A stretch of DNA of 64,000 bases from Pseudomonas oryzihabitans. GTDB lineage: Bacteria; Pseudomonadota; Gammaproteobacteria; Pseudomonadales; Pseudomonadaceae. The stretch is taken from the NCBI RefSeq assembly GCF_024652905.1, contig NZ_CP102428.1:818501-882500 (forward strand), in the 5' to 3' direction. The first letter of the stretch is position 1, and the number at the start of each line of letters is the position of its first letter. Both the position numbers and the translations under genes were made by a program. The notes under the pieces are model-generated. The model was given only the letters and a program-made list of their open reading frames with translations. It searched no databases and had not been told where the DNA came from. Shown piece after piece: positions 1 to 64,000 of the stretch.

Positions 1-1624
1 CCAGCACCACCGGGCGATCCGCCTCGAAGGCCTGTTGCCAGGCATCGGCCACCTCGTCCGGGCGATGGATGCGCAGGCCCTTGAAACCCAGCAATTCGCC
101 ATAGCGGGCATAGGGGAAGTCGAGCACATCCTGGGCCGGGGCGAACTTGGGATCCCCGGCCAGGGCGCGCTGCTCCCAGGTCACCTGGTTGAGATCGCCG
201 TTGTTGAGCACCATGACGATAAAGGTCGGGTTGCTGAATCTCTTCCAGTACTGCTGGAGGGTGACCAGCTCGGCGTTGCCGTTCATCTGCATGGCGCCGT
301 CACCCACCAGGGCGATCACCGGGCGATCCGGATGGGCGAACTTGGCGGCGATGGCATAGGGAATGCCACAGCCCATGGTGGCCAGCTTGCCCGACAGCGA
401 ACCCAGCATCTGGCCGCTCATGCGGATGTCACGGGCATACCAGTTGGTGTGGGAGCCGCTGTCGCCGCAGAGGATCGCATCCTGCGGCAGCTGGCTGGAG
501 AGTTCATGGAACACCCGCTGCGGATTGATCGGCTCGGCGGGCGCTAGGGCGCGCTGCTCGATGGAGTGCCAGGAGTCGGCCACGCTCTTTTCGATGCGCG
601 CCCGCCACCTGTCATGGGGTTTGCTCTCCAGCAGCGGCAGCAGGCGCCTCAGGGTCTCGGCGGCATCGCCCAGCAGCGGCTGCTCGATGGGATACCTCAT
701 GCTGATGTTGCGCGCGTGCAGGTCGATCTGCACGGCCCGCGCCTGGCCCTCCTGGGGCAGGAATTCGGTGTAGGGAAAGGTCGAGCCGACGATCAGCAGG
801 GTGTCGCATTCCTTCATCAGCAGATCGCTGGCTTCGGTGCCGAGCAGGCCGATGGAACCGGTGACATAAGGCAGCTCGTCGGAGACCACGCCCTTGCCTA
901 GCAGCGCCTTGGCCACCCCGGCGCTGAGCTTTTCCGCCACCGCCATGACCTCGCTACGCGCCTGTAGGGCACCGGCGCCCACCAGCAGGGCGACCTTCTT
1001 GCCGGCATTGAGGATGTCGGCGGCGGCCTGCAGGTCGTCTTCCTGGGCATAGGGGCGCGGCGGAATGGCACCGGCACCGGAGAGGACATTGGCGTGTTGG
1101 TGCGGCGGGCTTTCCACCGCCGGCAGTTGCTGGATGTCGTTGGGAATGATCACCGTGGCCACCTGGCGTTCGGCGATGGCCACGCGAAAGGCGCGATCGA
1201 TGACATGGCGCAGCTGCGCCGGATGCACCACCGTCTCCACGTAGGCGGAGACGTCCTTGAACAGGGTGTGCAGGTCGACTTCCTGCTGGTAGTCGCTGCC
1301 AAGCGAGGAGGCCGCCTGCTGGCCCACCAAGGCGACCACCGGCATATGGTCCATCTTGGCGTCGTACAGCCCGTTGAGCAGGTGGATGGCGCCGGGCCCG
1401 GAGGTGGCCAGGCAGACGCCGACCTCGCCGGTGAACTTGGCATGGGCGCAGGCCATGAAGGCGGCCATCTCCTCATGGCGTACCCGCACGTAGTCGAACT
1501 GGTCGGCCACCCGACCCAGGGCGCCCATGATGCCGTTGATGCCATCGCCGGGATAACCAAAGATGCGCTCGACGTTCCACTGGCCGAGTCGCTCCCAGAG
1601 ATGGTCGGCTACGGTCTTGCTCAT
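1..1624 (-). CDS. PoxB-like thiamine pyrophosphate enzyme (3' end outside window)
   Basis: The protein begins [14 protein letters not shown] at 1624, after a GAGGAGAA ribosome site, and runs off the window start, so about 541 residues are visible and the C-terminus is missing. It has the three-part fold of thiamine-diphosphate enzymes: an N-terminal PYR domain with the activating glutamate in RHEEMAAF, a central domain, and a PP domain with [10 protein letters not shown] followed by LNNGD, the metal/ThDP motif. This arrangement fits pyruvate:quinone oxidoreductase (PoxB) and related pyruvate oxidases, which decarboxylate pyruvate to acetate and CO2. Acetolactate synthase or another ThDP decarboxylase cannot be excluded because the C-terminal lipid/quinone-contact segment is not in the window. 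It is divergent from prmB. Confidence 0.8.
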
Positions 1625-1735
1625 GATGTTCTCCTCGTTGAAGGTCTAGGCTTAGGAAGAAGGGCCCGGACGTTAAGTTCCTGCAGCCGGACCGGGCGCG
1701 GGTTAGAATGCGCGGCTGATCATCCGGAGCCTTTC

Positions 1736-2650
1736 ATGAGCGAATCCCGCCTGCGCACCTTGCGCGACCACATCCGCTGGGCCGTCAGCCGCTTCCATGC
1801 CGAAGAGCTGTTCTTCGGCCATGGCCATGACAACGCCTGGGACGAGGCCCGTGCCCTGGTGCTGGGCGCCGTGCACCTGCCCTGGGACACCGCCGACCGC
1901 TACCTGGACTGCGCCCTGGAAGACGACGAGCGCTACGCACTCGGGGTGCTCTTGCACAAGCGCATCCAGGAGCGCGTGCCCACCGCCTATCTGCTCGGCG
2001 AGGCCTGGTTCTGCGGTTTGCCGTTCAGCGTCGACGAGCGGGTGCTGGTGCCGCGCTCGCCCATCGGTGAGCTGATCGACGGTCAGTTCGCCCCCTGGCT
2101 GCCAGCCGCGCCGGCGCGCATCCTCGATCTCTGCACCGGCTCGGGCTGCATCGGCATCGCCTGCGCCTATGCCTTTCCCGAGGCCGAGGTGGCGCTGGGC
2201 GATCTGTCCTACGACGCCCTCGAAGTGGCCTGGCAGAACATCGAGCGCCACGGCCTGGAAGATCGCGTCTATACCGTGCAGGGCGATGGCTTCGCCGGTC
2301 TGCCGGGGCAGCGCTTCGACCTGATCGTCAGTAATCCGCCCTATGTGGATGCCGAGGACTTCGCCGACATGCCGGCCGAATACCAGCACGAACCGGCGCT
2401 GGGCCTGGCCTGTGGCGAGGACGGCCTGGATCTGGTGCGGCGGATGCTGGCCGAGGCCGCCGATCACCTCACCGAGCAGGGCATCCTCATCGTGGAGGTG
2501 GGCAACAGCCAGGTCCACGTCGAGGCGCTCTATCCGGAAGTCGATTTCACCTGGCTCGAATTCGAGCGTGGCGGCCATGGCGTCTTCCTGCTCGCCGCCG
2601 CCCAGTGCCGCGAGCACCAGGCGCTGTTCCGCAGCCGTCTGGTCCCCTGA
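1736..2650 (+). CDS. prmB: Ribosomal protein uL3 N5-glutamine methyltransferase PrmB
   Basis: This 304-residue protein is a SAM-dependent class I methyltransferase of the HemK/PrmA-like family. The SAM loop [12 protein letters not shown] lies at about 131-142, and the NPPY motif that binds the substrate glutamine lies at 200-203. The N-terminal helical region and the overall length match PrmB, which methylates a glutamine of ribosomal protein L3, rather than PrmC, which acts on release factors. The ATG at 1736 follows CCGGAGCC; a longer open frame begins upstream but would overlap the divergent gene and has no family support. A TAGAAT -10-like hexamer lies at 1704-1709 without a convincing -35. 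In P. aeruginosa-type genomes aroC often follows; here a helicase follows. Confidence 0.88.
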
Positions 2651-2700
2651 TCACTCGCGGTCGCCCGCGGCGGCCGCCCTTTCTTTACCGAGGTCTACCC

Positions 2701-4020
2701 GTGTTTACCGAACTCGCTCTGCACGAGCGCCTGCTCAAGGCCCTCGATACCCTGGGCTTCAAGACGCCCACCCCGGTCCAGGCCGCTGCCGTGGGCCCGG
2801 CCCTGGAAGGCCATGACCTGCGCGTCACCGCCCGGACCGGCAGCGGCAAGACCGCCGCCTTCCTGTTGCCGCTGCTGGATCGCCTGCTCAAGGATCCCAA
2901 GCCCCGCTCCGGCGCTCGCGCCCTGATCCTGCTGCCGACCCGCGAGTTGGCCCAGCAGACCGCCAAGGAAATCGAACGCTTCGGCCAGTTCACCTTTCTC
3001 AAGGCCGGCCTGGTGATCGGTGGCGAGGACTTCCGCGTCCAGGCCGCCGGCCTGCGCAAGAACCCGGAGATCCTGGTGGCCACCCCGGGGCGGCTGCTGG
3101 AGCAGCGCAACGCAGGCAACGTGGATCTCAAGGACATCGAGATGCTGGTGCTGGACGAAGCCGACCGCATGCTCGACATGGGCTTCTCCGAGGACGTGTT
3201 GCAGATCGCCGCGAGCTGCGAGCGCGAGGGTCGTCAGACCCTGCTGTTCTCCGCCACCAGCGGTGGCAACAGCCTGCGTCAGGTGGTCGAGCAGGTCCTG
3301 CGCGAGCCGCAGAACCTCATGCTGGACCGTACCGGCGAATTGAACGAAGCCGTGGTGCAGCAGGTGATCCTGGCCGACGAGCCGCCGCACAAGGAGCGCC
3401 TGCTGCAGTGGCTGCTGGCCAACGAGACCTATCGCAAGGCCATCGTCTTCACCAACACCAAGGTGCAGGCCGATCGCCTGACCGGCCGCCTGGTGGCCGA
3501 AGGTCTCAAGGTTTTCGTCCTGCACGGCGACAAGGACACCAAGGATCGCAAGCTGGCCGTGGAGCGGTTGCAGAGTGGCGCGGTCAAGGTGCTGATCGCC
3601 ACCGACGTGGCCGCCCGTGGCCTGGACGTCGAAGGCCTCGACCTGGTGATCAACTACGACCTGCCGCGCAGTGGCGACGAATACGTCCACCGCATCGGCC
3701 GTACCGGTCGCGCCGGCGAGGCGGGCACGGCGATCTCCTTCGTCACCCATGGCGACTGGAATCTGATGTCCAGCATCGAGCGCTATCTCAAGCTGAGATT
3801 CGAGCGCCGTCACCTGCCGGGTCTCAAGGCCAGCTACAACGGTCCGAAAAAGCTCAAGGCGTCCGGCAAGGCGGCGGGCGTCAAGAAGAAAAAGACCGAG
3901 GGCAAGAAGGACGGCAAGGCCAAGACCAAGGCCAAAGCCAAGTCCGAGCGTCGCCCCGGTGCCCTGGTGCCGACCTCGGCCGACGGCTTCGCGCCGCCGC
4001 GCAAGCGCACCCAGGAGTGA
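2701..4020 (+). CDS. DEAD-box ATP-dependent RNA helicase
   Basis: A 439-residue RNA helicase with a GTG start at 2701. The motifs run in order: Q motif (GFKTPTPVQ near residue 20), Walker A ARTGSGKT, PTRELA, TPGRLL, the DEAD box in VLDEADRML, SAT, then the second RecA domain with ATDVAARGLD and HRIGRTGR. The last ~60 residues are a basic lysine-rich tail (KKKKTEGKKDGK), typical of SrmB/RhlE-type helicases that bind structured rRNA during ribosome assembly or mRNA turnover. The frame is open further upstream into the end of prmB, but family members start at FTELALHERLL, so the shorter start was taken. It lies 50 bases after prmB and may be cotranscribed with it. Which DEAD-box subfamily it belongs to is not settled. 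Confidence 0.85.
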   Translation: MFTELALHERLLKALDTLGFKTPTPVQAAAVGPALEGHDLRVTARTGSGKTAAFLLPLLDRLLKDPKPRSGARALILLPTRELAQQTAKEIERFGQFTFLKAGLVIGGEDFRVQAAGLRKNPEILVATPGRLLEQRNAGNVDLKDIEMLVLDEADRMLDMGFSEDVLQIAASCEREGRQTLLFSATSGGNSLRQVVEQVLREPQNLMLDRTGELNEAVVQQVILADEPPHKERLLQWLLANETYRKAIVFTNTKVQADRLTGRLVAEGLKVFVLHGDKDTKDRKLAVERLQSGAVKVLIATDVAARGLDVEGLDLVINYDLPRSGDEYVHRIGRTGRAGEAGTAISFVTHGDWNLMSSIERYLKLRFERRHLPGLKASYNGPKKLKASGKAAGVKKKKTEGKKDGKAKTKAKAKSERRPGALVPTSADGFAPPRKRTQE

Positions 4021-4033
4021 TCCCGCGGCGGGC

Positions 4034-4079
4034 CTGAGCCGCCAGCCCGCGGCGAGACCGCGGGGCAGGGCGGGCTCAG
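4034..4079. terminator. Nested hairpin between convergent genes
   Basis: Two nested stems fill the gap between the convergent helicase and EAL genes: an outer 7-bp stem CTGAGCC (4034-4040) with GGCTCAG (4073-4079), and an inner stem CCCGCGG (4046-4052) with CCGCGGG (4058-4064) around a 5-base loop. There is no T tract on either side, so it is a probable bidirectional, non-canonical terminator; the function is inferred from position. Confidence 0.45.
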
Positions 4080-5908
4080 TGCTTGGCGGTGTTGTCGAAC
4101 AGCTGGAAGACCGGGGCGCGGCGGGTCGAACGCTGCAGATCCGGTTGCTGGACCAGCAGCCAGGCCTGCAATTCCGGTTCCGCCATGGGCTTGCCGATCC
4201 AGAAGCCCTGGCCTTCGTCACAGCCCATGGCCAGCAAGCTGGCCAAAGCCTCGGCGGTCTCGATGCCCTCGGCGGTGATGCGAAAGCCCAGCTGATGGGA
4301 CAGCTCGATCAGCGAGCTGACGATCAGCCGATCCTTGGTGCGATGGGTCAGCTCGCGGACGAAGCTGCGGTCGATCTTGATGGTGTCGGCCGGCAACTCG
4401 CGCAGGTGCGAGAGATTGTTGTAGCCGGTGCCGAAGTCGTCGATGGCGATGCCGATGCCCAGCTCGCGTAGCGCCGCCAGCTGCCGATGGATCAGGGCTA
4501 CATCGCCCAGCAGGGCATTCTCGGTGACCTCCAGTTCCAGGCGCCGGGGATTGACCGGATAGCGCTGCAGCAGGTCGGTGGTGTGCTCGGTGAAGTCCGG
4601 ATCGTTCAGATCATGGGCCGAAATGTTGATCGCCACCCCCAGCCCTCGTCCTTCGCGTTGCCAGGCATAGGCCTGGCCGATGGCTTGCTGCATCACCCAA
4701 CGACTCAGGGCGGTGATCAGCGCGGTCTTTTCCGCCAGCGGAATGAATTCCGCCGGACCGATCGGGCCCAGGTGCGGATGCTGCCAGCGCAGCAGCGCCT
4801 CGACGCTATGACAGCGACCTGTGGCCAGGTCGATACGCGGCTGGTAGACCAGGCTGAGTTGGTCGTCGGCGCGCAGCGCCTGGGGCAGGGCGCTGAGCAG
4901 GGCAAAGGCGCGGCGGTAGGCGGCGTCGTGCTGCGGATCGAAATGCCGGCAGCCGCGCATCTCGGCGCGGGCATCGTCGGCGGTGGCGATCAGGGCGCGT
5001 AGCCAGTCGGTGGGATGATCGTCGGTCAGGGACATCACCCCCAGGCCCAGGCGGGTCTGGATGGGAATGCCATTGTAGTCGAGCACCCCGGTCAACTCCT
5101 GCTGCAGGCGTTCGAGCAGCGCCTGTTGCGCGGCTTCGTCGGTATCGTGCAAGAGAAAGCCGAAGCGTGCCGGCCCCAGGCGATACAGCGGTTGTTCAGC
5201 CGGCAGCAGGCGGCGCAGGTGTTGCTTGATGGCGCGTTGCAGGCCATCGAAATGGGCCTGGCCCATGGCCTTGATGAAGTCGTTGAGATAGCTCTGGGCG
5301 AACAGGTCGGCCGCCACGGCCACCACCGGGGTGCCGGCGCGGATCAGGCCTTCGGCGTCTTCGATGAAACGCTGGCCATTGGGCAACTGGGTGACCGGAT
5401 CCCAGAACGCCTCGGTACGCAGCAGTTCGATGTGCTGGCTGGCGAGGGCCGCCAGCTGCTGCAGGCCCAGCAACCGGTGTTGCGACAGGGCGGCCCGCGG
5501 CGCCGAATCGAACAGGCACAGACTGCCAAGCATCAGCCCCTCGGCCGTACGCAGCGGTGCGCCCAGATAGTAGCGGATATTGGGCTCGCCCTTTACTACC
5601 CTCAGGCCAGCGAAGCGCACGTCGTGGCGAGCGTCTTCCACCTGCAGCGGCAGAGCGGTCTCCTGCAGATGCTGGCAGAACGACTGCGAACGCGGCACGG
5701 TGAAGGGCTCACAGCCCACCGTGGCCCGGCAATGGACCTGCTGGCCGTCAAGAAAGCAGATCATGGCGTAAGGGACATCGAACAGCCGTGCGCAAAGGGC
5801 GGTGAGGTCCTGAAAGGCACGGTCGGAAGGACGGTCGATCAAGGCGAGATCGCGCAGCAGTGCAAGACGCTGGCGTTCATTGGCCGCAGTAAGTGGAGCA
5901 GGCTCCAT
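4076..5908 (-). CDS. GAF - degenerate GGDEF - EAL cyclic-di-GMP phosphodiesterase
   Basis: A 610-residue cytoplasmic signalling protein. Residues about 20-165 form a GAF domain, 170-330 a GGDEF-like domain in which the GGDEF signature is lost (the equivalent stretch reads RLGPARFGF), and 345-600 an EAL domain. The EAL domain keeps the catalytic set: EALLRW at 370-375, NIS near 428, the glutamate of EVTEN near 463, DDFGTG at 490-495, KIDRSF at 511-516 and AEGIET near 548. It should therefore hydrolyse cyclic-di-GMP to pGpG while the GGDEF-like domain serves only as a linker or GTP sensor. No transmembrane segment is seen. The ATG at 5908 lacks a strong ribosome site. The gene stands alone, convergent with the helicase. 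Confidence 0.85.
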   Translation of the reverse strand: MEPAPLTAANERQRLALLRDLALIDRPSDRAFQDLTALCARLFDVPYAMICFLDGQQVHCRATVGCEPFTVPRSQSFCQHLQETALPLQVEDARHDVRFAGLRVVKGEPNIRYYLGAPLRTAEGLMLGSLCLFDSAPRAALSQHRLLGLQQLAALASQHIELLRTEAFWDPVTQLPNGQRFIEDAEGLIRAGTPVVAVAADLFAQSYLNDFIKAMGQAHFDGLQRAIKQHLRRLLPAEQPLYRLGPARFGFLLHDTDEAAQQALLERLQQELTGVLDYNGIPIQTRLGLGVMSLTDDHPTDWLRALIATADDARAEMRGCRHFDPQHDAAYRRAFALLSALPQALRADDQLSLVYQPRIDLATGRCHSVEALLRWQHPHLGPIGPAEFIPLAEKTALITALSRWVMQQAIGQAYAWQREGRGLGVAINISAHDLNDPDFTEHTTDLLQRYPVNPRRLELEVTENALLGDVALIHRQLAALRELGIGIAIDDFGTGYNNLSHLRELPADTIKIDRSFVRELTHRTKDRLIVSSLIELSHQLGFRITAEGIETAEALASLLAMGCDEGQGFWIGKPMAEPELQAWLLVQQPDLQRSTRRAPVFQLFDNTAKH

Positions 5909-6022
5909 AGCAACGTCTCGATACGCTGTAGTAGCAGATTGCTACTTAGAGCGTGATCGGGTCGAGAGTTCCCTCACCACCCGCCTCACACTCTGCCAGT
6001 CGTCATTTATCTGTCGAAAGGC

Positions 6023-6985
6023 TCAGGCCGCGAAGTAGAAGACGGCAAACAGCGCCTTGGGGTCGGTCCACACCCGTACCTGTTTGAAACCGGCGTCTTC
6101 GGCCAGCGCGCGAAAACTCTCCAGGCTGTACTTGTAGGAATTCTCGGTATGCAGGCGTTCGCCTTCATGGAAGGTGAATCGGCGGCCTTCGAGACGTACG
6201 GTCTGGTCGCGGGTGCTGACCAGGTGCATCTCGATGCGCGCCTGTTCTTCGTTGAAGAAGGCCAGGTGCTGGAAGCGCTGCGGATCCAGATCGGTATCCA
6301 GCTCGCGGCGGATGCGTTCGAGCAGGTTGAGATTGAAGGCGGCGGTCACCCCGGCGGCATCGTTGTAGGCCGCATCCAGCCGCGCCCGATCCTTGATCAG
6401 GTCGACCCCGATCAGCAGGCCACCGGTCGCTGGCAGCATCCGGTGCAGATTGCGCAGGAAGACGCTCGCCTCCTCGGGCGTGAAATTGCCTATGCTCGAA
6501 CCTGGAAAGAAGGCGATGGGCCGCAAGCCATCGAGACTGTCGGGCAGGGTCATGGGTCGACTGAAGTCGGCGCAGGCAGCGCTGACGTCCAGCCAGGGGT
6601 AGTCGGCTGCCAGGCGCTGGGTACTGCTGAGCAGGAATTCCCGGGAGATGTCGATGCCCAGGTAGCCGGCCGGATGCATCGCCTCCAGCAGCAGACGCAC
6701 CTTGCGACTGGCGCCGCTGCCCAGTTCGACCAGGGCGGCATCACGGCCGGCCAGGCGAGCGATCTCGGCCGCAGCCTTGGCGAGGATGGCTTCTTCGGTG
6801 CAGGTGGGGTAGTACTCGGGCTGGCGGGTGATGGCCTCGAACAACTCGGAGCCGCGCTGATCGTAGAAGTACTTGGGCGACAGCGCCTTGGGGGTCTGGG
6901 CAAAGCCCTGGAGCACGTCGTCCCGCAGCGAGCTGTCGGCGACGGTCACCGGTTGCTGATCGAAGAAGCGCACCGCTAGAGCCAT
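6023..6985 (-). CDS. egtD: L-histidine N-alpha-methyltransferase EgtD
   Basis: A 320-residue SAM-dependent enzyme of the EgtD family (DUF2260-type methyltransferase). It trimethylates the alpha-amino group of histidine to hercynine, the first step of ergothioneine synthesis. Family marks seen are the N-terminal FFDQRGSELFE-like segment (YFYDQRGSELFE), EYYPTCTEEAIL, the SAM loop VELGSGASRKVRLLL, FFPGSSIGNF, and the C-terminal EGERLHTENSYKYS. It starts 3 bases after the egtB stop, so the two genes form one transcription unit. No egtA, egtC or egtE is next to them. Confidence 0.9.
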   Translation of the reverse strand: MALAVRFFDQQPVTVADSSLRDDVLQGFAQTPKALSPKYFYDQRGSELFEAITRQPEYYPTCTEEAILAKAAAEIARLAGRDAALVELGSGASRKVRLLLEAMHPAGYLGIDISREFLLSSTQRLAADYPWLDVSAACADFSRPMTLPDSLDGLRPIAFFPGSSIGNFTPEEASVFLRNLHRMLPATGGLLIGVDLIKDRARLDAAYNDAAGVTAAFNLNLLERIRRELDTDLDPQRFQHLAFFNEEQARIEMHLVSTRDQTVRLEGRRFTFHEGERLHTENSYKYSLESFRALAEDAGFKQVRVWTDPKALFAVFYFAA

Positions 6986-6988
6986 GGG

Positions 6989-8272
6989 TCAGACCTCTCT
7001 GGCCAGGCGCAGACCGGAGAACTGCCAGCGCATGGTGGGATAGAAGAAGTTGCGATAGGTGGCGCGCACATGGTCTTGAGGCGTGGCACAACAGCCACCG
7101 CGCAGGACCATCTGCCCGGACATGAACTTGCCGTTGTACTCGCCCAGACTGCCCGGCAGCGGCTTGAAACCAGGGTAGGGACGGAAGGCGCTGCCGGTCC
7201 ATTCCCAGACATCGCCGAACAGCTGGCGCATGCCCTGACCTTCGCCGGCGACTGGTTGCAGGTGATCCTGCTCGACGAAGTTGCCCTGGATCGGCTGGCG
7301 CGCCGCCACGGTTTCCCATTCCGCCTCGGTGGGCAGCCGGGCGCCGGCCCAACTGGCGTAGGCGTCGGCCTCGTAAAAGCTCAGGTGGCAGACCGGTGCG
7401 GCCGGATCCAGCGGGGTCAGGCCGCCCAGGGTGAAGTGATGCCAGACGCCATCGAGCTTCTGCCAATACAGCGGCGCCTGCCAGCCGAGGCTGCGGATGG
7501 CGGCGGCGCCGTCGGACAGCCAGAGATCACTGCGGCCATAGCCGTTGTCTTCGATGAAGGCCAGGTACTCGCCATTGGTGATCAGGCGATCGGCCAGCTG
7601 GAAGTCGTCGACGAATTGCCGATGGACCGGCGTCTCGCAATCGAAGGCGAAGCCTTCGCCACCATGGCCGACGTGACGGACGCCGCCTGGATGGCTTTCC
7701 CAGCCCAGAGGCGCTATCGGCGCTGCGGCGCCCTTGGCCAGGTCGGCGCGATAGACCGGATGCAGCGGGTTCTGCGCCAGGATGTGCTTGATGTCCATGA
7801 GCAGCAATTCCTGGTGCTGCTGCTCGTGGTGCAGACCCAGCTCCAGACGTCGGGCGATCTCGGCGGCGTGCTCGGCGGGCGGCGCGCTGAGCAGCTCGGC
7901 CATGGCCGCGTCCACCGCCGCCCGGAAACGATAGACGTCGTCCACGCCGGGCCGTGACAGGTGCCCGCGGGCCGCCCGCGGAAAGGGCTTGCCGTGGGTC
8001 TCGTAATAGGAGTTGAACAGGTAGTCGTAGGCTGGATTGGGCGTCTGGTAATCCTTGAGGAAGGGCTTGAGGATGAACGCCTCGAAGAACCAGGTGACGT
8101 GGGCCAAGTGCCATTTCGGCGGACTGACGTCTGCCATGCTCTGGATCACGTAATCCTCGACGGTGAGCGGGGCGCAGAGCGCCTCGCTGGTCCGGCGCAC
8201 GCGCTGGTAGCGGTCGAGCAGGGTGGTGGCGGTGTCACTCGCTGCGGGCAGCGCGCGGGCGAGAGGATTCAT
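6989..8272 (-). CDS. egtB: Hercynine oxygenase / sulfoxide synthase EgtB
   Basis: A 427-residue non-haem iron enzyme with an N-terminal DinB-like helical domain and a C-terminal formylglycine-generating-enzyme-like (FGE-sulfatase) domain. The iron ligands fit His58 (HLAH) and the HX3HXE motif His149/His153 (HHEQQHQE). The FGE part includes VCHLSFYEADAYASW, ARLPTEAEWE and GDVWEWTGS. EgtB joins hercynine to a sulfur donor with O2; mycobacterial enzymes use gamma-glutamylcysteine, others use free cysteine. With no egtA or egtC neighbour, direct use of cysteine is possible but not shown. The ATG follows GGGAGAA. The adjacent egtD completes a minimal two-gene set; the final C-S lyase must come from elsewhere. 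Confidence 0.9.
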   Translation of the reverse strand: MNPLARALPAASDTATTLLDRYQRVRRTSEALCAPLTVEDYVIQSMADVSPPKWHLAHVTWFFEAFILKPFLKDYQTPNPAYDYLFNSYYETHGKPFPRAARGHLSRPGVDDVYRFRAAVDAAMAELLSAPPAEHAAEIARRLELGLHHEQQHQELLLMDIKHILAQNPLHPVYRADLAKGAAAPIAPLGWESHPGGVRHVGHGGEGFAFDCETPVHRQFVDDFQLADRLITNGEYLAFIEDNGYGRSDLWLSDGAAAIRSLGWQAPLYWQKLDGVWHHFTLGGLTPLDPAAPVCHLSFYEADAYASWAGARLPTEAEWETVAARQPIQGNFVEQDHLQPVAGEGQGMRQLFGDVWEWTGSAFRPYPGFKPLPGSLGEYNGKFMSGQMVLRGGCCATPQDHVRATYRNFFYPTMRWQFSGLRLAREV

Positions 8273-8370
8273 GGCGTTCTCCCTGGTCGGCCTTTTGGTT
8301 GTCAGGAAACCGACCGGGCGCCAGGGGTTTAGTTCGCCCAGTCAGGACGGGCGGTCTCGCTTGCCGCTCT

Positions 8371-9650
<1,280 letters not shown>

Positions 9651-9803
9651 ACAAGTTGCGTGAAAACCCAAGCCATTCAAGAGCTTGGATCGGTTCCACC
9701 GCTACGGTGAAGGGGGTCGCAAGCGGCGGCCTAAAGAGAATGGTTGACGACCATGCCCTCCGCTGGCGACGCTGGGTTTTTTGGCCAGGGAAAGTATTAC
9801 AAG

Positions 9804-10748
9804 ATGAAACCGACGCTGCTGATGGCCCCGCAATTGCCCCAGGGACTGGTAACCCAGCTAGAAGCTCATTACCGGGTACTCGGGCCCTTTTCGCCGAACG
9901 ATCCTACGGCGCTGCCCGTCGGTGCCGAGCAGGCGGTGGCGCTGCTGACCATTGGTGGCCTGCCGACCCGTGCCGCCCTGCTGGACGCTCTGCCGGCGCT
10001 ACGCCTGGTGGCCTGCTACGGCACCGGCTACGAAGGCGTGGAGCTGGCCGCCTGTCGCGAGCGCGGCATCGCGGTGACCACTGCCGGCGACGCCAATGCC
10101 ACCGCCGTGGCGGAATTCACCTTTGGCCTGATCCTGGCCAGCGCGCGTTGCCTGCTGCAGGGCGACGCCTTCGTCCGCAGCGGCCGCTGGCAGGGCAACG
10201 CCGTCGAGCGCATGCCCCAGGTGCCGGGCCTGGCCGGGCGGCGCCTGGGCATCTATGGCCTGGGCGAGATCGGTCGGCGCATCGCCCGCCGCGGCGAGGC
10301 TTTCGACATGGAGATCGGCTACTTCAATCGCTCGCCCCGTGCGGAACTGGACTACCTCTACCACGGCAGCCTATTGGAGCTGGCGCGCTGGAGCGATGTT
10401 CTGGTGGTGGCGGTGCGCGCCAGCGCCGAGACCGTGGGCGCGGTGGATACCGAGGTCTTGGTCGCACTCGGCGCCGAAGGCCACCTGGTCAATATCTCTC
10501 GTGGCAGCGTGGTCGACGAAGAGGCCCTGGCCGACGCCCTGGAGCAGGGGGTAATCGCCGGCGCGGCGCTGGATGTCTTCGCCCGCGAACCCGAGGTGCC
10601 CGAGCGCCTGCGTCAGCAGCCCAACCTGGTGCTTAGCCCCCATGTCGCGGCCAACGCCGCCTCGGCCCAACAGGCGCAGCAACAGGTGATGCTGGCCAAC
10701 CTCGAAGCCATGTTGCAGGGAGGCGAATTGCGCAATCGCATCGCCTGA
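9804..10748 (+). CDS. D-isomer-specific 2-hydroxyacid dehydrogenase
   Basis: A 314-residue NAD(P)-dependent reductase. The Rossmann fingerprint GLGEIGRRI lies near residue 150, and the catalytic set is present: arginine in VVAVRASAETVG, glutamate in FAREPEVP and histidine in LSPHVAANA. It would reduce 2-keto acids such as glyoxylate, hydroxypyruvate or 2-ketogluconate to the D-hydroxyacid. The ATG at 9804 begins MKPTLLMAPQLP, the usual family start; a start 60 bases upstream would add 20 non-family residues. An AGGGAAA motif lies about 12 bases upstream. It may be cotranscribed with lhr, 53 bases downstream. Confidence 0.85.
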   Translation: MKPTLLMAPQLPQGLVTQLEAHYRVLGPFSPNDPTALPVGAEQAVALLTIGGLPTRAALLDALPALRLVACYGTGYEGVELAACRERGIAVTTAGDANATAVAEFTFGLILASARCLLQGDAFVRSGRWQGNAVERMPQVPGLAGRRLGIYGLGEIGRRIARRGEAFDMEIGYFNRSPRAELDYLYHGSLLELARWSDVLVVAVRASAETVGAVDTEVLVALGAEGHLVNISRGSVVDEEALADALEQGVIAGAALDVFAREPEVPERLRQQPNLVLSPHVAANAASAQQAQQQVMLANLEAMLQGGELRNRIA

Positions 10749-10801
10749 GCCGCCGGTCGGCTTGGGTTGTGGCCCCCGGTGGCCACTCCCATATTGAGCG
10801 C

Positions 10802-13800
10802 ATGACCTCGAACTCGCCTGCCGCCGTCCTGGCGGACTTTCACGACGCGCCGCGCAGCTGGTTCACGACGCGCTTTCCCGCCCCGACCGAGGCGCAACGG
10901 CAGGCCTGGCCGGCCATTCGCGCCGGCGCCTCGGTACTGGTGGCGGCCCCCACCGGTTCGGGCAAGACCCTGACCGCCTTCTTCGCCGTGCTGGATGGCC
11001 TGGTGCAGGAGGCATTGCAGGAGGATGGCCTGCCCGAGGCCTGCCTCTGGCTCTATGTGTCGCCGCTCAAGGCCCTGTCCAACGACATCCGTCTCAATCT
11101 CGAAGATCCCCTGGCTGGCATCAGCGCGGCGCTGGAGGCGCAAAACCTACCGCCCCTGGCGTTACGCACGGCGGTGCGCACCGGAGACACGCCACAAAAG
11201 GAGCGGGCGGCCATGCGCCGGCGGCCGCCGCATCTGTTGGTCACCACCCCAGAATCCCTTTATGTGCTGCTCGGTTCGGACTCCGGGCGGCGGATGCTGG
11301 CCAGCGTGCGTGGCGTCATCGTCGACGAGATCCATGCCATCGCCGACGGCAAGCGCGGCAGTCACCTGACCCTGAGCCTGGCGCGACTGGAGGCCCTCAC
11401 CGGGCGTCCGCTGCAACGCATCGGCCTGTCCGCGACCCAGAAGCCGCTGGCCGCGGTGGCTGCCTTTCTGGTCGGCCGCGATGCCCAGGGGCAGGCCCGG
11501 CCCTGTACGGTGATCGACATCGGCCACCAGCGCGCCCGCGATCTGGCCCTGGAGGTGCCGCCCATTCCCCTGGAGGCGATGCTCTCCACCCAGGCCTGGG
11601 AGCTGGTCTACGACCGCCTGGCCGAACTGGCCGAGGCACACCGCACCACCCTGGTGTTCGTCAACACCCGTCGGCTGGCCGAACGCATGGCGCGCCAGCT
11701 CTCGGATCGCCTCGGCAATGCCCAGGTCGCCGCCCACCACGGCAGCCTGGCCAAGGAGCAGCGGCTGGATGCCGAGCAGCGTCTCAAGCGCGGCGAATTG
11801 CGCCTGCTGCTGGCGACCGCCTCCCTGGAACTGGGCATCGACATCGGCGATGTCGATCTGGTCTGTCAGATCGGCTCGCCGGGCTCCATCGCCGCCTTTC
11901 TGCAACGGGTCGGGCGCGCCAACCACCAGGTCGGCGGCCTGCCCAAGGGCCGGCTGTTTCCCACCTCGCGGGACGACCTGGTCGAGTGCGTGGCGCTGCT
12001 CGACTGCGTGCGCCGTGGTGAGCTGGATACCCTGCACATCCCCGTGGCGCCGCTGGATGTCCTGGCGCAGCAGCTGGTGGCCGAGGTGGCCTGCCAGGAG
12101 TGGTCCGAAGCCGGCCTGCTGGCCGTGCTGCGCCAGGCCGAGCCCTATGCCGGGCTGAGCGAAGCCGACTACCGAGCCGTGGTGGAGATGCTTAGCCAGG
12201 GCTATACGGATCGCCGCGGTCCGCGGGCAGCCTATGTCCATCGGGACGCGGTCAATGGGCTCCTGCGCGGCCGCCGGGGCGGCAAGGCGACCGCCGTGAT
12301 GAGCGGCGGCACCATCCCGGAGAGCGGCGACTTCAGTGTGCTGCTCGAACCCCAGGGCCATACCGTGGGCAGCGTCAATGAGGATTTTGCCTTCGAAAGC
12401 CTGGTGGGCGACGTCTTCCAGCTGGGCAACACCGCCTACCGCATCGTCAAGATCGAAGGCAGCAAGGTGCGGGTGGAGGATGCCAAGGGGCAGCCGCCCA
12501 ACATCCCTTTCTGGCACGGCGAGGCGCCGGGGCGCAGCGATGAATTGTCTGCTGGCCTGGCGCGGCTGCGGGCGGAGCTCGAACCGCTGCTGCCCGGCGC
12601 CGACGAGCCGCTGGAAACGGCCATCGTCCGCATCGGCGCGGCCTATGCGCTGGAGGAGGGCGCCACCCGCCAATTGGTGGACTATCTGGGTCGTGCCCGG
12701 CAGGCGCTGGGCGCCTTGCCGACCCAACAGACCCTGGTGATGGAGCGCTTCTTCGACCAGGCCGGCGGGATGCAGCTGATCATCCATGCACCCTTCGGCA
12801 GCCGCATCAACCGCGCCTGGGGCCTGGCCCTGCGCAAAAGATTCTGCCGCAACTTCAATGTGGAGCTGCAGGCGGCGGCCACCGAGAACGCTCTGATCCT
12901 CTCGCTGGCGACGAGCCACAGCTTCGTCCTCGACGAGGTCTGGCGCTACCTGCATCCGGCCACCGCCGAGACCGTGCTGATCCAGGCCCTGCTCGATGCG
13001 CCCCTGTTCGCCGTGCGCTGGCGCTGGAATGCCACCACGGCCCTGGCCCTGCCGCGCTTCAGCGCCGGGCGCAAGGTGGCGACCCAGGTGCAGCGCATGC
13101 GCAGCGAAGACCTCCTGGCCACGGTCTTTCCCGACCAGGTCGCCTGCCTGGAGAATCTCGCTGGCGAGCGCCAGGTACCTGATCACCCGCTGGTCCGCCA
13201 GACCCTCGACGACTGCCTCCACGAGTCCCTCGACAGCCGTGGCTGGCTGGCGCTGCTGGCGCGGATCGCCTCTGGCCAGCTGACCCTGCTCACCCGCGAC
13301 CTGCCCGGGCCGTCACCACTGGCCGCCGAGGTGCTCACGGCCAAGCCCTATGCCTATCTGGACGATGCCCCGGTCGAGGAGCGGCGGACGCTCGCGGTGC
13401 AGAATCGCCGCTTCGGCGGCGCCGAGCCCGACGAGTTGGGCGCCCTGGATCCCGCCGCGATCGCCCTGGTGCGCGAAGAAGCCTGGCCACGGCTGGAAAG
13501 TGCCGACGACCTGCATGAAGCCCTGTTGGGCATCGGCTTTCTCACCGAGGCCGAGTTGGCACCGCACCAGACCCAGGCCCGCCAGCTGGTCAAAGCCGGC
13601 CGAGCCGGGCGACTGCGGCTGCCGGAGCTCACCCTGTGGATCGCGGCCGAGCGCCTGCCGCTCTTTCAGGTGCTGTTTCCCGATACCCCCACGGAGCCGC
13701 TGCTCAGTCCTCCGCCCGGATTCAAGGCGCCGGTGGATCCTGAGGGGGCGCTGGTGGAACTCCTGCGCGCGCGTCTGACCGCCCTCGGTCCGGTGGACCA

Positions 13801-15145
13801 GGATCTGCTGGCCGCCAGCCTCGGGCTCCCGCCGGCGCGTCTCACGCCGGCCCTGCTGGCCCTGCAGGGCGAAGGCTATGTGCTGCAGGGGCGCTTCACC
13901 GAGGCAGGCAGCGCCGTGGAGTGGTGCGAGCGCCATCTCCTGGCGCGGATCCATCGCTATACCCTGGGGCGACTGCGCAAGGCCATCGAGCCGGTGCCCC
14001 TGGCCGACTACCTGAGATTCCTCCTGGAGCACCACCATCTGACCGGTCCGGCGACCCTGAGAGGTAACGAGGGCCTTGAGCAGGTCATCGGCCTGCTGGA
14101 GGGCTTCGAGGTCGCCGCCGCCGGCTGGGAAGGGGAGGTCCTGCCCAGTCGTCTACCGGATTACCAGTTTACCCACCTCGATGATCTCTGCCGCGCTGGT
14201 CGGGTCGTCTGGCTGCGCCTGCCGCAACCCGGACGCGGTGGTGGCGGCCCGGTCAAGGGGTCACCCATCGTCCTGCTGCCCCGGCGCCACCTGGCCGACT
14301 GGAACAGCCTCTCCGCGCCACCCCTGGCCGAGGCCCTGTCGCCCAAGGGGCAGCGGGTGCTGGAGGTGCTGACGCGTCGCGGTGCCTCCTTCTTCGACGA
14401 GTTGCTCGGCGAGGCGCGCCTGTTGCGCAGCGAGCTGGAAACGGCCCTGGGCGAGCTGGTTGGTAGGGGCGCGGTCAACGCCGACAGCTTCGCCGGTCTG
14501 CGCGCCCTGTTGCTACCAGCAGCCAAGCGCGGCAGCCGCACCGGGCTGCGCCGCGGGCGAATGCCTCTCTATGGCGGCATGGACGACGCCGGGCGCTGGG
14601 CGGCCTTGCGACTGGCCGAGGCCCCTACCGAGGAGCGGTTGCCGGATGCCCTGCTGGAGCGCTTGGTCGGGCTGTTGCTGCGTCGCTATGGCGTGCTCTG
14701 CTGGCAACTGCTGCAGCGTGAGAGCGAGGTGTTGCCCCCCTGGCGCGATCTCTTGCGCGCCTGCCATCGTCTGGAGGCTCGTGGCGAGATCCGGGGCGGT
14801 CGCTTCATCGCCGGCTTGTCCGGCGAGCAGTTCGCCGATCCGGCCGCCATTGCACCCTTGCGGGAATGGCGCCAGCGGCCGCCGGAGGATCTGTGGGTAT
14901 GCGTGTCGGCGCTGGATCCGCTCAATCTGGTCGGCACCTTGCTGCCGGGCGCCAAGGTGCCTGCCGTGGCCGGCAATCGCCTGCTCTATCGCGATGGCGT
15001 ACCCATCGCCACCCGGGTAGGGGCGAAGATCAATTGGCTGGTCGAGCTGGAGGCCGGGGAACAGGTGCGGGCGCGGCAGGTCCTGCAGCAACTGGGGCGG
15101 GAACGTCCCCAGGTGGGGCTTGGGCGCAGTCTGTTGCGGCAGTAG
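10802..15145 (+). CDS. lhr: Large ATP-dependent helicase Lhr (full length)
   Basis: A 1447-residue superfamily 2 DNA/RNA-DNA helicase. Walker A APTGSGKT is at 49-56, the Walker B DEIH box in VDEIHAIADGKRGS, motif III in LSATQKP, and domain 2 has TASLELGIDIGDVDLV and QRVGRANH. A winged-helix and Lhr-core region follows, then a C-terminal extension of about 600 residues as in E. coli Lhr. Lhr translocates 3'-5' on single-stranded DNA and unwinds RNA:DNA duplexes; a role in DNA repair is supported for the family. The start at 10802 (MTSNSPAAVL) has a weak ribosome site; a GTG 33 bases upstream is possible. It is convergent with the TorF-type gene, 16 bases apart. Confidence 0.92.
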   Translation: MTSNSPAAVLADFHDAPRSWFTTRFPAPTEAQRQAWPAIRAGASVLVAAPTGSGKTLTAFFAVLDGLVQEALQEDGLPEACLWLYVSPLKALSNDIRLNLEDPLAGISAALEAQNLPPLALRTAVRTGDTPQKERAAMRRRPPHLLVTTPESLYVLLGSDSGRRMLASVRGVIVDEIHAIADGKRGSHLTLSLARLEALTGRPLQRIGLSATQKPLAAVAAFLVGRDAQGQARPCTVIDIGHQRARDLALEVPPIPLEAMLSTQAWELVYDRLAELAEAHRTTLVFVNTRRLAERMARQLSDRLGNAQVAAHHGSLAKEQRLDAEQRLKRGELRLLLATASLELGIDIGDVDLVCQIGSPGSIAAFLQRVGRANHQVGGLPKGRLFPTSRDDLVECVALLDCVRRGELDTLHIPVAPLDVLAQQLVAEVACQEWSEAGLLAVLRQAEPYAGLSEADYRAVVEMLSQGYTDRRGPRAAYVHRDAVNGLLRGRRGGKATAVMSGGTIPESGDFSVLLEPQGHTVGSVNEDFAFESLVGDVFQLGNTAYRIVKIEGSKVRVEDAKGQPPNIPFWHGEAPGRSDELSAGLARLRAELEPLLPGADEPLETAIVRIGAAYALEEGATRQLVDYLGRARQALGALPTQQTLVMERFFDQAGGMQLIIHAPFGSRINRAWGLALRKRFCRNFNVELQAAATENALILSLATSHSFVLDEVWRYLHPATAETVLIQALLDAPLFAVRWRWNATTALALPRFSAGRKVATQVQRMRSEDLLATVFPDQVACLENLAGERQVPDHPLVRQTLDDCLHESLDSRGWLALLARIASGQLTLLTRDLPGPSPLAAEVLTAKPYAYLDDAPVEERRTLAVQNRRFGGAEPDELGALDPAAIALVREEAWPRLESADDLHEALLGIGFLTEAELAPHQTQARQLVKAGRAGRLRLPELTLWIAAERLPLFQVLFPDTPTEPLLSPPPGFKAPVDPEGALVELLRARLTALGPVDQDLLAASLGLPPARLTPALLALQGEGYVLQGRFTEAGSAVEWCERHLLARIHRYTLGRLRKAIEPVPLADYLRFLLEHHHLTGPATLRGNEGLEQVIGLLEGFEVAAAGWEGEVLPSRLPDYQFTHLDDLCRAGRVVWLRLPQPGRGGGGPVKGSPIVLLPRRHLADWNSLSAPPLAEALSPKGQRVLEVLTRRGASFFDELLGEARLLRSELETALGELVGRGAVNADSFAGLRALLLPAAKRGSRTGLRRGRMPLYGGMDDAGRWAALRLAEAPTEERLPDALLERLVGLLLRRYGVLCWQLLQRESEVLPPWRDLLRACHRLEARGEIRGGRFIAGLSGEQFADPAAIAPLREWRQRPPEDLWVCVSALDPLNLVGTLLPGAKVPAVAGNRLLYRDGVPIATRVGAKINWLVELEAGEQVRARQVLQQLGRERPQVGLGRSLLRQ

Positions 15146-15161
15146 CGGACAGCTGTGGTGT

Positions 15162-15887
15162 TTAGAAGAAGGGGTGCGAGGCCTTGAGCATCAGGGCGCT
15201 GTCGCAATAGGTGTTGTGACCCGAATACACCGAGCAGTCGGCGCCTCTCAGGCTGGTGCCGCTGTAGGTCAGGTTGAACAGGGTGTTCACCCACTTGCGA
15301 CTCAGATTCACCGACCAGTCATTGAAGCTGCGCACCATGCCGCCGCTGTCGAGGGTGGTGGGCATGTCCAGCACATAGTTGGTGTACTTGAGCGAGACCC
15401 CGGTCTTGATCAGCGGCAGGGTACCCAGGTCGGCGTAGAGCGAGGCGTTCTGGCGTCCGGGGTCATTGGCAAAGGCCGCGCCCAGGCGCTTGCCATAGAC
15501 GGTCATGCCGGAATACAGCTCGCGGCTGGGATCGACGTTCTGGATCAGGTTGCTGTAGTTGATCACACCCAGTTCGTAGCCGTAGCCGGGCGCGAAGCGA
15601 TGCTTGTAGCCCGCATAGGTATCCATCTCCAGCAGGGGCGCTTCTGCGGACGAGGCGTTGTTGGTCGTCCACTGGCCGAAGTATAGACCGCTGTCATGGG
15701 TGAGATCGAAGCCGCCGCCCATGCCGGCGGAGTTCGGCGCGACCAGGCCCTGAGCCATGCTGCGGGACGGCGCCGTGCTCATCTTCAGAGCGAAATCCCC
15801 CACCTCGCGCTGCATGCCCAAGCTGGCCGCCATCACCGGGTTGCCCAGGAGTCCGAGGGCGAGAAATAGAGGTAAGGATCTGTTCAT
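15162..15887 (-). CDS. TorF-family putative outer-membrane porin
   Basis: A 241-residue secreted beta-barrel protein. The signal peptide is residues 1-20 (MNRSLPLFLALGLLGNPVMA), followed by a short barrel with alternating aromatic/polar strands such as SGLYFGQWTTNN and YELGVINYSN, and a C-terminal phenylalanine (ASHPFF). This resembles the family known as TorF or TIGR02001. The transported substance is unknown. The ATG at 15887 follows GGAG; the frame is open for 59 more codons upstream, but these do not resemble a leader. Two cysteines near the C-terminus (CSVYSGHNTYC) may pair in the periplasmic or surface loop. It is monocistronic with a long upstream region. Confidence 0.7.
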   Translation of the reverse strand: MNRSLPLFLALGLLGNPVMAASLGMQREVGDFALKMSTAPSRSMAQGLVAPNSAGMGGGFDLTHDSGLYFGQWTTNNASSAEAPLLEMDTYAGYKHRFAPGYGYELGVINYSNLIQNVDPSRELYSGMTVYGKRLGAAFANDPGRQNASLYADLGTLPLIKTGVSLKYTNYVLDMPTTLDSGGMVRSFNDWSVNLSRKWVNTLFNLTYSGTSLRGADCSVYSGHNTYCDSALMLKASHPFF

Positions 15888-16352
15888 GGAAGCACTCCCG
15901 CCGTGCTGGTGACGCGCCTGATAGAAGTAATGGAGATAACAACAAGCAGGGAAAACATCGGAGTGCGGACACCCTGATGACATCGTTGTTATTGGATGAG
16001 GAACTGCGGCTAACCCGTTATCACTCTGGGATGATAACCAACGAAGGCAGCGTTTTTTCACCATTCGTCAGGTTTCGAGAGGTGGATTGAACTCGCTACG
16101 CAGATCAAGACAGACAGATTTGTTATGGGTTCCAATAACAATCGGCATCTGGCCAATCAGTGACGTTTGCTAGCTGAAATCTCTGGCAGGCAGCCTGGAG
16201 ACATACTTTCTGACAAAGCTCAGCCCTGTTGCGACGAACAACCGCAGCCCTGTGGATTGAATCGGTCGGTGAAGACTCAATATTGTGGAGGAGGGCAGCA
16301 CGCCCTGCCCGCTGTAGCTGTCCCTGACTGAGCGCTGGCTCGAGGAGTTTCC
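15888..16352. other. Divergent regulatory region, 465 bases, no gene seen
   Basis: This stretch separates the TorF-type gene from the small PA1414-like gene. It holds an inverted repeat GTTATCA (16017-16023) / TGATAAC (16032-16038) with an 8-base spacer, and two copies of TTGTTATTGG in opposite orientation (near 15985-15995 and 16130-16141) about 145 bases apart. These look like paired operator half-sites, but no regulator is assignable. No protein-coding frame with a credible start was seen. Confidence 0.4.
16257..16286 (+). promoter_or_regulatory. Sigma-70-like promoter for the small PA1414-like gene
   Basis: TTGAAT (16257-16262) and TATTGT (16281-16286) are separated by 18 bases, about 66 bases before the ATG at 16353. 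The match to the consensus is fair at both hexamers. No Anr/Fnr box was found nearby. Confidence 0.4.
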
Positions 16353-16484
16353 ATGAACGACCGTATACAAGCTCTGATGCTGGACCTGCTCGCCCGACTC
16401 GGCCTGGTGAAGGCCATCCCGATTCCCAGTCGCGAGCGCGAGCAGTTGGCCGCCCAACGGCGTCGCGCGCAGCAGCGTCGCTAA
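16353..16484 (+). CDS. PA1414-like small basic protein (43 residues)
   Basis: This short gene encodes a 43-residue protein beginning MNDRIQALMLDLLARLGLVK and ending in an arginine/glutamine-rich tail (RRRAQQRR). A strong ribosome site, GAGGAG, sits 5 bases before the ATG. Residues 4-20 form an amphipathic helix and the tail is highly basic. Its length and first half resemble the PA1414 family of pseudomonads, whose locus in P. aeruginosa is linked with an abundant, oxygen-responsive small RNA (SicX); this is from memory and not tested here. Hairpins follow the stop codon. It occupies the place next to aotP where argR lies in P. aeruginosa. Function is unknown. Confidence 0.6.
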   Translation: MNDRIQALMLDLLARLGLVKAIPIPSREREQLAAQRRRAQQRR

Positions 16485-16505
16485 GCGGCCTCGGCAGCGG
16501 CGGGT

Positions 16506-16560
16506 GCGAACCTGGGTGGCTGGCGCCGCCTGGTTCGCATGGGGTCCCAGGCAGGGACCC
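16506..16560. terminator. Twin hairpins between the small gene and aotP
   Basis: Two perfect 7-bp stems lie between the convergent small gene and aotP: GCGAACC (16506-16512) / GGTTCGC (16532-16538), and GGGTCCC (16542-16548) / GGGACCC (16554-16560) with a 5-base loop. Neither has a T tract. They may end both transcripts or protect a short RNA 3' end. Confidence 0.45.
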
Positions 16561-16565
16561 GAGGC

Positions 16566-17330
16566 CTACTTGAGATTGCCGCTGAGGAACTGGCGCAGAC
16601 GTTCGCTCCGCGGACTCGCCAGTACTTCGCTTGGCGGCCCTTCTTCCTCCACCACCCCCTGGTGCAGGAACAGCACCTGGGAAGACACCTCGCGGGCAAA
16701 GGCCATCTCATGGGTCACCATGAGCATGGTGCGGCCTTCTTCCGCCAGGGCGCGGATGACCTTGAGCACCTCGCCAACCAATTCCGGGTCGAGTGCCGAG
16801 GTGGGTTCATCGAACAACATGATCTCCGGTTCCATCGCCAGGGCGCGGGCGATGGCGACCCGCTGCTGCTGACCACCGGAGAGGAAGGCTGGATATTGGT
16901 CAGCCACGCGTGCCGGTAGACCGACCTTCTGCAGATAGGTGCGTGCACGGTCCTCGGCTTCCGCCTTGCCCACACCCAAGGCCTTGCGCGGCGCCAGGGT
17001 GATGTTGTCCAGCACGCTCAGGTGACTCCAGAGATTGAAATGCTGGAAGACCATGGCCAGGCGCGTGCGCAGATTCTGCAACTGGGCGGCATCGGCCACC
17101 CGGACGGCGCCGCGATCCTCGGCCATGCGGATGGGCTCGCCGTCCAGGGTCATGGTCACGGCGTTGGGCTGCTCGAGGAAGTTGATGCAGCGCAGGAAGG
17201 TGCTCTTGCCCGAGCCGCTGGCGCCGATCAGGCTGACCACATCGCCGGTCTTGGCCTTGAGCGAGACGCCCTTGAGCACTTCGTGGTCGCCATAACGCTT
17301 GTGCAGGCCTTCGACGGTCAGTTTGTACAT
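16566..17330 (-). CDS. aotP: Arginine/ornithine ABC transporter ATPase AotP
   Basis: A 254-residue ABC ATPase of the polar amino-acid class (HisP/GlnQ type). Walker A GASGSGKST is near residue 40, the Q-loop in VFQHFNLW, the signature LSGGQQQR, Walker B IMLFDEPTSALDP and the H-loop in VTHEMAFA. It powers uptake of arginine and ornithine through AotQ/AotM. The start chosen is MYKLTVEGLHKRYG at 17330; a GTG 15 bases upstream is also possible and neither has a strong ribosome site. It is the last gene of the aotJ-Q-M-O-P order, 34 bases after aotO. Confidence 0.88.
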   Translation of the reverse strand: MYKLTVEGLHKRYGDHEVLKGVSLKAKTGDVVSLIGASGSGKSTFLRCINFLEQPNAVTMTLDGEPIRMAEDRGAVRVADAAQLQNLRTRLAMVFQHFNLWSHLSVLDNITLAPRKALGVGKAEAEDRARTYLQKVGLPARVADQYPAFLSGGQQQRVAIARALAMEPEIMLFDEPTSALDPELVGEVLKVIRALAEEGRTMLMVTHEMAFAREVSSQVLFLHQGVVEEEGPPSEVLASPRSERLRQFLSGNLK

Positions 17331-17364
17331 GGATAGGGATTCCACAGCTGAAAAGGGGTAGGGG

Positions 17365-18477
17365 TCACGGCGAGAGCAGGTAGCCGCTGCGATAGGCCTC
17401 GGTGCCCGCCACGTGTGCGATCACCATGCCAGCCGTGGCCATGCGGCGATTGGAGCGCGCATAGAGGATGCCAGCGACGGCGCTGCGGACCTCCTCCACG
17501 CGATCGCTGATGGGGTCGATGACCTGCGCCAGCACCTGACCGACCTCGATGCGCTCGCCTACCTGGGCCTTGAGTACCAGCACGCCCCCCTGGGAGCTCG
17601 CCACGGGCTCGACCGCCGCCAGGGGCGTGGCCGGTTGCAGCAGGGGCGGCAGCGGTGCGGCGACGCCGCTCAGGAAGCCCTGATGACGTAGGTAGTTGAC
17701 GATGGCCTCGGCGTCCGCCGCGGCGAGTTCGTCGCGCACGTCCAGCTGGCCGCGCAGTTCCAGGGTCACCGACAGGCTGCCCAGCGGCAGCCGCTCGCCG
17801 AAGCGCTGATGGAGATTCCACCAGAGCAGGGTGAAGCATTCGTCGAAGGACTGGCCGCCCGAGTCGGTGGCGAGCAGGCTGGCCTCGGAACCGAAGTAAC
17901 GCGCCAGCGGCTCCACCTGGGGCCAGGCTTCCGGCGTGGTGTAGAGGTGGGCGACGGCGTCGAAATCGCAATGCAGGTCGAGCACCACCTCGGCGTCGCA
18001 GGCCAGGCGCTGCAGGGTCAGGCGCTGGCTGTCGAGCTGGGTGCTGGCGGTTTCGGCGGCCAGGGCCGTGCGGAAGGCCTCGCGTACCAGGGCCTGGTTG
18101 GCGGCCACGTCGTCACCCAGGCGCTCGGCGATGGCGGCTTCGACCTGGGCGGTCATGTCGCGGAAGCGGCGGTTGAAGTTCTGGCCCGTTTCCAGCTCGT
18201 AGCGACCCAGGTGCACGTCGGCGACCTGCTGGTCCTGGCCGATGGGGTTGGCCACCGGCACCAGCACCACCTCCGCCAGCAGCTCATCGGCGGCTTCCAG
18301 CGCCCGGAGACGCTGCTTGAGGTGCCAGGCGGTGAGCATGCCGGGCAATTCGTCGGCATGCAGCGAGGCCTGAATATAGACCTTGCGGCCACTCTCGGCG
18401 GGGCCGAAGTGGAAGCTGTGGATGCAGCGCTCGGTGCCCGGGACCGGGGCGACCAGCGGATGGGTGAGATGGCGCAT
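17365..18477 (-). CDS. aotO: AotO, succinylglutamate desuccinylase/aspartoacylase-like zinc hydrolase
   Basis: A 370-residue protein of the M14-like AstE/AspA family. The zinc-binding HxxE motif is His40-Glu43 (SLHADELPG) and a third ligand fits the histidine in VLDLHCDFD. After the catalytic domain there is a C-terminal beta-rich region (GGVLVLKAQVGERIEVGQVLA) like a biotinyl/lipoyl-type barrel, as in related deacylases. Its place between the permease and ATPase genes matches aotO of P. aeruginosa, whose biochemical role is not firmly known. A plausible role, inferred from family and operon, is hydrolysis of an acylated arginine or ornithine derivative brought in by the transporter. No signal peptide is seen. 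Confidence 0.8.
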   Translation of the reverse strand: MRHLTHPLVAPVPGTERCIHSFHFGPAESGRKVYIQASLHADELPGMLTAWHLKQRLRALEAADELLAEVVLVPVANPIGQDQQVADVHLGRYELETGQNFNRRFRDMTAQVEAAIAERLGDDVAANQALVREAFRTALAAETASTQLDSQRLTLQRLACDAEVVLDLHCDFDAVAHLYTTPEAWPQVEPLARYFGSEASLLATDSGGQSFDECFTLLWWNLHQRFGERLPLGSLSVTLELRGQLDVRDELAAADAEAIVNYLRHQGFLSGVAAPLPPLLQPATPLAAVEPVASSQGGVLVLKAQVGERIEVGQVLAQVIDPISDRVEEVRSAVAGILYARSNRRMATAGMVIAHVAGTEAYRSGYLLSP

Positions 18478-18514
18478 GACAACTCCGGGGCCGCGCCAGG
18501 CGCGGCCGCTTGGG

Positions 18515-19225
18515 TCAGTGGGTCGGGCCGAGGAAGGCCAGCCAGCGGCGCTCCGCCAGGCGGAACAGGCCGATCAGGATGAAGGACACCGCCAGGTACA
18601 GCAACGCGGCCAGGCCGAAGGCCTGGAAGGTCAGGAAGGTGGCGGTGTTGGCATCGCGGGCGATCTTGAGCAGGTCCGGTACCGTGGCGGTAAAGGCCAG
18701 GGTGGTGGAGTGCAGCATCATGATGACTTCGTTGCTGTAGAAGGGCAGCGAGCGGCGCAGCGCCGAAGGCAGGATCACGTGCACGTACAGCCGCCAGCCG
18801 TCCAGGCCATAGGCCTTGGCCGCCTCGACCTCGCCATGGGGCGTGTTGCGGATGGCCCCGGCGAAGATCTCCGTGGTGTAGGCGCAGGTGTTCAGGGCGA
18901 AGGCCAGGATGGTGCAGTTCAGGCCGTCACGGAAGAAGCTGCCCAGCATGGGCTGGTCACGCACGAAGCCCAGGCTGTAGATGCCGGTGTAGCAGATCAG
19001 CAGCTGCAGATAGAGCGGGGTGCCACGAAAGACGTAGGTGTAGAAGCCGATCGGCCAGCGCAGCCAGCGGCGCTCCGAGACCCGGGCCACCGACAGGGGC
19101 ACCGAAACGACGAAGCCGATCACCACCGAGGCCACCAGCAGCCAGAGGGTCATGGCCAGGCCGGTGATGTGGTAGCCATCGGTCCACAGCAGGGGCTTCC
19201 AGTATTGCTGGAGGAGTTCGATCAT
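18515..19225 (-). CDS. aotM: Arginine/ornithine ABC transporter permease AotM
   Basis: A 236-residue inner-membrane permease of the HisM type, with about five hydrophobic segments. The EAA loop that contacts the ATPase is GEVEAAKAYGLDGWRLY. The ATG at 19225 overlaps the aotQ stop as ATGA, indicating translational coupling; the frame is open much further upstream, inside aotQ, but that portion is not a gene. It pairs with AotQ to form the channel. Confidence 0.9.
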   Translation of the reverse strand: MIELLQQYWKPLLWTDGYHITGLAMTLWLLVASVVIGFVVSVPLSVARVSERRWLRWPIGFYTYVFRGTPLYLQLLICYTGIYSLGFVRDQPMLGSFFRDGLNCTILAFALNTCAYTTEIFAGAIRNTPHGEVEAAKAYGLDGWRLYVHVILPSALRRSLPFYSNEVIMMLHSTTLAFTATVPDLLKIARDANTATFLTFQAFGLAALLYLAVSFILIGLFRLAERRWLAFLGPTH

Positions 19226-19962
19226 CGCTTGGCCTCCCGCACGCCGACGTGATAGCGCCGTTCCAGGGCCCCGAGGATGGCGTTGGTCACGGCGGTGATG
19301 AGCAGATAGATGACGCCGGCGACGATCAGGAAGTAGAACAGCTTGAAGGTGCCCTTGCCGGCTTCCTGGGAGGCGCGGACCAGATCGGCCAGGCCGATGA
19401 TGGAGACCAGCGCGGTGGCCTTGAGCAGCACCTGCCAGTTGTTGCCGATACCGGGCAGGGCGAATCTCATCATCTGCGGGAAGGTGATCAGGGTGAAGGT
19501 CTGCCAGCGGGTCAGGCCATAGGCCACGGCAGCCTCGCCCTGACCGCGCGGTACGGCGAGGATGGCGCCGCGAAAGGTCTCGGTGAAGTAGGCGCCGTAG
19601 ATGAAACCGAGGGTGGCGATACCGGCGGCCATGGGATCGATGTCGATGTAATCCCAACCCATGTAGTCGGTGAGGGCGCCCAGCCAGTTCTGCAGGCTGT
19701 AGAAGATCAGCAGCATCAACACCAGATCGGGCACGCCACGGATCAGGGTGGTGTAGCTCTGGGCAATGAAGCGCAGGGGGGCGAGGCGCGACAGCTTGGC
19801 CGAGGCGCCGAGCAGGCCGAGGATGACCGCCACCACCAGCGCGAAGCCGGCGAGCTTGAGGGTCGTCAGGGTGCCTTCCAGGATCAGCGGGCCGTAGCCA
19901 TGCAGGCTGAGCGTGCCCAGTCCGATGGACTGCAAGAAGGAGTCGAAGGAATTCTGCTGCAT
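19222..19962 (-). CDS. aotQ: Arginine/ornithine ABC transporter permease AotQ
   Basis: A 246-residue inner-membrane permease of the HisQ type. Transmembrane segments include LAGFALVVAVILGLLGA and FLIVAGVIYLLITAV, and the EAA loop is GQGEAAVAYGLTRWQTF. It forms the second half of the AotQM channel. The gene starts 102 bases after the aotJ stop, beyond a terminator-like hairpin, and overlaps aotM by 4 bases. Confidence 0.9.
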   Translation of the reverse strand: MQQNSFDSFLQSIGLGTLSLHGYGPLILEGTLTTLKLAGFALVVAVILGLLGASAKLSRLAPLRFIAQSYTTLIRGVPDLVLMLLIFYSLQNWLGALTDYMGWDYIDIDPMAAGIATLGFIYGAYFTETFRGAILAVPRGQGEAAVAYGLTRWQTFTLITFPQMMRFALPGIGNNWQVLLKATALVSIIGLADLVRASQEAGKGTFKLFYFLIVAGVIYLLITAVTNAILGALERRYHVGVREAKR

Positions 19963-20021
19963 GCGTCTTGGGAGAATCGCCTGGTGAGGCCGCGGGCATG
20001 GTGAGCGCCAACGGTCATACG

Positions 20022-20050
20022 TAAAACGCCCCCGGTGGCACCGGGGGCGT
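20022..20050 (-). terminator. Attenuating terminator between aotJ and aotQ
   Basis: A perfect 11-bp stem (20026-20036 with 20040-20050, core GCCCCCGGT/ACCGGGGGC) with a 3-base loop, followed on the minus strand by GTTTTAC. It lies directly after the aotJ stop codon. In ABC importers such hairpins let the binding protein be made in excess over the membrane parts, by partial termination or by protecting the upstream mRNA. Confidence 0.7.
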
Positions 20051-20064
20051 CTGCCGAGCGAACC

Positions 20065-20844
20065 TTACTTGGGATCGTAGAGGTTCAGGTCGCCGAAGTA
20101 CTTCTTCTGGATCTTGTCATAGGTACCGTCGGCGTGGATGGCCGCGATGCCCTTGTTGACGAAGGTCTTGAACTCGTCGTTGCCCTTGCGGATACCGACG
20201 GCGGTATCGGCCGGCAGCAGCTCGTCGTGGATGGCGGTGTTGACGTAGCCCTTGCCCTGGGGCGACTTCATGAAGCCACCCTCGGCCTGCAGCATGTCCT
20301 GCATGGCGACGTCGATACGGCCCGACACCAGGTCGGCATAGACCTGATCCTGGTTCTGGTAGCTCTGGACGTTGACGCCGTTGGGCGCCAGCTTCTGCTT
20401 GGCGAAGGTTTCCTGGATGGTGCCCTGCTGCACGCCGACGGTCTTGCCCTTCAGGCTTTCCGGAGTGGCCTGCAGGTTGGAGCCTTCCTTGACGACCATG
20501 GAGGAGGGACCCGACCACAGCAGGTCGGAGAAGTCGATCTGTTCGGCACGGGCCGGGGTCTTGGTCAGCGAGGACAGGATGCCGTCGAACTTGCGTGCCC
20601 GCAGGCCGGGGATCAGGCCGTCGAAGTCACTCACCACCCACTTGCACTTCACTTCCAGCTTTTCGCAGATGGCGTTGCCCAGTTCGATGTCGAAGCCGAC
20701 AAAGCTACCATCGGCGGCCTGGGATTCGAAAGGCGGGTAGGTGGTGTCCACACCGAAGCGGATCTCTTTCCATTCCTTGGCCATCGCCGAACCGGCGGCC
20801 AGACACAGGGCGAGCGCAGAGAGAGTCAGCCAGCTTTTTTTCAT
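20065..20844 (-). CDS. aotJ: Arginine/ornithine periplasmic binding protein AotJ
   Basis: A 259-residue periplasmic solute-binding protein. The Sec signal is MKKSWLTLSALALCLAAGSAMA, cleaved before KEWKEIRFG. Family 3 (lysine-arginine-ornithine) marks are DTTYPPFESQAADGSFVGFDIEL, DGLIPGLRARKFD and GVQQGTIQE. It delivers arginine/ornithine to AotQM. The start at 20844 is fixed by the signal peptide; the open frame extends 57 codons further without meaning. Expression in P. aeruginosa depends on ArgR; no clear ArgR half-sites were found upstream here. Confidence 0.92.
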   Translation of the reverse strand: MKKSWLTLSALALCLAAGSAMAKEWKEIRFGVDTTYPPFESQAADGSFVGFDIELGNAICEKLEVKCKWVVSDFDGLIPGLRARKFDGILSSLTKTPARAEQIDFSDLLWSGPSSMVVKEGSNLQATPESLKGKTVGVQQGTIQETFAKQKLAPNGVNVQSYQNQDQVYADLVSGRIDVAMQDMLQAEGGFMKSPQGKGYVNTAIHDELLPADTAVGIRKGNDEFKTFVNKGIAAIHADGTYDKIQKKYFGDLNLYDPK

Positions 20845-21194
20845 GTCGGATCCTAGTGCGAATGTGGATGAAATCATGGCGCCAGTACGACGCCCGTGCC
20901 CTCGCGGGAGCAATAAGCTTACCAGTCGGCGAAGATCGTCCCAAATCTGTACGCGGTTGCCGCGTTGGTTACATCCTGTCGCAGCCGACCCAGCCGAGCG
21001 GCGCGCATTATGCACCGGAAAGGCGCGGCTTTCCTGCCCAGGGCGGACGAACGCACCGCTTTGGGTCTAAAAAGATACGCCTGCGCCAAAGGTGGGCAGA
21101 AAGGTAGCAGAAGAGCCGGCTCGATGAGCGGTCGTATCGGTTCGGTAGCAATCATTCGCCGTGGCTGGGTGTAAAGGAAACGGGAGCAAAAACA
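20845..21194. other. Divergent intergenic region (350 bases) between aotJ and a GNAT gene
   Basis: No credible gene was seen. It must hold the aot promoter (minus strand) and the promoter of the acetyltransferase gene (plus strand). A TTGGGA...TAAGCT pair with 17-base spacing exists on the minus strand but is a poor match, and a search by eye for TGTCGC-type ArgR half-sites gave only one incomplete copy near 20973. Confidence 0.3.
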
Positions 21195-21632
21195 ATGGCC
21201 GTTCGGGGCAAGGCTGTGCAGCTGGCCAGGGTTCACCAGGCGAGCGTTGATCAGGCGGCAGCGGTGGCCCAGGGTTTCCAGGCGTTTGTCAGCGCTCAGC
21301 ACCCGCAGTTGGCCGATGAGTCGGCCGACGTCCCGCTACAGCTGGTCATCATCGAGGATTCCCGAGTCATTGCCGGCCTCTTGGGGCGAGTGTTCTGGCA
21401 GGGTCTGGAGATCGAGGTGCTCTGGGTGGATGAGGGGCATCGCCAGCGTGGATTGGGTCGGCAACTCCTGCAGCAGGCGGAAGCCAAGGCACGCGCCCAG
21501 GGTGCTCAGGTCGCGTATCTGCGCACTGCCCAGGCGGCAGCCTTCTATGAGCGGTGTGGCTACCAACACTGTGGCTATCTGCCGCGACCGCTGGGAGCGG
21601 GGTTGCACAGCTACCACAAGGCCCTGGGCTAG
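21195..21632 (+). CDS. GNAT-family N-acetyltransferase
   Basis: A 145-residue acetyltransferase. The acetyl-CoA pyrophosphate loop (motif A) is RQRGLGRQLL near residue 84-93, preceded by the core strand EIEVLWVDEGH and followed by AAAFYERCGYQHCGYL, the motif B region. The ATG follows GGGAGC with 6 bases spacing. The acceptor is unknown; the ending resembles small-molecule or peptide acetyltransferases rather than RimI. It is followed 3 bases later by a membrane protein gene, so they are likely cotranscribed. Confidence 0.75.
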   Translation: MAVRGKAVQLARVHQASVDQAAAVAQGFQAFVSAQHPQLADESADVPLQLVIIEDSRVIAGLLGRVFWQGLEIEVLWVDEGHRQRGLGRQLLQQAEAKARAQGAQVAYLRTAQAAAFYERCGYQHCGYLPRPLGAGLHSYHKALG

Positions 21633-21635
21633 CCG

Positions 21636-22121
21636 GTGGCGCGAGGCCTGGGCAGGCTATTGGCGCTGATCGCCCTGGCCGCGCTCTATGGGGCGCTGCA
21701 TGACCAGCTCAGCTACCGCATAGGTCCGGACTACTTCCACTGCCTGAAATTTCCGCAGTTCGGTTTGCTCGACACCGATGTGGCGCCGCGCTGGCGAGCG
21801 GCGAGGGTCGGCCTGCAGGCCGGCGCGGTGGCAGGCCTGCCGCTGGGTCTGGCGCTGCTCTGGCTGGCGCGCGGGCGTGCTGCCATGGAGCGCTATCTCT
21901 GGCGCGGCAGCGCGGCCGTCCTGTTCGGAGCCTTGAGCTTCGCCTTTCTGGGCCTGGGCCTGGGCTGGCTCGTCCTGGAACTAGGCAGCATGCAGCGGGT
22001 TCCTGCCTGCGTGCAGGACAGCCGTGGCTTCCTGCTGGCGGCCTGGATGCACGATGGCAGCTACCTGGGCGCCTTGCTAGGATTGCTGGTGTTCGCCTGG
22101 CGCAACCGGCGGCGTCGCTGA
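21636..22121 (+). CDS. Four-helix inner-membrane protein of unknown function
   Basis: A 161-residue hydrophobic protein with about four transmembrane segments (LLALIALAALYGALH, VGLQAGAVAGLPLGLALLWL, GALSFAFLGLGLGWLV, GSYLGALLGLLVFAW). The segment LHDQLSYRIGPDYFHCLKF recalls a family of uncharacterised membrane proteins with an HDQ-SY-PEYF pattern. The start is GTG, 3 bases after the acetyltransferase stop. Its 3' end overlaps the convergent FUSC gene by 61 bases, an unusually long overlap; both ends look real because each carries a basic tail. Confidence 0.6.
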   Translation: MARGLGRLLALIALAALYGALHDQLSYRIGPDYFHCLKFPQFGLLDTDVAPRWRAARVGLQAGAVAGLPLGLALLWLARGRAAMERYLWRGSAAVLFGALSFAFLGLGLGWLVLELGSMQRVPACVQDSRGFLLAAWMHDGSYLGALLGLLVFAWRNRRRR

Positions 22122-23164
22122 AGGCGGGCGAGTCCTCGTTCGACGCCCGCTTCCAGCGCCAGGAACAGCAGGGCAACCGCACCGCCCAGCAGGGTGCTGC
22201 CGATCCGTTCCCAGGCGATGCTCGCCTCGGGGGCGCCGGCCAGGGCGACCATCAGCACCGTGGTGCCGGTGATGAACAGCGTCTGCAGCGAGTAGCGCCC
22301 GTCCTGCAGCAGATAGGCGCCCGCCGCGCACAGCAGGCAGGCACCGGCCAGGACGGCGGGCGTATCGTCGAGCCAGACCACCGCGCCCGCCAGCAGGCAG
22401 CCGGCCAGGGTGCCGCCCAGCCGACCCAGGCCGCGCCGCCAGGTGTCGCCCAGTCGCGGCTTGAGCACCAGCAGGGCGGTCATGGGCGCCCAGTAGCCGT
22501 GGCCGTAGTCGAGCAGGCCGGTCAGGGTCTGGCAGAGGGCGACCACGGCGGCCGCATAGAAGCCGTAGCGGCCGAGCCGTAACCTGTCGGCGAACAGGGC
22601 TACCACTTCCCAGAGATGGGCCTTCAGGGAGCCGGTGCGCAGCCGCCACTGGGAGCGGTAGAGGGCCTTTTGCACCAGGGCGAAAAGCAGCAGTTGCAGC
22701 AGCCCACCGCCGAGCACCAGGCCGCCCCGCAGCAAGGCTTGCTGCAGATCACCGGGAAAGCCACCAGCGACCAGCAGGGCCACCGTCCACTGCTGGGTGA
22801 TCCACCAGGGGCCGTTGCCGACGGCGAACAGCCAGGCGCAGCAGGCGGCCCAGAGGGCGCCGGCCATGACCAGCGCCGGCAGCTGATGGCCCAGCAGAGA
22901 GCCAACCACGGCAGAAAAGGCCATCCCCAGCGCCGCCACCAGCATGGGCGCCAAGGGTTCTGCGGCAAAGCTCTTGTAGGCGCCGAAGCCTACGGTATAG
23001 GCGCCACCCAGGGCTACCACGCAAGGCAGCCAAGCCCCCGTCCACCAGCCGGCAAGCAGGATCGCCGCCAAGGCCGGGAGGCAAGCGAGCGCCAAGGCCC
23101 AGCGGGGTTCCTGCGGCGCGCCTATGGCACCATCGGCTACCGGTGGCGGTGCCTGGCCGGTCAT
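22061..23164 (-). CDS. FUSC/aromatic-acid-exporter-type inner-membrane protein
   Basis: A 367-residue membrane protein with two blocks of about five to six hydrophobic segments separated by a soluble stretch near 190-205. The second block, with HGYWAPMTALLVLKPRLGDTWRRGLGRLGGTLAG, matches the FUSC (fusaric acid resistance-like) pattern PxxxxTRxxxRxxGTxxG. Such proteins are thought to export aromatic or weak acids. It starts 3 bases after the ligase stop and is probably part of that operon. The N-terminus is rich in proline and alanine. The substrate is unknown. Confidence 0.7.
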   Translation of the reverse strand: MTGQAPPPVADGAIGAPQEPRWALALACLPALAAILLAGWWTGAWLPCVVALGGAYTVGFGAYKSFAAEPLAPMLVAALGMAFSAVVGSLLGHQLPALVMAGALWAACCAWLFAVGNGPWWITQQWTVALLVAGGFPGDLQQALLRGGLVLGGGLLQLLLFALVQKALYRSQWRLRTGSLKAHLWEVVALFADRLRLGRYGFYAAAVVALCQTLTGLLDYGHGYWAPMTALLVLKPRLGDTWRRGLGRLGGTLAGCLLAGAVVWLDDTPAVLAGACLLCAAGAYLLQDGRYSLQTLFITGTTVLMVALAGAPEASIAWERIGSTLLGGAVALLFLALEAGVERGLARLQRRRRLRQANTSNPSKAPR

Positions 23165-23167
23165 CCG

Positions 23168-24889
23168 CTAGGCCAGCAGCTGCTGCAGGATGTCGAGGGT
23201 ATCGGCTTCGGCCACCGGCTTGTCGTGGCGCCAGCGCAGCATCCGCGGAAAGCGCACGGCGACGCCGCTCTTGTGGCGCTTGGACAGGGCGATGCCCTCG
23301 AAACCCAGCTCGAACACCAGGGTCGGCTCGACACTGCGTACCGGGCCGAACTTCTCCACCGTGGTGCGGCGGACGATGGCATCCACCTTGCGCATCTCCT
23401 CGTCGGTAAGCCCCGAATAGGCCTTGGCGAAGGGCACCAGGGTACGTTCGTTGCTCTCCGGCGGACCGTCCCAGACGGCGAAGGTGTAGTCGGAATAGAG
23501 ACTGGCACGCCGCCCATGGCCGCGCTGGGCATAGATGAGCACCGCATCCACCGAGAAGGGATCGACCTTCCATTTCCACCAGGTGCCCATGTCCTTGGTA
23601 CGACCGACGCCATAGAGCGAATCCTGGGCCTTGAGCATCATGCCTTCGACCCCCAGGGTGCGTGAGGCCTCGCGCTGGCGGGCGAGATCCTGCCAGTCTT
23701 TGCCGTGTAGCAGCGGCGAGGGGCGCAGCAGCGGACTGGCGCAGCGCGCCACCACCCGTTCCAGCTCGGCGCGGCGCTGACGTTGCGGCTGGCTGCGCAG
23801 GTCGTGGCCCTGCCATTCGAGCAGGTCGTAGGCGAGCAGGATGACCGGTACGTCTTCGAGGATCTTCTTGCCCAGGGTCTTGCGGCCGATGCGTTGCTGC
23901 AGCAGGGCGAAGGGCTGCACGCCGAAGGGGATGGGCGCGGCCGGATCCTGGTCATCCTGGTGCTCGCTGACCTCCTCGCTGCTGAGCAGGGTGTCGGGGG
24001 CGGCGTCTTCCTTCCAGACCACGATCTCGCCATCGATCACGGTGCCATCGGGCAGCGATTCCGCGAGGGGATGCAGTTCGGGAAAGCGATCGGTGACCAG
24101 GTCCTCGCCCCGCGACCAGATCCACAGCCGGCCGTCACGCTTGACCAGCTGGGCGCGGATGCCGTCCCACTTCCATTCCACCTGCCAGTCTTCGGCCGGA
24201 CCCAGTTGCGCCTCGAATTGCTCCACCGGCAGTTGCAGGGCATGGGCGAGAAAGAAGGGGTAGGGTTGGCCACCGCGCTGGGCGTGTTCGTCCGGACTTT
24301 CCGGGGCGACCAGGCGCGCATAGCCCTCGGCGGTGGGGCGATGGGAGAGATCGGTATAACCCACCAGGCGCTGGGCGACCCGCTTGGGATCCAGGTCCGC
24401 CAGGGTGGCCAGGGCGCGGGTCACCAGTAGCTTGGAGACACCGACGCGGAATTCGCCGGTGATCAGCTTGATGCAGACCATCAGACTCTGGCGATCCAGC
24501 TCGCCCCAGAGCGGCGGCAGGCGCTCGGCCAGCTCTTCCGGCGGCAGCCCGCGCAGGGGGAGCAGGTATTCCTCCAGCCAGAAGGCCAAGCCTTCGGCAT
24601 TGGCGGCATCGGCGGTGGGGATAAGCAGTGCCATGGTCTCGGCCAGGTCGCCGACCGCCTGGTAGCTCTCCTCGAACAGCCACTCGGGCAGGCCGGAGAG
24701 GGCCATGGTCAGCTCACGCAGCTGGCGCGTCGGCACCAGGCGCCGGGGGCGGCCGCCGGCGAGGAAGTACACCGCCCAGGCGGCATCCGCGGCCGGGGCG
24801 CTGCCGAAGTAGTCCACCAGGGCGGCCAGCTTGGCGTTGCTGGAGGTGGTGGCGTCGAGACGGCCATAGAGTTCGGCGAAGGCCTTCAT
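23168..24889 (-). CDS. ATP-dependent DNA ligase (nuclease-associated type)
   Basis: A 573-residue DNA ligase. The N-terminal DNA-binding domain is about 1-200. The adenylation motif I is EWKWDGIRAQL, with the lysine that takes AMP; motif III is GTVIDGEIVVW, and the OB-fold has WWKWKVDP (motif V) and the C-terminal VRFPRMLRWR (motif VI). The organisation matches the ATP-dependent ligase found beside an MPE-type nuclease and Lhr helicases in many bacteria, and linked to cisplatin damage responses. The ATG overlaps the nuclease stop as ATGA, so the two are translationally coupled. It is distinct from LigD and from NAD-dependent LigA. Confidence 0.9.
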   Translation of the reverse strand: MKAFAELYGRLDATTSSNAKLAALVDYFGSAPAADAAWAVYFLAGGRPRRLVPTRQLRELTMALSGLPEWLFEESYQAVGDLAETMALLIPTADAANAEGLAFWLEEYLLPLRGLPPEELAERLPPLWGELDRQSLMVCIKLITGEFRVGVSKLLVTRALATLADLDPKRVAQRLVGYTDLSHRPTAEGYARLVAPESPDEHAQRGGQPYPFFLAHALQLPVEQFEAQLGPAEDWQVEWKWDGIRAQLVKRDGRLWIWSRGEDLVTDRFPELHPLAESLPDGTVIDGEIVVWKEDAAPDTLLSSEEVSEHQDDQDPAAPIPFGVQPFALLQQRIGRKTLGKKILEDVPVILLAYDLLEWQGHDLRSQPQRQRRAELERVVARCASPLLRPSPLLHGKDWQDLARQREASRTLGVEGMMLKAQDSLYGVGRTKDMGTWWKWKVDPFSVDAVLIYAQRGHGRRASLYSDYTFAVWDGPPESNERTLVPFAKAYSGLTDEEMRKVDAIVRRTTVEKFGPVRSVEPTLVFELGFEGIALSKRHKSGVAVRFPRMLRWRHDKPVAEADTLDILQQLLA

Positions 24890-25905
24890 GCCTGGGCCTC
24901 CGTGGCGACGGGGGTGTCGTCTTCCTCACCGTATTCGGTGGTGAAGCCCTGGGCGTCCAGACCTTGATCGCGCAGATAGCGCACCAGGGTGGCCACCGAA
25001 CCATGGGTGACCATCACCCGCTCGGCGCCAGTCTGCTCAATGGCCCACAGCAGGCCCGGCCAGTCAGCGTGGTCGGAGAGCACGAAGCCACGATCCACTC
25101 CGCGCCGACGGCGGGTGCCGCGCAACATCATCCAGCCGCTGGCGAAGGCGTCGCTGTGCTCGCCGAAGCGGCGGATCCAGGTGCTGCCGCCGGCCGAGGG
25201 CGGGGCGATGATCAGCGCCTGGCGCAACGTGGGGTCGCTCTTCTTGAAGTCGCCGGCATAGTGGGTCTCGGGGATGCGAATCCCGGCCTCGCGATAGACC
25301 CGGTTCAGGGGTTCCACCGCGCCATGGGCGAGGATGGGGCCGATCTCCGGATCCAGGCCGTGCAGGAGCCGCTGCGCCTTGCCGAAGGCATAGCTGTAGA
25401 GGACGCTGGCCAGTCCCTGGGCCTGGTTGGCGCGCCACCATTCATTGACCTCGGCGAAGATCTCCGCCTGGGGTCGCCAGCGATAGATCGGCAAGCCAAA
25501 GGTGGATTCGGTGATGAAGGTATGGCAGCGCACCGGCTCGAAGGGGGTGCAGGTGCCATCGGGCTCCACCTTGTAATCACCCGAGGCCACCCAGACCTCG
25601 CCACGGTATTCCAGGCGCACTTGCGCCGAGCCCAGCACATGGCCGGCCGGATGGAAGCTCAGCTTGACCCCGTGGTGGTCGATGACCTCGCCGTATTCCA
25701 GGGTCTGGAGGTTGATGTCGGCCCCCAGCCGGGCGCGCAGGATGCCGGCACTGCCCGAGGTGGCGAGATAGTGACCGTTGCCTACCCGGGCATGGTCGCC
25801 GTGGCCATGGGTGATGACCGAACGTTCCACCGGATGCCAGGGATCGATGTAGAAGTCGCCGGGCGGGCAGTAGAGGCCGTCCGGGCGGGCGATGACGAGG
25901 TCCAT
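24886..25905 (-). CDS. Ligase-associated metallo-beta-lactamase nuclease (MPE type)
   Basis: A 339-residue metallo-beta-lactamase-fold nuclease of the CPSF/SNM1 class (also called ligase-associated DNA exonuclease or MPE). The metal motif HxHxDH is THGHGDHA near residues 32-39, with further ligands in SFHPAGHVLGSAQV, ASGDYKVE and LSDHADWPG. Family members are manganese-dependent single-strand DNA nucleases acting with the partner ligase in repair. It is first of the nuclease-ligase-FUSC unit and starts 61 bases after cobA, which may also read into it. Confidence 0.88.
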   Translation of the reverse strand: MDLVIARPDGLYCPPGDFYIDPWHPVERSVITHGHGDHARVGNGHYLATSGSAGILRARLGADINLQTLEYGEVIDHHGVKLSFHPAGHVLGSAQVRLEYRGEVWVASGDYKVEPDGTCTPFEPVRCHTFITESTFGLPIYRWRPQAEIFAEVNEWWRANQAQGLASVLYSYAFGKAQRLLHGLDPEIGPILAHGAVEPLNRVYREAGIRIPETHYAGDFKKSDPTLRQALIIAPPSAGGSTWIRRFGEHSDAFASGWMMLRGTRRRRGVDRGFVLSDHADWPGLLWAIEQTGAERVMVTHGSVATLVRYLRDQGLDAQGFTTEYGEEDDTPVATEAQA

Positions 25906-25966
25906 GGGCGCCGCTCTGCTGGGGGATTACCCATAGGAACGGCGGCGGGGTGCCTGAGTTCGCCGC

Positions 25967-26713
25967 TCAGGCCTGGGCGGCGAAGCTCAGCGCCTGTTGC
26001 AGAGCCGCCTGGCCCACCACCTCGCCGATCACCAGGATCGCCGGACTGCGCAACTGGAAGAGGGCGGCGTCCACCTGCAGGTCCTGCAGGGTCGAGCGGC
26101 ACTCGCGTTGGCTGGGCAGGGAGGCGTTCTCGATCATGGCCACGGGGGTGGTCAGCGCGAGACCACCATCCAGCAGACCCTGCTGAATCTCGGCCAGACG
26201 CGCCACGCCCATGTAGACCACCAGGGTAGTGCCAGTGGCCGCCAGGGCGGGCCAGTTGGGCGCGCTGTCGTCCTGGGTGTGGGCGGTGACCAGGGTAACG
26301 CCGCGGGCCACGCCCCTCAGGGTCAGGGAGATGCCGCAGGCGGTGGCGCCGGCCAGGCCGGCAGTGATGCCATTGACGATCTCGCTGCTGACGCCGCGGG
26401 CGGCCAGCCATTCGGCTTCCTCGCCAGCACGCCCGAAGATACAGGGATCGCCACCCTTGAGCCGGGCCACGCAACGGCCCTGGCGGGCGTAGCGCAGCAT
26501 CAGCCGGTGGATGAAGGCCTGTGGCGTGGAGCGGCAGCCGCCGCGCTTGCCGACGCGGATCACCCGGGCGGCCGGGCAGTGTTCGAGCACCGCCGGATTG
26601 ACCAGGTCATCGATCATCACCACCTCGGCCTCGCCCAGGGCGCGTACCGCCTTGAGGGTCAGCAACTCGGGATCGCCGGGGCCGGCGCCGATCAACCAGA
26701 CTTTCCCGCTCAT
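25967..26713 (-). CDS. cobA: Uroporphyrinogen-III C-methyltransferase CobA
   Basis: A 248-residue SAM-dependent methyltransferase that makes precorrin-2 from uroporphyrinogen III, for sirohaem (nitrite and sulfite reductase) and cobalamin. Marks are the N-terminal VWLIGAGPGDPELLTLKA, YARQGRCVARLKGGDPCIFGR, EIVNGITAGLAGATACGISLT and VVYMGVARL. It lacks the CysG N-terminal dehydrogenase/ferrochelatase part. The ATG at 26713 follows GAGAGG. In P. aeruginosa cobA follows nirBD; here it stands alone behind its own sigma-54 promoter and an ANTAR-type attenuator, which supports a job in nitrate assimilation. Confidence 0.92.
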   Translation of the reverse strand: MSGKVWLIGAGPGDPELLTLKAVRALGEAEVVMIDDLVNPAVLEHCPAARVIRVGKRGGCRSTPQAFIHRLMLRYARQGRCVARLKGGDPCIFGRAGEEAEWLAARGVSSEIVNGITAGLAGATACGISLTLRGVARGVTLVTAHTQDDSAPNWPALAATGTTLVVYMGVARLAEIQQGLLDGGLALTTPVAMIENASLPSQRECRSTLQDLQVDAALFQLRSPAILVIGEVVGQAALQQALSFAAQA

Positions 26714-26751
26714 GTAGTGACCTCTCGTAGTCAGGGTGGCGACTGTAACGC

Positions 26752-26791
26752 AAAAAAAAGGCGTCCCGCTGCAAGCAGCTGGGACGCCTTT
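26752..26791 (-). terminator. Attenuator terminator in the cobA leader
   Basis: A perfect 11-bp stem (26757-26767 with 26781-26791; AAAGGCGTCCC/GGGACGCCTTT on the minus strand) around a 13-base loop, followed by eight U on the minus strand (A run 26752-26759). It lies 38 bases before the cobA ATG and downstream of the predicted sigma-54 start, so cobA is expressed only when transcription passes it. It can also end the nrt transcript. Confidence 0.88.
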
Positions 26792-26827
26792 GTCCAAAGG
26801 GTCTTTCCTCGCCGTTGAAGAAAGACC
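26782..26827 (-). promoter_or_regulatory. ANTAR-type two-hexaloop antiterminator RNA, cobA leader
   Basis: On the minus strand, hairpin 1 (26800-26827) has an 11-bp stem with one G-U pair and the hexaloop AACGGC. Hairpin 2 (26782-26795) has the stem GGAC/GTCC and the hexaloop AAAGGC. Both loops have A at position 1 and G at position 4, the ANTAR recognition pattern. Four bases separate the hairpins. Hairpin 2 shares ten bases with the 5' arm of the terminator, so the two structures exclude each other. The NIT-ANTAR protein encoded at 30389-31633 is the obvious ligand. Confidence 0.8.
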
Positions 26828-26844
26828 GCTGATAGCTAGCAGGG

Positions 26845-26860
26845 TGCACGCTTCATGCCA
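26845..26860 (-). promoter_or_regulatory. Sigma-54 promoter for cobA
   Basis: The minus strand reads TGGCATGAAGCGTGCA from 26860 to 26845: the -24 GG and -12 GC are separated by exactly 10 bases, and TGGCAT fits the -24 consensus; GTGCA differs from TTGCA by one base. The predicted start is near 26834, 7 bases before antiterminator hairpin 1. Confidence 0.65.
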
Positions 26861-26913
26861 GCTGCCGCCTGCCCGCATTCTGCGGTGATCCGAGCCGATA
26901 GCCACCGACGGCT

Positions 26914-26948
26914 GCCCCCTTTCGAGGCGGTGTGCCTCGAAAGGGGGC
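26914..26948 (-). terminator. 15-bp hairpin after the nrt operon
   Basis: A perfect 15-bp stem (26914-26928 with 26934-26948, arms GCCCCCTTTCGAGGC) and a 5-base loop begins 5 bases after the stop codon of the ATPase gene. It has no U tract, so it may stabilise the mRNA 3' end or end transcription weakly ahead of the cobA promoter. Confidence 0.6.
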
Positions 26949-26952
26949 GCGA

Positions 26953-27753
26953 TCAGGCCACCGCGCCGGGGTGGCTGTGCTTTTCATAGAGAAAGCTCAG
27001 CACCGCGTGGCGATAGCCGTTGTAGCGCGGATCGTCCACCAGGGTGATGCGATCGCGAGGCCGCGGCAGGTCGATGGTGAGGATTTCACCGATGGTGGCC
27101 GCCGGGCCGTTGGTCATCATGACGATGCGATCCGAGAGCAGTACTGCCTCGTCCACGTCGTGGGTGATCATCATCACCGTATTGCGCAATTCGCTCTGGA
27201 TGCGCATCACTTCGTCCTGCAGATGCGCCCGGGTGAGGGCATCCAGGGCGCCGAAGGGTTCGTCCAGCAAGAGCACCTTAGGCTGCATGGCCAGGGCGCG
27301 GGCGATGCCGACCCGCTGCTTCATACCGCCGGAGATTTCGCTGGGCCTCTTGTGCAGGGCATGGCCCATGTTGACCATTTCCAGGTTGTGCAGCGTCCAG
27401 GCGTGGCGTTCGGCCTTGCTCTTGGTGCCCTTGAACACCTTGTCCACCGCCAGGGCGACGTTCTCGTAGACGGTCAGCCAGGGCAGCAGCGAATGGTTCT
27501 GGAACACCAGGCTGCGCTCGGGACCCGGACCGCGGACCTCGCGATTCTCCAGCAGGATCGAGCCGGAGGTCGGCTCGATCAGGCCGGCGACGATGTTGAG
27601 CACCGTGGACTTGCCGCAGCCGGAGTGGCCGATGATGGAGATGTACTCGCCGCGCTCGATCTTGAGATTGACGTCGCGCAGCACCGTGGAGGTGAGGCCG
27701 TTGCGGGTGAAGCTCTTGTCGATATGCTCGATGCTCAGATAGGGCTGGGCCAT
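26953..27753 (-). CDS. nrtD: Nitrate ABC transporter ATPase (NrtD/NasD type)
   Basis: A 266-residue ABC ATPase of the nitrate/sulfonate/taurine class. Walker A GHSGCGKST is near 43-51, Q-loop VFQNHSLLPW, signature ISGGMKQRVGIA, Walker B VLLLDEPFGALD and H-loop ITHDVDEAV. The sequence around PGPERSLVFQNHSLLPWLTV and the length fit the NrtD/NasD group, lacking the regulatory C-terminal domain of NrtC. It energises nitrate uptake by NrtB with the periplasmic NrtA. The gene was presumably 12 bases after nrtB before the MITE-like insertion separated them. Confidence 0.88.
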   Translation of the reverse strand: MAQPYLSIEHIDKSFTRNGLTSTVLRDVNLKIERGEYISIIGHSGCGKSTVLNIVAGLIEPTSGSILLENREVRGPGPERSLVFQNHSLLPWLTVYENVALAVDKVFKGTKSKAERHAWTLHNLEMVNMGHALHKRPSEISGGMKQRVGIARALAMQPKVLLLDEPFGALDALTRAHLQDEVMRIQSELRNTVMMITHDVDEAVLLSDRIVMMTNGPAATIGEILTIDLPRPRDRITLVDDPRYNGYRHAVLSFLYEKHSHPGAVA

Positions 27754-27765
27754 GATGGGAATCCT

Positions 27766-27954
27766 CTAGTGTGGTGCTTCAGAAGTTCGCGCAAGAATTG
27801 GCGAGTGATTTTTGTTCGGTTCGGCGCCCCGAGCGGGCTAGGCGCCCCGAGCGGGCTAGGCGCCCCGAGTGGCAACGCCGCCCCGGGCGGTCCGCCGCTG
27901 CGGGCAAAAAGCGCTGCCAAAATTGGGTAGATAGCTTCTGAAACACCGCACTAG
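27766..27954. mobile_element. MITE-like element at the nrtB stop codon
   Basis: This 189-bp segment is bounded by 20-bp terminal inverted repeats (27766-27785 and 27935-27954) matching at 18 of 20 positions, each beginning CTAGTG. Weaker inverted similarity continues inward (TTGGC...TTTTTG on both sides). The middle holds an 18-bp unit GGCGCCCCGAGCGGGCTA twice in tandem (27823-27840, 27841-27858) plus a partial third. It has no coding capacity. Both ends carry CTAG, one of which supplies the TAG stop of nrtB; removing the element with one CTAG restores a tight nrtB-nrtD junction with AGGATT before the nrtD ATG. That supports recent insertion with TA or CTAG duplication. Confidence 0.7.
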
Positions 27955-28796
27955 TTCGCGGTGCCGCGGGTGACCAGACGACCGATGAAGGCCACCAGCC
28001 GGTCGAGCAGGAAGCCGATGACGCCGACGTAGACCAGCGCCAGGATGATGTCGCTGATGCGCGAGGCGTTCCAGGCATCCCAGATGAAGAAGCCGATGCC
28101 GACGCCGCCGATCAGCATCTCGGCGGCGATGATGGCCAGCCAGGACAGGCCGACACCGATGCGCAGGCCGGAGAAGATGTAGGGCGCCGCCGCCGGCAGC
28201 ATGATCTTCTGGAAGTACTCCCAGCCATTGAGGCGCAGCACCCGCGCCACGTTGCGGTAGTCCTCGGGAATGTTGCGGATGCCCACCGAGGTATTGATGA
28301 TGATCGGCCAGATGGCGGTGATGAAGATGACGAACAGGGCCGAGGGGTGGCTGTCCTTGAAGCCGGCCAGGGACAGCGGCAGCCAGGCCAGCGGTGGCAC
28401 GGTGCGCAGCACCTGGAACAACGGATCGAGGCCGCGCATGGCCCAGACCGACTGGCCCACCAGCACGCCCAGGGCGATGCCCGCCACCGCGGCCAGCAGG
28501 TAGCCGTAGGCGACGCGCTCGAGGCTGGCCAGCAGTTGCCAGGCCATGCCCACGTCATTGCCGCCGTTGTCGTAGAAGGGCTGGGTGATCAGCTCCCAGG
28601 TGTCGCTGACCACCTGGCTAGGCGGCGGCAAGGCCGCGCCGGGACGGCTGCACAGCAGCTGCCAGACAATCAGTAGCAAGGCGCCCACCACCAGCGGGGG
28701 CAGGCCATTGCGTAGCACCTGCTGGCCAAGCCGACGCAGGCGGGTTTGCGGGCGAAAGGTGGCGAGGGCCTTGGGTGGCCAAGTGTGGGCGTTCAT
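27951..28796 (-). CDS. nrtB: Nitrate ABC transporter permease (NrtB/NasE type)
   Basis: A 281-residue inner-membrane permease with six likely transmembrane segments, the first at about 33-50 (LVVGALLLIVWQLLC). Marks of the nitrate/taurine permease family are PPLAWLPLSLAGFKDSHPSALFVIFITAIWPIIINTSVGIRNIP and the inner loop with VARVLRLNGWEYFQKI. The stop codon TAG coincides with the right end of the MITE-like element. It lies 31 bases downstream of the broken nrtA. Confidence 0.88.
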   Translation of the reverse strand: MNAHTWPPKALATFRPQTRLRRLGQQVLRNGLPPLVVGALLLIVWQLLCSRPGAALPPPSQVVSDTWELITQPFYDNGGNDVGMAWQLLASLERVAYGYLLAAVAGIALGVLVGQSVWAMRGLDPLFQVLRTVPPLAWLPLSLAGFKDSHPSALFVIFITAIWPIIINTSVGIRNIPEDYRNVARVLRLNGWEYFQKIMLPAAAPYIFSGLRIGVGLSWLAIIAAEMLIGGVGIGFFIWDAWNASRISDIILALVYVGVIGFLLDRLVAFIGRLVTRGTAN

Positions 28797-28827
28797 GGGC
28801 GAAACTCCTCTGGCAAAAGGGGGGACG

Positions 28828-30152
28828 TCAGACCTTGAGCGTCAGGCTGGCGAGATAGGCCTTGGGATCGGCGGGATCGAACACCTTGCCGTCGAAGAAG
28901 GTTTCCGTGCCGCGCGAGTTGCCGCTGGGGATGTCGCCGGTCGGCACGCCGATGGCCGCCGCCGCTTCGCGCCAGAGATCGGCGCGGTTGACCTTGGCGA
29001 TCAGCCCCTGGGCATCCAGATCGCCGGGCAGATAGCCCCAGCGCTGGTTCTCGGTGATGAACCAGAGATCGTGGCTCTGATAGGGGAAGGAGGCGTGCTC
29101 GTTCCAGAACTTCATCACGTGCGGGCTGTTCTGCACGACCCGGCCAGTGCCGTAGTCGAAGGTGCCCTGCAGGCGGCCGACCACGTCGTCGGCGGGCGCG
29201 CCAATCCAGCGGCGCTTGGCACAGATCTCGGCGACCTTGGCCTTGTTGGCCGCCACGTCGCAATACTGCTGAGCTTCCAGTACCGCCTTGAGCAGTGCCA
29301 GGGTGGCCCGGGGATTGGCCTGGACGTAGTCGGCGCGCAGGGCCAGGGCCTTCTCTGGGTGGTTGGCCCAGAGTTCGCCGGTGGTCAGGGCGCTGTAGCC
29401 GATGTTCTGCTTGATCAGCTGGGCGTTCCAAGGCTCGCCGACGCAGAAGGTGTCCATGTTGCCCACCTTCATGTTGGCCACCATCTGCGCCGGGGCACTA
29501 CCAAAGTGGTGATGTCCCGATTCGGATCTATGCCATTGGCCGCCAGCCAGTAGCGGATCCAGAGATCATGGGTACCGCCGGGAAAGGTCATGGCCGCCGA
29601 GGTCTTCTTGCCGGCGGCCTGGCGGGCGGCCAGGGCGCTCTTGAAGTCACTGGCGTCGAGGCCGATCTTCTGCTCCCGGTAGTCGTTGGACAAGGAGATG
29701 CCCTGGCCGTCGACGTTCAGGCGGGCCAACAGCGCCATGGGCAACGGCTGGCCATTGGGGGTGATCTTGCCGGCGGCCAGCTGATAGACCATGGGCGTGA
29801 GGATATGGGCGCCGTCGATACCGTTGGCCGCCGAGCCCAGCACCAGGTTATCGCGGGTGGTGCCCCAGGAGGACTGCTTGAGCACCTCCACCTCGGTCAT
29901 GCCGTACTTGGCGAACAGTCCCAGCTCATCGGCGACGAACAGCGGGGCAGCATCTGTGAGGGCGATGAAGCCGAGCTTGGCCTTGGTCGTCTCCACGGTA
30001 TCGCTGCCCGCTGCCCAGGCGGCGGATTTCAGACCGGGCGGCAGCAGACTGAGGGCCGCGCCCGCGCCCAGCATACCGAGCGACTGCTTGAGGAAACTGC
30101 GGCGGGGGAGTCCACGACCGGCCTGGTCATCGTTACGGGAGTTGTCGTCCAT
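28828..30152 (-). pseudogene. nrtA: Nitrate-binding protein NrtA, split by a one-base frameshift
   Basis: Read as one protein of about 441 residues, this is a CmpA/NrtA-family substrate-binding protein with a Tat signal (RRSFLKQSLG, residues 17-26) and nitrate-site segments such as GFIALTDAAPLFVA and GTHDLWIRYWLA. The first frame runs from 30152 and ends soon after DITTLVVP; the second frame continues as AQMVANMKVGNMDTFCVGEPWN to 28828. The break is at the run of four G on the plus strand, 29492-29495: one more G would restore VVPPAQMVA. Either the gene is inactive in this strain or a homopolymer base was lost in sequencing. The ATG follows AAGGAC. Confidence 0.85.
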
Positions 30153-30176
30153 CGTCTGTCCTTAATGCGCGGGCAT

Positions 30177-30262
30177 AAAAAAACGGCGCCCACGCTCGGC
30201 AGCCGTGGCTGCGAGGGTGGACGCCGTCGTCCGGGAGATGCTGTGGGAGCGAAACTCGCTCA
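30177..30262 (-). promoter_or_regulatory. Attenuator leader of the nrt operon
   Basis: From the predicted start near 30262 the minus strand shows a 6-bp hairpin (30247-30261, GAGCGA/TCGCTC), then a GGAC/GTCC hairpin with hexaloop GACGGC (30219-30232), then a long terminator stem (about 30183-30203 with 30207-30226) followed by seven U (30177-30183). The second hairpin overlaps the terminator 5' arm. The layout repeats that of the cobA leader, with the same GGAC/GTCC stem, but loop position 1 is G rather than A and the first hairpin has no clean hexaloop. It ends 24 bases before the nrtA ATG. Confidence 0.65.
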
Positions 30263-30271
30263 GGAGGGTGA

Positions 30272-30289
30272 TTGCAGAGACCGTGCCAA
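30272..30289 (-). promoter_or_regulatory. Sigma-54 promoter of the nrt operon
   Basis: The minus strand reads TTGGCACGGTCTCTGCAA from 30289 to 30272. The -24 element TTGGCAC is perfect, GG and GC are exactly 10 bases apart, and CTGCA differs from TTGCA by one base. The expected start is near 30262, at the 5' edge of the leader hairpin. Confidence 0.72.
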
Positions 30290-30318
30290 GCGCCGAATGG
30301 CGGCTTTGCTGGAGATGA

Positions 30319-30378
30319 GGTGCCGTCTGGCGCACAGTGGCGGGGCGAATCCCTGCCGATGTGCGCCGTCCGGGCGCA
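30319..30378 (-). promoter_or_regulatory. NtrC-like dyads upstream of the nrt promoter
   Basis: TGCGCC-N5-GGCGCA at 30362-30378 has the 17-base dyad geometry of an NtrC site (TGCACC-N5-GGTGCA) with one change per half, centred about 108 bases upstream of the predicted start. A second, poorer copy with a 4-base spacer lies at 30319-30334, about 65 bases upstream. Position and pairing fit nitrogen-limitation control. Confidence 0.5.
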
Positions 30379-30388
30379 CGCTGCGGTA

Positions 30389-31633
30389 TCAGCCGGGCTG
30401 CGCCAGGATCCGGCGGACCACCTCGGCCAAGGCCACGCCGCTGCGCATCGCCAGGCGCTGCAGATGCTGATGAGCTTCGGCTTCGGGCAGCGCCAACTGC
30501 TCCATGAGACGCTGCTTGGCGCGCTCCAGCAGCTTGCGTTCGGCCAGCGCTTGGCGAGTCTCCTGCAATTCCGCCTCGACCTCGTGCAGCCGCCGGGTCT
30601 GGGCCTGCAGCAGGTCGAGGATGCCGGCGGGCGCCTCGCCCGGCCCAGTGTCGCTCACCGGATTGGCCGCCAGGCTGAACAGCAGCGGCTGACCCGGTTC
30701 GCGGTCGAGTTCGGCCAGCCGCCGCGACAGTTTGCGGTGGCTGTCGAGATCAGCCTGGGCGTCCCTGATGCTGGCCGCGCACCGGGTCCGCAAGGCCGCC
30801 ACCAGATGCTGGGCCACTGCCTGCATGGCATCCAGACGACGGGTATTGAGCTCGAACCAGAGCTCGGCGAGGACCCCTGCCACCGGCGTGGTCGGTGAGG
30901 TGCGCCGGGCCATGGTGCGCAGCTGTTCGATCTGCTGCCGTGAGGCGCAGCCCTGGACCTCGTCCCAGATGGCGGCTGCCCGGGCGTCGGCGTGGTCGAG
31001 GAAGCCGGCGAAGCAGCGCAGCTGGCCACCGTCCAGTTCATCCAGGCGCGCCAGCAGATCCTGGTCGAAGTAGCCCTGGGCGAAGCCGACGACGCCCACC
31101 GCCCGAGCCTGGCCCGCCAGTTCCTTGCCCTGCATGAAGTTGAACAGGGCGACCAGCGCGCGGCTCAAACCTGGATCGCTGGCCGTGTCCGCCGCCTCGA
31201 AGATGACCGCCAGCAGGCTGCCGATAAGGTGCGAGAAGGTACCCGTGGCCTGCTGCATCTGCACCCGGCGTTCGACGATGGCGCGTCTCAGGCCGCTCAG
31301 GCCATCGAGCAGGTGCAGGACACAGGCGATGCGATTGAGCAGCCGGGGCCGTTCCTGGGTCACCCGGGCATCGAGGGCCTCCAGGCAGGCGCGCAGCCCA
31401 GCCTCGCTGTGACGCGCGGTCGTCGAATGCTGCTCCAGCGCGGTGCGGTAGCGATCGTTGCCGGTACCCAGCAGAACATTGCTGAAACCTCGCTCGCGCT
31501 GCAGGTCATGCACCAGTTCACTGGCGCGTTCCACCAGCTCGCACGTCAGGGCGAGCCCTTCCAGCTGCTGCAATTCGCAGCGCCGCGCCGCGAGCATGAA
31601 GCGCAGGGCGGGGGGCATCTGGTGATCGGACAT
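30389..31633 (-). CDS. nasR: Nitrate-sensing NIT-ANTAR antiterminator (NasR type)
   Basis: A 414-residue soluble regulator. Residues about 20-290 form an all-helical NIT nitrate/nitrite-sensing domain (VHDLQRERGFSNVLLGTG is the typical opening), and the last ~60 residues are an ANTAR RNA-binding domain: RKLLERAKQRLMEQLALPEAEA and HLQRLAMRSGVALAEVVRRI. In Klebsiella the NasR protein binds a two-hexaloop leader RNA when nitrate is present and stops early termination. Both target leaders appear in this island. The ATG at 31633 (MSDHQMPP) was chosen; a GTG 51 bases upstream is possible, and neither has a strong ribosome site. It lies 63 bases after the kinase gene. Confidence 0.85.
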   Translation of the reverse strand: MSDHQMPPALRFMLAARRCELQQLEGLALTCELVERASELVHDLQRERGFSNVLLGTGNDRYRTALEQHSTTARHSEAGLRACLEALDARVTQERPRLLNRIACVLHLLDGLSGLRRAIVERRVQMQQATGTFSHLIGSLLAVIFEAADTASDPGLSRALVALFNFMQGKELAGQARAVGVVGFAQGYFDQDLLARLDELDGGQLRCFAGFLDHADARAAAIWDEVQGCASRQQIEQLRTMARRTSPTTPVAGVLAELWFELNTRRLDAMQAVAQHLVAALRTRCAASIRDAQADLDSHRKLSRRLAELDREPGQPLLFSLAANPVSDTGPGEAPAGILDLLQAQTRRLHEVEAELQETRQALAERKLLERAKQRLMEQLALPEAEAHQHLQRLAMRSGVALAEVVRRILAQPG

Positions 31634-31696
31634 GGCGCGGGCTCGGACAGGGTGCTGGCCAGTGGCCTGCAAAAGCTGCTCCACTTCGTCACGCGA

Positions 31697-33367
31697 TCAG
31701 TGCCGATAGAGCCAGAGCAGTATCAGCAACAGATTCAGCGTCAGCGAACAGGTCGCCACGATCTGCCAGGTGCGCAGGGGATCGCGCTGCAGCAGCGGCA
31801 AGGGGCGGGTCAGGGGTTGGCGTTCGCCTTGTTCCAACAGCAGCAGGGCTTCTTCGGCGGTTTCGAAGCGATCGCCCGGCTCTACCGCCACGGCGCGTTG
31901 CAGCCAGTCTTCCAGCCAGGCCGGCGCATCCGGGCGCCGGCGCAGGACGCTGGCGGGCGCGCCGAAGCGTGGGCGCTGGAAGGGTTCCACCTCGCCGTAG
32001 GGATAGCCGCCGGTCAGCAGCTGGTAGAGGGTCACGCCAGCGGCATAGAGATCCTGGGTCGGACTCGGCGCGGCGCCCTCGAAGGACTCCGGAGCGCGGT
32101 AGCTGGGGGTGCCCGGGCTGTCCTGCAGATCCTGGGACAGTTGCGGGCAATAGGCCAGGCCAAAATCCAGCAGGCGCAGCTCACCGTCCTGGCCGCGATG
32201 CAGATTGTCCGGCTTGATGTCACGATGGAGGATGTTGCGTCGGTGCAGCTGGCCGAGGGCACGCAACAGGCGTGAGGCGACGTCCAGCCAGTCGGCCAGC
32301 GCCAGGGGTCCGTCGCTGGCCAGCTGTTGTGCCAGGGTGCGCCCGGGATACTCGCGCTGCACGAAATAGAGATGGGCGCGCTGGGGCAGCGGATGCACCT
32401 CGACGAAGGCGCGGCCGGCGACGCGGCGCAGGAACCATTCCTCCATGAGCAGGGCATGACCGGCCAGGGTGTCGAATTGCAGCGCCGCGGGCAGGGTCTT
32501 GAGCAGCCAGGGGCGGCCAGCTTCGTCCGTGACCCTATAGAGCAGCGATTGCCGCGATTCGGCCAGACGCTCCACCACCGTCCAGCCTTCGAAGGCCTGG
32601 CCGGGCTTCAAGGCGGGCAGCGGCGGCCAGGTATCGGCATTGGCCAGGGTGTCGGCCAGGGAGATGTCCGGTAGGCGGTCGACCCGCACCAGCAGGGCGC
32701 TGGCGTTATCCTGGCCGCCGGCATGCAGGGCGCCGGCAACCAGAGCCTGGGCCGTAGCATCCAGATCCATGACGCCATCGACCAGGATATGCCTCATGCT
32801 GTCTTCGCCCAGTGCCGCCCAGACGCCGTCACTCACCAGCAGCAGGGTTTCGCCGGCGTCCAGCTCGCCTTCGCGAAAATCCACCACCAGGTGGTTCTCC
32901 AGCCCCAGGGCCCGAGTCAGCACATGCTGCATGCCGGCCTGCTGCCAGACGTGGTCGACGGTGAGACAGGTCAGCCGACCGCCATGCCAGCGATAGGCAC
33001 GGCAGTCGCCGACATGGGCCAGGGTGTAGCGCCGCCCGCGGATCACCAGGGCGGTAAGGGTCGTCAGCAGTGGCTGGCCATTGCCGGCGGCCTGCAGCCA
33101 GCGATTCTGCGCCAGCAGCAGCCGTTCCAGGGCCTGGGCCACCGGCCAGGTCTCCGGCGTGGAGTAGTAGTCCTGGGCCAGGGCCTGGAGCGTCGCGCGC
33201 GCGGCCAGGCCACCGTCCGGACAGCCGCTGACGCCATCGGCCAGGGCGAACAGATGTCCCTTGGTCGCCGCCAGGGCCGCACTGGGCTGGACGCTGCGCA
33301 AGGCGTCCTGGTTTTCCTTGCGCGGACCGGTCGCGGTGGCTTCGGCAAAGGCGAGTTCTAGGGGCAT
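31697..33367 (-). CDS. PP2C phosphatase - Ser/Thr protein kinase fusion, membrane anchored
   Basis: A 556-residue two-enzyme protein. Residues about 1-240 are a PP2C phosphatase with metal aspartates in FALADGVSG, AHVGDCRAY, LLLVSDGVW and GGQDNAS. Residues about 265-520 are a Hanks-type kinase: lysine in PWLLKTLP, catalytic loop ILHRDIKPDN, DFG in LLDFGLAY, and the GTPSYRAPE segment. A single C-terminal transmembrane helix (IVATCSLTLNLLLILLWL) anchors it with both domains in the cytoplasm. P. aeruginosa has a kinase of this kind (PA1782) in its nitrate assimilation cluster. The start at 33367 is the first ATG that keeps the PP2C domain; the frame is open for 49 unrelated codons before it. Confidence 0.85.
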   Translation of the reverse strand: MPLELAFAEATATGPRKENQDALRSVQPSAALAATKGHLFALADGVSGCPDGGLAARATLQALAQDYYSTPETWPVAQALERLLLAQNRWLQAAGNGQPLLTTLTALVIRGRRYTLAHVGDCRAYRWHGGRLTCLTVDHVWQQAGMQHVLTRALGLENHLVVDFREGELDAGETLLLVSDGVWAALGEDSMRHILVDGVMDLDATAQALVAGALHAGGQDNASALLVRVDRLPDISLADTLANADTWPPLPALKPGQAFEGWTVVERLAESRQSLLYRVTDEAGRPWLLKTLPAALQFDTLAGHALLMEEWFLRRVAGRAFVEVHPLPQRAHLYFVQREYPGRTLAQQLASDGPLALADWLDVASRLLRALGQLHRRNILHRDIKPDNLHRGQDGELRLLDFGLAYCPQLSQDLQDSPGTPSYRAPESFEGAAPSPTQDLYAAGVTLYQLLTGGYPYGEVEPFQRPRFGAPASVLRRRPDAPAWLEDWLQRAVAVEPGDRFETAEEALLLLEQGERQPLTRPLPLLQRDPLRTWQIVATCSLTLNLLLILLWLYRH

Positions 33368-33440
33368 GGAAGGGGCGCCGGCAGGGAGGGGCGACAGCCG
33401 ATGCAAAAGCGATACCCGTTCACCGGACGCCCCCGGCCCC

Positions 33441-35474
33441 TCACCAGATTTCCACGCGTTTCTCGTCCGGTCGGACCATGGCATCGCCCACCTTGCAGCT
33501 GAACGCCTGGGCAAAGGACGGCATGTTGGACGGCGCGCCGATGGCGCGGAATCTCATGGGCGCATGGGGATCGGTGTTGAGCGAGAGGCGTAGCTGTTCC
33601 TCACGCACAGAGCTGCGCCAGACCCGTGCCCAGTTGAGGAAGAAGCGCTGCTGCTGGGTGTAGCCATCGAGGGTGCGGTTGGCTTCCTCCGGCTTCTTCG
33701 CCAGCGCCAGTTGCAGGGCGTCGTAGGCTGCATTGATGCCGCCGAGATCGCCGATGTTCTCGCCCAGGGTGAGCTTGCCGTTGACGTGCAGGTCCGGGTG
33801 GTCCGGCAGCGGACGATAGTTGTCGAATTGCTCAACCAGCTTGCCGGTGCGGGCCTCGAAGGCCTTGCGATCGGCCGGGGTCCACCAGTCCACCTGGTTG
33901 CCGGCGCCGTCGAACTTGCTGCCCTGGTCGTCGAAACCATGGCTGGCCTCGTGGCCGATCACCGCGCCGATACCGCCGTAGTTGATGGCATCGTCGCCGT
34001 CCGGATAGAAGAACGGCGGCTGCAGGATGGCGGCGGGGAAGTTGATGGTGTTGTCGGTGGGGCTGTAGTAGGCATTGACCGTCTGCGGGTACATGCCCCA
34101 TTCCTGGCGGTCGGTGGGCTTGCCGATCTTGTCCAGGTCATGGCGATAGTTGAAGCGCGAGGCGGCTTCCAGGTTGGCGTAGAAGCCCTGGGACTTGAGG
34201 GTAAGGCCGCTCCAGTCGCGCCAGCGCTCGGGATAGCCGATCTTGGGCAGGAAGCTGTCCCACTTGGCCAGCGCCTTCTGCTTGGTCTCGGGGCTCATCC
34301 AGTCGAGCCGCTCGATGCGCGCCTTGAGCGCCAGCATCACGTTGTCCACCAGCTCCTGGGCGCGGGCCTTGGCCTGGGGCGAGAAGTGCTCCTGCACATA
34401 GAGCTGGCCAAGGCCTTCGCCCATGGCACCGTTGACTGCGCGCAGCACCCGCTTCCAGCGTTCGCTCTGCTGCTGCTGGCCGCTTAGGGTCTTCTGGTTG
34501 AAGTCGAAGCTCTCCTGCTGGAAGGGCTTGGACAGGAGCGGCGCGGCATCGTCGATCACATGGGCGCGCAGATAGGCCTGCCATTGCTCGATGGGGGTCT
34601 CGGCCAGCATCCGGTCGAATTCGGCGAAGAAGCCGGGCTGGGACAAGGAAAAACCCTGCTGGCCAGTGACGCCCTGGCTGGCGAAGAAGGCTTGCCAGTC
34701 GAAATGCGGCGTGACCTTGTTGGCTTCGGCGAAGCTCAGGTAATGATACTGGTTCTCCGGATTGCGCAGCTCCACCGGCTTGACCGAGGCGCGCGCCAGG
34801 CGACTCTCGAAGGCCAGTACCAGCTCGGCCTGGGCGGCCGCCTGGGCCTTGGATACCCCGGTCAGGACCAGCAGTCGGGCGATGTGACCCAAATAGGCCT
34901 GGCGCAGCTTGGCGTAGTCGGCCTCGGTGTAGTAATCGGGGGTGGGCAGGCCCAGGCCGCTCTGGTAGGCATAGGCGATCTGCTGCTTGGCATTCTGGTA
35001 GTCGGCGCCGGAACCGAAGGAGAACACCTGCATGTCGCCGCGGGCGAAGCTCTGTTGCAGGTACTTCACCACGTCGGCCGTGGTGCGTAGCTCATCGATG
35101 GCGGCCAGTTGCGCCTGGATCGGCTGATAGCCGGCGCGCTCGATGGCGGCTTCGTCCATGCCCGAGCGATACAGCCAGCCGATCTTCTGTTCTACCGAAC
35201 CCGCTTCCGCGCGATCCGCCGAGCGCGCGGCACGTTGCAGGATGGCGTGCTGGTCGTTGAGTGATTTTTCCCCCAGGGCCATGAAGGAACCCCAGCGCGA
35301 CTTGTCCGGCGGGATGGGGTTGGCCGCCACCCACTTGGCATTGACGAAGGTGTCGAGGTCGGTACAGGCGGTTGCCGGGTCACCCAGTTCGGTGACATCG
35401 AACACAGGGGCGGCGAAAGCCTGGCTGCCAAGCAGCAGGCCGATGGTCAGGGCGAGGGGTTTCAACGCAGGCAT
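33441..35474 (-). CDS. M13-family zinc metallopeptidase (PepO/neprilysin-like)
   Basis: A 677-residue secreted peptidase. The signal peptide is about 1-21 (MPALKPLALTIGLLLGSQAFA). The zinc motif HExxH is HEASH in VIGHEASHGFDDQGSKFD, and the third ligand fits the glutamate of ENIGDLGG; the substrate-binding NAYYSPTDNTINFPA is also present. The C-terminus, EKRVEIW, ends with the tryptophan typical of the family. It should cleave small peptides in the periplasm. The ATG at 35474 was chosen from the signal peptide; the open frame continues 40 codons upstream into a dispersed repeat. It precedes the kinase gene by 73 bases on the same strand. Confidence 0.88.
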   Translation of the reverse strand: MPALKPLALTIGLLLGSQAFAAPVFDVTELGDPATACTDLDTFVNAKWVAANPIPPDKSRWGSFMALGEKSLNDQHAILQRAARSADRAEAGSVEQKIGWLYRSGMDEAAIERAGYQPIQAQLAAIDELRTTADVVKYLQQSFARGDMQVFSFGSGADYQNAKQQIAYAYQSGLGLPTPDYYTEADYAKLRQAYLGHIARLLVLTGVSKAQAAAQAELVLAFESRLARASVKPVELRNPENQYHYLSFAEANKVTPHFDWQAFFASQGVTGQQGFSLSQPGFFAEFDRMLAETPIEQWQAYLRAHVIDDAAPLLSKPFQQESFDFNQKTLSGQQQQSERWKRVLRAVNGAMGEGLGQLYVQEHFSPQAKARAQELVDNVMLALKARIERLDWMSPETKQKALAKWDSFLPKIGYPERWRDWSGLTLKSQGFYANLEAASRFNYRHDLDKIGKPTDRQEWGMYPQTVNAYYSPTDNTINFPAAILQPPFFYPDGDDAINYGGIGAVIGHEASHGFDDQGSKFDGAGNQVDWWTPADRKAFEARTGKLVEQFDNYRPLPDHPDLHVNGKLTLGENIGDLGGINAAYDALQLALAKKPEEANRTLDGYTQQQRFFLNWARVWRSSVREEQLRLSLNTDPHAPMRFRAIGAPSNMPSFAQAFSCKVGDAMVRPDEKRVEIW

Positions 35475-35561
35475 GGGAGAAAGCGGTCTCCAGAAAAGGG
35501 CAGAAGAAGGCAGAGTAGGGGTCGAGGGTAGCGTTCGCGGTGCGCCCCTGCCAAGGGCGGC

Positions 35562-35733
35562 GGCTTTGTCTGAAAAGTGCCTGCGCTCGGTCATGCAGCG
35601 TTAAAAATCCGCTGGATCGCCAGCTCGGTCGGAATGCTCATTTACCATTCGTAAACTCGAGCGCGAGTCCGATCCGCTTCCTCACGGATTTTTGCCTTGC
35701 CTAACCTTCGCTCGGCGACTTTTCAAACAAGCC
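35562..35733 (-). repeat. Dispersed MITE-like repeat, copy C
   Basis: A 172-bp copy in reverse orientation, in the 315-base gap between the nuoN stop and the M13 gene. Ends are GGCTTTGTCTGAAAAGTG (35562) and, inverted, GGCTTGTTTGAAAAGT (35733). On the minus strand the shared core reads GAGTTTACGAATGG then TAAATGAGCATTCCG. It has a small extra segment before the core and a longer one after it compared with copies at 53514 and 62261. No coding capacity. Confidence 0.7.
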
Positions 35734-35748
35734 GTGACCCCAGAAACG

Positions 35749-35774
35749 ACGATCCCCGCCGAAGCGGGGATCGT
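35749..35774 (-). terminator. Terminator of the nuo operon
   Basis: A perfect 11-bp stem (35749-35759 with 35764-35774, core GATCCCCGC/GCGGGGATC) with a UUCG tetraloop on the minus strand, 15 bases after the nuoN stop. The U tract is short (CGTTTC), but position and the stable tetraloop support termination of the complex I operon. Confidence 0.75.
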
Positions 35775-35789
35775 GGGCGGCGTCTGGGA

Positions 35790-37241
35790 TCAGAACACCG
35801 TCAGCTGTGCCAGTTGCAGCAGCGGCTGCGGATAGACACCCAGCACGAAGGTGGCGATGGAAATGGCGATCAGCATCACGCCACCGGCGCGCTGACCCCA
35901 GTTCATCGGCGCATCGTGGCGCTGCAAGCCCTGCTCGGTCAGGTACAGGGTGACCATCACGCGCAGGTAGTAGAACAGGCCGATGGCGCTGCCCAGCACG
36001 ATGGCCGCGGTCTGCCACCACATGCCTGCTTCCACGCCCACGGTGATGACGTAGAACTTGCCGATGAAGCCAGCGGTGAGCGGGATGCCGGCCAGGGACA
36101 GCATCATCACCGTCAGCGCCGCGGTCAGGTACGGACGGCGCCAGAACAGGCCGCGGTACTCGAACAGGGCATCGGCGTCACGTTGACCGTTGCTCGGGCT
36201 GGACATCAGGGTGATCACGCCGAAGGCGCCCAGGCTGGTGAAGACATAGGTCACCAGGTAGACCGCCACGGCTTCCATCGACAGGCCTTCGCCCGAGGCC
36301 ACCGCCACCAGCAGGTAACCGAAGTGGGAGATGGAGGAGTAACCCAGCAGCCGCTTGAGGTTGCTCTGCATCAGCGCCAGCAGGTTGCCCACCAGCATGG
36401 AGGCGATGGCGATGAAGGCGATGGCATCGTGCAGCCAGCCGTCTTCGGTGGCCATGGGCATGGTCTGGAACACCCGTACCAGCACGGCGAAGACGGCGAC
36501 CTTGCTGGCGGTGGCCAGGAAGGCGCCGACCGGAGCCGGCGAGCCCTCGTAGACGTCCGGAGTCCAGAGATGGAAGGGCACCAGGGACAGCTTGAAGCCG
36601 AGGCCGACGATCAGCATGCCAAGGCCGATTTCCATCAGCAGGCCGGTGCTGGCCGGAGCGTCCATCTGCATGCCGATGTCAGCGAAGTTCAGGCTGCCGG
36701 ACTGGGCGTAGAGCAGGGCCATGCCGAACAGCAGGATGGCCGAGCCGGCGGCGGACAGCACCAGATACTTCATGCCGGCTTCCAGGGAACGGCGATTGAA
36801 GTAGCTGTAGGCCACCAGGCCGTAGACCGGTACCGACAGCAGTTCCAGGCCGATGAACAGGCCGGCGACGTTCTGCGCCGCCACCAGCACCAGACCGCCG
36901 GTGGCGGAGATCAGCAGCAGCAGGTACAGCTCTTCACGGTTGCCCGGATAGCCTTCCATGTAGGCGTGCGACAGGGTCATGCAGGCCAGGGTGGCGATCA
37001 GGATCAGCGCCATGTAGAAGCAGCTGAAGCCGTCGATGCGCAGCAGCGGGGTGACGTCGATGGCGCCGACGCCCAGGGCCAGGATGCAGGACAGCAGGGC
37101 CAGGTTGAGACCGATCACGCCCAGGGTCGGGATGATGGTGTGATCCCGCCGCCAAGCGATGCCCAGCATCACCACCACGGCGGTGAGGCCGGTGATGATG
37201 ATCGGCAGGAGGGCGATGAAGTGTTCGTAGGTAAAGGTCAT
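35790..37241 (-). CDS. nuoN: NADH-quinone oxidoreductase subunit N
   Basis: A 483-residue membrane subunit of complex I with about 14 hydrophobic segments, one of three antiporter-like proton channels. Family marks include FIGLELLSVPVYGLVAY, LKRLLGYSSISHFGYLLVA and SLAGIPLTAGFIGKF; the charged residues E and K of the channel are in these segments. The ATG at 37241 begins MTFTYEHFIALLP, 7 bases after the nuoM stop. It is the last gene of the operon and is followed by a hairpin terminator. Confidence 0.95.
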   Translation of the reverse strand: MTFTYEHFIALLPIIITGLTAVVVMLGIAWRRDHTIIPTLGVIGLNLALLSCILALGVGAIDVTPLLRIDGFSCFYMALILIATLACMTLSHAYMEGYPGNREELYLLLLISATGGLVLVAAQNVAGLFIGLELLSVPVYGLVAYSYFNRRSLEAGMKYLVLSAAGSAILLFGMALLYAQSGSLNFADIGMQMDAPASTGLLMEIGLGMLIVGLGFKLSLVPFHLWTPDVYEGSPAPVGAFLATASKVAVFAVLVRVFQTMPMATEDGWLHDAIAFIAIASMLVGNLLALMQSNLKRLLGYSSISHFGYLLVAVASGEGLSMEAVAVYLVTYVFTSLGAFGVITLMSSPSNGQRDADALFEYRGLFWRRPYLTAALTVMMLSLAGIPLTAGFIGKFYVITVGVEAGMWWQTAAIVLGSAIGLFYYLRVMVTLYLTEQGLQRHDAPMNWGQRAGGVMLIAISIATFVLGVYPQPLLQLAQLTVF

Positions 37242-37248
37242 GGCGCTC

Positions 37249-38781
37249 TTACCGGGCGGAAACGAGAGAGGAGAAGGCTTCGCCGAGCCACTGCTGGACA
37301 CCGGCCATGCTCGCGGCCGAGGTATCCAGCACCGGCTGCGGGTAGACGCCGAGCAGCACCAGCAGCACGCCAAGCAACAGCAGCATCGACAGTTCCCGTG
37401 CGTTCAGACCCGGCAGGGCACCCTCGGCCTTGGCTGGGCCGAAGTAGGCACGGTGGATCATGATCAGCGAATAGACCGAGGCGAACACCAGGCCGAAGGT
37501 GGCGATGACGGTGATCATCGGTACCACCGGGAAGGCGCCCAGCAGGATCAGGAACTCGCCGACGAAGTTACCGGTACCGGGCAGACCCAGGGACGCCGAG
37601 GCGAAGAACAGACTCAGGGCCGGCAGGTAGGGCAGGCGTGCCCAGAGACCGCCCATCTCGCGCATGTCACGGGTATGCATGCGCTCGTAGAGCTGGCCAC
37701 AGAGGATGAACAGGCCGGCGGCGGAAAGACCGTGGGCGATCATCTGCACCACCACGCCCTGCAGCGCCTGGGGGCTGCCGGAGTAGATGCCGATCAGCAC
37801 GAAGCCCATGTGCGAGACGCTGGAGTAGGCCACCAGGCGCTTGATGTCGGTCTGGGCGAACGACAGGATGGCGCCGTAGAAGATGCCGATGATGCCCAGC
37901 CACATGGCGATCGGCGCGAATTCCGCCGAGGCGTTGGGGAACAGCGGGATGGCGAAGCGCAGCAGGCCGTAGGCGGCGGTCTTGAGCAGGATACCGGCGA
38001 GGTCGACGGAACCGGCGGTTGGCGCCTGGGCGTGGGCATCGGGCAGCCAGGAGTGCAGCGGCACCACCGGCAGCTTCACCGCGAAGGCGATGAAGAAGCC
38101 CAGCATCAGCAGGTATTCCAGCTTGGGGTCCAGCTGCAGCTGCAGCAGGTCTTCGTAGTCGAAGGTCAGGACGCCGGTCGCACCGTAGTTCACCAGTACC
38201 AGGGCGATGATCGCCACCAGCATGATCAGGCCGCTGGCCTGGGTGAAGATGAAGAATTTGGTGGCGGCGGTGATGCGGCTCTTCTTGCCGTCCGCGGAGC
38301 TATGGCCCCACAGCGCGATCAGGAAGTACATCGGCACCAGCATCATTTCCCAGAAGAAGAAGAACAGGAACAGGTCCAGCGCCAGGAACACCCCCACCAC
38401 GCCGCCGATGATCCACAGCAGGTTGAGGTGGAAGAAGCCGACGTGGCGCTGCACTTCGCGCCAGGAGCAGGTCACCGCCAGCACACCGAGCAGGCCGGTG
38501 AGCAGGATCATCAGCAGCGACAGGCCGTCGAGGCCGAAGTGCAGGCTGATGCCGAAGCGCGGAATCCAGTCCATCTGGAATTCCGCGGTCCAGGCGGTTT
38601 CGGCACCAGGGGCCGGCGCCAGGCTGTAGTCGCCGTGGGCCCACAGCCAGAGGCCGAGCGCCAGCTCCAGCAGCATGGTGAACAGAGCGATCCAGCGGGG
38701 CACCAGCGGGCCGGTCTTTTCCGTGAGGAAACAGAGCAGGCCGCCGATGAAGGGGATCAGGATTAGCCAGGGCAGAAGCAT
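37249..38781 (-). CDS. nuoM: NADH-quinone oxidoreductase subunit M
   Basis: A 510-residue antiporter-like membrane subunit of complex I. The channel glutamate lies in FFFWEMMLVPMYFLIALWGH and the lysines in the segments KLPVVPLHSWLPDAH and DIKRLVAYSSVSHMGFVLIG. The N-terminus MLLPWLILIPFIGGLLC forms the first helix. The gene sits 27 bases after nuoL and 7 bases before nuoN. Confidence 0.96.
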   Translation of the reverse strand: MLLPWLILIPFIGGLLCFLTEKTGPLVPRWIALFTMLLELALGLWLWAHGDYSLAPAPGAETAWTAEFQMDWIPRFGISLHFGLDGLSLLMILLTGLLGVLAVTCSWREVQRHVGFFHLNLLWIIGGVVGVFLALDLFLFFFFWEMMLVPMYFLIALWGHSSADGKKSRITAATKFFIFTQASGLIMLVAIIALVLVNYGATGVLTFDYEDLLQLQLDPKLEYLLMLGFFIAFAVKLPVVPLHSWLPDAHAQAPTAGSVDLAGILLKTAAYGLLRFAIPLFPNASAEFAPIAMWLGIIGIFYGAILSFAQTDIKRLVAYSSVSHMGFVLIGIYSGSPQALQGVVVQMIAHGLSAAGLFILCGQLYERMHTRDMREMGGLWARLPYLPALSLFFASASLGLPGTGNFVGEFLILLGAFPVVPMITVIATFGLVFASVYSLIMIHRAYFGPAKAEGALPGLNARELSMLLLLGVLLVLLGVYPQPVLDTSAASMAGVQQWLGEAFSSLVSAR

Positions 38782-38808
38782 GACGTGTACTTATCCTTAG
38801 TCAGGGGG

Positions 38809-40656
38809 TCAGGCCAGCAGCAGCGCGCCGAGCAACAGCACGGCGCCTCCCACGATGGAAGCCGCGTACCAGCGCAGACGGCCGTTCTCGGTGATGCTCA
38901 GTGCCAGGTTGCCACCGCGTGCCAGCATCGGGATCAAGCCGATGGCCTGGTCGAAGGGATCGCGACGCAGTAGGCGGGTCAGCAGCAGGTACGGCTTGAC
39001 GAAGATCAGGTCGTACAGCCAGTCGAAGCCCCAGGCGTGATACCACCAGGTCCCGAAGAAGCGGCCCGGTGCGCTCTTGGCCAGACCGTTCACGAAGGAA
39101 CGCTTGCCAAGGAAGAGCAAGGCGGCCAGGAGGATGCCGGCGATGGCGATGGCCCCCGAGGTGATCTCCAGCGAGTGCTTGGCTTCGCCACCGGCATGGC
39201 CGACGGATTCCGGCAGCACACCGGCCAGCGGCGGCACGATCATCGCGCCGACGAAGGTCGAAAGCACCAGCAGTACCGCCAGCGGCAGGTTGTGGGCGAT
39301 GCCGTGGCCGGCATGAGCCTCGGTGTGCGCCTCGCCATGGAAGGTGATGAAGATCAGGCGGAAGGTGTAGATCGAGGTCAGGAAGGCACCGGCCAGGCCT
39401 GCATAGAGCAGGTAGGTGTGACCGCTGGCCATGGCTTCCCAGAGGATCTCGTCCTTGGAGTAGAAGCCGGCGGTTACCAGCGGCAGTGCCGCCAGGGCCG
39501 AACCGCCCACCACGAAGCTGGCGTAGGCCAGGGGGATCTTCTTCCACAGGCCGCCCATCTTGAAGATGTTCTGCTCGTGGTGGCAGGCCAGGATCACCGA
39601 ACCCGAGGCGAGGAACAGCAGCGCCTTGAAGAAGGCGTGGATCATCAGGTGGAAGATCGCCGGTTGCCAGGCGCCTACACCCAGGGCCAGGAACATGTAG
39701 CCGATCTGGCTCATGGTCGAATAGGCCAGGATGCGCTTGATGTCGGTCTGGACCAGGGCGGCGAAACCAGCCAGCACCAGGGTCACGGCACCGACGATGC
39801 CGACCAGGTGGAGGATCTCCGGTGCCAGCAGGAACAGGCCGTGGGTCCGGGCGATCAGGTAGACGCCCGCGGTCACCATGGTCGCCGCGTGGATCAGCGC
39901 CGAGACCGGGGTCGGACCGGCCATGGCGTCCGCCAGCCAGGTCTGCAGCGGCAACTGGGCCGACTTGCCGACGGCACCGCCGAGCAGCGCCAGGGTGGCC
40001 AGCACGATCAGCGGATCACCGCTGGCGAAGACGTCCGGCGCCTTCTGCAGCAGCTCCTGGATGTCCAGGGTGCCCAAGGTCATGAACAGGATGAACAGAC
40101 CGAAGGCCATGAAGACGTCGCCGACGCGGGTGACGATGAAGGCCTTCAGCGCCGCGTTGCCGTTGGCGCGCTCGCTATAGTAGAAGCCGATCAGCAGGTA
40201 GCTGCACAGGCCCACGCCTTCCCAACCGAAGTACAGCAGCAGCAGGTTGTCGCCGAGAACCAGCAGCAACATGCTGAAGATGAACAGGTTGGTGTAGGCG
40301 AAAAAGCGCGAATAGCCCTCTTCACCGCGCATGTACCAGGAGGCGAACAGGTGGATCAGGAAGCCGACGCCGGTGACCACGCCGAGCATGGTCAGCGACA
40401 GGCCGTCCAGGTAGAGAGCCATGTTGGGCGCGAAGCCCTCCACGTTCATCCACTGCCAGAGGACGAGGGTCAGGTGGCCGTCGGCGGGCGGTGCGACGTG
40501 GAAGTTCCAGCCGACCCAGGCGGCGACCAGCGCCGCCAGGCCTACCGAACCCACGCCGATCAGCGCGGAGAGATTCTCCGACAGCCGACCGCGGGAGAAG
40601 GCCAGCAGGAAGTAGCCGACCAGGGGAAAGGCGAAGGTGAGGGGTAGCAGGTTCAT
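38809..40656 (-). CDS. nuoL: NADH-quinone oxidoreductase subunit L
   Basis: A 615-residue subunit, the distal antiporter-like channel with its long lateral helix at the C-terminus. Marks include [52 protein letters not shown] and [22 protein letters not shown]. The ATG at 40656 overlaps the nuoK stop (ATGA), indicating coupling. The frame is open 48 codons upstream inside nuoK, which is not coding. Confidence 0.96.
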
Positions 40657-40961
40657 CCGTGCATCTCGCTGGCGGCATCGACGTCGAGGGTGTGGAAGCG
40701 GCGATAGAGCTGCAGCAGGATCGCCAGGCCGATACTGGCCTCGGCGGCGGCCAGGCTCAGCACCAGGATGAACATCACCTGGCCGTCGGGAGCGCCCCAA
40801 CGGCTACCCGCGACCACGAAGGCCAGGGCGGCGGCGTTCATCATGATTTCCAGACTCATGAGCACGAAGAGGATGTTGCGGCGGACCATCAGGCCCACCA
40901 GGCCAAGGGCGAACAGGGCGCTGGCGAGGGCCAGGCCGTGTTCCAGAGGTATGGTGTTCAT
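40653..40961 (-). CDS. nuoK: NADH-quinone oxidoreductase subunit K
   Basis: A 102-residue, three-helix membrane subunit. The conserved glutamates of the proton path are in [15 protein letters not shown] and [13 protein letters not shown]. The start [13 protein letters not shown] at 40961 gives the usual length of 100-102 residues. Confidence 0.95.
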
Positions 40962-40986
40962 TGGCTGTTCTCCAGTCCTTGGCGAC

Positions 40987-41499
40987 TCACTCGCCGATCC
41001 CGTCTTTGACGTCGCTGCGACCCAGGTGATAGGCCGCGACCAGGGCACCCAAGAGCAGCATGGACGCCAGTTCGACCGCCAGCAGATAGGGTCCGAACAG
41101 GCTAATGCCCACGGCCTTGGCTTCCACCGAGGTATGGCCGATGGTAGCGCCGCCCGGCGTGCGCGCGAGCACCACCAGCAGTTCCACCAGCAGCGCACCG
41201 GCGAGGATCGACGGACCGATCCAGACCTTGGGGGTCAGCCACTTGCGTTCCTGGTCGGCGACGACCGGCCCGAGGTTGAGCATCATCACCACGAAGACGA
41301 ACAGCACCATGATGGCGCCGGCGTAGACGATGATCTCCAGGGCGCCGGCGAAGGGCGCGCCCAGGGCAAAGAACACCATGGACACGGCCAGCAGCGAGAT
41401 GATCAGGTACAGCAGCGCATGCACCGGATTGGTGTTGGTGATCACCCGGAAGGTGGCCAGGACGGCCACCCCGGTGGAGAAATAGAAGGCGAATTCCAC
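40987..41499 (-). CDS. nuoJ: NADH-quinone oxidoreductase subunit J
   Basis: A 170-residue membrane subunit with five hydrophobic segments. The third helix carries the conserved [20 protein letters not shown] stretch near residue 54, including the glutamate and the pi-bulge region that changes during turnover. The gene starts 9 bases after nuoI and ends 25 bases before nuoK. Confidence 0.95.
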
Positions 41500-41508
41500 G
41501 ACAGCTCC

Positions 41509-42057
41509 TTAGGGCAGCAGGCTCTTCACGTTGATCGGCTCTGCCTCGCTCTGCGCGGCACCCTTGGGCTTGCCCGCGATGGCCATGCCGGCCACGCGGT
41601 AGAAGTTGTATTCCGGATACTTGCCCGGACCCGAGATCAGCAGGTCCTGCTTCTCGTACACCAGCTCCTGGCGCTTGAACTCGGACATCTCGAAGTCCGG
41701 GGTCAGCTGGATGGCGGTGGTGGGGCAGGCCTCCTCGCACATGCCGCAGAAGATGCAGCGCGAGAAGTTGATGCGGAAGAACTCCGGATACCAGCGACCG
41801 TCTTCGGCCTCGGTCTTCTGCAGGGAGATGCAGCCGACCGGGCAGGCCACGGCGCACAGGTTGCACGCCACGCAGCGCTCCTGGCCGTCGGGGTCGCGGG
41901 TGAGCACGATGCGGCCGCGATAGCGCGGCGGCAGGTACACCGGCTCCTCGGGGTATTGCAGGGTGTCGCGCTTGCGGAAGGCGTGGCCGAAGACCATCAC
42001 GATGCTGCGCAACTGGGTGTAGGTGCCATGCAGGACGTGCAGGATTTCCTTGATCAT
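41509..42057 (-). CDS. nuoI: NADH-quinone oxidoreductase subunit I
   Basis: A 182-residue peripheral subunit carrying two [4Fe-4S] clusters (N6a, N6b). The cysteine motifs are Cys62/65/68 with Cys72 ([12 protein letters not shown]) and Cys101/104/107 with Cys111 ([12 protein letters not shown]). It links NuoG to NuoB in the electron wire. The gene is 10 bases after nuoH. Confidence 0.96.
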
Positions 42058-42067
42058 GACGGATACC

Positions 42068-43078
42068 TCACTGGCCGATGGCCGGCGTGGCGGTGTAAAG
42101 CACCACCGCGCCGGTCACCAGCAGGTTGATCAGGGTCAGGGGCAGGCAGAACTTCCAGCTGAAGGCCATTACCTGGTCGTAGCGCGGACGCGGAATGGAC
42201 GCGCGCAGCAGGATGAAGATCATGATGAAGAAGGCGGTCTTCAGGGCGAACCAGAAGAACGACAGCCAGGGCAGGGTGTCCAGGAAGGGACCGTGCCAGC
42301 CGCCGAAGAACAGGGTCACCAGCAGCGCCGAGATCAGCACGATGCCGATGTACTCGCCGACGAAGAACATGCCCCACTTCATGCCCGCGTATTCGATGTG
42401 GTAACCGTCGGCGAGCTCCTGCTCGGCTTCCGGCTGATCGAAGGGGTGACGGTGGGTGACGGCGATGCCGGCGATGAAGAAGGTACAGAAGCCGAAGAAC
42501 TGGGGAACGATGAACCACCAGCCCTGGTGCTGCGCCTCGACGATGTCCCTCATGTTGAAGGAACCGGTCACGGCCACGATGCCCATCACCGACAGACCCA
42601 TGAACACCTCGTAGGAGAGCGTCTGGGCCGAGGCGCGCATGGCGCCCAGCAGCGAGAACTTGTTGTTGCTCGCCCAGCCGGCGAAAAGCACGGCATAGAC
42701 GTTGACGCCGGCCATGGCGAAGAAGAAAAGCAGGCCGACGTTCAGGTCAGCCACGCCCCAGGTGGGGGTGATCGGAATGACCGAGAAGGCCACCAGCAGC
42801 GAGCCCATGGCGATCACCGGTGCCAGGGCGAAGATCATCTTGTCGGCGAACGGCGGCGTCCAGTCCTCCTTGAAGAACATCTTCAGCATGTCGGCGCCGA
42901 GCTGGAAGGCACCGAAGGGGCCGACCCGGTTGGGACCATGACGGTCCTGCCAGAGACCCAGCAGGCGCCGTTCGACAAAGCTCAGCAGCGCCCCGCAGAT
43001 GACCACCGCCAGGAGGATGACGATGGCCTTGAGGACGCCGATCACCACGGCGATGAGGGTAGGGGTGAGCCAGGTCAT
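42068..43078 (-). CDS. nuoH: NADH-quinone oxidoreductase subunit H
   Basis: A 336-residue membrane subunit that lines the quinone channel. Marks include [42 protein letters not shown] (from [12 protein letters not shown]) and [14 protein letters not shown]. The ATG at 43078 overlaps the nuoG stop as ATGA. Confidence 0.96.
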
Positions 43079-45792
43079 GCCGCGGCCTCCTGCAGTCCTT
43101 CCACGGTAAGGCCGGCGAAGTCCACCGGAATCCCTTCGAAGCCGGCGGGCAGGCCGACCAGGCCAGCGGACAGCTCGGCCTTGATCTGCAGTGGCAGGCG
43201 CAGTTCCTGACCGGCGACCTGCAGGCGCAGCAGGGCACCTTCGTTGACACCCAGGCGGTCGGCATCGGCCTTGGCCAGGGCCACGTAGGCCGCCGGGATG
43301 CGCTCACGCACCGGCTCGGCGCGGGAAGAGGTCTCTTCGCTGCCGAACAGGTGGTACAGCGGTACGGCCTGAAAGCCGGACTCGGCGCCGCGCACGGCAG
43401 CGGTCGGCACGGCGAACCAGCTCAGGCGATCACCCTGGGACTCGATCAGGCGTACGCCCGGATCGCCAGCGCGCAGGTGACCACCCACCTCGTCCTGGAA
43501 CTTGTTCCAGGCCTGGGGCGAGTTCCAGCCCGGTGACCAGGCGAAGGGGATCTGCTGACGCGGCTCGGCGCTGCCGGCATAGCCTTCCATGGAAAAGGCA
43601 AAGGCGGTGTCGGCGTCCTGGGGCGCACGCGGCTCGTGCACGCTGAGGTTGGCACGCATGGAGGTACGGCCACTGTAGCGGTGCGGTTCACGAGCGAGCT
43701 TGAGGCCCTTCACCCGGAAGCTGGCGTTGGGCGCGGCATCGCGGATGCCGTCCAATTGCGGTGCGGCGGTGGCCACGGCGTCGGTGACGTGGTCCAGTTG
43801 GGTCCAGTCCACCGGGCGGTTGTCCAGGGTGTTGCGCAGGGCGTGCAGCCAGCGCCAGCCCTCGCGGACCAGGCTGGAGGGATCGTAATAGCTCGGTTCG
43901 TAGACCTGGAAGAAGCGCTGGGCGCGACCTTCCTGGCTGACCAGGGTACCGTCGCCTTCGGCGAAGCTCGCCGCCGGCAGCACCAGGTCGGCGCGCTGGG
44001 CGGTGGCGGTACGCTGGTGATCCAGCACCACCAGCGCCTGGGCGCGGGCCAGGGCCTGATCCACCTGCTGGGCCGGGGCACGGCGATAGAGATCGTTCTC
44101 CAGCACCACCAGGGCATCGGCCTGGCCGTTTTCCAGGGCGGCGAAGGCGTCTTCGACGGACTCGCCGCCGTAGAGCGCCAGGCCCAGGCTGTTGGCTTCG
44201 GGCACCACCAGACTTAGGGAGCCGGCCTTGCCCTTGGCGGCCAGGGCCTTGGCCAGGTTGGCGGCGGCTTCGATCAGCGCCGGTTCACCCAGGGAGGTGC
44301 CGGACACCACCAGCGGCCGTTCGGCGGCCAGTAGGGTTTCGGCCAGCAGACGGGCCTGCTCGGCGACTTCGCTGCTCAGACCGTCGACGGCCGGGGCGCT
44401 GGCGTCGATGGCGTGGGCCACGGCGTGGCCGAAACGGGCCAGTTCCAGCGGCGAGCCATGCAGACGGGCGTCGGCGACGTCATCCAGGCGGGTGGCGGCG
44501 ACGCTGGCGATGAACAGCGGATTGCGCTCGCTCTGGCCGATGTTCTGCACGGCGGCGTTCAGCCAGGGCTGGATCTTCTGCGCCGCGGCCATGGCCTCGG
44601 GCTTGCCCTTGACGGACTGCCGCAGGGACAGCGCCAGGCGGGCGGCGGTCTGGGTCAGATCCTCGCCGAGGACAAAGACGGCATCGTGCTTCTCCATGGC
44701 GCGCAGGGTCGGGACGGGCAGGGGGCTGTCCTTGAGGACCTGCAGCACCAGGCGCACGTTGGCCAGGTCACGGGCGCTCATGCCGCTGGAGAAATTCTCG
44801 GCGCCGACCAGTTCGCGCAGGGCGTGATTGCTTTCCAGGCTGGCGCGGGGCGAGCCGATGCCGATCACCTTCTTACCGCGCAGCAGCAGGGCGGCGCGAT
44901 CCAGGGCGGCGTCGATGCCGGTCTCCAGGCTGCCGTCCTTCAGCAGGGCCTGGCGCGGACGATCCTTGCGATTGACATAGCCATAGCCGAAGCGGCCACG
45001 GTCGCAGAGGAAGTACTGGTTCACCGAGCCGTTGAAGCGGTTCTCGATGCGGCGCAGTTCGCCATAGCGCTCGCCGGGGCTGATGTTGCAGCCCGATGAG
45101 CAGCCATGGCAGATGCTCGGGGCGAACTGCATGTCCCACTTGCGGTTGTAGCGCTCGGAGTGGGTCTTGTCGGTGAACACCCCGGTGGGGCAGACCTCGG
45201 TCAGGTTGCCGGAGAATTCGCTCTCCAGGGCACCGTCCTCGACGCGGCCGAAGTAGACGTTGTCGTGGGCACCATAGACGCCCAGGTCGGTACCGCCGGC
45301 GTAGTCCTTGTAGTAGCGCACGCAGCGATAGCAGGCGATGCAGCGGTTCATCTCGTGAGCGACGAATGGGCCGAGGTCCTGATTCTGGTGGGTACGCTTG
45401 GTGAAGCGATAACGGCGCTTGTTGTGACCGGTCATCACCGTCATGTCCTGCAGGTGGCAGTGGCCGCCTTCTTCGCAGACCGGACAGTCGTGGGGATGGT
45501 TGGTCATCAGCCATTCGATGACGGAGCTGCGGAATTCCTTGGCTTCGGCGTCTTCGATGGAGATGTAGGTCTTGTCGCTGGACGGGGTCATGCAGGACAT
45601 GACCAGGCGCCCGCGAGTGTCATTCTCGTCGGCGAACTGCTTCACCGCGCACTGGCGGCAGGCGCCGACGCTGCCCAGCGCCGGGTGCCAGCAGAAATAG
45701 GGGATGTCGAGCCCCAGGGACAGGCAGGCTTCGAGGAGGTTGTCCGCCCCGTCGACCTCGTACGTCTTGCCGTCTACATGGATAGTGGCCAT
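43075..45792 (-). CDS. nuoG: NADH-quinone oxidoreductase subunit G
   Basis: A 905-residue iron-sulfur subunit. The N-terminal [2Fe-2S] ligands are Cys34, Cys45, Cys48 and one near residue 67 (CMTPSS). A His-Cys3 type cluster site follows in [17 protein letters not shown], then [14 protein letters not shown] and CHGCSSGCN. The rest is a molybdopterin-oxidoreductase-like domain that has lost its cofactor. It lies 138 bases after nuoF, the largest gap in the operon, and is coupled to nuoH by ATGA. Confidence 0.96.
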
Positions 45793-45876
45793 AGGGTTTT
45801 CTTCTCACCCGCGCAGGGCGGGTCTGGCTAATGGGAAAACGTTCGCGCCGCCCTGGCGGTCGCCAGTGGCAGCGCC

Positions 45877-45895
45877 GGCCGGGTCGAGCCCGGCC
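45877..45895 (-). other. Hairpin in the nuoF-nuoG spacer
   Basis: The 138-base spacer between nuoF and nuoG holds a 7-bp stem GGCCGGG (45877-45883) / CCCGGCC (45889-45895). Another short stem, ACCCGC/GCGGGT, lies nearer nuoG around 45806-45822. There is no T tract. mRNA processing or stability control within the operon is possible. Confidence 0.4.
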
Positions 45896-45930
45896 AGAAA
45901 GCGATGGAAGCGGCCCCGAGGGGCTGGTCC

Positions 45931-47280
45931 TCAGATCACGGTCGCGGAAGCAGTCGGACGAGGTTCGCTGGGCGCCTTGCGCACACCGGCCTCGAACTCC
46001 TCGCGGAAATACTTGATGGCACTACCCAGAGGCTCGACGGCGCCTGGTGCGTGGGCACAGAAGGTCTTGCCCGGGCCGAGGAAGTTGACCAGTTGCAGCA
46101 GGGTATCGAGATCGCCCTGCTGGCCTTCGCCCTTCTCCAGGCTGCGCAGGAGCTTGACGCTCCAGGGCAGGCCGTCGCGGCAGGGGGTGCACCAGCCGCA
46201 GGATTCGCGAGCGAAGAACTCTTCCATGTTGCGCAGCAGCGAGACCATGTTGACGCTGTCGTCCACGGCCAGGGCCAGGCCGGTGCCCATGCGGGTGCCG
46301 ACCTTGCCGATGCCGCCGGCGTACATCTGCGCCGAGAGGTGCTCGGGCAGCAGGAAGCCGGTACCGGCGCCACCGGGCTGCCAGCATTTCAGCTTGAAGC
46401 CATCGCGCATGCCGCCCGCATAGTCCTCGAACAGCTCCTGGGCGGTGATGCCGAAGGGCAGTTCCCAGACGCCGGGATTCTTCACCTTGCCGGAGAAGCC
46501 CATGAGCTTGGTGCCCATGTCTTCGCTGCCTTCGCGGGCCAGGCTCTTGTACCAGTCCACGCCACCCGCGACGATGCCCGGCACGTTGCACAGGGTCTCG
46601 ACGTTGTTGACGCAGGTCGGCTTGCCCCAGACGCCGACGGCGGCGGGGAAGGGCGGCTTGGAGCGCGGGTTGGCGCGGCGACCTTCCAGGGAGTTGATCA
46701 GCGCGGTCTCTTCGCCACAGATGTAGCGACCGGCGCCGGTGTGGACGAACAGTTCGAAGTCGAAGCCGCTGCCGAGGATGTTCTTGCCGAGCAGACCGGC
46801 GGCCTTGGCCTCTTCCACCGCGCGCCGCAGGTTGGCGGCGGCGTCGACGTATTCGCCGCGCAGGAAGATGTAGCCACGGTAGGCCTTGAGCGCCCGGGCA
46901 CTGATCAGCATGCCTTCCACCAACAGGTGCGGCAGCTGCTCCATGAGCAGGCGGTCCTTCCAGGTGTTGGGCTCCATCTCGTCCGCATTGCACAGCAGGT
47001 AGCGGATATCGAGGGATTCGTCCTTGGGCATCAAGCCCCACTTCACGCCGGTGGGGAAGCCCGCACCGCCGCGACCCTTGAGGCCGGAGTCCTTGACTTC
47101 CTGGACGATGGCGTCGGGTGCCAGCTCGGTCAGCGCCTTGCGCGCCGCGGCGTAGCCGTCCTTCGCCTGATATTCCTCCAGCCAGACCGGGGCGCCGTCT
47201 TCACGCAGGCGCCAGGTCAGGGGATGGGTCTCGGGGGTACGGGCGATGCTGTTGGCAGGCCCGAAGGAGGTCAGTCTCAT
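45931..47280 (-). CDS. nuoF: NADH-quinone oxidoreductase subunit F
   Basis: A 449-residue subunit that binds NADH, FMN and cluster N3. Marks include the glycine-rich [30 protein letters not shown], the [13 protein letters not shown] segment, and the C-terminal cluster motif [12 protein letters not shown] with a distal cysteine in [10 protein letters not shown]. The ATG at 47280 ([10 protein letters not shown]) overlaps the nuoE stop by 4 bases. Confidence 0.96.
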
Positions 47281-47777
47281 GCGTATCCCTCCAGCAGTTT
47301 GGCCACGCCCGCAGGTTGGACATCGCCATGGGTGTCGTCGTCGATCATCAGCGCCGGGGCCTTGTCGCAATTGCCCAGGCAGCAGACCGGCAGCAGGGTA
47401 AAGCGGCTGTCGGTGGTAGTCTGGCCCAGGCCGATGCCCAGCTGCCGCTGGATCTCGCCGACCACGGATTCGTGGCCGCCGATGTAGCAGGTCATGCTGT
47501 CGCACACCCGGATGATGTGGCGACCGACCGGCACGCGGAAGATCTGGCTGTAAAAGGTCGCCACGCCCTCGACGTCGCTGGCGGGAATGCCCAGCACCTC
47601 GCCGATGGCGTAGATGGCGCCGTCCGGCACCCAGCCACGTTCCTTCTGGACGATCTTCAGGGCTTCGATGGACGCCGCGCGCGGGTCCTCGTAGTGATGC
47701 ATCTCGTGCTCGATGGCCGAGCGCTCGGTGTCGCTCAGGACGAAACGGTCGGTTTGGATCAGGGTTTCGGTGCTCAT
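47277..47777 (-). CDS. nuoE: NADH-quinone oxidoreductase subunit E
   Basis: A 166-residue thioredoxin-like [2Fe-2S] subunit (cluster N1a). The ligands fit Cys92 and Cys97 (CDSMTC) and Cys133 and Cys137 (CCLGNC). It starts at 47777, 2 bases after the nuoCD stop, and is coupled to nuoF. Confidence 0.95.
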
Positions 47778-47779
47778 GC

Positions 47780-49564
47780 TCAGCGGTCCACGTCGGCCAT
47801 GACGAAGTCGATACTGCCCAGGTAGGCAATCAGGTCGGACACCATGCTGCCGCGGATGACGGCCGGGATCTGCTGCAGATGCGGGAAGCTCGGCGTCCGG
47901 ATGCGGGTGCGGTAGCTCATGGTGCTGCCATCGCTCGTCAGGTAATAGCTGTTGGCGCCCTTGGTCGCCTCGATCATCTGGAAGGCTTCGCCCGCCGGCA
48001 TCACCGGACCCCAGGACACTTGCAGGAAGTGGGTGATCAGGGTCTCGATGTGCTGCAGGGTGCGCTCCTTGGGCGGCGGCGTAGTGAGCGGGTGATCCGC
48101 CTTGTACGGGCCTTCGGGCATGTGCTGCAGGCACTGCTCGATGATGCGCAGGCTCTGGCGCATCTCCTCGACGCGCAGCATGCCGCGGTCGTAACAGTCG
48201 CCGTTATGGGCGATGGGCACCTCGAATTCGAAGTTCTCGTAGCCGGAGTAGGGGCGGGCCTTGCGCAGGTCGAAGTCCAGACCGGTCGCGCGCAGGTTGG
48301 GACCGGTGACGCCCCACTCGAGGGCTTCCTTGGTGTTGTAGACGGCGACGTTCTTGGTCCGGCCGATGAGGATGCTGTTCTTCATCGCGGCCTTTTCGTA
48401 CTCGTCCAGACGCTTGGGCATCCAGTCGAGGAATTCGCGAACCAGCTTGTCCCAGCCACGTGGCAGGTCATGGGCGACGCCGCCGATACGGAACCAGGCC
48501 GGGTGCATGCGGAAGCCGGTGATGGCCTCGATCACCTTGTAGGCGCGCTGACGGTCGGTGAAGGTAAAGAACACCGGGGTCATGGCGCCGACGTCCTGGA
48601 TATAGGTACCCAGGTACAGCAGGTGGCTGTTGATGCGGAAGAACTCGGCCATCATCACGCGGATGAAGTCGACCCGCGACGGCACCTTGATGCCGGCGAG
48701 TTTTTCCACCGAGAGGACGTAGGGCAGGTTGTTCATCACCCCACCCAGGTAGTCGATCCGGTCGGTGTAGGGGATGTAGCTGTGCCAGGACTGACGCTCG
48801 GCCATCTTCTCGGCGCCACGGTGGTGGTAGCCGATCTCCGGGACACAGTCGACGATCTCTTCGCCGTCCAGCTGCAGGATGATGCGGAAGGCACCGTGGG
48901 CGGAAGGGTGGTTCGGACCCAGGTTGAGGAACATGAAGTCGGAATTTTCCGCATGCTCCTTCATGCCCCATTCCTCGGGCTTGAATCTCAGGGTTTCCTG
49001 TTCGAGATCCTGCTTGGCGGCATTCAGCGCATAGGGATCGAACTCGGTCGCGCGCGCCGGATAGTCCTTGCGTAGGGGGTGCCCCTGCCAGTTGTCGGCC
49101 ATCAGCATGCGCTTGGGCAGCGGGTGACCGTCGAAATGGATGCCGTACATGTCCAGCACTTCCCGCTCGTACCAGTTGGCATTGGGGAAGATGCCGGTGG
49201 CGGTGGGCAGGCGCAGGTCGTTGGCGGACAGGGCTACCTTGAGCATCACATCGCTGTTACGGTCGATGGACAGCAGGTGGTAGAAGACCGTGAAGTCCGC
49301 GTTGGGCAGGCCGCGGCGATGGGTTCGCAGGCGTTCGTCCACGCCATGCAGGTCATAGAGCATGACGTAGGGGCGGGGCAGGTTGCGCAGGAAGCGCAAC
49401 ACTTCGATGATTCTTTCGCGCGCCACCCAGATCACCGGCATGCCGGTACGGGTGTCTTGCAGGGTCAGGGCGTCGGCGCCGAATTGGCCCTGGAGTTCGC
49501 CAACCACCGACGCTTCGCCGGCAGGGGCGAGCGCAGAGGCGGACAGAGCGGTGTCTGCGGTCAT
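47780..49564 (-). CDS. nuoC: Fused NADH-quinone oxidoreductase subunit C/D
   Basis: A 594-residue fusion of the NuoC (about 1-190) and NuoD (about 205-594) subunits. NuoC has [20 protein letters not shown] and HPLRKDYP; NuoD has [15 protein letters not shown], with the histidine near the quinone head, and [11 protein letters not shown] near the C-terminus. The fused form is usual in Pseudomonas and enteric bacteria. It follows nuoB by 51 bases. Confidence 0.96.
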
Positions 49565-49615
49565 GATGTTCCGTCGCTAATCGATCGTCGTCAGCGTGCA
49601 GGTCCCGGAAGGGAC

Positions 49616-50290
49616 TTACACTTCGTCTGGGCTGCGCAGGTTGGTGACCTGGATGCGGCGCTCGCGGTTCTGCTCGCGCTGCGAAGGCATCTCGGCGCGG
49701 TAGATACCCTGGTCGCCCACCACCCAGGAGAGGGGGCGGCGCTCTTCACCGATGGAGTCCTGCAGGAGCATCAGGCCCTGGAGGAAGGCTTCGGGGCGAG
49801 GCGGGCAGCCGGGCACATAGACGTCGACGGGCAGGAACTTGTCCACGCCCTGAACGACCGAGTAGATGTCGTACATACCGCCGGAGTTGGCGCAGGCGCC
49901 CATGGAGATCACCCACTTGGGTTCCAGCATCTGCTCGTACAGGCGCTGGATGACCGGGGCCATCTTCATGAAGGGGGTGCCGGCGATGACCATGAAGTCG
50001 GCCTGACGCGGCGAGGCCCGGATGACTTCGGCGCCGAAGCGGGCGATGTCATGGGGCGCCGTGAAGGCGGTGGTCATTTCCACATAGCAGCAGGACAGGC
50101 CGAAGTTGTACGGCCAGAGGGAGTTCTTGCGCCCCCAATTGACCGCGCCCCGCAGGACATCTTCGAGCTTGCCCATGAAGATGCTGCGGTTGACCTGACT
50201 TTCGACGGGGTCGGCCACGGTTTCCCGCTGGCCGGCCGGATAGCGGTCTACTGCCGCATCGGGATCGATCCGGGTGAGATTGTATTGCAT
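49616..50290 (-). CDS. nuoB: NADH-quinone oxidoreductase subunit B
   Basis: A 224-residue subunit holding cluster N2, the last electron carrier before quinone. The tandem cysteines are Cys67-Cys68 (LSCCYVEM), with others in GACANSGG and VPGCPPRPE. The ATG at 50290 begins [11 protein letters not shown], 10 bases after nuoA; the frame is open further upstream but this is not coding. Confidence 0.96.
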
Positions 50291-50300
50291 TGCCAAAGCC

Positions 50301-50714
50301 TCATTGTTTCGACTTCGCCTGCCGCTCGCGACGGCTCGCAGGCGCCCAATCGAGCGCTCCGATTCGCCACAGGTAGACAAGACCCGCCAACAGAATTGCT
50401 ATGAAAATGGAGGCTTCCACGAAGCCGGCCCATCCCGATTCACGGATGGAAACCGACCAGGCGAAGAGAAAGAGGGCTTCGACGTCGAAGATCACGAAGA
50501 GCATCGCGACCAGATAGAACTTGGCAGAGAGACGGAGACGAGCACCCCCGGTGGGGACGATGCCGGACTCGAAGGGATCGTTCTTGCTACGGCCCACGGC
50601 TTTGCTGCCGAGCAGGCTTGAGACTCCGAGCATGAAGGCGATCAGACCGACCACGCCCAGGAGAAATACCGCGAAGCTCCAGTTGTGGGTCAGTAGGCTG
50701 ATCGACTCAGACAT
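50301..50714 (-). CDS. nuoA: NADH-quinone oxidoreductase subunit A
   Basis: A 137-residue, three-helix membrane subunit and the first gene of the operon. Marks are [41 protein letters not shown], the loop and second helix that border the quinone site. The ATG follows AAGGATTC. The promoter region lies in a 259-base AT-rich gap. Confidence 0.95.
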
Positions 50715-50753
50715 GCTTTGAATCCTTAATTATTGGGTATCAGGCGCTATCAG

Positions 50754-50770
50754 TGCGACACGGTGTCGCA
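50754..50770. repeat. Perfect dyad in the nuo leader
   Basis: TGCGACACGGTGTCGCA is a 17-base palindrome (8 bases each side of a central base), 40 bases before the nuoA start and just downstream of the predicted -10. It may be an operator or a leader hairpin. Confidence 0.4.
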
Positions 50771-50780
50771 ACACAGACAG

Positions 50781-50810
50781 ATTTTATGCTCTATCGATTC
50801 ATTCTGTAAA
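50781..50810 (-). promoter_or_regulatory. Sigma-70 promoter of the nuo operon
   Basis: On the minus strand TTTACA (50810-50805) and TAAAAT (50786-50781) are 18 bases apart, each matching five of six consensus positions. The predicted start is about 60 bases before the nuoA ATG. It is the best promoter-like pair in the AT-rich gap. Confidence 0.55.
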
Positions 50811-50871
50811 TTTATTGGCTTAAAAAGATTCTATTGGACTGCTTTGAATCAAACTAAACGGAACTTCAGGT

Positions 50872-50908
50872 TTATTTGAGAATGAATATAAGAATTATTC
50901 TCAAATAA
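50872..50908. promoter_or_regulatory. AT-rich palindrome resembling a Fur box
   Basis: TTATTTGAGAAT (50872-50883) and ATTCTCAAATAA (50897-50908) form a perfect 12-bp inverted repeat with a 13-base spacer. Read on the minus strand the centre contains TGAGAATAATTCTTAT, close to the Fur consensus. It lies about 60 bases upstream of the nuo -35 element and 66 bases after the secretin-N gene. It could also end that gene's transcript. Confidence 0.4.
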
Positions 50909-50973
50909 GTTTCTTTTGCTTCCTGTGTCCTAGATTGCCAGTTGCCGCCAGAGTTCTGCCGTTCGCCGATTCG

Positions 50974-51735
50974 CTAGTCGATGAGATCGGCGCGAATGCT
51001 CAGTTGACGGTCGTCACGACCCTCGGTCGAGTAGTAGCTGGTGAGGCCGTTCTGGTCGCTCTCGACCTGTTGGCGAAAGCCGCCCAGATCCAGCCATTGC
51101 CCCAGCGGGCCGCTGATGCGAGTGGCGGCGCTCTGGGTCTGCACCGTGCCCGGGCGCATGGCCGCGGCGCGATCATCCACGCTGTTGATGTCCAGATGGA
51201 CCAGGTTGCCGCTCAGACGGGCGGTGACCTGAAAGCCGCGTTCGAGCCGGCGGTAATCGGTCTGGGCGTAGCTCTGGCCATAGGGCGAGGTCTGGTAGGT
51301 GGTCACCGGCACGTCTGCGCCGAAGCGGATGAAGGCGGGATAGCCCTCGGTGACCTGGACGCGCTGGGCGCCATCCTCCTTCTGGTCGGTGCTGTCCTCG
51401 ATGATGCGCACCTGGGGCGAGCGCACATCGCCGTTTACCGAATAGCCCTGACTGGCGCCCGAACTGCCGGCGCGGGTAGCCAGGGTGATGAGCAGGCGCC
51501 GCGGTTGGGTATCCAGCTGGGCCAGCAGATTCTTGATCTCGGCCAGCTTGGCCGGCTCGGCGTTGACGATCAGCTGATTGCCATAGACGTTGACCTTGCC
51601 TTCGCCGCCGAGGACGGCTTGCAGGGTGGGCAGCAGGTCGTCGGCGGTGCGGTATTGCAGGGGAATGACTTCGGTGCGGGGGGCGGCCCAGACGGTGGCC
51701 GTCAACAGCAGCAAGAGCGCCAGCAGGCCTTTCAC
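50974..51735 (-). CDS. Secretin N-domain-containing periplasmic protein
   Basis: A 253-residue exported protein. The signal peptide is about 1-17 (MKGLLALLLLLTATVWA). Residues about 20-80 form a secretin/TonB short N-terminal domain: EVIPLQYRTADDLLPTLQAVLG and NQLIVNAEPAKLAEIKNLLAQLD. The remainder is beta-rich with SGNLVHLDINSVDDR. No secretin pore domain is present, so it is not itself a channel. The homologue lies in the same place in P. aeruginosa (PA2633 region). Function unknown. The start overlaps the preceding gene by 4 bases. Confidence 0.75.
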   Translation of the reverse strand: MKGLLALLLLLTATVWAAPRTEVIPLQYRTADDLLPTLQAVLGGEGKVNVYGNQLIVNAEPAKLAEIKNLLAQLDTQPRRLLITLATRAGSSGASQGYSVNGDVRSPQVRIIEDSTDQKEDGAQRVQVTEGYPAFIRFGADVPVTTYQTSPYGQSYAQTDYRRLERGFQVTARLSGNLVHLDINSVDDRAAAMRPGTVQTQSAATRISGPLGQWLDLGGFRQQVESDQNGLTSYYSTEGRDDRQLSIRADLID

Positions 51736-52262
51736 AGCAGCATCCTCCGCAATTCCTGATCCGGTTGGCTGATGGCCCAGAGGCGATCGAAGACCTGTTG
51801 TTGCACCTTGACCGCAGCGCGGTCGCCATAACGGACGAAGCCGGTGGGTGCGCTGCCCGTGCGGCGCAGCAGGGCCTGGTCGTCGACGATCAGGCAGGCG
51901 CCTTCCGGTTGCTGGTCGGCCGGTGGTCGCCGAATCAGCAGGTTGCTGGTCAGGCGCTGCGCCAGGGCGATGAGGCGATGGCCCTGGCGCATCGCGAGGG
52001 CGCTGTCGTTGATCAGGAGACGTACCTGATGCCGTGGATGGCCCAGCAGCAGGCGCTTGATCGCCGTCTCGACGTCCCGGTTGTCGTAGAGGGGCGCTTC
52101 CAGGTCAGGCGTCTGGATACACAGCTGGCGGCTGGCTTGAGCGATGAGGCGGACGCTGTGCTCACGCAGGGCGTCCAGGCCTTCGAGGCGCAGGGCGAGA
52201 TCCTGGCCGAGCTGAGGTTCGGGCAGGGCGTCCAGGGTCAGATCGGCAAAGGACTCGTCCAC
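51732..52262 (-). CDS. Uncharacterised protein (DUF7931-like)
   Basis: A 176-residue soluble protein of unknown function. It contains SRQLCIQTPDLEAPLYDNRDVETAIKRLLL and HQVRLLINDS, which recall the phospholipase-D-like segment seen in a family of short Pseudomonas proteins encoded beside a cupin hydroxylase and a GNAT enzyme. No HKD catalytic motif is visible, so phospholipase activity is unlikely. It is 12 bases after roxA and coupled to the secretin-N gene. Confidence 0.6.
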   Translation of the reverse strand: MDESFADLTLDALPEPQLGQDLALRLEGLDALREHSVRLIAQASRQLCIQTPDLEAPLYDNRDVETAIKRLLLGHPRHQVRLLINDSALAMRQGHRLIALAQRLTSNLLIRRPPADQQPEGACLIVDDQALLRRTGSAPTGFVRYGDRAAVKVQQQVFDRLWAISQPDQELRRMLL

Positions 52263-52274
52263 GGCGGCTCCCTC

Positions 52275-53453
52275 TCACTCGTCGTCGTCTTCTCCGGCGA
52301 AGATCAGGCTGCCCTGCTGGAGCAGTTCGCGGATCAGGCGCATGGCATCGTCGTCCTGCAGCCAGGGCGCGAGATTGGCCTCGTGCAGGACCTCCGCCGA
52401 GCATAGCAGGTCGAGCAGCGGTTGCAGTCGCATGGGCAGCAGGCGGCTCTGGCCGCTGGCGAAGACCATCACCTCTTCTTCCAGGCGACTCCAGGCGATG
52501 CGGCCACTAGGATTGCGCATCAGCAGGGCGCCTTCGTCGAGTTCCTTGCGCAGCTGCTTGGCGCTGAGGTTTTCCCTGGCGACCCGCTCCGGGTACCGCG
52601 GCTCGGTCATGTGCTGGCCGAACCAGGCCAGCAGCAGGCGATCATCGCTCAGGTGGCGTTCCATCAGGCCGCGCAGGCGCTTGATGGCCTCGGGCGGGAT
52701 CTCCGCCGGATGCTCGCTGGCCGGCGCGCAACCGGCGTCACTGTAGCGCTCGTCCTCGGGGATGAACTGGGCGAGGAAGTCGGTGAAGTGGGTGAGCACT
52801 TCGCCGGCACTGGGCGCGCGGAAGCCGATGGAGTAGGTCATGCACTCGTCCTCGGCGATGCCGTCATGGGCCAGGCCCGGCGGCAGGTAGAGCATGTCAC
52901 CCGGTTCCAGGACCCATTCGTCGGTCTGCTGGAAGTCGGCGAGGATCTTCAGCTCCAGGCCGTCGATCAGCGGGCTGTCGGCGGTGCATTGCTGGCCGAT
53001 GCGCCAGCGGCGGCGGCCATGGCCCTGCAGCAGGAAGACGTCGTAGTGATCGTAGTGGGGGCCGACACCGCCACCGGGGGCGGCATAGCTGACCATGATG
53101 TCGTCGACGCGCCAGTTGGGCAGGAAGCGGAAGGACTCCAGCACCTCGGCCACCTCGGGGACGAACTGATCGACCGATTGCACCAGCAGGGTCCAGTCCC
53201 GCTCGGGCAGGCTGGCGAAGGTGTCTTCCGGTAGGGGGCCGCGGCGCAGTTCCCAGGTACGGTCCTGGCCGATGATCAGGCGGGATTCGATTTCCTCTTC
53301 CAGCGACAGGCCGGCCAGTTCGTCGGGCTCCAGGGGATTCTGGAAGTCCGGGATGGCCTGGCGGATCAGCAGGGGTTTGCGCTGCCAGTAGTCGCGCAGG
53401 AATTCACGGGCGGTCAGGCCGCCGAGCAGTTGCAGGGGTTGATCCGGGTTCAT
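52275..53453 (-). CDS. roxA: Ribosomal protein L16 arginine hydroxylase RoxA (JmjC cupin)
   Basis: A 392-residue 2-oxoglutarate/iron oxygenase of the YcfD/RoxA type. The iron-binding HxD is in VGPHYDHYDVFLLQGHGRRRW, and the distal histidine fits YLPPGLAHDGIAED. A winged-helix-like C-terminal dimerisation region follows. It hydroxylates an arginine of ribosomal protein L16. The ATG at 53453 follows GAGGTG; a GTG-type start 15 bases upstream is less likely. The terminator just before it separates it from purB. Confidence 0.88.
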   Translation of the reverse strand: MNPDQPLQLLGGLTAREFLRDYWQRKPLLIRQAIPDFQNPLEPDELAGLSLEEEIESRLIIGQDRTWELRRGPLPEDTFASLPERDWTLLVQSVDQFVPEVAEVLESFRFLPNWRVDDIMVSYAAPGGGVGPHYDHYDVFLLQGHGRRRWRIGQQCTADSPLIDGLELKILADFQQTDEWVLEPGDMLYLPPGLAHDGIAEDECMTYSIGFRAPSAGEVLTHFTDFLAQFIPEDERYSDAGCAPASEHPAEIPPEAIKRLRGLMERHLSDDRLLLAWFGQHMTEPRYPERVARENLSAKQLRKELDEGALLMRNPSGRIAWSRLEEEVMVFASGQSRLLPMRLQPLLDLLCSAEVLHEANLAPWLQDDDAMRLIRELLQQGSLIFAGEDDDE

Positions 53454-53470
53454 GCACACCTCGCGCAATG

Positions 53471-53495
53471 AAAAACGCCCGGCAAGGCCGGGCGT
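53471..53495 (-). terminator. Intrinsic terminator after purB
   Basis: A perfect 9-bp stem ACGCCCGGC (53475-53483) / GCCGGGCGT (53487-53495) with a 3-base loop, followed by five U on the minus strand. It lies downstream of purB and of repeat copy A, and 18 bases before the roxA start. Confidence 0.82.
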
Positions 53496-53513
53496 AGAAA
53501 AGTAGGCAGCCTC

Positions 53514-53654
53514 AGAACCTGTTTACGATCTTGCGAGCTAGAGTCAAACAAGGCGAAAAGGCCTGAGGAAGCGGAGTTTACGAGTGGTAAATGAGCATTC
53601 CGAAGGCATTTTCAACGCCGTTTGGCCGACGCGCAGCAGATCGTGGGCAGGTTC

Positions 53655-53655
<1 letters not shown>
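53514..53655 (+). repeat. Dispersed MITE-like repeat, copy A
   Basis: A 142-bp copy bounded by 18-bp inverted repeats, AGAACCTGTTTACGATCT (53514-53531) and AGATCGTGGGCAGGTTCT (53638-53655), matching at 15 of 18 positions. Both ends sit in CTCAG (53511-53515 and 53654-53658), a candidate 5-bp target duplication. The core reads GCGGAGTTTACGAGTGG then TAAATGAGCATTCCG. It abuts the purB stop codon. Confidence 0.75.
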
Positions 53656-55064
<1,409 letters not shown>

Positions 55065-55108
55065 CTACACGCAAAGGCCGGGGCTGTAGTACCGCCGCCG
55101 GCCTGGGA

Positions 55109-55729
55109 TCAGCCGTTGCGCAGGGGATAGAGATTGTCGAGCAGCTTGCGGCGATTGAGCACCAGCTGCCAGCGATGGCCGCCGAGCTGGCGCCAGAGGC
55201 GCGCCGAGCGAATCCCGGCCAGCAGCAGGGCGCGTACCCGCGAGGCGGTGGCGGATTGCTGCAGGTAGCGCATCTCGCCGTGCACCTGGATGCGCTGCTT
55301 GAAGGTGCTCAGGGTGTCCTCGTAGAGACCACCGCAGGCGGCGATGACGTTCTCGTGGGCCACACCGAAGTGCTCGACCTGGGACTGGATCTGGGTGAGG
55401 CGCCGGCCGATGAGGTCGAGCAGGTCGCCGCGCTTCTCCAGCTTGCGTTCCAGGGCGGTCATCGCCAGGGCATAGCGCAGGGGCTCGCGCTGCAGGCTGT
55501 TGGGATTGCGCTCCAGGGTGCTGGAAAGGGCGCCCAGGCCCTCGCGCAGCGGCACTACGCTGCCGCCGTAGACGTCCAGGGTGCTGCCCGGATCCCTGAC
55601 CAGCAGGCTGCCGAGCAGGCAGGCCAGGGGTTCTTCGGGCACCTGGCCGGTGCGCGCCAACTGGTCCACCAGCACGGCGGCCTGGAAGACGCCGCCCAGG
55701 GCGATGAGTTGTTCCTGGGTGCGATTCAT
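55109..55729 (-). CDS. hflD: High-frequency lysogenisation protein HflD homologue
   Basis: A 206-residue, mostly helical peripheral membrane protein. Marks are the start [28 protein letters not shown] and the C-terminal [26 protein letters not shown]. In E. coli it binds lambda CII; its cellular role is otherwise unclear, but the mnmA-hflD-purB order is widely conserved. The start overlaps the mnmA stop by 4 bases. Confidence 0.88.
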
Positions 55730-56835
55730 GCGGCGGGCGCCTCGGCGCAGGCAGGTTGATAGTGTTCGATCACGCCACCGCCCAGGCAGACATCGCCGTC
55801 ATAGAAGACCACCGATTGACCCGGGGTCACGGCGCGTTGGGGCTCGTCGAAGACCACCCGGTAGCCGCTGCCCTGGCGTTCGATCCGGCAGGGCTGGTCC
55901 TGCTGGCGATAGCGGACCTTGGCGGTGAGGCGGCGCGGCTGGGTGAGGTCCAGGTCATTGACCCAGAACATCTCGCTGACGGTCAGGGCCTCGGCGAACA
56001 GCCAGGGGTGGGCGTTGCCCTGACCGACGATCAGCACGTTGCGGGTCAGGTCCTTGCTCAGCACGTACCAGGGATCGTCACCGGCATCCTTCATGCCGCC
56101 GATGCCCAGGCCCTGGCGCTGCCCAATGGTATGGTACATCAGGCCGTGGTGGCGGCCGATGACCTCGCCGGTGGTGGTCTCGATGTCACCCGGCTGGGCC
56201 GGCAGGTACTGCTTGAGGAAGTCGCTGAAGCGGCGTTCGCCGATGAAGCAGATGCCGGTGGAGTCCTTCTTGCGCGCGGTGGCCAGGCCATGCAGCTCGG
56301 CGATGGCGCGGACCTCGGGCTTTTCCAATTCGCCCACCGGGAAGAGGGTGCGCGCCAGTTGCTCGCCGCCCACGGCGTGGAGGAAGTAGCTCTGGTCCTT
56401 GTTGGCGTCGAGGCCCTTGAGCAGCAGGGTCTGGCCGTCGACGTCGCGGCGGCGCACATAGTGACCGGTGGCGATCAGGTCGGCGCCCAGGGCTAGGGCG
56501 TAGTCGAGGAAGGCCTTGAACTTGATCTCGCGGTTGCAGAGGATGTCCGGATTCGGCGTGCGACCGGCCTTGTATTCGGCGAGGAAGTGCTCGAAGACGT
56601 GATCCCAGTACTCGGCGGCGAAGTTGGCCGTGTGCAGCGTGATGCCGATGCGGTCGCAGACCGCCTGGGCGTCGGCCAGGTCTTCTTTGGCGGTGCAGTA
56701 CTCGGTGCCGTCATCCTCGTCCCAGTTCTTCATGAACAGGCCCTCGACCTGATAGCCCTGCTCCTTGAGCAAGAGGGCCGAGACCGAGGAATCCACTCCG
56801 CCGGACATGCCGACGATGACGCGGGTGCCGTTCAC
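55726..56835 (-). CDS. mnmA: tRNA-specific 2-thiouridylase MnmA
   Basis: A 369-residue enzyme that thiolates U34 of tRNAs for Lys, Glu and Gln. The PP-loop [10 protein letters not shown] is near residues 9-18. The catalytic pair fits the cysteine in [14 protein letters not shown] and the persulfide cysteine in [12 protein letters not shown] near 199. The start is GTG at 56835, after GAGAGG, one base after the NUDIX stop, and the gene is coupled to hflD. Confidence 0.94.
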
Positions 56836-56836
56836 T

Positions 56837-57289
56837 TCAAGAACCTCTCATATCTACGATCATCGACAGGGGATAGCGGTGTCCGTCCAGGTATTTCTCG
56901 ATGGCGTCCAGGACCAGGGGGCTGCGTAGTCGGGCCTGCTCGGCGCGGATCTCGTCGAGGGTGAGCCAGACCGCGCGGGTGATGTCGGCGTCCAGGGCAC
57001 GCTCGGGCTCGTGGGCCAGGGGGCGGGCATGGAAGGCGGTGCGGTAGTAGGTGACGCCATTGCCCGGCGCGACATAGAGGCCGATGCCGATCACGCCCTG
57101 GATCTCCACCTGCCAGGCGGTTTCTTCCAGGGTCTCGCGGCGTGCCGCCTCGATCAGGCTCTCGCCTGGCTCCAGGTGGCCGGCCGGCTGGTTGAGCACC
57201 AGGCGACCCTGCTTCTCTTCTTCCACCAGCAGGAAGCGACCGGCGTCTTCCACCACGGTGGCCACGGTGACGTGGGCGTGCCAATTCAT
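56837..57289 (-). CDS. nudJ: NUDIX hydrolase (NudJ-like)
   Basis: A 150-residue NUDIX pyrophosphatase. The NUDIX box runs from [13 protein letters not shown] to [10 protein letters not shown] near residues 37-59, with the REXXEE metal ligands present and alanine where glycine is usual near its end. The position before mnmA matches NudJ (YmfB), a phosphatase acting on thiamine pyrophosphate and nucleotide triphosphates. The ATG at 57289 was chosen over a start 99 bases upstream because the promoter lies between. Confidence 0.85.
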
Positions 57290-57316
57290 CTCGGACTCCG
57301 CTATCGGTAATCGCGC

Positions 57317-57346
57317 AGTATACGCCTTAAGTTTTGTCGGTCCCAA
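57317..57346 (-). promoter_or_regulatory. Promoter of the nudJ-mnmA-hflD-purB unit
   Basis: On the minus strand TTGGGA (57346-57341) and TATACT (57322-57317) are 18 bases apart, 28 bases before the NUDIX start codon. The -10 matches five of six positions. Confidence 0.5.
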
Positions 57347-57349
57347 ATG

Positions 57350-57411
57350 CAGCGAACCCCGGCCAGGGCCAGGGTTCGCTGTAATCACCCATTCAGGCTG
57401 CGGACGCAGCC
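57350..57411 (-). terminator. Hairpins after idh
   Basis: Downstream of idh, a 6-bp stem GGCTGC/GCAGCC (57396-57411) is followed by a perfect 10-bp stem CAGCGAACCC (57350-57359) / GGGTTCGCTG (57372-57381). Neither has a U tract. Their place between idh and the next promoter suggests transcript termination. Confidence 0.5.
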
Positions 57412-57418
57412 CTCAGGT

Positions 57419-60073
<2,655 letters not shown>

Positions 60074-60283
60074 ATGAAAACCAAGGACAATGCGTCCAAG
60101 AGTCGTTCCTGGGCTATCGTCGGGCTGGAAACGCTCGTCATCGTCGCCCTGTCGCTGTACGTCGCCTTTGGCGCCGGGCTGTTCATCAAGCACCACTGCT
60201 GGGACACCCTGACCCCGCAACAGCAAGACCAGATTCTCGAGCAGATGAGCCGCAGTGCTCAGGAAAACACCCTGCTCACCTGA
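60074..60283 (+). CDS. Small single-helix inner-membrane protein
   Basis: A 69-residue protein with a basic N-terminus (MKTKDNASKSRSWAIV), one transmembrane helix at about 15-36 (LETLVIVALSLYVAFGAGLF) and a charged C-terminal tail (LTPQQQDQILEQMSRSAQ). The ATG follows GAGG with 6 bases spacing. The orientation is probably N-in. A 6-bp stem GATTCG/CGAATC followed by a pyrimidine stretch lies just after the stop. Function unknown. Confidence 0.6.
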   Translation: MKTKDNASKSRSWAIVGLETLVIVALSLYVAFGAGLFIKHHCWDTLTPQQQDQILEQMSRSAQENTLLT

Positions 60284-60384
60284 TTCGCTTTCGCTCGAAT
60301 CCCTTCTTCTCAAACAATAAGAATCCTTCCTTTTTCTCCCGCGCACCGCCTAGGTGTCGAGGTGGCTTCGTCACGTCCAGAGCT

Positions 60385-60567
60385 CTAGCAGACCAGGTGT
60401 TCGCCTGGACTCACGGGGGCGGCGGAGGTTGCCTTGGGCGGCACCCTGGGCGAGGACATCGCCACGGGGCGGGCGCGACGCGCCAGGCGCAGCATGGCCC
60501 AAAGTATGGCCAGCGACAGGGCTAGCCAGCCAAGTATCAGAAGAAGGATGTAGGTCGCAGGAGTCAT
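60385..60567 (-). CDS. Possible small single-helix membrane protein
   Basis: A 60-residue frame with one strong transmembrane helix (YILLLILGWLALSLAILWAML, split here by a helix-friendly GW) followed by a basic stretch RLARRARP and a proline-rich tail ending in cysteine. The ribosome site is weak. Composition favours a real peptide over chance, but no relative is recognised. Confidence 0.4.
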   Translation of the reverse strand: MTPATYILLLILGWLALSLAILWAMLRLARRARPVAMSSPRVPPKATSAAPVSPGEHLVC

Positions 60568-60708
60568 TGACGTTCACCGTACGGCTGTCTCGGAAAGGTG
60601 TCTTTGCTGGGACACATTTCTCTAGACTCGTCAATAGCTATCCTGTTCAGGCTTTCCCGACGAGGGGTCCAACCGGGCACCGCTCGCGCGGAGCCCGGTG
60701 GATGGGGA

Positions 60709-62175
<1,467 letters not shown>

Positions 62176-62260
62176 GGGGATACGTCGACAGTTGGCAGGC
62201 GCGAATTATGGCAGAAAAATGACTGCCGCCATCGGCACCTTGAATGGGAGGGAAAAATTA

Positions 62261-62401
62261 AGGCTTGTCTGAACAGCAGCCGAGCGAAGGTCAGGCAAGG
62301 CGAAAATCAGCGAGAAAGCGGAGTTTACGAGGGGTAAATGAGCATTCCGGGATGATTTTCAACGCAGTATGGCCGAGCGCAGGCGCTTTTCCGATAAGCC
62401 T
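62261..62401 (+). repeat. Dispersed MITE-like repeat, copy B
   Basis: A 141-bp copy between the pit start and the queD stop. The inverted ends are AGGCTTGTCTGAACAGC (62261-62277) and GCTTTTCCGATAAGCCT (62385-62401), matching at 14 of 17 positions. The core reads GCGGAGTTTACGAGGGG then TAAATGAGCATTCCG. Its right end overlaps the queD stop codon by two bases. Confidence 0.75.
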
Positions 62402-62756
62402 AGTCGCCGCGGTAGATGCAGCCACAGGTGCAGGTCTCATGGACGCGAACCTGGCTGAGTTCGGGGAGCAGGGGCTTGAGCTGTTGCCAGATCCAGCGCG
62501 CGAGCACTTCGCTGGTAGGGTTCTCGAGACCCGGGATGTCGTTCAGATAATGGTGGTCGAGACGCTCGTACAGGGGGTTGAAGGCGGCCTTGATATCGGC
62601 GAAATCCCGGACCCAGCCGGTATGGGGATCGACAGCACCTTCGATGTGCAGGCCTACCTTGAAGGAATGCCCATGGAGACGTCCGCACTTGTGGCCTGCC
62701 GGAACATTGGGCAGGAAGTGCGCGGCTTCGAAAATGAATTCTTTGAAAATTTCCAC
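62400..62756 (-). CDS. queD: 6-carboxy-tetrahydropterin synthase QueD
   Basis: A 118-residue enzyme of queuosine (7-deazaguanine) synthesis that turns dihydroneopterin triphosphate into 6-carboxytetrahydropterin. Zinc-binding histidines lie in FEAAHFLP and LHGHSF, and the catalytic cysteine is in HKCGRLHGH; the family ending is CTCGCIYRG. The start is a GTG at 62756 giving (M)[12 protein letters not shown], with GAGTGG 5 bases upstream; other GTGs 9 bases earlier are possible. The stop codon lies inside the right end of repeat copy B. Confidence 0.9.
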
Positions 62757-62862
62757 GATAACCACTCGCGTTGGGCCACGGGGTGTGGCGGCTGCGGGGC
62801 GGCAGTCTATCAGCTCGACACCGCCTTGCCGAACCTCGCGGTCGCCGACCAGGGGCGGCGGT

Positions 62863-63120
62863 CTAACCCGGCATCGACCAGGGCTCCAGCAGGTAGCCAT
62901 CGCGTGCCAGCTCCAGGCGAGTCTGCTCGATCAGGGCGGCGAGGTGGCCGGCATGGCTGTATTGACTGCGCGCGACATGGGCGATCGAGGCCAGTACCCG
63001 GGCGCCGTCGGTCACCTCAAGGGAAAAGCTGGCGTCGCTGGGATCTTCGCGGACGTTGCCGCGCAGGGGCAGAAAGGCCTTTTCGACGATGTGGACGGCA
63101 CGGGCGAGATCGATGGACAT
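62863..63120 (-). CDS. Small conserved hypothetical protein
   Basis: An 85-residue soluble protein beginning [21 protein letters not shown] and containing [23 protein letters not shown]. It looks like a small alpha/beta domain. A weak ribosome site (AAGGAG further upstream, near 63128) precedes the ATG. No function is recognised; it is unrelated to queD apart from orientation. Confidence 0.55.
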
Positions 63121-63234
63121 GGGCGGACTCCTTGGCAGGGGGCTTTCAATAGAGGGCCAGGGTCAGGAGAAATTCGGATTTGCCTTCACCGGCGGGCTTA
63201 GGCAGTCTCCCGATCTTTGTCTGGACAATTCCCC

Positions 63235-63852
63235 ATGCGCAGCAGCAATCCTCGTACCTTCTGGGCTCTGGTCGGCCTGGCCGCCGCCTTTGGTCTTGTC
63301 GGCCTGATCGGCAATCGAGTGGGCTGGGAGCGGTTGGAGATCGGCTATCGAACGGTACCGTCGCCCAGCGGGCTGGACATCGGCGTGGCCGGTCAGGTCA
63401 TCACCGGCCTGCCGTCCCTGTGCATCGCTCTGGCGCTGGTCACGGTGGTGACGGCGCTGATAATCCGCGGCGGGCGCCGCTTTCGTTCGCGGCTGCCCCT
63501 GCCGGTGACGGCGGGCATTCTCTGGGTGCTGCTGGCGGGCCTGCTGGTGCTTTTCTATCCCAGCACCCTGGCATTCCAGTGGGAGAATCATCGCAGCGCG
63601 GCGGAGATCGACTTCTATGTCCTGCAGGATCGCCCCGGTCCCTTCCAGGGCACAGCGCAAAAGAGCCAGCGACTGACCTACTACCGCGACTGCGGCGATA
63701 CCGGGCAGGCGGCCTGCCCGGTGTTCGAGTGCGTGGTGGAGCGGCGCAGCTGGCTGGGTGGCCTGCAGAAGATCGAAGGCTTCTACCCGGGCCTGGACCA
63801 GGAACGTCAGCTGGAGCTGCTGCGTACCCGTTGCCTGCCCGGCACGCCGTGA
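63235..63852 (+). CDS. Three-helix inner-membrane protein of unknown function
   Basis: A 205-residue protein with three transmembrane segments ([52 protein letters not shown]) and a C-terminal soluble part with three cysteines ([17 protein letters not shown]) that may be periplasmic. The ATG at 63235 was taken; no start has a good ribosome site. The 3' end overlaps the convergent ABC exporter gene by 46 bases. Function unknown. Confidence 0.5.
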
Positions 63853-64000
63853 CCGACGAAACCGCCGGTCTGGTGCCGCCATAGGCGGGCATAGAGGCCG
63901 TTGTAGGCGATCAGTTCGTCGTGAGAACCCATCTCGACAATCTGGCCGCGCTCCATGACCACCAGGCGGTCCATGCGCGAGATGGTCGACAGCCGGTGGG
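63807..64000 (-). CDS. ABC exporter ATPase/permease, C-terminal end only
   Basis: The window ends inside this gene; 64 codons of its C-terminus are visible. HRLSTI is the H-loop of an ABC ATPase, followed by [20 protein letters not shown] and [18 protein letters not shown], the typical end of MsbA/MdlB-type half-transporters that fuse membrane and ATPase parts. Substrate cannot be judged. Confidence 0.8.

Follow-up and report, generated by a model that had tools for sequence, protein, structure and literature searches.

On the reverse strand of the window, by which we mean the whole 64-kb stretch of DNA analysed here, lies cobA (25967-26713, with its ATG at 26713), whose product is a uroporphyrinogen-III C-methyltransferase (TIGR01469, 289.6 bits against a cut-off of 185; PF00590 is the only Pfam match). 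This enzyme performs the first step of sirohaem synthesis, and sirohaem is the cofactor of nitrite reductase. Upstream on the same strand are the nitrate ABC transporter genes nrtABC (26953-30152; nrtA 30152-28828, nrtB 28796-27951, nrtC 27753-26953) and nasR (30389-31633), which encodes a NIT nitrate/nitrite sensor joined to an ANTAR domain (PF08376, PF03861). NasR is a relative of 4akk, a nitrate regulatory protein, and has no NCBIfam match; the end of its gene and the leader described below, further downstream, are about 3.5 kb apart. The reading frame of nrtA (28828-30152, reverse strand) is divided into two frames here and is a single open frame in six relatives from the genus (loci L018-L022 and L072), so that the split is either a sequencing error or a real defect. 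A fusion of a protein phosphatase 2C and a serine/threonine kinase (31697-33514, reverse strand) adjoins nasR; the same fusion has cobA as its neighbour at loci L133 and L134, and a narK-like gene at L130-L132.

Downstream of cobA, 61 bases (25905-25967, reverse strand) with no listed terminator lead to a metallo-hydrolase-like frame (24886-25905), which has no Pfam match over the cut-off and may be a ligase-associated exonuclease. An ATP-dependent DNA ligase gene follows, and nitrate-driven read-through could reach both genes. Elsewhere in the genome, a second methyltransferase frame of 485 codons (C1:1607805) is 45% identical to cobA over the shared part and CysG-like by size only. Since this other methyltransferase may make sirohaem under other conditions, cobA looks like a nitrate-specific supply.

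Architecture and fold of the cobA leader

The region directly upstream of cobA contains, all on the reverse strand, the parts of a transcription attenuator. A sigma-54 (-24/-12) promoter element, TGGCATGAAGCGTGC, lies at 26846-26860 with GG-N10-GC spacing. Placing the C of its GC at -12 gives a predicted +1 at 26834, so that the first hairpin begins at +8, after seven bases. This hairpin, P1 (26800-26827), has 11 bp and the hexaloop AACGGC (26816-26811). Four bases (26799-26796) separate it from P2 (26782-26795), a GGAC/GTCC stem with the hexaloop AAAGGC that corresponds to the antiterminator state. Both loops have A at position 1 and G at position 4 (A1/G4). An intrinsic terminator (26752-26791) overlaps P2: its 5' arm, AAAGGCGTCCC (26791-26781), has ten bases in common with the hairpin, and eight T (26759-26752) close the leader. 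The preliminary description had named every one of these parts, and promoter spacing, hairpins, distances, loops and shared bases were all recovered as it gave them. Only the terminator needed refinement: upon folding, its stem continues beyond a bulged A by four pairs, and three of the eight U pair with AAA.

The 86-base leader folds into P1 plus terminator at -43.1 kcal/mol (z -6.27), a stability reached by none of 200 shuffles. A scan for two A1/G4 hexaloops with an overlapping terminator found one place in the 64-kb window and none in 100 dinucleotide shuffles. The promoter element taken alone would be weak evidence, as TGGCAYN6TGC matches the window six times against 2.2 expected and two of 100 shuffles also reach six. 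The search for NtrC sites returned 74 matches against 109 expected, below chance, and found no convincing site near the cobA promoter. The terminator is missing from the output of a generic terminator scan of the window, we think because the bulge violates its rule of an uninterrupted stem.

ANTAR leaders are defined by two hairpins of at least 3 bp carrying A1/G4 hexaloops, as outlined in PMC3369931. The cobA leader has two such hairpins, its terminator overlaps the second, and the genome encodes exactly two ANTAR proteins: NasR and NasT, the latter beside NasS.

Relation to known RNA families

At gathering thresholds, Rfam gives no match anywhere in the window. In a relaxed scan, P11 (RF00625) matches from promoter through terminator (26760-26872, reverse strand; model positions 1-139) with 45.8 bits and an E-value of 6.4e-8, below its gathering score of 70; scores for the 12 further cobA leaders in the genus range from 47.7 to 68.5 bits. 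The covariance search that had been suggested earlier thus yields nothing at the gathering threshold and a strong full-length match beneath it. Joint alignment and covariation support homology over the whole P11 model, with helices in common. The narK RNA (RF03032) matches over both hairpins with 31.2 bits (E 0.003), below its gathering score of 43.2. Rfam lists P11 as a gene (sRNA) and not as a cis-regulator. From its position and parts, we infer that P11 is the NalA leader known from nirBD operons.

Conservation and covariation

Of 57 genomes searched, that of the window among them, 26 have a close cobA orthologue, at 73.8% identity or more. The leader lies immediately 5' of cobA and on its strand in all 13 genomes of the genus, and in none of the 13 orthologues from other Pseudomonadaceae genera. 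We aligned 30 leaders: 15 of the nirB type, the 13 cobA leaders and two weaker matches, one before another NirB-like gene (genome G025) and one before a frame without an assigned name (G042). TGGCA-N7-TGC, A1 and G4 of both loops and CAAAGGCG are invariant in all 30. The lack of a covariance hit together with loss of the loops in related genomes had been put forward beforehand as one observation that would speak against the preliminary reading; the loops are conserved.

Across the alignment, 86.7% of P1 cells are paired, with changes on both sides in nine of 11 pairs, and the terminator reaches 91.8%, with such changes in eight of 13 pairs. P2 is paired in 100% of cells; double changes occur in three of its four pairs, all of them from the G025 and G042 rows. 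P2 being nearly invariant, its support consists of this invariance and of two sequences. For the combined antiterminator state (P1 and P2), 90.3% of cells pair against a shuffled mean of 73.4%, and 12 of 15 pairs changed on both sides; for P1 and terminator, the values are 89.5% against 75.2% and 17 of 24. In both tests none of 500 shuffles reaches the observed covariation score, and sliding the partners by one to three columns lowers the score strongly; it is this slid control, and not the shuffle control, that allows for relatedness. Pairing and covariation above both controls make P1 and the terminator well supported.

An exact pattern for the compact form of the leader gave 19 matches in 11 of the 13 genus genomes (ten before cobA, eight before nasA and one before the NirB-like gene of G001) and none in a reversed control. 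Mismatches or long linkers kept the nasA leader and those of G001, G005 and G012 from being picked up by our initial hairpin scan, and P11 matches and reading by eye were used for these. Taken together, the cobA leader is real and conserved, and in all likelihood functional.

Further leaders of the same kind in the genome

In the window's genome nirB, nasA, nrtA and cobA each have a sigma-54 leader of their own. Here nirB faces away from nasA, which is fused to a flavoprotein reductase. The fusion to a CysJ-like reductase (1343 aa; L128, 10682-14713, forward strand), divergent from nirB, is found in ten of the 13 genus genomes; in the remaining three, a shorter nasA precedes cobA. The nasA leader combines a sigma-54 core, a P1 loop AACGCC, a P2 loop AAAGGC with one stem mismatch and a terminator, and is visible by eye in all ten genomes with the fused nasA. 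In the nirB leader, a sigma-54 core and a P1 loop AACGGC are followed by a long linker, P2 as AGGC-AAAGGC-GCCT and a terminator; these same ten genomes show its promoter and P1, in stretches that end before P2. Neither of these two leaders of the window's genome gives a P11 match at E 10.

The fourth leader lies in front of nrtA, the gene after nasR (30177-30288, reverse strand), with a sigma-54 element at 30288-30274, P2 as GGAC-GACGGC-GTCC and a terminator. Its 5' hairpin has no A1/G4 hexaloop, and the second loop starts with G in all seven genus leaders read (the window, L018-L022 and L072).

Distribution and origin

P11 matches at E 1e-6 or better occur in 103 of 148 Pseudomonadaceae genomes. 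Two per genome are found in only three of the 148, G001, G005 and G012, all from the window's genus, where one lies before a NirB-like gene and the other between nasA and cobA. In the other ten genus genomes, the window's included, the sole match at this level is the one before cobA. Ninety genomes of other genera have a P11 match in this survey, and its position relative to cobA was established for 12 (E < 1e-5); in these the best match shares the strand of cobA and precedes the gene by 1.2 to 6.0 kb. From this distribution, the likely order of events is that the leader was copied first, giving an arrangement like that of G001, G005 and G012, and that the operon then broke up.

Behind each of the 15 nirB-type leaders lies a frame that, where it matches the NirB of G012, is 71-100% identical to it. 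A whole NirB stands behind the P11 leader in G012 and G005. In G001, G022, G025 and G027 (L130, 7585-9069, reverse strand; L138; L139; L140) the gene behind P11 is NirB-like in its N-terminal half only, and the G001 frame has no Pfam match to a nitrite reductase domain; rather than being a nitrite reductase, this half-NirB may serve nasA as a reductase partner. The remaining nine frames were compared up to the end of the fetched stretch, which lies inside the gene.

Azoarcus indigens was considered as another possible example of a leader private to cobA and set aside. At about 16130-16413 (forward strand) of locus L089, a sigma-54-like core and a hexaloop leader precede a uroporphyrinogen methyltransferase gene, judged by eye. 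A NirB-like frame stands behind this gene, so the leader seems to head an operon.

NasR, NasT and the leaders beside them

Within the genus, a NasT-type protein is present in all 13 genomes and NasR in eight, and nrtB is found in exactly those eight. The cobA leader is thus conserved together with NasT (13 of 13 each), as expected of a NalA-like NasT target, and not together with NasR, as a Klebsiella-type NasR target would be. It is kept without NasR in five genomes, among them the three with P11 before both a nirB-like gene and cobA. In G002 and G003 the order is serine/threonine protein kinase, leader, cobA, with no nasR or nrtABC between them and no NasR elsewhere; their NasS and NasT are 93-99% identical to those of the window's genome. 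P11 at E < 1e-5 occurs in 25 of the 57 genomes (the own included), all of which encode an ANTAR protein without a NIT fusion, with NasR in eight of the 25. The 12 genomes of other genera with P11 leaders contain such an ANTAR protein and no NasR. NasS-NasT was confirmed by sequence comparison in the window's genome (G000) and in G001, G002, G003, G005 and G012, and elsewhere by domain score and frame; the short ANTAR protein of other genera could be AmiR. A further short ANTAR protein is present in G001, G005, G012 and G011. Two genomes of other genera, G018 and G024, have NIT-ANTAR frames of NasR size and no P11, G018 together with a short ANTAR protein.

The leaders linked to NasR were scored as well. 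We picked 36 of 80 such loci by hand, not at random; 31 yielded a P2 core and five did not (L042, L061, L063, L066 and L079). By a simple scoring of the upstream A1/G4 hexaloop hairpin, none of 25 Pseudomonadaceae NasR-linked leaders reaches 3 (best 2.5), as against 27 of 30 P11-type leaders, although in four of these 27 (L135, L137, L138 and L145) the best hairpin is not P1. The rows outside the 27 are L139, which scored 2, and L148 and L162, whose first loop is also AAAGGC and which were mis-cut. Among NasR-linked leaders from other families, five of seven score 3.5 or more. The Pseudomonadaceae leaders directly behind nasR may be single-hexaloop ANTAR targets, and the nrtA leader with its non-canonical loops is a likelier NasR target than the cobA leader. 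The third loop base (C or A) was considered as a discriminator between NasR and NasT and rejected, as two NasR-linked leaders, from Variovorax and Thioalkalivibrio (L093 and L096), have AAAGGC as their second loop. NasR-type proteins can therefore probably read such RNA.

Discussion

The mechanism of the cobA leader is known and its position is new: the operon is broken up, and the cofactor gene has kept a switch for itself. We consider it probable that it works as a NalA/P11-type attenuator, with a sigma-54 start, termination by default and antitermination in response to nitrate, most likely by NasT, as part of a regulon of four units. Under nitrogen limitation, sigma-54 RNA polymerase would start at 26834, as the invariant promoter core suggests. 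To judge by fold and covariation, the nascent leader would by default form P1 and the terminator, halting transcription before cobA. Sensing of nitrate or nitrite would lead an ANTAR protein, most probably NasT freed from NasS, to bind both A1/G4 hexaloops, hold P2 and block the terminator, so that cobA is transcribed and sirohaem made for NirB. Binding of an ANTAR dimer to P1 and P2 is the general antitermination model presented in PMC3369931. The genes cobA, nirB, nasA and nrtA would in this way form four separate units of one antitermination regulon. The parts of this scheme, their conservation, covariation and co-occurrence are read from the sequences, and the use of sigma-54, the response to nitrate and the binding by NasT are carried over from relatives.

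The preliminary description had seen cobA as a separate nitrate-controlled unit, switched on by nitrate-bound NasR, and not as the tail of nirBD. The separate unit stands, given the leader of its own with sigma-54 and ANTAR-type parts and a distance of 1.6 Mb between nirB (C1:2441686) and cobA (C1:844470) in this genome. The assignment to NasR, the weak point of that description, found only partial support: the leader is of the ANTAR type and NasR is a genuine NIT-ANTAR protein, encoded close by. Klebsiella NasR moreover selects two hexaloops with A1/G4 (PMC7496416), the very positions present here, which makes NasR possible as sole or second reader, and the AAAGGC loops of L093 and L096 point the same way. 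Nevertheless, we regard NasR as an unlikely main reader with NasT in a minor role or uninvolved, as the leader is kept in the five genus genomes that lack NasR, the leader right behind nasR looks different and its Pseudomonadaceae counterparts fall short of the two-hexaloop form. The constant presence of NasT-type proteins and the 12 genomes of other genera without NasR make NasT the more likely main reader.

Somewhat less probable still is that the cobA leader is a target of NasT and NasR alike, so that nitrate would act on sirohaem synthesis by two routes. Both proteins are encoded in the genome, and the known targets of NasR and NasT share the two-hairpin motif (PMC7496416); against this stands again the conservation of the leader without NasR. 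That the element is mainly a terminated small RNA, or a plain terminator after nrtC that leaves cobA unregulated, appears very improbable. The strength of the terminator and the filing of P11 as a gene in Rfam would fit it; yet the leader stands directly 5' of cobA on its strand throughout the genus, P1 and the terminator covary, and G002 and G003 retain it with no nrtC in front. As for the regulon as a whole, we tentatively suggest a division in which the two-hexaloop leaders of nirB, nasA and cobA are targets of NasT and the non-canonical, single-hexaloop leader of nrtA is a target of NasR, the two sets having drifted apart. If this is true, nitrate uptake could be set apart from reduction and cofactor supply. 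The genome is also a natural setting in which to test how far two ANTAR proteins that respond to similar signals have RNA targets in common, or partition them, within one cell. More generally, the case shows how an RNA switch that served a whole operon can outlast the operon's fragmentation: every piece, down to a lone cofactor gene, comes to have a promoter and switch of its own.

Finally, we would like to compare the cobA leader with the systems it resembles. In P. aeruginosa and relatives, the nirBD-cobA operon has been reported to be preceded by a NalA leader that contains sigma-54 boxes and a terminator (PMC3973561, PMC8092218, PMC12830290); NasT acts on this leader of nirBD in P. aeruginosa and P. 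putida (PMC12830290, PMC8092218), and deletion of nasT abolishes growth of P. putida on nitrate (PMC7261876). Judging by titles and the openings of abstracts, we found no report of a cobA-specific leader. The novelty lies in the position, with a copy of the switch before cobA that is kept where nirBD and nasA are far off. With the NalA leader of P. aeruginosa nirBD-PA1779-cobA, the cobA leader shares the predicted sigma-54 promoter, two hexaloop hairpins, the second being GGAC-AAAGGC-GTCC, the overlapping terminator, the context of nitrate assimilation and a full-length covariance match to P11. Unlike NalA, it precedes cobA alone instead of heading an operon, and its linker between P1 and P2 is shortened, to four bases in the window, with a score below the P11 gathering threshold. 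From the narK RNA it differs in its downstream gene, judging by the name of that family. The leader of Klebsiella oxytoca nasF, which is read by NasR, likewise represents nitrate-controlled ANTAR antitermination through A1/G4 hexaloops; in contrast, the reader of the cobA leader is more likely NasT, and the switch drives a cofactor gene and not an operon for transport and reductase.
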